A stretch of DNA of 34,386 nt, taken from NCBI GenBank assembly GCA_012719135.1, contig JAAYAW010000101.1, positions 1-34,386 on the forward strand. Direction: 5' to 3'. Below are positions 1-34,386 of the stretch, one piece after another (the first letter of the stretch is position 1; each line of letters opens with the position of its first letter). The notes under the pieces are model-generated. The model did no database searches and had not been told where the DNA came from. It was given only the letters and a program-made list of their open reading frames with translations. The position numbers and the translations under genes are program-made. The stretch is from Chloroflexota bacterium. GTDB taxonomy: Bacteria > Chloroflexota > Anaerolineae > UBA1429.

Positions 1-23
1 ACGCGTCTGCCCCACTTCGCCAG

Positions 24-51
24 TTGACGTCGGCGCCCGCGAGCGTACCAT
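24..51 (+). promoter_or_regulatory. sigma70-type promoter of the metallohydrolase gene
   Basis: A TTGACG box (24-29) and a TACCAT box (46-51) are separated by 16 bases. They put a start of transcription near 58, about 26 bases before the ATG at 84. The TTG inside the -35 box is in frame with the downstream gene but is better read as promoter than as a start codon. Confidence 0.45.
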
Positions 52-83
52 CCTCATGGAGAGTGACCACTGGAGGGCAGACG

Positions 84-908
84 ATGAGACTGGTGTGTGT
101 GACAGACAACTGTGTGGAACGCAGTTCAGGGCTTTGGGGCGAGCACGGGCTCTGCTTCTGGGTAGAAACCGATGGCCAGAACGTACTTTGGGACACGGGT
201 CAATCCGCCACGGTGCTGGAGCACAATCTGGCATGTCTCGGTCTGGCACGGCGCCCGCTGCATGCCCTCGGCCAGAGCCACGCTCACTACGACCATTCCG
301 GCGCGTTGCTGCATGTTCTCGAGGAGCATCCCAAGCTGACGGTATACGGAAACGCCTCGCTCTGCGAGCCCCGATACGCGCGTTCGGGAGAAGTCGTCCG
401 GCCGATCGGGCTGCAACGGCTTGGTGACGGCTGGCGAGATCTGGCCGATCTGCGCCTGTCCGATGCCCCTCAGGAGATCGCCGTTGGCGTAAAGACCACC
501 GGGCGTATCACTCCCCGACCCTATCCGCAGGGCTCTAGCCCGCACCATCTAGTAGAGGTGGATGGCGAGTTGCGTCCCGATCCGTACGCCGACGACATGT
601 CTCTGGTTTTGGAAGTGCCCGGCGGGATCGTCCTCCTGTGCGGCTGCTGCCACGCCGGTTTGCGCAACACTCTAGAGACCGTGCGGCGCCTGTTCGACGC
701 ACCCCTGCTGGCGATCATCGGCGGCACCCACCTGGCGCAGGCCGCCGATGCCGAGATCGAGGCGCTGATCGGCTTGCTGAGGAGAGAGGGCTCTCCACGG
801 TTGTACCTGAACCATTGCACCGGAGAGCGCCCGCTCTATGCCTTGCACGCCGCGTTTGGGGATTGCGTGTTGCCCTGTCCGGCAGGGACGGAGATTGCGT
901 TCGGCTGA
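84..908 (+). CDS. MBL-fold metallohydrolase (dihydropterin-aminobenzene phosphate synthase-like)
   Basis: This 274-residue protein belongs to the metallo-beta-lactamase fold. The metal-binding motif HAHYDH lies at residues 66-71, and later conserved positions are visible in GCCHAG, IGGTHL and NHCTGE. The order and spacing resemble the subfamily annotated as 7,8-dihydropterin-6-methyl-4-(beta-D-ribofuranosyl)aminobenzene-5'-phosphate synthase-like proteins. Most bacterial members of that group have no proven substrate, so only a cytosolic hydrolase or transferase role is safe. The ATG at 84 is chosen because GGAGGG (72-77) sits six bases upstream; an in-frame TTG at 24 lies inside the promoter. 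The gene converges on the DAHP synthase gene with a 22-base gap and no obvious terminator. No signal peptide is seen. Confidence 0.8.
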   Translation: MRLVCVTDNCVERSSGLWGEHGLCFWVETDGQNVLWDTGQSATVLEHNLACLGLARRPLHALGQSHAHYDHSGALLHVLEEHPKLTVYGNASLCEPRYARSGEVVRPIGLQRLGDGWRDLADLRLSDAPQEIAVGVKTTGRITPRPYPQGSSPHHLVEVDGELRPDPYADDMSLVLEVPGGIVLLCGCCHAGLRNTLETVRRLFDAPLLAIIGGTHLAQAADAEIEALIGLLRREGSPRLYLNHCTGERPLYALHAAFGDCVLPCPAGTEIAFG

Positions 909-930
909 CGTCCAGTGCGTGGCGGCAGCC

Positions 931-1947
931 CTACAGCGTCCTGCCGATGGCTTCCGCGATCTGCCGGCACTCGACCATCAGCCGCGCAAAGTCGGAGAAG
1001 GTCAGGCTCTGCAGGCCATCGGACAGCGCATTGGCAGGATCGGGATGAACCTCAATCAACAGGCCGTCCGCCCCCGCCGCGATCGCCGCTCGCGCCAGCC
1101 CCGGCACCAGAGCGTAGTGTCCAGCGGCATGGCTGGGATCTACGATAACAGGCAGGTGCGACTGCCGCTTGATGACCGGAACGGCGGAGATATCCAGTGT
1201 GAAGCGGGTGCTGTCCTCAAAGGAGCGGATGCCCCGCTCGCACAAGATGACCTGCGCGGTGCCCGCAGCGAGCACATAGTCTGCAGCCTGAAGCCATTCG
1301 GTGACGGTTGCCGCCAAACCCCGTTTGAGCAGGCAGGGCTTGTTGGTCTCCCCCACGGCGCGTAGAAGTGTATAGTTCTGCATATTGCGAGCGCCGATCT
1401 GGAGGATATCCACCTCCTGCGCCATGCGTTCCACGAAATGCGAATCGGTGACCTCGCTCACCACGGGCGCCTTGAGTGCTTGGCCCGCCTGTCTGAGCAG
1501 GGCTGCACCCTCAAAACCCATACCCTGGAAGCTAAAGGGTGAACTGCGCGGTTTGAACGCCCCACCTCGCAGGATCGAGGCACCGGCGCCTATCACATGC
1601 CGCGCTGTCGCATCCAGTTGCTCCCAGGATTCGATCGAGCACGGCCCGGCCATGACCACGACCCTGGGCCCACCGATGGTGACGTCGCCGACTCGTATCT
1701 CGGTAGGTTCACTGCGGAACTCGCGTGAGGCCAGCTTGTACGGCCGCATGATCCTCGTGACAGACCCAACCCCGGGGAGCACCTCAAAGTTCGCCGTTGG
1801 CACGTGTCCGGTGTCGCTCCCGAGGATTGCGATCACCACCTTGTCTGTGCCTCGATTCAGCTGCACCTCGAACCCGTACCCCTGGGCACGCTCGATAACC
1901 GCATCCACTTGGCTTTGCGTGGCATTCCGCTGCATCTCGACGATCAT
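931..1947 (-). CDS. aroF: 3-deoxy-7-phosphoheptulonate (DAHP) synthase, type I-beta
   Basis: The enzyme condenses phosphoenolpyruvate with erythrose 4-phosphate, the first step of the shikimate pathway to aromatic amino acids. The 338-residue product has an N-terminal ferredoxin-like (ACT-like) domain at about 1-68, as in the Thermotoga-type enzyme, where this domain mediates feedback inhibition by tyrosine or phenylalanine. The catalytic barrel follows, with [29 protein letters not shown] and [10 protein letters not shown], which hold the phosphate- and metal-binding residues. The ATG at 1947 is chosen because GGAGG lies six bases upstream; a start ten codons earlier would lack such a site. 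No other shikimate gene is nearby. It is transcribed divergently from the nucleotide-sugar SDR. The letter after aro is only a common usage; specificity of feedback cannot be read. Confidence 0.93.
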
Positions 1948-1984
1948 GGAGAGCCTCCGCTGCAAAGACATCGGCACCGGCTAG

Positions 1985-2013
1985 AGTATAGAAGTGAAAC
2001 TCGAGCGAACCAA
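1985..2013 (-). promoter_or_regulatory. promoter of the DAHP synthase gene
   Basis: On the minus strand, TTGGTT (2008-2013) and TATACT (1985-1990) are separated by 17 bases. Transcription would start near 1978, leaving a leader of about 30 bases that contains the GGAGG site. The -10 box is strong and the -35 box moderate. Confidence 0.55.
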
Positions 2014-2043
2014 AGCGCGTGGAGCGGAGCGAGCGGACAAGCT

Positions 2044-2072
2044 TTGACGCCCCCAGAGCGCGGGCCTAGAAT
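2044..2072 (+). promoter_or_regulatory. promoter of the SDR-lipoprotein operon
   Basis: TTGACG (2044-2049) and TAGAAT (2067-2072) are separated by exactly 17 bases, a near-consensus sigma70 promoter. Transcription would start near 2079, about 39 bases before the ATG at 2118. It lies back to back with the DAHP synthase promoter. Confidence 0.7.
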
Positions 2073-2117
2073 CGAGCGCGACCCTGAACACCGAGAGCAA
2101 TCAAGGGAGCAGGAACG

Positions 2118-3101
2118 ATGAGGGCTCTGATCACCGGCGGCTGCGGCTTTATGGGCAGCCATCTTGCCGAGGCGCTACTTGCCCGGGGCGATGATGTCAC
2201 CGTTCTGGACGACCTCTCCACCGGTCGTTTTGAGAACGTCCGGCATTTGGTGCCACGTGCAGGCTTTCGCTTTGCCATCGAGACGATTGCCAATGAGACG
2301 GTTATGGATCGTCTCGTGAGCGAGTGTGACATCATCTACCATCTCGCTGCGGCTGTCGGCGTGGAGTTGGTCGTCCGTGACCCGGTTCACGTCCTGGAGA
2401 CCAATATCAAGGGCACTGAGGTTGTGCTGCGAACCGGCGCCCGCTATCGGAAGAAGGTCATACTCGCCTCTACTTCGGAGGTGTACGGCAAGAGCTCTCG
2501 AGTGCCTTTTCGTGAGGATGATGACGGCACCCTGGGTCCCACCACACGCAGCCGCTGGTCCTACGCCTGCTCCAAGGCGATGGACGAGTTCATGGCGTTG
2601 GCCTATCACAAGCAGCTCGCTCTTCCGGTTGTGATCGCCCGGTTCTTTAACACCGTCGGGCCCAGGCAAAGCGGCCGGTACGGGATGGTTATTCCCCGCT
2701 TTGTGCGCCAGGCCCTGGATGGCGAGCCCCTCACCGTTTACGGAGACGGCCAACAGACTCGTTGCTTCACCTTCGTTGGAGACGTGGTCCGGGCCGTTGT
2801 TGCGCTGGCAGACCATCCCGCCGCCCTGGGGCAGGTTTACAATATCGGCAGCTCTGAGGAGGTCACGATAGAGGATTTGGCCGGACGCGTCATTGCGCTC
2901 TCCGGAAGCGAATCCCGCATCGACCACATCCCCTACCATCAAGCCTATGAGGCGGGCTTTGAGGACATGCTGAGGCGTGTGCCCGATACCAGCAAGCTGC
3001 GCGCGCTCGTGGGCTGGCAGCCTACGCTGGATCTGGACGGTATCCTGCGAAGCGTCATTGACTCGATGCGAGCCGAGAGCGTCCTCGCAGGTGAGCGGTG
3101 A
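2118..3101 (+). CDS. NAD-dependent nucleotide-sugar epimerase/dehydratase (extended SDR)
   Basis: This 327-residue protein has the features of the extended short-chain dehydrogenase family acting on nucleotide sugars. GGCGFMG (7-13) is the NAD-binding glycine motif. An aspartate pair after the second strand (VLDDLSTG) favours NAD over NADP. The catalytic triad is visible in STSEVYG and YACSK. RFFNTVGPRQ and the late GW(Q)P motif are typical of the UDP-glucose 4-epimerase, GDP-mannose dehydratase and UDP-glucuronate decarboxylase branch, but the exact reaction cannot be fixed from sequence. The ATG has purine-rich GGGAG and AGGA upstream. Its stop codon overlaps the GTG of the next gene, so the two are translationally coupled. 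A role in envelope or exopolysaccharide sugar supply is inferred. Confidence 0.85.
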   Translation: MRALITGGCGFMGSHLAEALLARGDDVTVLDDLSTGRFENVRHLVPRAGFRFAIETIANETVMDRLVSECDIIYHLAAAVGVELVVRDPVHVLETNIKGTEVVLRTGARYRKKVILASTSEVYGKSSRVPFREDDDGTLGPTTRSRWSYACSKAMDEFMALAYHKQLALPVVIARFFNTVGPRQSGRYGMVIPRFVRQALDGEPLTVYGDGQQTRCFTFVGDVVRAVVALADHPAALGQVYNIGSSEEVTIEDLAGRVIALSGSESRIDHIPYHQAYEAGFEDMLRRVPDTSKLRALVGWQPTLDLDGILRSVIDSMRAESVLAGER

Positions 3102-4621
3102 GCAGCACGGCGTCGGGAGGCGAGCGTCGTCGTGGCCGGGCCGGTCGGTGCCTGCGAGAGATTGCCGGGCTGGGCCTCTTTCTTATGCTCATGCTGATAC
3201 CCATTGCCGCTACGGGATGCCGATCCACTGAGCAGGAGGGGCTGCCCACAGCAACCCCGGATATCGCACTGCTGGAGACGCGCACCGAGGCGCAGCTGGC
3301 TGCGCGGCTCACCGCCATTGCACCATCGCCCACGGCGTCGCCACTCCCTACGGATGTTCCCGATACGCCTGTTCCCACTGTGGAGCCTACAGAGACGCCC
3401 ACCCCCCTCCCCACCGGCTTTGTGCCGCCGTTCGTGTTGGTGCGCGGCCAACCCAATGAAGCCGCCAACATCGTCGTCCCCGAGTGGGCAGAGCCCGCGA
3501 GCGTGCTGACTCACTTTACCGAGCCACTCAGCTTTTACTCCGTTCGCTGGAGTCAGGATGGTTCTCGTCTCTATTTTGTGAGCTCTCACGATTTTGCCTA
3601 TAGCCGTGGCAACGAGCGTAACGTCTTTGCCATGCGCCCCGATGGAGCGGAGCTCGCGATGATCACTGGCGAGAACCTGCCGCCTGAGGATGCCCAGGGG
3701 CCCTTTGTCGTAGTGCGCGGCCGTGTCACGGGGGCAGCGGGCTCCTGTAAGGTCACGGCGCAGGGCATGGCCGGCCTCGTTGATGCGGACGGTATCACAG
3801 GCCAGTTTGTCCTGGAGGGCGTCCCCGAGCAGGCAGCCTGGGTACGAGCCATCTGCCAGGGTGATTCGATCACCTACCAGGGCAGCCTCGATCTCAACCT
3901 GGCCGCAGCGCCAGGCCCGGTGGAGATTCCAGTCTCCGCTGGGGGATCAGGCTGGCGGGACGTGAGCTCTAGTCCGGACGGCCAACGGTTTGTGGGCACC
4001 TACTACGAGTGGAGTCTGGACGACAACGACGAGGTCATTTACCAGCTTCAGGGGAGTCTATACGATCTGGATACCGGCGAGTATGCCGTGCTCGAGTTCC
4101 CCGAGGGCATGACTTTTCATGGTGCTTCCTGGTCACCCGACGGGGAACGCATCGTCGGTGGGCTATCGGACGAGGAGAAAGCCTATCTCTGGTTGTGGGA
4201 CACCCAAGGCGTCTCCCTCGGTGAACTCCTTCAGGTTGAAAACCCAGAGGATCAGATCCTGACCATCGTCAGGCCCGTTTGGTCGCAAGATGGTGCATGG
4301 ATTGCCTACGAACTGCACCGCTGGTACTGGTGGGCGAATGAGCGCTTTCGTACCGACCTAGTTGTTGCGTCGGCTGATGGGCAGACCGTCAACCCCCTCG
4401 TCGAGACCGAATGGGGCTGGCATACGACGCATCTCTCGTGGGGCAGCGGTGCGGAGCGCGTCTTCTTTCAGTACTTCCAGAGTGAGGTGGATATGGGAGG
4501 GCTGATGCCTGCGCGGGCAGATGTCTTTTCGGTTGATGTGGAGAGCCGGGAGACCACGCGCTGGACCGAGGATGGCGCCAGTTATCTTCCGGCTGTGCAT
4601 CCATCGGCTGACGGCTTCTGA
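3098..4621 (+). CDS. TolB-like beta-propeller lipoprotein
   Basis: The 507-residue product begins with a basic segment and a hydrophobic stretch ending in AATGC, a lipobox that makes Cys41 the likely lipidated residue. A Pro/Thr-rich linker of about 60 residues follows, typical of surface lipoproteins in Chloroflexota. The rest carries several PD40/WD40-like repeats with the S-W-S-x-D-G core (WSQDGSRLYF, SSPDGQRF, WSPDGERI, WSQDGAWIAY), so it should form a propeller. Between the first and second visible blades, about residues 205-280, sits a segment resembling a small beta-sandwich (VVVRGRVTG onwards). The GTG start overlaps the preceding stop by four bases and has AGGTGAG just upstream. Function is unknown; propellers of this kind usually mediate binding at the cell surface. 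Confidence 0.75.
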   Translation: MSSTASGGERRRGRAGRCLREIAGLGLFLMLMLIPIAATGCRSTEQEGLPTATPDIALLETRTEAQLAARLTAIAPSPTASPLPTDVPDTPVPTVEPTETPTPLPTGFVPPFVLVRGQPNEAANIVVPEWAEPASVLTHFTEPLSFYSVRWSQDGSRLYFVSSHDFAYSRGNERNVFAMRPDGAELAMITGENLPPEDAQGPFVVVRGRVTGAAGSCKVTAQGMAGLVDADGITGQFVLEGVPEQAAWVRAICQGDSITYQGSLDLNLAAAPGPVEIPVSAGGSGWRDVSSSPDGQRFVGTYYEWSLDDNDEVIYQLQGSLYDLDTGEYAVLEFPEGMTFHGASWSPDGERIVGGLSDEEKAYLWLWDTQGVSLGELLQVENPEDQILTIVRPVWSQDGAWIAYELHRWYWWANERFRTDLVVASADGQTVNPLVETEWGWHTTHLSWGSGAERVFFQYFQSEVDMGGLMPARADVFSVDVESRETTRWTEDGASYLPAVHPSADGF

Positions 4622-4643
4622 GGCCTCACCGGCAACGGTACAT

Positions 4644-4672
4644 GTGACAGATGCCTGGCCTCGTGATAGAAT
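4644..4672 (+). promoter_or_regulatory. promoter of the membrane zinc-ribbon gene
   Basis: GTGACA (4644-4649) and TAGAAT (4667-4672) are 17 bases apart, each matching the sigma70 consensus at five of six positions. Transcription would start near 4679. The bases following the -10 box (TCGAG) are the same as in the promoter at 2044-2072. Confidence 0.65.
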
Positions 4673-4700
4673 CGAGTGATTCTCACAAAGGAGTAAAGGC

Positions 4701-5252
4701 GTGGAACTGCCTGAGAACCTGAACATGTATGCGGCCGCCGCGCTCTTCGCCATCGGCGCTTATCTGGTGGCGACCTATTTCGGACTGCTGGTGTGGACGT
4801 TCAGAGATATCCGCGCCCGCACCCGTGACGTGCTCGGCCAGATCCTTTCGGTGCTCCTGGTGGCCATCTTTACGCTGCCGGGCGTCCTGATCTATATCCT
4901 GCTGCGACCCAAAGAGACACTCTCAGAGGAGTATGATCGTTCCCTCGCGGAGGAGGCCGTTCTGCAGGATCTGCGCGACCGGCGCGTCTGCCCGAACTGC
5001 CACAGGCGTGTCGAGCCAAGCTATGTGCTCTGCCCTCACTGCGAACATCAGCTGCGCCTCAAGTGCGTGAGCTGCGGAGAGCTATTGGAGCCGGATTGGC
5101 AGATTTGCCCCTATTGTGGCCACCGCCATGAGAACCACGAGAGCCAGGAGAAAGTGGAGCGAAAGCCGCGCCACCTGCGCCGCGGCGACGTGGCGGCTGA
5201 GCCCTCGACTGAGCCTGAGGCTGAAGAGATTCCTGAGGGCAAGATCCGCTGA
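4701..5252 (+). CDS. membrane-anchored double zinc-ribbon protein
   Basis: The 183-residue protein has two membrane segments, at about residues 10-33 and 46-68, followed by a cytosolic linker and two CxxC-type zinc ribbons. The first ribbon uses C97, C100, C111 and C114, the second C122, C125, C136 and C139. The C-terminal 40 residues are charged and probably disordered. The GTG start is supported by AAAGGAG seven bases upstream. The gene has its own promoter and a strong terminator, so it is a single-gene unit. Similar two-ribbon proteins without enzymatic motifs are common in bacteria. They are generally thought to be scaffolding or nucleic-acid-binding proteins, but no function is established here. 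Confidence 0.75.
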   Translation: MELPENLNMYAAAALFAIGAYLVATYFGLLVWTFRDIRARTRDVLGQILSVLLVAIFTLPGVLIYILLRPKETLSEEYDRSLAEEAVLQDLRDRRVCPNCHRRVEPSYVLCPHCEHQLRLKCVSCGELLEPDWQICPYCGHRHENHESQEKVERKPRHLRRGDVAAEPSTEPEAEEIPEGKIR

Positions 5253-5269
5253 ACTGGCGTGTGCGTGGA

Positions 5270-5296
5270 GCGGGGGCCATCAGGCCCCCGCTTTTT
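5270..5296 (+). terminator. rho-independent terminator
   Basis: A perfect 9-bp GC-rich stem (5270-5278 with 5283-5291) closes a four-base ATCA loop and is followed by TTTTT (5292-5296). It terminates the zinc-ribbon gene. Read on the other strand it lacks a T-tract, so it serves mainly the plus strand. Confidence 0.92.
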
Positions 5297-5303
5297 CATT
5301 GGC

Positions 5304-7007
5304 CTAGTGCTCAATCCGTGGCCAGATGTTCTGCTTCTTCAGTTCGGCCACCACGCGATCCATGTTCTCCTCGCTCACAATGCAGCGCGTAGGTCCCAGT
5401 TCCTGCCCGAGGAGATTGGAGATCCCCGGCATCTGCCGAATCCTCTTCATCATGGAGGTATCGTCGGTCTCCAGAATCACAGCCCTCTTGAGGGTGGCAC
5501 CCCCGAAGCGACGTCCCCAGGCTCTGAGCGTCTGCACGACGATCTCGGGTACGCGGTCCTTCGTGATGCGTCGCAGGAATGCCAGAATCTGGTCCGCCGT
5601 CACGCCGGAATTCTGTGCCTGCCAGACCGCGTCCTCAGAGAGCCAGTATCGAGCGACCCCGTCCTGTCCCTCCCATTGCGCAAGGCGTTCCAGCTGGTAG
5701 CGCTGGTAGCGCGAATCCCTTACTCGGATGGTCACACGCAGGCGCGTGTCGACGGTGGCCAGCGGCTCGCCTGGCCGGGCATCCGCAAGATGCGGAGGCA
5801 GTTCAGTGAGCAGATCCTTGCCGGCACCGCTGATGCGGAAGAGAGTCCGCCCCGTGTCGTCCCCGGGGTCCGGGTCGCCTTCGCCCAGATCGATGACGCC
5901 CAACCAATGCAAAGGGCCCACGATCAAGTGGTGAGCCAGGGCACCTTCGATGGCATCCCAGTGCTCGGGTCCCCGTAGAAAGGCTCCCGACGAGGCCTCG
6001 CGAACGAACCAGCTGTCCATGTCCCCATCGGGCCTGAGATAGTTCGGATGGTGTTTTCTAAGGGCAGCCAGGAAGGAACCAAGGTCCCACCAGCGGTCCT
6101 CGGGTATCTGCTCCAGGATCCTGCAGAGTCTCTTTCTGGCCAACCAGGGCTCATTCGGGCAGCCGCCGGGATCACACAGGAGCGACGGCAGATCGCGCAG
6201 CTCATCCCAACCCCGGTCATCTCTCCAGGCTACAAAGCACGCCTGCCATTGCTCGGCATCCGGCTGACCCAGCCACTGCCGGGTACGCAGAGACAGGCGC
6301 CATTGGCGCCCGTCATGTTCTGCAAGACCCTGGCTCAGCAACAGGCGCCACATGAGGTGCAGGCGCGCCGGTAGCGCCGGCCCCCGGAGGCGTGCGCCAA
6401 GGTCCAAGCGATCCAGCAGCGTGGAAGAGGGTGTTGGATTCGCCGGCAGACGGATAGCCTGCTGCCTCAGCCTGACGACGACAGCCATCAGGTCCTCCAT
6501 GAGAGCCTCGCCACAGACCGTGGCCGCGCCGCGCAAGCCCCCCTCGGCGAGGTTGTCCGCGATCGTGATATGGGTGAGAGCAGGCATGTGCTCGAGCAGT
6601 TGATCCGGTATCACCAGGAGTTCGCCGATATAGTCCCCGAGATCTCCAAAGGCGCGGTAGAGCAGGCCCCGGTAGTATAGCTCCTCCAGCGGGCTGGCCG
6701 GCGCCCGCCAGGGCTGCTCTCGGCGCAATCCGGCGGGCCCAAAGCGGCGAACCTCTCCGTAGCTCAACGCGAGAACGCGCGCGGCCATCGCTCCGCCAGA
6801 GGCAACGACCTCAGCAAGCGCGTCGCGGGCAGGCGCGGAGACAGCCTGAACCGATTCTTCGAGCGCACCGGAACGCAACATGGCCTCGCCCAGGCGTACG
6901 ACGCTCTGCAGGGGCTCATCGCGTGGTAGGGCCACGTCCCAGGCCTCGGCCAGGGCCTGGATCATCTCGAGAGGGTATTCGTCAAGGCAGCGAAAGAGGT
7001 CTTTCAT
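5304..7007 (-). CDS. XPB/Ssl2-type helicase-associated domain protein without a helicase core
   Basis: This 567-residue protein contains, at about residues 415-510, the conserved region found next to XPB/Ssl2-type helicases (Helicase_C_3 / XPB-associated family). The usual pattern is followed: a strand with LRVTIRV, a YQLERLAQWE-like helix, YWLSEDAVWQA, then GVTADQILAFL and TLRAWGRRFG. No Walker A or DEAD/DEAH motif occurs anywhere, so it is not itself a helicase. The N-terminal 400 residues are mostly helical and probably include winged-helix units. Such stand-alone proteins are seen in Chloroflexota and Actinobacteria, and their role is unknown. A DNA-binding or helicase-partner function is inferred. 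The ATG has no clear Shine-Dalgarno and a predicted leader of only about ten bases. Confidence 0.75.
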   Translation of the reverse strand: MKDLFRCLDEYPLEMIQALAEAWDVALPRDEPLQSVVRLGEAMLRSGALEESVQAVSAPARDALAEVVASGGAMAARVLALSYGEVRRFGPAGLRREQPWRAPASPLEELYYRGLLYRAFGDLGDYIGELLVIPDQLLEHMPALTHITIADNLAEGGLRGAATVCGEALMEDLMAVVVRLRQQAIRLPANPTPSSTLLDRLDLGARLRGPALPARLHLMWRLLLSQGLAEHDGRQWRLSLRTRQWLGQPDAEQWQACFVAWRDDRGWDELRDLPSLLCDPGGCPNEPWLARKRLCRILEQIPEDRWWDLGSFLAALRKHHPNYLRPDGDMDSWFVREASSGAFLRGPEHWDAIEGALAHHLIVGPLHWLGVIDLGEGDPDPGDDTGRTLFRISGAGKDLLTELPPHLADARPGEPLATVDTRLRVTIRVRDSRYQRYQLERLAQWEGQDGVARYWLSEDAVWQAQNSGVTADQILAFLRRITKDRVPEIVVQTLRAWGRRFGGATLKRAVILETDDTSMMKRIRQMPGISNLLGQELGPTRCIVSEENMDRVVAELKKQNIWPRIEH

Positions 7008-7024
7008 GGTGGCGATCTGTGTCG

Positions 7025-7053
7025 AGTATAGGGGGCGGCGACGCGACCTGCAA
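7025..7053 (-). promoter_or_regulatory. promoter of the helicase-associated gene
   Basis: On the minus strand TTGCAG (7048-7053) and TATACT (7025-7030) are 17 bases apart. The -10 is good and the -35 weak. Transcription would start near 7018, only about ten bases before the ATG at 7007, so the message would be nearly leaderless. This fits the absence of a ribosome binding site. Confidence 0.45.
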
Positions 7054-7112
7054 GTGGGCTACGTGCCTTGGCGCTTACCCGCCGGGTCATTATGTCCGGT
7101 CAGGTGGCCAAG

Positions 7113-7141
7113 TTGCCAAGCCCCCTTAAGCTTGCTACAAT
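7113..7141 (+). promoter_or_regulatory. promoter of the GNAT-R3H-tmk-receptor operon
   Basis: TTGCCA (7113-7118) and TACAAT (7136-7141) are 17 bases apart, each five of six to consensus. Transcription would start near 7148. It is the only strong promoter seen before the terminator at 10820, which suggests that the four genes from 7202 to 10766 form one operon. Confidence 0.7.
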
Positions 7142-7201
7142 TCCCCTGCCGGGGGGGAGCAAAGCCTCGGCGCAGCTTGCCCTGCCACGTGAGGTATGCC
7201 T

Positions 7202-8161
7202 GTGATCAGACCGTTCAGTCTGCGGGATGCACCTGATATCATTCAACTGCAGACTCGGGCCGCGGTCCTTGATTTCAAGCGCCGCCTTCTGCGTTCCTCG
7301 AATCCTGTCGGTTCGGCCGTTCTCGGTGTGCTGAGCGGTCACTATGCTGGCGCCCGTACACTCGTACACACCGGGGCGACGGGTTCCGACCCCAGGGCTT
7401 TTGTGCAGTTGCTTCCCCGGGAGGACCGCAGTTCCTGGGATGTGGCCTGTGCCGCACCATCCCTCGAGGAAGAGCCCGATGCGGCGCCTCTCTGGGAGGA
7501 GTTGCTCGCGCGGTCCATCTGGATCGCGGCCGAACAGGATATCGCGCGGATCTATGCGAGTACGCCTCCAGGGTTGGCAGAGGCCCAGGCTCTCCGGCGT
7601 AGCGGGTTCGCTGTCGTCGGCTGCGAAGAGGTTTTCGTGTCCACTGTGGCTTACCCGAGGACCAGCCGGCCCGCCGGCATGCGCGAGGTGGAGGCATCCG
7701 ATGCCTGGGCGCTGGGCGAGTTGCGCAGGCAGGTGATCCCACCGCTCGTGTATCAGGCGCAGTGGTTTGCGCCGGAGGAAGAGGCGGCCTCGGCGCAGGC
7801 CCTGGGTTCGTCGCGAGGAGGGCACGTCTGGGTTGAGAATGGAACCGTGATCGCACACATGTCGCTGGAATCCACATCGCGAGGTCATTGGATCACGTGC
7901 ACCGTGAGACCCGAGCACCGTGCTGATCTGTTGCCCTGCCTGCGCTATCTGCTGCATCTCGCCGATGGCTCGGATACGAGACCGGTGTATGTATCGGTTC
8001 CGGACTATGTCGTGGGGTTGGGCTGGCTGCTGCGCACGCTGGGATTCGAGTCTTGCGGGCGCCAGCAGGTTATGGTGGCCCATACCGTCAGCCGGGTAGC
8101 TGTGAAGCATCCGGCAGTGGCCCATGGATTGGAGGGGCAGGCGGATGTTGTTGTGCATTGA
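7202..8161 (+). CDS. tandem GNAT-like protein
   Basis: The 319-residue product begins with the typical GNAT opening IRPFSLRDA. It appears to hold two acetyltransferase-like halves, about residues 1-150 and 155-300. Each ends with a helix-strand pair like the C-terminal part of the fold (LRRSGFAVVG and LRTLGFESCG). The usual acetyl-CoA pyrophosphate loop (Q/R-x-x-G-x-G/A) is not obvious in either half; VRPEHRADLL occupies that place in the second. Catalysis is therefore uncertain. The GTG at 7202 is preferred to the ATG two codons earlier because GAGG (7191-7194) is seven bases from the GTG but only one from the ATG. It heads the operon with the R3H ATPase. Substrate unknown. Confidence 0.65.
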   Translation: MIRPFSLRDAPDIIQLQTRAAVLDFKRRLLRSSNPVGSAVLGVLSGHYAGARTLVHTGATGSDPRAFVQLLPREDRSSWDVACAAPSLEEEPDAAPLWEELLARSIWIAAEQDIARIYASTPPGLAEAQALRRSGFAVVGCEEVFVSTVAYPRTSRPAGMREVEASDAWALGELRRQVIPPLVYQAQWFAPEEEAASAQALGSSRGGHVWVENGTVIAHMSLESTSRGHWITCTVRPEHRADLLPCLRYLLHLADGSDTRPVYVSVPDYVVGLGWLLRTLGFESCGRQQVMVAHTVSRVAVKHPAVAHGLEGQADVVVH

Positions 8162-8205
8162 TCGAGCCAATATCGATAACGCGCCCGGAGGCGTGGGCTG
8201 ACGAG

Positions 8206-9759
8206 ATGACACTGCGAATCATGGATGATATCGATGCTCTAATAGAGGTATTCCCGCCGGAGGTCTCCTCCAGCTTGCGCCAGGCGGCGCGGTTCGAAGC
8301 GTTGCTGGAGGTCGTTATGGATCTCGGGCGCCTTGCCGAGGCGCGGTACGTGGATAACGAGATCTCACTGACGGCCCACGAGGTCACTCAGGAGGAGATC
8401 GACTATGTGGTCGCGCGCATCGGCGACTTTGGGGACGACAACCGCGCGGGTATTGCGCGCACACTGCACCGTATCTCGGCCATCAGAAACCGCCGCGGTG
8501 CCGTGGTCGGCCTCACCTGCCGTGTCGGGCGTGCCGTGTACGGCACAATTGAGGTGATCGAGGATATCGTGGAATCCGGCAAGAGCCTGCTCTTGCTGGG
8601 GCGGCCTGGCGTGGGCAAGACGACCATGCTGAGGGAAGTTGCCCGTGTGTTGGCGGAGCGTATGCGCGTCATCGTCGTTGACACATCCAATGAGATCGGC
8701 GGCGACGGTGATATCCCCCACCCCGCGGTTGGGCGCGCGCGCAGGATGCAGGTGACGACGCCCTCCATGCAGCACGCTGTGATGATCGAGGCCGTCGAAA
8801 ACCACATGCCGGAAGTCATCGTGATCGATGAGATCGGCACAGAGCTGGAGGCATCTGCGGCCAGGACGATCGCCGAACGGGGCGTCCAACTGGTAGGCAC
8901 GGCTCACGGCAACACGCTGGATAACCTGATGCTGAACCCGACACTTTCGGATCTGGTGGGCGGCATCCAAACGGTGACTCTGGGAGATGAGGAAGCACGC
9001 CGCCGCGGAACCCAGAAATCCGTCCTCGAGCGCAAGGCGCCGCCCACCTTTGACGTGGTGATCGAGATACAGGATCGTGACCGTGTGGCCGTCCGCGCCG
9101 ATGTGGCGGCCTCTGTGGATGCGATTCTGCGTGGCCGCAGCCTGCCCGCAGAGATACGCGTGCGGACGGACACCGGGGAGATCGTCAAGTCGCAGGAGGT
9201 CCCGGAGCGGATACGCAACGCACGCGAGGAGGCCGTTCCGGAGGGCCATCCCCTCCCGGAGCCGGAGCTCTCCCGAGATAGGCGCAAGCCTCTGCGCCTG
9301 TATCCTTATGGTCTGAATCAGAATCGCATGCGACAGGTCAGTCGGCGGCTGGGGGTCCCCGTCACCCTCGTCGGGGATCTGACGCGGGCGGACGCTCTCA
9401 TAACGCTCAGAACCTACTATCGCAAGCGGCCTGCGGCCGTGGAGGAGGCCGAACGCCGGGGGATCCCGGTGTATGTGCTTCGCAGCAACACCGAGACGCA
9501 GATGGAGCGGTACCTTGCCGAAGTCTTTGCTCTGGACCTGCGGCCCGATCCCGCTGTGCCTGCGATGGAGGTCGCATTGGAGGACGCCCGCCGGGCTATC
9601 GAACAAGTCGTCTCCGGCGAGCGGACGTCCGTCCAACTCTCTTCTCAGGAGGCCATGATCCGCAAGTTGCAGCATCAGATGGCCAAAGACGCCAACCTCT
9701 TCTCCCGAAGCTCCGGCGTCGAGCCGCAACGCCGCGTCACCATCTACACGAACAGGTAG
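8206..9759 (+). CDS. SpoIIIAA-like AAA ATPase with C-terminal R3H domain (Ycf45-like)
   Basis: The 517-residue protein combines a SpoIIIAA-type P-loop ATPase with a single-stranded nucleic-acid-binding R3H domain. This is the architecture of cyanobacterial and plastid Ycf45 and of many Chloroflexota proteins. Walker A is GRPGVGKT (132-139), Walker B is VIVIDEI (204-210) and the sensor-like GTAHGNT is at 231-237. The middle region (about 362-445) is a conserved alpha/beta segment. The R3H motif has R486 and H490 (RKLQH), and the chain ends with the characteristic RSSGVEPQRRVTIY. The ATG at 8206 is the first in-frame start after the upstream gene's stop. Its GGAGG (8187-8191) is 14 bases away, rather far, so ATG 8221 remains possible. 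The role of Ycf45 proteins is not established; an RNA or DNA remodelling function is plausible. Confidence 0.85.
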   Translation: MTLRIMDDIDALIEVFPPEVSSSLRQAARFEALLEVVMDLGRLAEARYVDNEISLTAHEVTQEEIDYVVARIGDFGDDNRAGIARTLHRISAIRNRRGAVVGLTCRVGRAVYGTIEVIEDIVESGKSLLLLGRPGVGKTTMLREVARVLAERMRVIVVDTSNEIGGDGDIPHPAVGRARRMQVTTPSMQHAVMIEAVENHMPEVIVIDEIGTELEASAARTIAERGVQLVGTAHGNTLDNLMLNPTLSDLVGGIQTVTLGDEEARRRGTQKSVLERKAPPTFDVVIEIQDRDRVAVRADVAASVDAILRGRSLPAEIRVRTDTGEIVKSQEVPERIRNAREEAVPEGHPLPEPELSRDRRKPLRLYPYGLNQNRMRQVSRRLGVPVTLVGDLTRADALITLRTYYRKRPAAVEEAERRGIPVYVLRSNTETQMERYLAEVFALDLRPDPAVPAMEVALEDARRAIEQVVSGERTSVQLSSQEAMIRKLQHQMAKDANLFSRSSGVEPQRRVTIYTNR

Positions 9760-9767
9760 GGCGAGTG

Positions 9768-10430
9768 ATGAGTCTGTTTGTCGTGTTTGAGGGGCCCGAG
9801 GGGAGCGGGAAGACAACGCAGATACATCTCCTGCAGGAGGCTCTAAAGGAAGCGGGCCGTGAAGTCCTGTGCACGAGAGAGCCCGGGGGCACGCCGATTG
9901 GAGAGCAGATACGCACCATACTCCACGCGGATGAGAACACCGGCATGTTGCCGATTACTGAGGCTCTGCTATACTCTGCAGCAAGAGCGCAGCATGTCGG
10001 CGAGGTGATTCGCCCCACGCTCGACCGTGGCGGGTTTGTGGTCTCGGACCGCTACGCGTACTCGACTCTGGCTTATCAGGGTGACGGGCACGGTCTCGAT
10101 AGAGCGATGCTCCAGCAGTTGACCGCCTACGCGACCGATGGGCTCCAGCCGGACCTGGTGGTCTACCTGGATCTGGATGTCGCCGAGGGGCTCAGGCGCA
10201 AGCGCCTGGCCATCGGCGCGGGTGGCGAGTGGAATCGGATGGACCAGCTGGCGATCGAGTTCCACCGGGCCGTTCGCGAGGGCTATGTTCGCATGGCTGG
10301 TGAGGATCCGGAACGATGGCTGGTGCTCGATGCGGACCAGCCCGCTGAGGCTCTTTCGCGACAGGTGTGGGCTCGCATCGATCGATTGTGCGGGCGCTCA
10401 GGCCTCGTAGCAGCAAAAGGGGGAAGTTAG
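9768..10430 (+). CDS. tmk: thymidylate kinase
   Basis: The enzyme phosphorylates dTMP to dTDP with ATP, an essential step in dTTP supply. The product is about 220 residues, the usual length. The P-loop is EGPEGSGKTTQ, the dTMP-binding TREPGGTPIGE follows, and SDRYAYSTLAYQG is the DRY/H motif. The lid region RRKRLAIGAGGEWNRMD ends with the FHRAVREGY helix typical of the family. ATG 9768 is chosen over the adjacent GTG at 9765 because MSLFVVFEGPEG is the standard opening; both are possible. It follows the R3H ATPase by eight bases, and its stop codon directly abuts the ATG of the cyclic-di-AMP receptor gene. Confidence 0.95.
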   Translation: MSLFVVFEGPEGSGKTTQIHLLQEALKEAGREVLCTREPGGTPIGEQIRTILHADENTGMLPITEALLYSAARAQHVGEVIRPTLDRGGFVVSDRYAYSTLAYQGDGHGLDRAMLQQLTAYATDGLQPDLVVYLDLDVAEGLRRKRLAIGAGGEWNRMDQLAIEFHRAVREGYVRMAGEDPERWLVLDADQPAEALSRQVWARIDRLCGRSGLVAAKGGS

Positions 10431-10766
10431 ATGGCGACCAAGCTTGTCGTTAGCATTGTGCACAGCGACGACGCCGATCCACTCATCTCGGCCCTGCGCG
10501 ATGCCGGCTTTTCGTCAACCAAGATCAGCACGACGGGCGGGTTCCTGCGCGAGGGGAACGCTTCCATCCTGATCGGCACCGAGGGAGACAAGATCCCGGC
10601 GGTGCTGGAGATCATCAAACGGAACTGCCACACGCGCACCCAGTACGTCAACCCGCTTCCTCCGGTGATGGAGCCGGGTGAGCTGTACATGCCTAACCCG
10701 GTCGAAGTTCAGGTCGGCGGTGCCGTCATTTTCGTGCTGGACGTCGAGCAGCTTATCCGCTACTAG
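10431..10766 (+). CDS. darA: PII-like cyclic-di-AMP receptor (DarA/PstA/YaaQ family, DUF970)
   Basis: This 111-residue protein matches the whole length of the PII-like family that binds cyclic-di-AMP as a trimer in Firmicutes. The diagnostic TTGGFLREGNASILIG segment is at about 34-49. A long B-loop-like stretch follows, with QYVNPLPP before the final strands. The ATG follows tmk without a gap and has AAGGGGGAAG upstream, so it is translationally coupled. The tmk-receptor order is the same as in Bacillus (tmk-yaaQ), which strengthens the assignment. The target of the receptor is not known in most organisms. A strong hairpin follows the gene and ends the operon. Confidence 0.9.
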   Translation: MATKLVVSIVHSDDADPLISALRDAGFSSTKISTTGGFLREGNASILIGTEGDKIPAVLEIIKRNCHTRTQYVNPLPPVMEPGELYMPNPVEVQVGGAVIFVLDVEQLIRY

Positions 10767-10819
10767 AGGCCGCGGGGGGTGGCCCTTGCCGGGCGCCCGA
10801 TCGGCCCAGCGCGGACCCC

Positions 10820-10855
10820 ACGCAGCGCCTGCCTGAAGGGCGCTGCGTGTTGTTT
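10820..10855 (+). terminator. hairpin terminator after the receptor gene
   Basis: A perfect 10-bp stem (10820-10829 with 10839-10848) closes a nine-base loop and is followed by GTTGTTT (10849-10855). The T-tract is interrupted, so termination may be partial. No clear promoter is seen between it and gmk, which would then rely on readthrough. Confidence 0.7.
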
Positions 10856-10893
10856 CGCCGGCCTCGCCAGAGGCAAAGGAGTCCTGCTATCCC

Positions 10894-11526
10894 GTGTCTA
10901 CTCCGCTAGAGCATACCCTCGCTGAGATCATCTCGCCTGCCCCGGTGTTCATCGTCATCACGGGCCCGTCCGGGGTTGGGAAGGACAGTGTGATCGCCGA
11001 GATGAAGCGGCAAGGCGCATCCTTTCACTTTGTGGTGACGGCTACCGATCGCACGCGGCGCAGTGATGAGGTCGATGGCGAGGACTATATGTTCGTGTCC
11101 TCCGCCGAGTTTGAGCGGATGATTCGAGCGGGTGAGCTATTTGAGCACGCCGTCGTCTACGGTCAGTACAAAGGCGTGCCCAAGGCGCAGGTTCGGGACG
11201 CGCTCTCGGCCGGCCGCGATACGGTGATGCGGCTTGATGTGCAGGGTGCCCAGACCATTCAGAAGAGCATACCCGGCGCGATCACCGTGTTCCTGGCTCC
11301 TTCGTCGGTGGAGGCGCTCAAGGAGCGCCTGCTCCAGCGTGGCGCCGATTCTGAGGAGCAGATGTCGCACCGCCTTCAAGTGGCCATCGGCGAACTGGCG
11401 CTGGCCGGAGGCTTTGACTATGTCGTGGTGAACCACGACGGGTGCCTGGGGCAGGCCGCCGCCGACGTGCTGGCCATCATCCGAGCGGAGAAATGCCGCA
11501 CCGGTCGCCGGCCCGTGGTTCTGTAG
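10894..11526 (+). CDS. gmk: guanylate kinase
   Basis: The enzyme converts GMP to GDP with ATP in purine salvage and GTP/dGTP supply. The 210-residue chain has the P-loop GPSGVGKDS, the GMP-binding segment TDRTRRSDEVDGEDYMF, the ELFEHAVVYG helix and the DVQGAQ motif. The residue after the P-loop lysine is Asp rather than Ser/Thr. Bacillus Gmk has Gly at that place followed by Thr, so the following Ser probably does the work. The N-terminus is about 15 residues longer than in E. coli. The GTG start has AAAGGAG (10875-10881) 12 bases upstream. The stop codon abuts the first possible start of the rhomboid gene. Confidence 0.93.
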   Translation: MSTPLEHTLAEIISPAPVFIVITGPSGVGKDSVIAEMKRQGASFHFVVTATDRTRRSDEVDGEDYMFVSSAEFERMIRAGELFEHAVVYGQYKGVPKAQVRDALSAGRDTVMRLDVQGAQTIQKSIPGAITVFLAPSSVEALKERLLQRGADSEEQMSHRLQVAIGELALAGGFDYVVVNHDGCLGQAAADVLAIIRAEKCRTGRRPVVL

Positions 11527-12318
11527 GTGGCGATGGCCTTCTCCACCGTTTCGCCTGTGATCGATCGGCCGGACCCCGTGCCGGAACCTGTCCGATTGCG
11601 TGTGCCTCTGCACGTCCCGCTCTGGACGTACATTCTACTGGGCATCAACGCGCTGGTGTGGCTTGCGATGACGTTGGCGGGCGGATCGGAGAACACGCTG
11701 ATCCTGGTGATCTTTGGAGCCAAGTACCAGCCTCTGATCGCGGCAGGGGAATACTGGCGGCTCCTGACAGCCAACTTTCTCCATATCGGCATCGTGCATC
11801 TGCTGATGAATTCGTACGCGCTCTATCTCTTTGGCCTGCAGGTAGAGCGGCGCTTTGGCCGTCTCAAGTTTGTCGTGATGTACCTGCTATCCGGCCTGGG
11901 CGGAACCGTGTTGAGTTACGTGGGCAGCAGTGCCCTTTCAGCCGGGGCATCCGGCGCGATCTTTGGGCTTGTGGGGGCGATTACGGTCTACTATGCCACC
12001 TACCGGGATGCTTTCGGTGCGCAGGGAAAGCAGCAACTCAGTAGCCTGCTGCTTGTCACCGGCTACAATATCCTGTGGGGATTCATCAACCCGCGCATCG
12101 ACAACCTTGGGCATCTGGGCGGTCTGGCTATCGGCCTCGTGCTCGGATGGGCCTTCTGCCCCCGCTACGTGCTCTCGATGGATCCCGGCGGTGGGCCTGA
12201 GCTGAAGGATCGGGCTCCACGCGGCCGAGCGCTGGCTCTGGCGGGCGCAGTAGCTGTACTGCTTGCGGTGCTGAGCGGGCTGGGAACTTGGCTGCATACG
12301 CGTGCGGGTATCCTCTAG
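11527..12318 (+). CDS. rhomboid-family intramembrane serine protease
   Basis: The 263-residue membrane protein has about six to seven hydrophobic segments. The catalytic serine is S142 in GASG and the catalytic histidine is H196 in NLGHLGG. The oxyanion-stabilising HxxxN motif is H91-N95, and the conserved WR of the first loop is also present (GEYWRLLTANFLH). All catalytic residues are intact, so it should cleave single-pass membrane substrates within the bilayer; none can be named. An N-terminal cytosolic tail of about 30 residues is Pro-rich. The GTG at 11527 follows the gmk stop directly. ATG 11533 is an alternative with AGGTGG too close, so the exact start is uncertain by two codons. Confidence 0.92.
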   Translation: MAMAFSTVSPVIDRPDPVPEPVRLRVPLHVPLWTYILLGINALVWLAMTLAGGSENTLILVIFGAKYQPLIAAGEYWRLLTANFLHIGIVHLLMNSYALYLFGLQVERRFGRLKFVVMYLLSGLGGTVLSYVGSSALSAGASGAIFGLVGAITVYYATYRDAFGAQGKQQLSSLLLVTGYNILWGFINPRIDNLGHLGGLAIGLVLGWAFCPRYVLSMDPGGGPELKDRAPRGRALALAGAVAVLLAVLSGLGTWLHTRAGIL

Positions 12319-12335
12319 GGCGAGGAGGGGATGAT

Positions 12336-13205
12336 ATGATGGTTCGCAACCCCACTGTCGCTGGCTCATTCTATCCCGGTTCGGCGTCCGCGATTCGGGA
12401 ACAGGTGCACACCTGGCTCCAGGACATCACGATACCACCCCTGGGCGATGCCCTCGGAGGGATTGTGCCTCATGCCGGATGGATCTACTCGGGCAGGACG
12501 GCGCTGCATCTGTTCAAGGCCATGTCAGCAGGCACGCCTACCGACACGGTGATCCTCTTTGGCGCGGTCCACACCCGGGGACTATACGGGCCTTCACTGT
12601 ATGGGAGAGGGGCCTGGCGCACGCCGTTGGGCGATGCGCTCGTGGACGAGGAACTGGCTCTTCAGATCGTGGCCATGGACGGGCGCTATGCGGATCGGCC
12701 TTCCGATCACGCCGGTGAGCATTCGATTGAGGTGCTGGTGCCCTTCGTTCAGTGCCTCTTACCCGAGGCCCGTATCCTGCCGGTAGCGATGCCGCCGATA
12801 GAGGAGGCGCTTTGCCTGGGAGGAGTTGCCGCCGAGGCGGCCAGGCGCGCGGGCAAGCGGGTGGCCGTAGTCGGCAGTACCGATCTCACGCACTATGGCC
12901 CGCGCTACGGGCTGGCACCCGCCGGCATCGGTCTTCAGGGGCTAGCCTGGACGCACGCGAACGACCGGCGCATGCTCGATCTCGTCGTGTCCATGCGCGG
13001 CGAGGGTGTTCTCCCGGAGGCGCTGGCCCGGCACAATGCCTGTGGCCCTGGCGCTGTAGCGGCATCGATGGCGATGGCAAGTGATCTTGGAGCCTCACGC
13101 GGGGAGCTTCTCCATTACACCACAAGCTACGAGGTGATGCCCGACGGCCGCCCGTCCGACTTTGTGGGGTACGGCGCCGTCGCCTTTGTCGGGGACCCTG
13201 CCTGA
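12336..13205 (+). CDS. Memo family protein (AmmeMemoRadiSam system protein B)
   Basis: This 289-residue protein belongs to the Memo family, related in fold to extradiol dioxygenases. Family motifs are VRNPTVAGSFYP at the start, VPHAGWIYSG (H46), FGAVHT (H79), EHSIEVLVPF (H129), VGSTDLTHYG (H186) and NACGPGAV (C236). These include counterparts of the His, His and Cys copper/iron ligands of human MEMO1. Many bacteria carry Memo with an AMMECR1 protein and a radical-SAM enzyme, but neither partner is in this window. ATG 12336 has GGAGG (12324-12328) seven bases upstream; the next codon is also ATG. Its stop overlaps the priA start by one base. The biochemical role of bacterial Memo proteins is not settled. 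Confidence 0.9.
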   Translation: MMVRNPTVAGSFYPGSASAIREQVHTWLQDITIPPLGDALGGIVPHAGWIYSGRTALHLFKAMSAGTPTDTVILFGAVHTRGLYGPSLYGRGAWRTPLGDALVDEELALQIVAMDGRYADRPSDHAGEHSIEVLVPFVQCLLPEARILPVAMPPIEEALCLGGVAAEAARRAGKRVAVVGSTDLTHYGPRYGLAPAGIGLQGLAWTHANDRRMLDLVVSMRGEGVLPEALARHNACGPGAVAASMAMASDLGASRGELLHYTTSYEVMPDGRPSDFVGYGAVAFVGDPA

Positions 13206-15811
13206 TGCACCCTGCCGAAGAGGGCGAGCCGGATAAAGGGGCTGGCTACGCGATCGTTGCCGTGGCCGCTGGCCCCGCCCGTCCGGCGCGCGCGCGCGAG
13301 ATCGAGAACCGCGACGAAGATACTGAGGACCGTCCCCTCGGGGCCTTTCACTATCACATCCCTCCTGAACTCGCTGGTCTTGAGCCCGGTCACCTGGTGT
13401 GGGTCTGGTTCGGCCCGCAGTATCTGCCGGGTGTGGTCATGGCCCTCTCAGATGAGTCGCCCGTCGCAGATACGCGCCCCATCGATCGGCTGGCCGATCC
13501 CCAGCCGGTGCTGACCGCGACGCAACTCTCCCTGGCGCGATGGATCAGCCAGCACTATCTCGCATCACTGCAGCAGGTCATCTGGGCCATGATCCCGCCG
13601 GGCTCCACCGAGCAGGCGGAGGCGCTCCTCGAGATCGCGCCGGAAGCCTGCCCACAAGATCTCGACCAACTCACTCCAGGGCAGCGCGAGATCTATGAAA
13701 TTGTCCGAGAACGAGGCCCCATTCGGCTGGAGCAGGTGGGGCGGCATACCTCGCTCCGCACCTGGCGCTCCATGGCCCTTGCGCTCGAGCGCGCAGGCAT
13801 TGTAGCCCGCCGGATGGTCATCTCTCCTCCAAAGGTCAGGCCCCGGCGCGCCGACTTTTTCCGTCTATCCCCTGATGCTCACGCCGAGGAACTGGATGCG
13901 GTGACCCATGTCCGTCGTCGAGCGGCGCTCGCAACCCTGGCTCGGTGGACGGCAGACCGCGGCGACACGCAGGGCTGGATGGCCTGGGATGCGCTCTCTC
14001 AGGAATCGAGGGCCGTTCGCGCCGACGTTCGCTGGCTCCTTGGTCGGGGATGGGTCGAGCGCGAGCGCCGTCAGGTGTGGCGCGATCCCCTCGCTGACAG
14101 CAGCTTTGTGCCGGTGACGCCGCCTGAGCTAACCGACGATCAGCAGAGGATCTGGCTCAAGCTCCGCAACGGTCTGTCGGTGAGCGACGGAGTGGCCTAT
14201 CTCCTGCAGGGCGTCACCGGTAGCGGCAAGACGGAGCTCTATCTGCGAGCCGCCCAGCGAGTTCTGGAACAGGGTCGTGGGGCCATCATCCTGGTGCCGG
14301 AGATCGCCCTGACGCCACAGACGATTCGCCGATTCGGAGCGCGGTTCCCGGATTCCATCGCTGTGGTGCACAGTGGATTGACCCCCGGCGAGCGGTTCGA
14401 TCAATGGCGTCGCATCCGCAGCGGCGAGCTTCGCCTGGTGGTCGGTGCCCGTTCGGCGATCTTTAGCCCCGTCCAGAATCTCGGCCTGATTGTGTTGGAT
14501 GAAGAGCATGAGTGGACGTACAAGCAGGATAGCGTCCCCAGGTACCATGCGCGCCAGGTCGCCCTGGAGCTGCGCCGGCTCACCGGCGCGACGGTGATCC
14601 TGGGCAGCGCAACGCCTTCTCTCGAATCGGCTTACCTCGCTGAACGCGGCGAGTTGGTTCACCTGTCTCTGCCCAATCGCGTGATGGGCCACCGTCGGAC
14701 TGTGCAGCAGGCGGCCGTGCCGGCTGGTAGCGCAAAGGCCTTCCTCCCTGTCTCGGAGGGAGCCGGCGATGCGCTCTACGCGGAGCTGCCCCCTGTGCAA
14801 GTTGTCGATCTGCGCAGGGAGCTCCGTGAAGGGAATACCAGCATCTTCAGCCGTGACCTCCAGGCGGCGCTGAACGAGGTCATCGCTGCGGGCCAACAGG
14901 CGATCCTTTTCGTCAATCGCCGAGGGGCCGCTTCCTTTGTGATGTGTCGCGATTGTGGGCAGGTTCTCAACTGTGATCGTTGCGGTCTGCCGCTCACGTA
15001 CCATAGCGCTGGCGAAGATCTGGTGTGCCACCGCTGCAACGTCCGTGAGCCTGTGCCCGAGGTCTGTCCGCGCTGCGCCAGCCGACGCATCCGCTATTTT
15101 GGCCTTGGCACGCAGAGGGTGGAGGATGACCTCCGTTCCCGCTACCCCGGCGCGCGGGTGGTGCGCTGGGACTATGATGCCACTCGCGGACACAATGCCC
15201 ACGAGCAACTGCTGGATCTCTTTACGCGCGGCGAGGCTGACATCATGGTGGGGACGCAGATGGTTGCCAAGGGACTGGATCTGCCCTTGGTTACCCTGGT
15301 AGGGGTGATCTCCGCAGACACCCTGATCAACCTGCCGGATCTGCGCGCCTCCGAACGCACCTTTCAGCTGCTCACCCAGGTGGCGGGGCGTGCCGGCCGG
15401 AGCGTGCTGGGCGGGAAGGTGATCATCCAGACCTACGCGCCCGAGCATCCCGCAATCGTCGCCGCCAGTACCCATGACTATGAGCAGTTCTACCGCCAGG
15501 AGATTGCGTTTCGCCGGGCCCAGTGGTACCCGCCGGTCAGCCGCATGGTTCGGTTGCTGTATACGGGCCCGAGCGCGGAGAGCGCGCAGGAGGCCGCAAA
15601 AGACCTGCACAATCTCCTGGCGGAGCGGATCGCTCGCCTGGGCTTGCCGGACGTGGATCTGTTGGGCCCCGCCCCCGCCTTCTACCAGCGCCTGCGCGGG
15701 CATTGGCGCTGGCAGATACTGGTCCGTGGAGCTGAGCCAGCGGAGCTGGTACGAGATGTGGCCCTGCCTTCGGGCTGGCGAGTGGACGTCGATCCTCTGT
15801 CGCTTCTGTAA
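13205..15811 (+). CDS. priA: primosomal protein N' (replication restart helicase PriA)
   Basis: PriA recognises stalled forks, unwinds the lagging strand and loads the replisome. The 868-residue chain is longer than the roughly 730 of E. coli. It has an N-terminal 3'-DNA-binding domain (about 14-105), a winged-helix region, and helicase motifs GVTGSGKT (336-343) and DEEH (432-435). Eight zinc cysteines are C581, C584, C590, C593, C608, C611, C621 and C624. The motif V/VI region contains GTQMVAKGLD and QVAGRAGR, and a C-terminal domain follows. Extra length comes from about 25 residues inside the N-terminal domain and about 35 residues before IVDLRREL-equivalent VVDLRREL. The ATG shares one base with the Memo stop. 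A hairpin follows the gene. Confidence 0.95.
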   Translation: MHPAEEGEPDKGAGYAIVAVAAGPARPARAREIENRDEDTEDRPLGAFHYHIPPELAGLEPGHLVWVWFGPQYLPGVVMALSDESPVADTRPIDRLADPQPVLTATQLSLARWISQHYLASLQQVIWAMIPPGSTEQAEALLEIAPEACPQDLDQLTPGQREIYEIVRERGPIRLEQVGRHTSLRTWRSMALALERAGIVARRMVISPPKVRPRRADFFRLSPDAHAEELDAVTHVRRRAALATLARWTADRGDTQGWMAWDALSQESRAVRADVRWLLGRGWVERERRQVWRDPLADSSFVPVTPPELTDDQQRIWLKLRNGLSVSDGVAYLLQGVTGSGKTELYLRAAQRVLEQGRGAIILVPEIALTPQTIRRFGARFPDSIAVVHSGLTPGERFDQWRRIRSGELRLVVGARSAIFSPVQNLGLIVLDEEHEWTYKQDSVPRYHARQVALELRRLTGATVILGSATPSLESAYLAERGELVHLSLPNRVMGHRRTVQQAAVPAGSAKAFLPVSEGAGDALYAELPPVQVVDLRRELREGNTSIFSRDLQAALNEVIAAGQQAILFVNRRGAASFVMCRDCGQVLNCDRCGLPLTYHSAGEDLVCHRCNVREPVPEVCPRCASRRIRYFGLGTQRVEDDLRSRYPGARVVRWDYDATRGHNAHEQLLDLFTRGEADIMVGTQMVAKGLDLPLVTLVGVISADTLINLPDLRASERTFQLLTQVAGRAGRSVLGGKVIIQTYAPEHPAIVAASTHDYEQFYRQEIAFRRAQWYPPVSRMVRLLYTGPSAESAQEAAKDLHNLLAERIARLGLPDVDLLGPAPAFYQRLRGHWRWQILVRGAEPAELVRDVALPSGWRVDVDPLSLL

Positions 15812-15814
15812 GAA

Positions 15815-15845
15815 GCACCGCCCCTGGGCGATTCAGGGACGGTGC
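15815..15845. terminator. hairpin between convergent priA and ribulokinase genes
   Basis: Twelve paired positions (15815-15826 with 15834-15845) with one C-A mismatch close a seven-base loop. The plus strand has no T-tract after it; on the minus strand it is followed by TTCTT. It may act as a bidirectional terminator, more likely for the ribulokinase message. Confidence 0.55.
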
Positions 15846-15877
15846 GGCGCATCCGGGCCAGGCCCCGCTCAAGAGGG

Positions 15878-17554
15878 CTATCTCTGGGCAAGAACCTCTG
15901 CGCGGAGCGCCTTCAGACTCTTCATCACATCGTTGGCCCCCCGCCCAAAGTAGTCGTGGAGGATGACATACTCGCGATACAGACGGTCATAGACCTCTTG
16001 AGTCTCCGCCTGCGGCTTGAACGTCTCCTCCTTGAGATGGGCCATACGGGCGGCCGCTGCTTCAATTGTGGCAAACCCGCCAGCGGCAGAGCCCGCCGCC
16101 ACTGCGCCGTGCATCGCGGAACCCAGAGCGCCCGCCTGTGTCGTCGCTACCACCTGGATTTCGCGGCCGGTGATGTCGGCATAGATCTGCATCAGGAGTC
16201 GGTTCCGTTCCGGCAAGCCTCCTGCGGCCACGAGATCCCGGACCGGCACCCCGTTCTCCTCAAAGGCCTCGATGATCACCCGCGTGCCAAAGGCGGTGGC
16301 TTCGATCAGGGCCCGGTAGATCTCCTCCGGCTTGGTCGCCAGGGTAGCGCCGAGCAGCAGGCCGGTGAGATCCACGTCCACGAGCACGGAGCGGTTTCCA
16401 TTCCACCAGTCCAGTGCCAGGAGCCCGGATTCGCCCGCTTCTAGTGCGGCGGCCTTCTCCTCCAGGAGTTGGTGCAGGCTGATCCCGCGCGCGTCAGCCT
16501 CCGCCTGGTATGAGGCCGGGACGCAGTTCTCCACGACCCACGCAAAGTGATCTCCCACCGCCGACTGACCTGCCTCAAAACCCGCCAGGTTCGGCAGGAT
16601 GCCGTCCTCCACAACGCCGCACATGCCCGGGACGATCGCCGGACTCTCACCCACCACCATGTGGCACGTAGAGGTGCCCATGATCATCACCATGCGCCCA
16701 GTGCCCGTCACGGTAGCGGCCGGGACGGCCACGTGGGCGTCTACATTGGCGACGGCGACCGCGGTCCCGGCGAGCAGACCTGTGGCGCGCGCCATCTCCT
16801 CCGTGAGCCCGCCCGCGCGCGCCCCGAGCGGGAGGATCTGCTCCTTCATCTTGTCCTGAACGATGTGGCGCATGCGCGGGTGCAACGCTGCGAAAAAGTC
16901 CGGGCTAGGGAAACCGTCCTCTTTGCTCCATATCGCCTTGTACCCCGCCGTGCAGCTGTTGCGCGTCTCTACGCCGGTGAGCTGCCATACGATCCAGTCA
17001 GCGGCCTCGATGAGACGGTCGGCAGCGTCATAAATCTCCGGCGCTTCGTTCAGAATCTGCAGGGCCTTGGGGAAGAACCACTCGGAGGATATCTTGCCTC
17101 CATAGCGCGAAAGCCATGTCTCGCCCCTCTCCATGGCGATTTCGTTCAGTTTGTTGGCCTCTGGCTGAGCCGCGTGGTGCTTCCACAGCTTGACCCAGGC
17201 GTGCGGGTTGTCATGGTACTCTGGCAGCGCGCTCAGCGGAACACCCGTCCGGGTGACAGGCAGCATGGTGCATGCGGTAAAGTCGATGCCGATGCCAATC
17301 ACGTCCTCCGGTTGAACGCTGCTCTCGGCCAGAACCATCGGCACGGTGACTCGGACCGCTTCCACATAGTCAAGTGCGTTCTGAAGGGCCCAATCCGGCT
17401 CCAGCCGAATGCTCGTGCCGGGAAGGTGTTCGTCAATCACACCATCGGCATACGCATGCACGGCCGAGGCCATCTCCGCGCCGTCAGAGAGCCTGACCAG
17501 AACCGCGCGCGCGGATTCGGTCCCAAAGTCGATCCCGATCGTAAACTTGGTCAC
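15878..17554 (-). CDS. araB: ribulokinase (FGGY family)
   Basis: The enzyme phosphorylates L-ribulose (and related ribuloses) to the 5-phosphate in arabinose use. The 558-residue length and motifs match AraB rather than xylulokinase. [13 protein letters not shown] at the start is the phosphate-1 loop, [12 protein letters not shown] contains the conserved Asp, and [11 protein letters not shown] and [12 protein letters not shown] are AraB signatures. The C-terminal AAGGLPERN is the adenosine-binding motif. The GTG start has a perfect AGGAGG (17561-17566) six bases upstream. The gene has its own strong promoter. No araA, araD, regulator or sugar transporter is within the window, so its pathway partners must lie elsewhere. 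Confidence 0.93.
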
Positions 17555-17610
17555 GTTCAGCCTCCTCTGTCCCGGTAGTGGAGCGCGATGGCTAGAGGCA
17601 TTCCGTCCGA

Positions 17611-17640
17611 ACTATAGCATCGCGGCGAAAAAGGCGTCAA
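17611..17640 (-). promoter_or_regulatory. promoter of the ribulokinase gene
   Basis: On the minus strand TTGACG (17635-17640) and TATAGT (17611-17616) are 18 bases apart, and TGC directly before the -10 gives an extended -10. Transcription would start near 17604, about 50 bases before the GTG. No clear operator repeat was seen. Confidence 0.7.
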
Positions 17641-17677
17641 GGATACGGCGCGGAGAGGCGTCGTTCACGCCAGCGTG

Positions 17678-20416
17678 TCAGCTTCTGGGTCTCAGCTGCG
17701 GGCTGCCGGCGGAGATCCTGTGGATCAGGCTTCGGCGCTTGAACCTTACCGTGACCCACGTCGCCTGGCCCGTTCCATCTGTCTCAATCACGATGCCCTG
17801 GCCATATACCGAGTGAAGCACCCAATCGCCGACCGAGTACCGGGGCGATTGCAGCACGGACTCTGGCTCGCTCTGTGCAGCCTGCACGTGCTCGCGCAGG
17901 CCGTGCTTGCGGGTGGCCTCGTCGATCTCCTCGATGGCCCTTCCGAGGCCCCGGTTGAGTGCCATGGTCGTCTGCCGCCTCTGGAGCCGTTCGCTCTCGG
18001 CAGCGCCCGAACAGCGCACCAGATGCTCCAGAATGCGCCGGGCGGCGTCCTTGTTGAGTTGCTCGTTGCCACGACGGCAGGTGCTCGATTGGATGCATGC
18101 CGGGCATCCCTCGCTGCACGAGCAACCGTTCAGGCTGGCGAGTGCTAACCGGAACAGTTGTTCAAGCTGTTCAAAGGCCGCCTCCGCCAGACCGATGCCT
18201 CCTTCGCAGGCGTCATAGAGGAACAGCGCTGCCCCGCCCGTGTCCGGGTGGCCGGCGGATGACTCGCCTCCGATGTCTCGCCGGTCACACATCACCAACA
18301 GGGGGATGAGCCCTTCAAAGAGGTGTTGTACGGCGTGCAGGCCCGATTCGAGAGCGCTGTGTTGTTCCTCACTGGAGAGCCCGGGCATGGCGGCCTCCAG
18401 GGATGGCCCAGGGGCTATCCACAGGCCGGTTGTGTGAAGGCGGATTCTGAGAGGAGAATCCAGGTTTACGCGACGCACCAGCCGGCCGCTCCTCATCTCC
18501 AGTTCCTGGTAGGCAGAGACGACCTCTGTCACCTCCACTTCGCCCAGATGGACCCGTACCCCCACGCTTCCCTCCCCCAATGACCGCTGCCGGATCTCTC
18601 GGGACACCGAGATGCTGGAGGCGCTCAGCGAGCGCGTATAGTGTGGCATCGGCTCCGGACGCACGGTCACCGTTCGCTCGCGGATGTTCAGCGCCACCAC
18701 GCGGAGGTCCTCATCGCCATGCTGGTAGATAGCCCCCGGATGGGCTTCGCGAAACACGTTCGGAGGCTGGATCGTGCCGATCACATGTCTCTCTTCATCG
18801 CGGATGGTGTACGTCTCCTGGCCCGTCGAGCGCAGCGATAGGAGCATGTGAATGCTCTTGCGTGTATCTTCGCCGGGATAGGTCAGCGACGGATGTCCAT
18901 CTCGATCCTGCTCCTCCAGCAGACCGGCCGCCAGCAGGGCGCTGAGATCTCGGCCGAGCCCTTCGTTTTGGTCGCTGGCCGCCTCGTTCGCAAAGGGAAC
19001 CTCTCGAGCGCTGCACAGGAGATGCCGCAGCCGCACATAGGGATTCTCCAGATCGACCACGGCCTGTTCATGGGGCTCGTCAAAGAACTGCTCTGGATTC
19101 AGCATATAGTACTGGTCGAGCGGGTTCTGAGAGGCCACCAGGAACACCAGGGCATCGCGGCCACGTCTTCCCGCACGCCCCGCCTGCTGCCAGGTGGACA
19201 TGATAGAGCCGGGATATCCGGCGATGATCGCACTGTCCAGGCCGCCGATGTCAATGCCGAGCTCTAGGGCGTTGGTCGTGATCACCCCGCGTAAGGCGCC
19301 CGCTTTCAGGCGGGCTTCGATCTCCTCGCGTTCGTCCGCCAGGTATCCTGCGCGGTAGGAGGCGATATCGGACCTTGTCTCATCCCCTTCATCAGCGGTT
19401 GCCGCGGCAAGATCCTGACTCTTGCGCAGCATCTGCTCGGTGATCCGGCGAGCCCGCGTAAAGACGATCGTGTTCAGGTTGGCCTGCAGGCAGAGACGGA
19501 AGAGATCCACCGACTCGTCCGCGTAGGAGCGGCGGACGTTTTGCTCCCCTTCTGCTGCGAGCGGTGGGTTCCACATCACGAACACCCTCCGCCCGCTGGC
19601 CGAGCCGTCCTCATCGACCAGTGTCGCAGGCCGCGAGGTGAGTCTCTGCACCAGTTGCTGCGGATTCGCAATGGTGGCGGAGCAACAGATGAACTGCGGC
19701 GAGGCGCCGTACGCCTGCGCCACTCTCAAGGTGCGCCTCATCAAGCCTGCGATGTGAGAGCCAAAGACACCCCGGTAGGAGTGAACCTCGTCCAGCACGA
19801 TGTATGCCAGGCTCTTCCATAGGGGCGCCCATAGATGATGCCACTGTAAGAGGCTGAGATGCAGCATCTCTGGGTTGGTGAGCAGGATGTTCGGCTGGCG
19901 TGCTCGAATCTCACGGCGCTTGTCTGTGGTTACCCCGCCGCTGTAGCGGTCCATCCCGACGGCCTGGTGGCCCAACTCTAGATTGATGCGCGCGAGAGCG
20001 TTGAACTGATCGTTCACCAGCGCGTTGATGGGATAGATGTAGAGGGCGTGGGCCGCGCGATCCGAGAGGATTCTCTCGAGGATGGGTAGGTTGTAGCAGA
20101 GCGTCTTGCCGCTGGAGGTGGAGGTGACAACTACCACGTCCTGACCTTTGCGAGCCAACTCCAGAGCGGCAACCTGGTGGCTGTACAGGCGGTCGATCCC
20201 CAGCGCCTCCAGCGCTTTGGTCAGCCTTGGCGGGAGCGGGCGGCGGGGCGACGCGTATACTGGAGGTCGGGCCGATACCGCACCGATATAGGCCACCTGG
20301 TGGCCAGTATCCACGGACATCCCGCCCAGGATCTCCGTCAGGGGGCTGCTCACAGCCGATGGAGACAGGGCCTCTACCGTCTCAAGCCGCCGTTGGCTGC
20401 CGGTATCGGATCTCAC
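17678..20416 (-). CDS. mrfA: MrfA/YprA-type DEAD/H helicase with DUF1998 and a C-terminal Tudor-like domain
   Basis: The 912-residue protein matches MrfA, the Bacillus DNA repair helicase for mitomycin-type lesions. YSHQ (78-81), Walker A TSTSSGKT (98-105), DEVH (209-212), SAT (246-248) and QQAGRAGRRG (410-419) form the helicase core. The DUF1998 region ends in the four-cysteine site C767, C771, C774 and C780 (CSEGCPAC...C). Beyond it are about 130 extra residues, ending at 860-895 in VGDWVLHSVYGQGIVIE followed by a VTVRF strand. This resembles the C-terminal Tudor-like domain of UvrD/PcrA. The start is taken as GTG 20416 because sequence upstream of the next Met (20320) still matches the family. 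It sits 14 bases after the epimerase stop. Confidence 0.88.
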   Translation of the reverse strand: MRSDTGSQRRLETVEALSPSAVSSPLTEILGGMSVDTGHQVAYIGAVSARPPVYASPRRPLPPRLTKALEALGIDRLYSHQVAALELARKGQDVVVVTSTSSGKTLCYNLPILERILSDRAAHALYIYPINALVNDQFNALARINLELGHQAVGMDRYSGGVTTDKRREIRARQPNILLTNPEMLHLSLLQWHHLWAPLWKSLAYIVLDEVHSYRGVFGSHIAGLMRRTLRVAQAYGASPQFICCSATIANPQQLVQRLTSRPATLVDEDGSASGRRVFVMWNPPLAAEGEQNVRRSYADESVDLFRLCLQANLNTIVFTRARRITEQMLRKSQDLAAATADEGDETRSDIASYRAGYLADEREEIEARLKAGALRGVITTNALELGIDIGGLDSAIIAGYPGSIMSTWQQAGRAGRRGRDALVFLVASQNPLDQYYMLNPEQFFDEPHEQAVVDLENPYVRLRHLLCSAREVPFANEAASDQNEGLGRDLSALLAAGLLEEQDRDGHPSLTYPGEDTRKSIHMLLSLRSTGQETYTIRDEERHVIGTIQPPNVFREAHPGAIYQHGDEDLRVVALNIRERTVTVRPEPMPHYTRSLSASSISVSREIRQRSLGEGSVGVRVHLGEVEVTEVVSAYQELEMRSGRLVRRVNLDSPLRIRLHTTGLWIAPGPSLEAAMPGLSSEEQHSALESGLHAVQHLFEGLIPLLVMCDRRDIGGESSAGHPDTGGAALFLYDACEGGIGLAEAAFEQLEQLFRLALASLNGCSCSEGCPACIQSSTCRRGNEQLNKDAARRILEHLVRCSGAAESERLQRRQTTMALNRGLGRAIEEIDEATRKHGLREHVQAAQSEPESVLQSPRYSVGDWVLHSVYGQGIVIETDGTGQATWVTVRFKRRSLIHRISAGSPQLRPRS

Positions 20417-20430
20417 CGAGATGCCCCGCC

Positions 20431-21348
20431 CTACGATCGAAAGTAGGCGACCGTTTGCTCAAGGCCTTCCGCGAGAGATACCGTGGGTCTCCACCCAAGG
20501 ATCGATTCCGCCTTCTCCCGCGTAATATAGCTGCGAAAGACCTCTCCCTGCTTGGCTGGACCATGTTCGCGCTTTAGGCCGTATCCCGTCGTCTCCTGAA
20601 GCAGGTCGAACACCTCGTTGATCGACGTGCCAATGGCCGATCCGAGGTTGATAATCTCTCCCCCGCCTCGCTCGAGCGCCAGAACGTTGGCCCGTGCGAT
20701 ATCGCCCACGTACACAAAGTCTCTCTGCTGCTCCCCGGATCCATGTACGACGGTGGGCTGTCCCTTGAGCATCAGGGCGGTCCATATCGCGATCACACCT
20801 GCTTCGCCATCGGGATCCTGGCGGGGACCGTAGACATTCGGGTAGCGCAGCACCGTATAGTCGATGCCAAAGTGCTTGCGGTAGATGTACAGGTAGTGCT
20901 CGACCTGGTGTTTGCTGGCGCCGTACGGGTCGAGCGGGTTGATGGGATGCTGTTCGTCCGCAGGAAGGTACTCTGGCTCACCGTAAACGGCACCGCCCGT
21001 GGAGGCGTAGATAACCTTACGGACGCCGTGACGGCGGGCCAGCTCGAGCAGATTGAGCGAGCCCAGTATGTTCACCTCCGCATAGAGCTGCGGGCGCACC
21101 ATGGACTCGCGCACGTTGGCTTTGGCGGCCTGGTGGGAGATGGCCTCAGGCTTTTCCTGGGCCAGCACGGCATCCAGCGCCTGCTCATCGCGAATATCGA
21201 CCTGATAGAGGCGCGCGCGCGTGTTCACATTGGCTCGCTTGCCGGTGGAGAGATCATCCACGACTACTACGTCATGGCCGTTCTCCAGCAGAGCATCCAC
21301 GATGTGTGACCCGATGAATCCCGCTCCCCCCGTAACAAGAACCTTCAT
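20431..21348 (-). CDS. UDP-glucose 4-epimerase-like SDR
   Basis: This 305-residue extended SDR has the NAD-binding GGAGFIGSH (7-15), an Asp pair in VVVDDLSTG, the catalytic STGGAVYG and YGASK motifs, RYPNVYGPRQDP and the final GWRP motif. The pattern is closest to the GalE-like group common in Chloroflexota, archaea and Thermus. This group may act on UDP-glucose, UDP-GlcNAc or related sugars, and the substrate cannot be fixed. The ATG has GGAGG ten bases upstream. It lies 37 bases after the UbiB-family gene and 14 before the MrfA-like gene, so the three are probably co-transcribed. It is only distantly similar to the other SDR of this window (2118-3101). Confidence 0.87.
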   Translation of the reverse strand: MKVLVTGGAGFIGSHIVDALLENGHDVVVVDDLSTGKRANVNTRARLYQVDIRDEQALDAVLAQEKPEAISHQAAKANVRESMVRPQLYAEVNILGSLNLLELARRHGVRKVIYASTGGAVYGEPEYLPADEQHPINPLDPYGASKHQVEHYLYIYRKHFGIDYTVLRYPNVYGPRQDPDGEAGVIAIWTALMLKGQPTVVHGSGEQQRDFVYVGDIARANVLALERGGGEIINLGSAIGTSINEVFDLLQETTGYGLKREHGPAKQGEVFRSYITREKAESILGWRPTVSLAEGLEQTVAYFRS

Positions 21349-21385
21349 CTATCTCGTTCCTCCGCGGAAAGTCTTGCGGGCCGAC

Positions 21386-23083
21386 CTACAGCCCCCTGGA
21401 CCGGATAATCGATAGCAGCCACCAGGCCCCCAGCACGCCGGCCATCAGAAAGCCGATCTGAGGCACAGGCACGACGATGTCTGAGAGGGGAACCCGGAAC
21501 GCGGCCGCCTCCTCACCCCCAAGCATGATCAGCGCCGATCCCATGATGATCGCTGCCACAACAACGCTGAACGACAGGCGGTTACCGACGGCCTCTGCGC
21601 GGCGCAGCATCTGATCCAGGCGGTGCAGATCTACGCCAATGGACAGATCGCCTCGCGTGATCTGGTCCGTGATCAGGTCTATCCTCTTCGGAAGGATCTG
21701 GAGCGTTTTCCGCAGGTCATCCAGCGTCTTGACCGCATCCAATGCCAGCCGCCGAGGGCTCACTCGCTCCCTGATCAGGCGGATTATAAAGGGTTCCAGA
21801 CGTTTGGCCAACACCACAGAGGGATCCAGGTGCCGGACGACGCCCTCCAGAACCAGCACCGTCCGCGCCAGCAGGGTCAGATCTGCCGGCAGCCGAACCT
21901 GATGCCGGAAGGCAACAGCCATCAACTCCCCCAGGAACTCGCCCACGTGGACGTGCTCCAGAGAGACATCATAGTACCTTTGTATGAGATACTGTAGCTC
22001 GCGGCGCAGTGCTGAGGCATCGGTGCCCGAGGACATGGCGCCCATGTTTGCAAGCGCGGAGACCATTTCCTCGGCATCCTGGCGAACAAGGGAAAAGAGG
22101 AGTTCGCCGATCCGGTCGCGGAGCACTCCAGAGAGACGCCCGACGTTACCCAGATCGACCAGCCCCAAGCGGTCACCGCAGACCATGATGTTTGCGGGAT
22201 GCGGATCGGCATGAAAGGTCCCGTGGACGAACACCTGGCTCAGATAGGCGTCTATTACCCGCTCAGCCACCTCATGCAGATCGTATCCGGCCGCGAGCAA
22301 CCCCTCGCGATCGCTTATCTTGATGCCTTGCAGGTCGCTCATGGTCAGGACGCGCTTGCTGGTGCGGTCCCAGTAGACCGTGGGCAGGAGTACGTCATCG
22401 GGGGGGAGGAGATCGCGCAGGCGATCGGCATTGCGGCCCTCTAGGCGGTAGTCCATCTCGGCATACAGGCTCGCGGAGAACTCGTCCACGATCTCTGCCA
22501 GGTTATACTTTTCCAGCGTACTCGAACGATGCTGGAGAAAGCGGGCCTGTGCCTGGAGGAGATGTAGATCCGCCTGCACCTCGCGATCGATTTCCGGGCG
22601 CTGCACCTTGACTACGACCGGCGTACCATCGGGGAGCGTCGCTCGATGTACCTGACCGATGGAGGCCGATGCGATGGGGTCCACGTCAAAGCGTGCATAC
22701 AAGGAGGAGAGCGACTGCCCCAGCTCGGCCTCGATAGTGGCTACGATCACCGGAGCAGGCACGGCAGGCGCCGCATCCTGAAGGCGGGAGAGCTCGAGGA
22801 CATAGTCGCCGGGGAGTATGTCCGGACGCGTGCTCAGTATCTGGCCGAGCTTGATGTAGGTGGGCCCCAGCTCTTCCAGCGTACGCCGCAACCGGCGTGC
22901 CGCCTGAGGCCCGGCTGCCTCATCGGACCGGCTGACTCGGCGGGCATGCCAGGGTGGCAGGTAGCGCGTCAGCCCGGTGATCTCCACCACAAACCCCAGC
23001 CCGTTGCGGACGAGCACCTGGGCAATATGGCGGGCTCGGGCGATCTCTGCGGCGGTCTGCCGCGGGCTGAGCCATGCGGGCAT
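21386..23083 (-). CDS. AarF/UbiB (ABC1/ADCK) family atypical kinase
   Basis: The 565-residue protein shows all hallmarks of the UbiB/COQ8 family. KLGQ is at 78-81 in the N-terminal extension, and the alanine-rich nucleotide loop is ASASIGQVHRA. The lysine strand is VVVKVQRP, the catalytic loop HGTFHADPHPANIM, and the metal-binding VDLGN replaces DFG. Two C-terminal membrane helices (around 505-525 and 540-560) anchor it. Family members use ATP hydrolysis to support quinone or isoprenoid-lipid synthesis; in organisms using menaquinone the exact role is unknown. The ATG has GAGGGAG seven bases upstream. It starts a probable operon with the GalE-like and MrfA-like genes, an odd functional mix. 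Confidence 0.92.
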   Translation of the reverse strand: MPAWLSPRQTAAEIARARHIAQVLVRNGLGFVVEITGLTRYLPPWHARRVSRSDEAAGPQAARRLRRTLEELGPTYIKLGQILSTRPDILPGDYVLELSRLQDAAPAVPAPVIVATIEAELGQSLSSLYARFDVDPIASASIGQVHRATLPDGTPVVVKVQRPEIDREVQADLHLLQAQARFLQHRSSTLEKYNLAEIVDEFSASLYAEMDYRLEGRNADRLRDLLPPDDVLLPTVYWDRTSKRVLTMSDLQGIKISDREGLLAAGYDLHEVAERVIDAYLSQVFVHGTFHADPHPANIMVCGDRLGLVDLGNVGRLSGVLRDRIGELLFSLVRQDAEEMVSALANMGAMSSGTDASALRRELQYLIQRYYDVSLEHVHVGEFLGELMAVAFRHQVRLPADLTLLARTVLVLEGVVRHLDPSVVLAKRLEPFIIRLIRERVSPRRLALDAVKTLDDLRKTLQILPKRIDLITDQITRGDLSIGVDLHRLDQMLRRAEAVGNRLSFSVVVAAIIMGSALIMLGGEEAAAFRVPLSDIVVPVPQIGFLMAGVLGAWWLLSIIRSRGL

Positions 23084-23110
23084 ATGGGAGCTCCCTCTTG
23101 CTGTGCTGCC

Positions 23111-23119
23111 AGTATATCA
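23111..23119 (-). promoter_or_regulatory. extended -10 promoter of the UbiB-family gene
   Basis: On the minus strand TGATATACT (23119 to 23111) is an extended -10 box. No good -35 box is seen at the right distance. Transcription would start near 23104, about 20 bases before the ATG. Confidence 0.45.
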
Positions 23120-23195
23120 CACCGATCCATGCCATTGTACGTCCGGAGCACGCAGGGTCCCTTTCGCCCTCGGGAGGGGCCGTGGGAGAGCCCTC

Positions 23196-23224
23196 TTGCG
23201 GAGAGGGCCTCGCTCTGCTATTAT
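23196..23224 (+). promoter_or_regulatory. promoter of the M23 peptidase gene
   Basis: TTGCGG (23196-23201) and TATTAT (23219-23224) are 17 bases apart, with TGC before the -10 making it extended. Transcription would start near 23231. The promoter lies inside the long in-frame open stretch upstream of the gene, which argues for the downstream TTG start at 23255. Confidence 0.6.
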
Positions 23225-23254
23225 TGGCAAGTACAGTCTTCTGCTGGAGGCCAG

Positions 23255-24859
23255 TTGAAGGTAATCCTCTGCGCTCTGGCCCTGATCCTGGTACTGGGCG
23301 CTGCGCCGGCGTCTCTTGCCGATGGTACGGATTACAGCGTGCCGGCGCGCTTTGTCCTGCCGTGGAAGTGTGGCGAGAGCTACCGGCTGACCTGGGATCC
23401 CCAGGGACACTGGGCCTCGGGCAAGGCCACAGGAATCGCCTGGGATTTCAGCATGCCCGAGGGAACTCCCCTCCTGGCTCCCTTCTCTGGGAGGGCCGTG
23501 TTCCTGAGCGATACGCGCCCCCTGGAGACCAACTACGGCCACTATGTGGAGATCGTCGACGAGACGGGTCAATGGTTGGTCCGGCTGGCGCACCTGCAGG
23601 AACCGGGCTCCGGCGAGCGCTATGTTCGCACAGGCGATAGCATCGGCGCTTCAGGGGCTTCCGGATTCGTCAGTGCGCATTTGCATCTCGAGTTGCTGGC
23701 GCGCAGCGGCTCAGCTTGGGCCAGGCCGGATCTCGGCGCGCTCGAGCAGGTGTTCGGCATACCCATGCAGGAGATGGTAGAGGGCGCGCTCGTGGGCCCT
23801 GATCGCTGCCTCACGCCGTTGGCCCTGGCCGGCCCGGTTGAGGCTCGTCAATCCCCCTCTCCTTCCGGAGCCGATGTGTGGCTGGACGTACCTCTGTATA
23901 ACCAGACTGCCGAGACTGTGAACCTGAGTCTTGTCCAGCTGTCGCTTTACTCGCTGGAGGGCGACGTTGCGCTGGCGGAAGCGAGCGGAGAGTGGATTGT
24001 GCCGGCGGGATCGGGTTCCGTCATCAGCCTCTCGATCGTGCCTCCGGCTTCTGGCAGCTGGTATGTCGGCCGCGTAACCTGGCAGTCCGATGCTGGCTAC
24101 GGCGGCGCCCCTGCCCGGGGATCCTTTGAGGTCACCTCTCCCGCCGTCGCGTTGATCGCTCTGGCCGGATCTGGGGCCGTTCTTCAGGTGGGCGACCGGC
24201 CGGCGTTTACGGCGTGGGTGGAGAATCGTTCCGACGCGCCGCTGGATGTCGACGAGTTCGTGCTTGAAGGGCTGAGGCCGGACGGGACGCTATGGCAGGC
24301 CCGTTCCAATCACCCCATCGCGGTGCGGGCCGGGGAGATGCTCCCTGTTGACATGCATTCCGATGACGCCGTCAGGCAGGCAGGCTATTGGCAATTGTTG
24401 AGCCTGCACTACCGGCGCGATGGGCACCTGCAGCGGTTTGCCCGCCTGGATGGAGAGATAGCGGTCTACGGTCCGCAGCTTGTGGCATCCTCGTTCACGC
24501 TCTACCGCTCTCCGGAAAGCGCCCATGTGTTGATGCGTATCGAGAATATCGGGACCGACATAGCGGATCCGGACGCTCTTGAGGTCTGGGGGTGGAAGCC
24601 GAACGGGGAGAGTGTCATCGCACGGATTCTCCGTGTTGCCCCGATAGAGGCTGGCCAGGGCGCCCTGGTCCGCCTGGCCGTCCCGTTGGAAGCCGTCGAG
24701 GGCACCTGGCGCTTTGTGGAGGCCGGTTATTGGCTTCGGGGCGAGTACGTATCCATCCCTCTGCCCGGGCAGCCGGCTCTGGCTACCTCCGCCACGGGGC
24801 CTGATGATGCGGAACCGGCGCCGGTTCAGGCACAGCCGGTCCTCAGCCCGCTCCGCTAG
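23255..24859 (+). CDS. secreted M23-family metallopeptidase with C-terminal beta-rich domains
   Basis: Read from TTG 23255, the 534-residue product begins with a clean signal peptide (KVILCALALILVLGAAPASLA) cleaved after ASLA. GGAGG is four bases upstream and the promoter lies just before it. The M23 (LytM-like) domain spans about 40-150. H52 and D64 (GHW...WDF), H113 (LAHL) and the HLHLE motif (H142, H144) are the probable zinc and catalytic residues. The spacing from H52 to D64 is wider than the classical HxGxD. The remaining 340 residues are beta-rich with repeated features such as WVENRSDAP and MRIENIG, suggesting CARDB-like or Ig-like domains. A peptidoglycan endopeptidase or a protease outside the cell is likely. 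Its stop overlaps that of the convergent gene. Confidence 0.75.
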   Translation: MKVILCALALILVLGAAPASLADGTDYSVPARFVLPWKCGESYRLTWDPQGHWASGKATGIAWDFSMPEGTPLLAPFSGRAVFLSDTRPLETNYGHYVEIVDETGQWLVRLAHLQEPGSGERYVRTGDSIGASGASGFVSAHLHLELLARSGSAWARPDLGALEQVFGIPMQEMVEGALVGPDRCLTPLALAGPVEARQSPSPSGADVWLDVPLYNQTAETVNLSLVQLSLYSLEGDVALAEASGEWIVPAGSGSVISLSIVPPASGSWYVGRVTWQSDAGYGGAPARGSFEVTSPAVALIALAGSGAVLQVGDRPAFTAWVENRSDAPLDVDEFVLEGLRPDGTLWQARSNHPIAVRAGEMLPVDMHSDDAVRQAGYWQLLSLHYRRDGHLQRFARLDGEIAVYGPQLVASSFTLYRSPESAHVLMRIENIGTDIADPDALEVWGWKPNGESVIARILRVAPIEAGQGALVRLAVPLEAVEGTWRFVEAGYWLRGEYVSIPLPGQPALATSATGPDDAEPAPVQAQPVLSPLR

Positions 24860-25467
24860 AGGGTCTCGGGCTTGCCCGCGCGTTCGCGGATCAGTGCGAG
24901 GAGCCAGTCGAGGTCGCTGATCGTTCCCGGCTCGAGACGAAAGAGTTGCCGCTCTCCCTCCCGGTCCAAGGCCACCAGGTCATAGGCGTACGGCGGCATG
25001 TTCCTCAGGAGGCGGCCCCGCGTGAGCCATCGACTCAGCCTGGCGCCCTGCCCCAGCCGCGTATCTCGAAAAGGCAGGATTTGCTTCTGATAGGCCGTTA
25101 CGTCGGCCCAGAGTATCCGCTCAGGTCCCCAGTGCGACAGCCGCTCGATGTACGCGTCTGTGACACGGATCTGTTCCCCGCGCAGCATGTACCAGAAATG
25201 GATGCCCATGGCGGTCGGCAGGAAAAAGATGATCCCATAGAGCCAGAACCAGCGTGATCCAAACAAGAGGTCAAAGCGAAAGCGAAGACCGGTGCGCAGG
25301 CTGGCGATCAGGGTGGCCACAGTAAACAAGACCACCGATAGCAGGATCAACACGCGGAGATAGTGTCCGCCTTGCCCTTCGAAGGTCTCCAGTTCCGGCA
25401 CGGGCCCACCGCACGAAGGGCAGTCCGTGCCGCCCGGCGCCGAGATGTAGCAGGTTGGGCAGAGCAT
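24856..25467 (-). CDS. zinc-ribbon membrane protein with PH-like domain
   Basis: The 203-residue protein starts with a CxxC zinc ribbon (C3, C6, C16, C19). Two membrane helices follow, at about 37-57 and 72-92. The last 105 residues resemble a bacterial PH-like domain (RGEQIRVTDAYIERLS, WADVTAYQ, and a C-terminal helix with DLDWLLALI). Such domains usually assemble membrane-associated complexes. ATG 25467 is chosen because AGGAG lies five bases upstream; this site overlaps the stop of the preceding gene, so the two are coupled. The stop shares the CTAG tetranucleotide with the convergent M23 gene. No function is known. The combination of ribbon and membrane helices recalls the unrelated gene at 4701. 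Confidence 0.65.
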   Translation of the reverse strand: MLCPTCYISAPGGTDCPSCGGPVPELETFEGQGGHYLRVLILLSVVLFTVATLIASLRTGLRFRFDLLFGSRWFWLYGIIFFLPTAMGIHFWYMLRGEQIRVTDAYIERLSHWGPERILWADVTAYQKQILPFRDTRLGQGARLSRWLTRGRLLRNMPPYAYDLVALDREGERQLFRLEPGTISDLDWLLALIRERAGKPETL

Positions 25468-25475
25468 CACAACTC

Positions 25476-26027
25476 CTACCGGAGGTCCTGGCCACGTGGC
25501 AGGATGACGCCCCCGCTGCCGGCGCCACGTCGCTCTTCACCGTCTGCGTTCGGCTCCCGGTCCTCGTCATGAAGAGCCTTTGCCAGGGTCTCTATCTCCT
25601 CCAAGGATAGGCCGTATCCCGGGGTTCCGTCGATCAACAGCTCGCACAACCTGCGCCTAAAGTCGGCCGCAAAGGTCTGAGCGGATTCATACGGGTGCCA
25701 GTTGGCCCTCGCCTGACGCACAAAGCCGCTCAACGCTGGGCTTGGGGTGGCGAGAGCATTTCGATACGCCAGAGTGGGAACGCCCTTGTCCTGCGCGGCA
25801 CGCCACTCTACACCGATGGGTGCGGTGATGTCACTGCCGATCAGGATCACGTAAAAGTCCGCCCTGTCCAGAGCGGCCCAATCCGCATCGATCTTTAGGT
25901 GCGGTGGCGGGGTGCGCTTGATGGCCCAGCGCACCGTTTGTGTGAGTTGTGCCAGCAATTGTCCGAGCAGCTCGCACTCGGCGTCCATCTCGGCGCTGGC
26001 GCTCACGTACAGGTTCAGTTCGCGCAC
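25476..26027 (-). CDS. uncharacterised alpha/beta protein, DUF4062/TIR-like (tentative)
   Basis: I do not firmly recognise this 183-residue protein. It opens with a strand, LNLYVSAS, followed by an acidic helix (EMDAECELL), then LDRADFYVILIGSDI and VEWRAAQDKGVP. This strand-helix pattern recalls the DUF4062 or TIR-like flavodoxin folds used in signalling or nucleotide sensing. A catalytic Glu of NAD-cleaving TIR domains cannot be assigned with confidence. The last 50 residues are charged and low in complexity. The GTG at 26027 is preferred because GGAGGAG (26032-26038) sits just upstream, while the GTG/ATG eight codons earlier has no such site. It is the first gene of a two-gene operon under a perfect promoter. 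Confidence 0.6.
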   Translation of the reverse strand: MRELNLYVSASAEMDAECELLGQLLAQLTQTVRWAIKRTPPPHLKIDADWAALDRADFYVILIGSDITAPIGVEWRAAQDKGVPTLAYRNALATPSPALSGFVRQARANWHPYESAQTFAADFRRRLCELLIDGTPGYGLSLEEIETLAKALHDEDREPNADGEERRGAGSGGVILPRGQDLR

Positions 26028-26080
26028 AACGCTCCTCCAGAAACTCATCACACGGACAGGAAGGCAGAGACCCCGAATGG

Positions 26081-26108
26081 ATTATAGGCGGGGGGAGACC
26101 ACTGTCAA
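26081..26108 (-). promoter_or_regulatory. perfect consensus sigma70 promoter
   Basis: On the minus strand TTGACA (26103-26108) and TATAAT (26081-26086) both match consensus at all six positions, with a 16-base spacer. Transcription would start near 26075, giving a leader of about 47 bases to the GTG at 26027. It is the strongest promoter seen in the window. Confidence 0.8.
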
Positions 26109-26201
26109 CGGCGCAGGAATACGGGGGGCGCCTGCCGGCGGACTAAGCTGACCTTTACGGCTGAATTACCTGCGGTTTACCGGGCGGTGCGCTGCAAACG
26201 G

Positions 26202-26207
26202 TATACT
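26202..26207 (+). promoter_or_regulatory. possible -10 box for the receiver/kinase-like gene
   Basis: TATACT lies about 70 bases upstream of the ATG at 26276. The only candidate -35, TTTACC (26176-26181), is 20 bases away, too far for a standard promoter. It may need an activator or may not be the real site. Confidence 0.3.
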
Positions 26208-26233
26208 CTACATGCAACGTATGGGGCGATGCA

Positions 26234-26254
26234 GGTGGCCTTTCATTGGCCGCC
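26234..26254 (+). other. short leader hairpin
   Basis: GGTGGCC (26234-26240) pairs with GGCCGCC (26248-26254), with one G-T wobble, around a seven-base loop. It ends about 20 bases before the start codon at 26276 and could affect translation. It could also be chance in GC-rich DNA. Confidence 0.3.
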
Positions 26255-26275
26255 CGCTCACAGCGTGAGGCGAGT

Positions 26276-27331
26276 ATGTCCAAAGTCCTGGTAGTCAGCC
26301 ACGATTCTGAGCTCTTTTCTCTCTCCCGAGGGATCTCCACACCGACTGGATATGAGGTCTGCTATGCTGCGACGGGCACCGAAGGTCTGTCTCAGCTGGC
26401 GAACGAGGCGCCCGATCTGATCGTCTCTGACTTGAGCCTGGGCGATATGGATGGCCTCTCCTTTCTGCGGCGTGTCAAAGTTCTGACGGGAGCAGCGGTT
26501 CCCTTTGTGTTCGCCTCTGCGCATGCCAGCTCCTCTGATCGATTGGAGGGTCTGCGCGCAGGCGCGGACGACTGGATCTCACTTCCGATGACGCCAGAGG
26601 AACTCGATGCCCGCATCGCTGCGATCCTCCGCAGGCTGGCGCGTACACGGGCGGACGAGAGGGTGCGCTTTGATGCGCTCAAGGCCAGCACCTTGCAAGA
26701 ACTGTCGGGACGGTTGCGGGAGCCTGTCGATAGCCTGCTTGCGGATCTCAGGCTCTTTTCGGAGGAGCGAATCAACGAATCCCCGGAGGTTCAGCGTCAG
26801 AGCATCAGGCATGCGATAGAGAGCGCCTGTCGGCTCGGCCATCTGGTGGACGAAATGGGCTGGGTCAACGCGGAACGATCGAACACGACGCTGAGTTGGG
26901 AGCCCGTGCGGATTGCTCCCATCGTCCGCCGCTCGGCGGCGACGGCAAGCCGGCGCGCTGTGGACAAGAACGTACAGATCAGCCTCTCCTGCGGAGGGCT
27001 CTTGAGCGGCAACGTCGATGAGGCCGCCATGGTGCGGACGCTCGGGAACCTGCTCGAGGCCGTGGTAGATCTATCGCCGGAGGGTAGCGAGGTATCGCTC
27101 CAGGCACGTCGTGTGCAGGACATGGGGCTGGAGTTCATCGTGGCTGAAGGGCGCCGCGAGATCAGCGGAGCTACCAATGGGCGCTCCCTACGCGATGCAC
27201 TGGAACTCGCCCGAAGCGTCGTTCGCGGGCATAACGGCAAGATGTCGGTGCGCAGTACCGAGGATGGGCGCCAGAGCTATGTGCTCTGGGTTCCCGGCCG
27301 AGCTCCGCGGTCCCGGCATGCCAGGGCCTGA
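26276..27331 (+). CDS. degenerate receiver plus histidine-kinase-like protein (pseudo-two-component)
   Basis: The 351-residue protein has a receiver domain (about 1-122) followed by regions that align with HisKA and HATPase. In the receiver, the phosphoacceptor D52 (SDLSLGDMDG) is kept. The acidic pair after the first strand is replaced by S8-H9 (VVSHD), and the conserved Lys of the KP motif is L103 (SLPM). In the HisKA-like helix, LSGRLREP aligns with the usual SHELRTP, so the phosphohistidine is a Gly (G145). In the ATPase, NLLEAVVDLSPEGSEV aligns with the N-box but has Ala262 for the Mg-binding Asn, and no DxGxG or GLGL box is visible. The fold ending (HNGKMSVRS, YVLWVP) remains. ATG 26276 follows GAGGCGAGT. 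A regulatory or scaffold role without phosphotransfer is inferred. Confidence 0.75.
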   Translation: MSKVLVVSHDSELFSLSRGISTPTGYEVCYAATGTEGLSQLANEAPDLIVSDLSLGDMDGLSFLRRVKVLTGAAVPFVFASAHASSSDRLEGLRAGADDWISLPMTPEELDARIAAILRRLARTRADERVRFDALKASTLQELSGRLREPVDSLLADLRLFSEERINESPEVQRQSIRHAIESACRLGHLVDEMGWVNAERSNTTLSWEPVRIAPIVRRSAATASRRAVDKNVQISLSCGGLLSGNVDEAAMVRTLGNLLEAVVDLSPEGSEVSLQARRVQDMGLEFIVAEGRREISGATNGRSLRDALELARSVVRGHNGKMSVRSTEDGRQSYVLWVPGRAPRSRHARA

Positions 27332-27363
27332 GTGAACCGCGGGAGCCTTCTGACGATCTGCCC

Positions 27364-28125
27364 CTAGTGCAGGATCTTGCCCAGGAACTCTTTGGTGCGT
27401 TCATGCTTAGGCGCCCGGAACAGCTCCTCGGGCGTCGTGTCCTCGATGACCTTGCCGTCATCCATGAAGATGACACGGTCCGCCGCATTGCGCGCAAAGC
27501 CCATCTCATGCGACACGACGACCATGGTCATGCCATCCTGAGCCAGCTGAAGCATCACATCCAGGACCTCTTTGATCATCTCGGGATCCAGAGCCGAAGT
27601 GGGCTCATCGAACAACATGATCTTGGGCTGCATCGCCAGAGCCCGGGCGATAGCGACGCGCTGTTGTTGCCCACCTGAAAGCTGAATAGGATAGGCGCCG
27701 GCCTTGTCGGGGATGCCCACCTTGTTTAGCAGCTCCTCCGCGACCTCCTGAGCCTCCTGCCGGTTCCTCTTGCGCACGATCCGCTGCGCCATCATGATGT
27801 TCTCCAGCACGCTCAGGTGAGGGAACAGGTTGAACTGCTGGAAGACCATGCCGATCTCGGTGCGTACCTCGTTGAGACGGCTGGCATGGGCGAGCGCGAT
27901 GCCATCTATGATGACTTCGCCCGAATCCGGGATCTCCAGGTAGTTCAGGCAGCGTAGCATCGTGGACTTGCCCGAGCCGCTGGGGCCGATCACCACTGCG
28001 ACCTGCCCCTGAGGCACGTCCAACGAGACATCATCCAACGCAACCAACTTGCCGTGGTAGTAGGACTTGCGCAAGTGGCGTATCTGAATGATGGGCACAT
28101 CCGTTTCTTCGATCGATCTCTCCAT
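27364..28125 (-). CDS. polar amino-acid ABC transporter ATP-binding protein (GlnQ/HisP type)
   Basis: This 253-residue ATPase powers uptake of a polar amino acid together with the adjacent permease. It has Walker [10 protein letters not shown]-loop QQFNLFPHL, signature LSGGQQQR, Walker [13 protein letters not shown] and the switch [19 protein letters not shown] is typical of the glutamine/histidine/arginine transporter subfamily. ATG 28125 is preferred because GGGAG is eight bases upstream; a TTG at 28143 overlapping the permease stop is also in frame. The genes are tightly packed, permease first. No periplasmic binding protein for this system is in the window. The specific amino acid cannot be read. 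Confidence 0.92.
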
Positions 28126-28139
28126 GAACGTACTCCCGA

Positions 28140-29561
28140 TCAACGCTCAAAGCGTGTCTTTGATTCCAGGAACTCGACGATGCGCGAACTGACCAGGGTG
28201 AGCACCAGGTAGCAGAGGGCCACCATGATCCAGGTGTCAAAGCTGAGAAAGGTTCGGGCCATGTACTCCCGTCCGCGCCTCGTGAGATCGGAGACGGCCA
28301 ACACAGATACCAGCGAAGAGTCCTTGATCAGAGCCACGAACTCGTTGCCGATGGGTGGCAGGATCACGCGCACCGCCTGAGGCAGCACGATATGGCGCAT
28401 AGCTTGGAAGCTGCTCATGCCCAAAGAACGCGCGGCCTCCATCTGTCCGCGATGTATCGACGAGATGCCCGCGCGGAATATCTCTGCGCCGTAAGCACCG
28501 TAGCAGACTGTCAGGCCCATGACGGCCGCCGTGTACTCATTGAGCCTCAACTGGCCGAACCAGGCAGATATGGCCGGGTATTGCTGCGTCGCTTCCCCCA
28601 CTGCGCGGAACATGTTGGGCAGGGCGAACCAGATAAACAGGAGCTGAACGAGCAGGGGGATTCCACGGATCAGCTCCACATAAAGGGTGGAAATTCCGTA
28701 GATGATCCGGTTGTGCGATATGCGACCGAGGCCCCCTAGCAGGCTCACCAGGAGGATAAAGCCGTAGGAAGTAATGACGATGCGGAGCGTCACCAGGATG
28801 CCGTCGCCGATGAATCTCCAGATCTCGAGATACGGGTAAGGACGAACCCGTATCAGCAGCCAGATCGTCAGGGCGACCACGAAAGCGAGCGACCACCAGT
28901 TCAGGAGATCACGCCGCGTCTCGTGGCGGAGGGACCAGATCCCTGCAGTCATGAGTGCCGCGCCGATGACGGCGGTCCACAGACCGATTCCCGGGTTGAG
29001 CGCACCGTTGCTCTGCGCGTAGAGGTATGTTGAAAAGTCGACTTGGTGACACCAGGCAAAACCCAGAGAGAGCATCGACAGCGCGCTTATGATCAGGCTG
29101 GCTGGAATCAGCTTCTCCGCTACGCCAGCCTCCCGAACGTAGCTTCGCACAACCAGCAGCGCGCCCAGCGCTGCACCAACGAGCGGAATCGCCATCGTCA
29201 CGATAAAGCTGACCAGCGCCCCTCGATCCGGTGCTCCCAGAGAGCGAAACAGCCATCCCCATCCTGTGCTGGCCACGCCGTTGACCTTCTCCAGGCTAAC
29301 CTCGACCGACTCTAGTTGGCCATTCCCGAGCGTCTTGGCGTGCGTGGCGTGCTGGCCGTGAATCAGTACCGGGAACTCCAGCGTGACAGCCGGATCCTCA
29401 ATAAAAGTGGTGTGTGCCGAGGCGATCCGTGTCTGGAAGAACGGCAGAAAGTAAGCCAGGAAGAGCACCAGAGCCCCGATCAAGGTCAACATAAAGCGCC
29501 AGTTGCGCCGTTCGCTGTGGCTCAATCGATGGTCACGGAACCGGGAACGATCTAGTAGCAC
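28140..29561 (-). CDS. polar amino-acid ABC permease with a long multi-pass N-terminal extension
   Basis: The C-terminal 240 residues are a complete HisM/GlnP-type permease. They begin near [11 protein letters not shown], contain [16 protein letters not shown], and have the EAA loop [20 protein letters not shown] that docks on the ATPase. Before it lie about 230 further residues. They carry one membrane helix (about 24-42 from this start), a 70-residue extracytoplasmic loop, and four more helices. Typical members lack most of this. The GTG at 29561 follows GGGGGG at four bases; a TTG at 29594 is in frame but falls inside a hairpin and has no ribosome site, so the start is uncertain. It follows livF after a structured gap and is coupled to the downstream ATPase gene. 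Confidence 0.82.
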
Positions 29562-29592
29562 AATACCCCCCGTGTGCTGAACTGCTACATAC

Positions 29593-29637
29593 AACGAGGC
29601 CGCTCAGGGCCCAGTGGGCACCTGACCAAGCCTCGTT
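29593..29637 (-). terminator. branched hairpin between livF and the polar amino-acid permease
   Basis: Outer arms 29593-29600 and 29630-29637 pair over 8 bp. Inner arms 29604-29608/29621-29625 (5 bp) and 29609-29612/29616-29619 (4 bp) extend it. Neither side carries a real T-tract. It may be a partial terminator or a processing hairpin setting the level of the downstream transporter genes. Confidence 0.5.
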
Positions 29638-29655
29638 GCTTGCTGCGTGCGGCCA

Positions 29656-30363
29656 CTAGCCTAGATAGGCTTCGCGTATCTGCGGGTTCCTTAGCACGGA
29701 CTTGGCGTCTCCCTCCAGCACGATGCGCCCCGTCTCGAGAACGTACGCACGATCCGCAATGGACAGGGCCATTGCCGCGTTCTGCTCTACCAGCAGGATA
29801 CTGGTTCCCTGCGCATTGATGGCCTTGATGATCTCAAAGATTTCATCAACCAGGATTGGCGCAAGCCCCATGGATGGCTCGTCGAGCAGGAGGAGCCGCG
29901 GCATGGACATCAAGCCGCGCCCCATGGCGAGCATCTGCTGCTCGCCTCCGGAGAGAGTGCCTCCCAGCTGGCTCTGTCGTTCCTGAAGCCGTGGAAAGCT
30001 ACGAAAGACCCGCTGCATCGAGCTTTCGATTTCCTGCGGATCGCGCCGCGTGTAGGCACCCATCTGCAGGTTCTCCATGACCGTCAGGGTGGAAAAGATC
30101 TGACGTCCTTCTGGAACCTGCGAGATACCCGCCTTGACGATGCGCTCCGGTGATGTCCTCACGATGCTCTCGCCTTGATAGAGGATATCCCCCCGGTAAG
30201 GTCTCAAGAGACCGGAGATGGTGCGTAGGCTGGTGGACTTGCCGGCGCCATTCGCACCGATCAGGGTCACGATCTCTCCAGCATCGACATGGAACGAGAT
30301 GCCCTGAATTGCGCGGATCGCACCATAGGCAACGTGCAAGTTGTCTACCTGGAGCAGTTGCAT
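29656..30363 (-). CDS. livF: branched-chain amino-acid ABC transporter ATPase LivF
   Basis: One of the two ATPases of the high-affinity leucine/isoleucine/valine-type transporter. The 235-residue length is standard. Walker A is GANGAGKST, the Q-loop region is VPEGRQIF (LivF-specific), the signature is LSGGEQQML, and Walker B is LLLLDEPSMGLAP. The ATG at 30363 has GGGAG nine bases upstream and lies three bases after the livG stop. It is the last gene of the liv cassette before the structured gap at 29593-29637. The family also serves amide or urea substrates in some bacteria, so substrate is not certain. Confidence 0.94.
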   Translation of the reverse strand: MQLLQVDNLHVAYGAIRAIQGISFHVDAGEIVTLIGANGAGKSTSLRTISGLLRPYRGDILYQGESIVRTSPERIVKAGISQVPEGRQIFSTLTVMENLQMGAYTRRDPQEIESSMQRVFRSFPRLQERQSQLGGTLSGGEQQMLAMGRGLMSMPRLLLLDEPSMGLAPILVDEIFEIIKAINAQGTSILLVEQNAAMALSIADRAYVLETGRIVLEGDAKSVLRNPQIREAYLG

Positions 30364-30366
30364 CTG

Positions 30367-31191
30367 TTACAACTCCCTTCCCGACGCATGGCCGAGGTAC
30401 GCGACGATTACGTTCTCGTTGGTGCGTATCTCTTCCGGTGTGCCTCGGGCGATCACCTGACCAAAGTCCATCACAGTGATCCACTCGCAGATGCCCATGA
30501 CCACCCGCATCTGGTGCTCGATCAAGAGGATCGTCAGAGCAAACTCCTCTCGCACAAAGCGGATGAGCCCCATGAGCGTCTCGCTCTCCGTGGGGTTCAT
30601 GCCTGCCGCCGGTTCATCCAGGAGCAACAGCTGGGGCTGCGTGGCCAGCGCTCGGGCGATCTCCAGGCGACGCTGTTCGCCATAGGGCAGGTTCTTGGCC
30701 AGTTCCAGCTGGCGATCCTGCAGACCGAACACAGCGAGCAGATCCTGGGCGCGCTCGGTGAGCGCACGCTCCTGGCGGCCAAAGCGGCCAAGACGGGAAA
30801 TTGCCTCGACTAGGTTGTAGCCCGAGTGGGTGTGGAACGCGATACGTACGTTATCCAACACCGTCAGCCCCTGGAAGAGCCGGATGTTCTGAAAAGTGCG
30901 CGCGATCCCCATACGGGTGATCCGGTAGGGCGCGGCGCCCGAAAGCTCCTGTCCCTGGAAGAGAATCTGGCCTTCAGTTGGCGCGTACAGCCCGGTGATC
31001 ATGTTGAACACCGTGGTCTTGCCTGCCCCGTTGGGCCCGATCAGGCCATACAAACCACCGCGCGGGACCGTCATGTCAAAGTCAGAAACGGCTCTCAGGC
31101 CACCAAAGACCTTGGTCAGGCCGCGAATGTCAAGGGACAACTCCTCGGAGGCGGTTTCGGTGGCTGTTGTCGCCAGTTGTGCTGCTTCCAT
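30367..31191 (-). CDS. livG: branched-chain amino-acid ABC transporter ATPase LivG
   Basis: The second ATPase of the cassette, 274 residues. Walker A is GPNGAGKTT, followed by MITGLY. The signature LPYGEQRRLEIARAL is the LivG variant in which GE replaces GQ, and Walker B is LLLLDEPAAGMNP. The LivG-specific C-terminal stretch MGICEWITVMDFGQVIARG is present. The N-terminus carries an extra 20 or so Thr/Glu-rich residues before the core. ATG 31191 has GAGGA six bases upstream and overlaps the livM stop; a GTG one codon earlier is the alternative. Works as a heterodimer with LivF below the LivH/LivM pore. Confidence 0.94.
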   Translation of the reverse strand: MEAAQLATTATETASEELSLDIRGLTKVFGGLRAVSDFDMTVPRGGLYGLIGPNGAGKTTVFNMITGLYAPTEGQILFQGQELSGAAPYRITRMGIARTFQNIRLFQGLTVLDNVRIAFHTHSGYNLVEAISRLGRFGRQERALTERAQDLLAVFGLQDRQLELAKNLPYGEQRRLEIARALATQPQLLLLDEPAAGMNPTESETLMGLIRFVREEFALTILLIEHQMRVVMGICEWITVMDFGQVIARGTPEEIRTNENVIVAYLGHASGREL

Positions 31192-32522
31192 CACTCTTCC
31201 TCACTCGATGCGGAAACGGCAGAGCCGCGCAGGCTGCGGTTGGGCACGGGGATATCCCGTTCGGGCGGTAGAGGCGCCCGCAACCAACCCCACTCGGACG
31301 TGCCCAACAGTCCGGAAGGCCGCAGGAGCATAATGAGCAACAGGATGATCGGGTAGATCACAAAGCGCCAGTCCTCGAATCCCTGGGGGAGGATCACCCG
31401 CAATCCTTCGATAACCAGAGCGAACATCACCGAGGCCAGGATCGTGCCCGTCATGCTGCCGAGTCCGCCAAAGACGATGATGATGAGCGGGTCAAATCCC
31501 TTGATCATCGAGAAGCTACTGGGATGCAAAAAGCCGTAGAGGTGCGCGTAGAGCGCCCCGGCGACGCCTGCATAAAAGCCTCCCATCGTGAACGCCAGGT
31601 TCTTGAGCTGGGTCACGTCGACGCCCATCGACTGCGAGGCAATCTCGTCCTCACGAACCGAGATCATCGCCCGACCGTGGCTGGAGCGGAGCATGTTTCG
31701 CATCACGATGGCCAGCAACACGAGGCCGCCAGCCACCCAGGGCCACGTCGACCAGGGCGGTATGCCGACCATACCGCGCGCTCCCTTCATGGTCTCGATC
31801 ACCAGGTCCGAGTTCTGCAGGGCGGTATAGACCATGACGGCAAAACCCAACGTGGCGATGCCAAAATAGTCGGACCCAAGTCTGAGCAGAGCCAGGCCGA
31901 CGAGATAGGACACAAGCGCTGCGATAGAGCCGCCGTTGATAAGGGCCAGCGCAAAGATCAATGGCCTGGACGCGCCCTCAGGGAGACTCGAAATGATCGT
32001 CTCCAGCGCCGGGGCGAGGAGCGCATGCAAGCCGAGTGCTACGGCCACCGACGCGGCCAGGCTTGCGGCACTGATGAGCAACACCGCCAGAGTTCCCAGC
32101 GTGTTGGCCTCATGAGGAGCCAGGTGCTCACTCAACGAGCTGGAGATGCGCTTCTTGACCACAGGGAGGCCAAGCTTGTTGATTAACACAAGCGCGAACA
32201 CGAGCCCGATCTGTCCTGCGAGCATCCAGGCGAGGGCGCCCGTCTGGCTGCCGCTCCACTTGGTGACATAGTCTTTGGTGATCAGCGCCGATCCGTAAGC
32301 GCCGATGGCGTAAAAGCCGATATGCCCGAGCGAGAACTGCCCGTTGAATCCATAGATCAGGTTGAGCCCTAGAGCGGAAATGGCCGTGATGGCTGCGAGC
32401 TGAACAACCTGATACCAGTACACAGAGATGTGGCCACCCTGCTTGGCATACCATACGCCAAAGAACGCCAGCAGTGCTACGGCCAGTGTGGTGATCCAGG
32501 AGGGAACCTGAAGTCGCTTCAT
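31191..32522 (-). CDS. livM: branched-chain amino-acid ABC permease LivM, with enlarged central region
   Basis: This 443-residue membrane protein is the LivM permease. Characteristic parts are LGLNLIYGFNGQFSLGHIGFYAIGAY (positions 51-76), GSDYFGIATLGFAVM, GARGMVGIPPW, and the EAA-like loop with SVREDEIASQSMGVDV. Between about 95 and 185 there is extra sequence, with a charged stretch (KKRISSSLSEHLAPHEAN) and added hydrophobic segments. Most LivM proteins lack it; they are commonly about 300-420 residues. The ATG at 32522 is chosen because AGGAGG is ten bases upstream; the GTG at 32531 is only one base from it. The C-terminal tail is charged and ends in SEEE, overlapping livG. Confidence 0.9.
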   Translation of the reverse strand: MKRLQVPSWITTLAVALLAFFGVWYAKQGGHISVYWYQVVQLAAITAISALGLNLIYGFNGQFSLGHIGFYAIGAYGSALITKDYVTKWSGSQTGALAWMLAGQIGLVFALVLINKLGLPVVKKRISSSLSEHLAPHEANTLGTLAVLLISAASLAASVAVALGLHALLAPALETIISSLPEGASRPLIFALALINGGSIAALVSYLVGLALLRLGSDYFGIATLGFAVMVYTALQNSDLVIETMKGARGMVGIPPWSTWPWVAGGLVLLAIVMRNMLRSSHGRAMISVREDEIASQSMGVDVTQLKNLAFTMGGFYAGVAGALYAHLYGFLHPSSFSMIKGFDPLIIIVFGGLGSMTGTILASVMFALVIEGLRVILPQGFEDWRFVIYPIILLLIMLLRPSGLLGTSEWGWLRAPLPPERDIPVPNRSLRGSAVSASSEEE

Positions 32523-32536
32523 CCTCGACACTCCTC

Positions 32537-33538
32537 CTAGACCTTTTCGACCTGGGGCTCACCAAAGATGCCCGTCGGCTTGACCAGAAAGACAACAATC
32601 AGGACCAGGAAGGCAAACAGGTCACGCAAGCGCGATCCCAGTGGCAAAAAGCTGACAACCAGCACATCCACCGTTCCCATCAGGAGCGAGCCGACAAAGG
32701 CTCCGGGGACGCTGCCGATGCCACCGAGCACTGCGGCGGTAAAGGCCTTGAGGCCGGGCATGATGCCCATAAAGGTCCAGATCTGCGGAAAAGCGATCGC
32801 ATATAGCGTGCCGGCAGCGCCGGCCAGTGCGGCGCCAAGAGCGAATGTGAAGGTGATGACGCCGTCCACATTGATGCCCATAAGGCGTGCCGCCGATTTG
32901 TCCAGTGAAGTCGCCCGCATGGCTTTGCCGATCTTGGTGCGCCGGATCACGTACTGCAGACCAAGCACCAGAGCCAGCGTCACGCCGACGATGATGACAG
33001 TCGCGTTGGTAATGCTCAAACCCCAAAACTTCCACACGGTCACTTCAAAGGGCCGCTTGTAAGTGATGTAGTCAGCGCTAAAGGCGAACCGCAGGGCGGT
33101 GAAAGACTCGAGGAAGAAAGACACACCGATGGCGGTGATCAGCGAGGCGATTCGGGGGGCCTCGCGCAGAGGTTTGTAGGCCACACGTTCGATCACAATG
33201 TTCAACAGCAGACAGATGACCATGGCGAACAGAATGGCGGGCACAAAACTCCAACCGTACCGCGCCACCGCATAGTAACTGGCAAAGGCGCCGACCATAA
33301 AGACGTCACCGTGCGCAAAGTTGATCAGGCGCACGATACCATAGACCATCGTATAGCCGAGTGCGATCAGAGCGTATACAAAGCCCAGGCGCAATCCATC
33401 GAGGATTGCCTGCGCAAAATAGGTCGGGCCGTTAAGCTGTACGAGGTAGCCAATCCCATACAGCAGCCCAGCAGCGAGGGCCGCATAGATCACCCACACA
33501 ACGGGCCTCAGGAGCGTTTTGGCCAGGATTCTGTTCAT
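32537..33538 (-). CDS. livH: branched-chain amino-acid ABC permease LivH
   Basis: This 333-residue permease forms the membrane pore with LivM. The family signature is clear: GLRLGFVYALIALGYTMVYG with RLINFAHGD after the first helices, then IERVAYKPLR, ITAIGVSFFLE, RTKIGKAMRATS in the ATPase-docking loop, and the late GGIGSVPGAFVGS. About eight membrane helices are visible. ATG 33538 is chosen because AGGAGG is three bases upstream; extending further in frame would run through the hairpin region. It is 14 bases ahead of livM. The 110-base gap to livK holds palindromes and a strong hairpin. Confidence 0.93.
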   Translation of the reverse strand: MNRILAKTLLRPVVWVIYAALAAGLLYGIGYLVQLNGPTYFAQAILDGLRLGFVYALIALGYTMVYGIVRLINFAHGDVFMVGAFASYYAVARYGWSFVPAILFAMVICLLLNIVIERVAYKPLREAPRIASLITAIGVSFFLESFTALRFAFSADYITYKRPFEVTVWKFWGLSITNATVIIVGVTLALVLGLQYVIRRTKIGKAMRATSLDKSAARLMGINVDGVITFTFALGAALAGAAGTLYAIAFPQIWTFMGIMPGLKAFTAAVLGGIGSVPGAFVGSLLMGTVDVLVVSFLPLGSRLRDLFAFLVLIVVFLVKPTGIFGEPQVEKV

Positions 33539-33561
33539 ATCCCTCCTCGGCACAGAGATCG

Positions 33562-33587
33562 AGGCATGCCTGCGCCGGCCATGGCCG
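33562..33587. promoter_or_regulatory. two adjacent perfect palindromes upstream of livH
   Basis: A 10-bp palindrome AGGCATGCCT (33562-33571) is followed four bases later by a 12-bp palindrome CGGCCATGGCCG (33576-33587). They lie between the livK-livH hairpin and the livH ribosome site. They could be a protein-binding site or add to RNA structure; no known operator is matched. Confidence 0.35.
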
Positions 33588-33596
33588 ACACCAGAA

Positions 33597-33630
33597 ACGG
33601 GGGAGGGCAACTCGCGTTGCTCTCCCCCGT
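33597..33630 (-). terminator. strong intercistronic hairpin between livK and livH
   Basis: A 15-bp stem (33597-33611 with 33616-33630, one G-T wobble) closes a four-base TCGC loop. On the minus strand it is followed only by TTTC. It lies just after the binding-protein gene. Such hairpins commonly give partial termination or protect the upstream message, so that binding protein is made in excess of membrane parts. Confidence 0.75.
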
Positions 33631-33648
33631 GAGAGCCTGTTGTGCGAC

Positions 33649-34386
33649 TTAGGGCGCGACGAACTTGTAGAAGACAAACTCTCCGTCTTCTATCTTGATG
33701 ATCGCGGCGCTCTTGACGGGATCGCCGAACTCGTTGAACGAGATATTACCGGAGACGCCCTCATAGCTCAGAGCGGCCATGGCATCACGTACGGCGGTGG
33801 CATCATCCACGCCGGCCTCTGAGATGGCCTGAAGCAGGATCTTGGCCGCATCGTACGCGAGGGTGGCCAGAGCGTCCGGGGCGGCGCCGTACTTGTCCGC
33901 GTACGCCGCGACAAAGTTCTGCACGAGCGGGCGCGGGTCGGCCGGAGAGTAATGGTTGGAGAAATAACCACCCTCAAACAGCGCGGTCTGCAACTCGGGC
34001 GAGTCCCAACCGTCGGCACCCAGGAGGATGGCCTCGATACCCTTCTCCTGGATCTGTGCGGCGATCAGGTTGTTCTTGTTGTAGTAGTCGGGCAGGAAGA
34101 TGACGTCCGGCGCCGCCGCAGCGACCTTGCCGAGGACGGCGGAAAAGTCCGTATCATCCTTGGTGTAGGCCTCGTAGACGGATACCGTGCCACCCATGGC
34201 CTCGAAGGACGCCTTAAAGTACTCCGCCAGGCCCTTGACATAGTCGTTGCCGACGTCAAAGAGCACGGCGGCGTTGCTGGCGCCGAGTTCCATCGCCAGG
34301 CTGGCTACGACCTCACCCTGGAACGGGTCGAGGAAGCATGCGCGGAAGACGTACTCCTTGTTGGAGCCGTCCTCGTTGATGGTCAC
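33649..34386 (-). CDS. livK: branched-chain amino-acid ABC substrate-binding protein (LivK type), 5' end outside window
   Basis: The visible 245 residues are the C-terminal two thirds of a Peripla_BP_6 (Leu/Ile/Val-binding) protein. The coding frame continues past the window edge, so the signal peptide and first lobe are missing. Recognisable parts are RACFLDPFQGEVVA, the hinge region, VSVYEAYTKDDTDFSAVL, PDVIFLPDYY, LGADGWDSPEL, and LAYDAAKILLQAI. The chain ends with the usual small strands (GEFVFYKFVAP). In Gram-positive-like or monoderm cells it would be lipid-anchored, but that end is not seen. It heads the cassette livK-H-M-G-F. The bound ligand is uncertain, since this family also takes amides and aromatic compounds. 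Confidence 0.92.
   Translation of the reverse strand: MTINEDGSNKEYVFRACFLDPFQGEVVASLAMELGASNAAVLFDVGNDYVKGLAEYFKASFEAMGGTVSVYEAYTKDDTDFSAVLGKVAAAAPDVIFLPDYYNKNNLIAAQIQEKGIEAILLGADGWDSPELQTALFEGGYFSNHYSPADPRPLVQNFVAAYADKYGAAPDALATLAYDAAKILLQAISEAGVDDATAVRDAMAALSYEGVSGNISFNEFGDPVKSAAIIKIEDGEFVFYKFVAP

Follow-up and report, generated by a model that had tools for sequence, protein, structure and literature searches.

Results

The locus and its receiver domain

The window, which is the whole stretch of 34,386 nucleotides analysed from a Chloroflexota bacterium, contains a gene that encodes a receiver domain fused to a histidine-kinase-like half. Its reading frame opens with the ATG at 26276 and runs unbroken to the stop codon at 27331, intact as the original prediction had stated, and an alternative in-frame start is the TTG at 26246. 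In the list below, orthologues are called kinase-coupled when a histidine kinase gene lies directly downstream and orphan when it is missing; G numbers denote genomes.

26276..27331, plus strand: receiver-pseudokinase gene, 351 amino acids, open frame, seven orthologues
26285..26617, plus strand: receiver domain, residues 4-114 (PF00072, E 9.7e-18)
26297..26302, plus strand: S8-H9 replacing the acidic pair (Asp-Asp in the readable kinase-coupled orthologues, Asp-Glu in the orphans G004 and G014)
26429..26431, plus strand: D52, the phospho-acceptor Asp position, kept in the window (Asp in the coupled orthologues, Gly in G004 and G014)
26582..26584, plus strand: L103 replacing the conserved receiver Lys (Lys in 5/5 coupled orthologues, His in G004 and G014)
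26654..26878, plus strand: DHp-like helical hairpin, residues ~127-201 (AlphaFold2 helices, weak HisKA match at 141-194, PDB profile matches)
26708..26710, plus strand: G145 at the phospho-His position (G/S/R/A in 8/8 members, His in nearly all aligned non-family kinases)
26900..27295, plus strand: CA-like (HATPase fold) domain, residues ~209-340 (AlphaFold2, mostly pLDDT ~90; profile matches)
27059..27061, plus strand: A262 at the N-box Asn (A/S/T in 8/8 members)
27149..27181, plus strand: short loop replacing the rest of the G1 box, the F box, the ATP lid and the G2 box (deletion relative to intact kinase cores)

A Pfam search of the window protein alone found a clear receiver (64.8 bits, above the gathering cut-off of 30.2) and matches below gathering to HisKA (E 0.0071) and HATPase_c (E 0.013). 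The receiver does not carry the full catalytic set of acidic pair, Asp, Thr/Ser and Lys: the corresponding residues are S8, H9, D52, S81 (at the conserved Thr position) and L103. The loss of the acidic pair and Lys and the retention of D52 had been predicted with the correct residues and numbering. With the acidic pair and Lys missing, the window receiver is most likely of the pseudo-receiver type (as defined in PMC12632262), and it is predicted to act independently of phosphorylation. Because D52 is still present, the window protein could nevertheless be phosphorylated to a residual extent.

The kinase-like half has lost the catalytic residues

To evaluate the weak kinase matches, a family profile was built from the C-terminal halves of the eight members and compared with the PDB. 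The best match was DivL (4q20, E 4e-13), and other sensor histidine kinases followed at ~2e-12 to 4e-12. When the family C-terminal half was aligned by hhalign with 17 intact kinase cores, the probability was 99.8% (E 2.6e-30). Since both comparisons match kinase cores, the weak Pfam matches reflect true homology. The AlphaFold2 model of residues 126-351 (mean pLDDT 84.5) has a two-helix DHp-like hairpin followed by an alpha/beta CA-like sandwich; the model was built with 25 kinase cores as the alignment and is not independent of the homology claim, because its input included kinases. Modelling the full-length protein from its sequence alone gave a poor result (mean pLDDT 41.9), and that model was left unused. 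The model and hhalign support the predicted preservation of the DHp-CA fold.

The histidine kinase catalytic set (phospho-His, N-box Asn, G boxes and ATP lid) is missing in all eight family members. Across the eight, the phospho-His position is G, S, S, S, R, A, G and A, and the N-box Asn position is A, A, A, A, S, A, T and S, while nearly all the non-family kinase matches aligned keep both His and Asn. No GLGL motif was present in any of the eight members in the alignment. Thus, the predicted Gly at the phospho-His position, Ala262 at the N-box Asn and absence of the DxGxG and GLGL boxes were all borne out, the glycine boxes and the ATP lid being deleted relative to intact kinase cores. Two other statements did not hold. 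The core alignments had been described as free of gaps, but the HATPase alignment is gapped where the ATP lid is deleted. The receiver-first order had been taken as reversed, but intact REC-HisKA-HATPase proteins exist (L009, L012, L013, L016, L030 and L159). An unusual domain order was rejected; the order is that of a response regulator whose output domain resembles a kinase. Judged from these residues, the orphan protein should have no autophosphorylation, no normal ATP binding and no HisKA phosphatase action.

Two sets of residues in the pseudokinase half, C239-G240-G241 (Cys-Gly-Gly) and, near the C-terminus, W338 with P340-G341-R342, are invariant in the family and missing from the ordinary kinases aligned. 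Each may represent a binding site.

Distribution of the family

The orthologue search covered 60 related genomes, then the whole family, the whole order, a sample of the class and a sample of the phylum. Eight members were found in total, all within the window's own GTDB family, with the scan prefilter limiting the candidates scored per genome, so that remote members may exist elsewhere. Of the seven orthologues of the window protein, six are of full length (39-47% identity) and the seventh is truncated: the G007 copy begins at a contig end inside the receiver, and half of its receiver is unread. Members scored E < 1e-89 in the class sample, ahead of the next matches at E 1.7e-23; of the latter, those examined proved to be ordinary kinases, and almost all retain His and Asn. 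The pseudokinase gene was not found in the same-genus genome G001 or in G010, which is 99% complete. Completeness is 99% for the window genome, 95% for G004, 77% for G014 and 83% for G003, and several genomes are incomplete drafts. No orthologue with an intact kinase His or Asn was recovered, both residues being lost in 8/8 members.

The receivers fall into two groups. The acidic pair, Asp, Thr and Lys are all intact in G003, G009, G012 and G013, and the Lys is intact in G007. A degenerate receiver occurs only in the clade of the window, G004 and G014 (three genomes, two genera), which has no partner kinase. Within this clade the window protein lacks the acidic pair and Lys, and in G004 and G014 the Asp is replaced by Gly and the Lys by His.

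Synteny of the missing partner kinase

A membrane histidine kinase gene (~520-725 amino acids) lies directly downstream on the same strand in G003, G007, G009, G012 and G013. The partner kinase in G013 (P0003) contains GAF, PAS, HisKA and HATPase_c domains, and the G009 copy has no GAF part. A profile of the N-terminal membrane domain of the kinase matched at E < 1e-92 in the five coupled genomes, and nothing better than E 0.03 was found in the other 10 of the 15 family genomes, including G000, G004 and G014. The absence is credible in the window genome and G004 because these are 99% and 95% complete; G014 is 77% complete. The features next to the gene in the window are as follows.

27332..27363, no strand: 32-bp junction where G009 has the partner kinase gene (synteny)
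27364..28143, minus strand: GlnQ-like ABC ATPase, synteny anchor (77% identity to G009, 82% to G004; best NCBIfam match GlnQ, below cut-off)
28140..29594, minus strand: amino-acid ABC permease, synteny anchor (60% identity to G009 and G004, 65% to G014)
25476..26051, minus strand: 191-amino-acid protein, divergent neighbour in the three orphan genomes (47-50% identity in G004 and G014; 47-53% with G006 included)

The gene order is pseudokinase, kinase, ABC ATPase in G009 and pseudokinase, ABC ATPase in the window, and in both genomes the ABC ATPase and permease genes are convergent to the pseudokinase gene. G004 has the arrangement of the window, without the kinase, and G014 has the permease near the pseudokinase gene on a short contig. 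The simplest reading is that the kinase gene was lost by deletion at the junction in the window lineage.

Several observations concern the other neighbours. In the 484-amino-acid ABC permease, only the last 220 residues are GlnP-like, the long stretch ahead of them at the N-terminus being conserved across the family. The 191-amino-acid protein had no Pfam or NCBIfam match; its start (LNLYVSASAEMDAECELLG) resembles DUF4062/TIR-like N-termini by eye only. It was considered as a dedicated partner and dropped, since G006 has it without the pseudokinase. At 24856-25470 on the minus strand lies a 204-amino-acid probable membrane protein with a zinc-ribbon-like start (CPTC...CPSC), 48-56% identical in G006 and G004, which matched no family above cut-off. 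The M23 peptidase ORF at 22646-24859 (plus strand) overlaps the antisense ABC1/UbiB-like kinase ORF at 21386-23083, and its true start is probably further downstream.

Evolutionary rates and selection

In the maximum likelihood tree, the window protein and those of G014 and G004 form one clade (support 100/99). The best tree nests this orphan clade among the kinase-coupled proteins with moderate support (72/88 and 69/82), and because the support is only moderate, gain of the kinase gene in the coupled relatives is conceivable. On a fixed topology, the orphan branches had 1.64 times the length of the coupled ones in the receiver and 0.48 times in the output half. The receiver/output branch ratio was thus up 3.4-fold in the orphan clade (bootstrap median; 95% interval 2.1-5.4; 0 of 150 replicates at or below 1).

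Between G014 and G004, dN/dS was 0.077 for the receiver, 0.105 for the linker and DHp and 0.062 for the CA domain, as estimated for this one orphan pair by a simple counting method at dS of 0.6-0.85. Since the receiver is accelerated but has a low dN/dS, it is under changed constraint and not neutral. The view that the gene is not decayed agrees with its eight family members and with the low ratios between the two orphan orthologues.

Discussion

Because all eight members lack the kinase His and Asn, the output half was most likely dead already in the common ancestor. As judged from the aligned residues, the two halves most likely decayed separately, the kinase half ancestrally and the receiver only in the kinase-less lineage. 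A single event of double degeneration is not supported, since the kinase-coupled orthologues have canonical receivers. The proposal of a phosphorylation-independent scaffold or sensor stands insofar as the protein is conserved and has a signalling role without catalysis; phosphorylation independence does not extend to the whole family, in which the coupled receivers are canonical.

We consider it probable that the window protein is a response regulator with a pseudo-histidine-kinase output which, once orphaned, became a pseudo-receiver protein acting by protein binding. In the ancestral state, the downstream membrane kinase would have phosphorylated the receiver, and the receiver would have governed binding by the dimeric pseudo-kinase core. 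In the window lineage, the partner kinase gene, now absent from its syntenic position, appears to have been lost, most simply by deletion. The receiver, which has lost its residues for phosphorylation and has diverged, would have shed that chemistry after the kinase loss, and receiver and output would have stayed under the purifying selection seen between the two orphan orthologues. The present orphan protein would then most likely be a phosphorylation-independent binding module in which the DHp-like helices dimerise, the pseudo-receiver serves as a regulatory cap, either fixed or gated by a ligand or protein, and a surface binds another signalling protein such as a kinase or a receiver. Because selection persists though the chemistry of both halves is lost, the protein is probably a binding module rather than an enzyme.

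Other explanations share part of this evidence. The pseudokinase core could serve a histidine kinase as allosteric cofactor, by pairing with it or modulating it as RetS does with GacS; that kinase would once have been the one encoded next door and would now be another in the cell. In five genomes a kinase gene lies alongside and is probably co-transcribed, and the model predicts that the dimerisation hairpin is kept; both are consistent with such a role, which we regard as possible, if unlikely. In the orphan clade, however, the pseudokinase gene persists under purifying selection where the adjacent kinase is gone, so that this kinase is not the sole target there, and a role solely as its cofactor is unlikely. 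A phosphotransferase like Spo0B or ChpT, in which a kinase-fold dimer relays phosphate without ATP, would share the kinase fold and degenerate CA domain of the family. These phosphotransferases retain the phospho-accepting His, which is missing in 8/8 members; with G/S/R/A at the conserved phospho-His position of the DHp helix, this role was rejected as scarcely credible.

It is also conceivable, though we think it doubtful, that the protein is a DivL-like detector: a phosphorylated receiver, either its own or a different one, would dock on the pseudo-DHp surface, and the state of that receiver would be relayed. Among PDB entries the family profile matches DivL best, and DivL binds DivK~P though it has no kinase or phosphatase activity (PMC4211667). 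The window protein, on the other hand, lacks a PAS sensor region, the profile match to DivL takes in a CA region nearer to that of working kinases, and the orphan clade's own receiver is unable to give a normal phospho-signal. Mere decay of the orphan-clade gene after loss of its partner would explain why the receiver lost conserved residues and accelerated. The frame is intact in three genomes of two genera, however, dN/dS is 0.06-0.11 in all parts between G014 and G004, and the window protein keeps the family-invariant residues of the kinase-like half; on these grounds decay was rejected as very improbable.

We return to the reading of an orphaned response regulator that acts by protein binding and compare it with known systems. 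DivL of Caulobacter (PDB 4q20; PMC4211667) likewise has a kinase-fold DHp-CA core without the phospho-His; it shows no autokinase or phosphatase activity and sets a precedent for binding by a kinase core. Unlike the window protein, DivL carries PAS domains at its N-terminus and has no fused receiver, binding DivK as a separate protein; the window protein has its receiver fused ahead of a core that has lost the N-box Asn and the ATP lid. ExsG, a REC-HWE histidine kinase, has the same arrangement, with a receiver at the N-terminus joined to a kinase core at the C-terminus, and phosphorylation of its receiver regulates that core (PMC3899027). ExsG, however, is an active HWE-class kinase, whereas the window core resembles HisKA and has none of the catalytic boxes examined. 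Compared with the class of pseudo-histidine kinases, the window protein has the kinase fold with the catalytic residues missing, and partner binding is predicted.

About 0.9% of HisKA domains lack the phospho-His, and the characterised atypical response regulators are greatly enriched for orphans, most having no kinase partner; how pseudo-receivers switch on and off was termed a mystery in the same 2025 review (PMC12632262). No published description of a family combining a receiver with a pseudo-histidine kinase was found in a small search of the open-access literature that covered some of the response-regulator output types. The window receiver resembles the atypical response regulators in being orphaned and without the conserved active-site residues, and differs from them in that the output is a pseudo-histidine kinase and that receiver-intact, kinase-coupled orthologues occur in sister genera. 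The combination of pseudo-receiver and pseudo-histidine kinase with such orthologues fits as a variant within known categories. We lean towards the view that a dead histidine-kinase core is a distinct type of response-regulator output, and that the change of a phospho-receiver into a pseudo-receiver is traceable to the disappearance of a single neighbouring kinase gene, with the effector still selected; because the orphan state is a single clade, the association of receiver decay with loss of the kinase depends on one event. Matched orthologues, intact and coupled or dead and orphaned, carry the same output, and the transition between the two states is therefore directly comparable. The comparison suggests that a kinase core may act as a response-regulator output without any catalysis.
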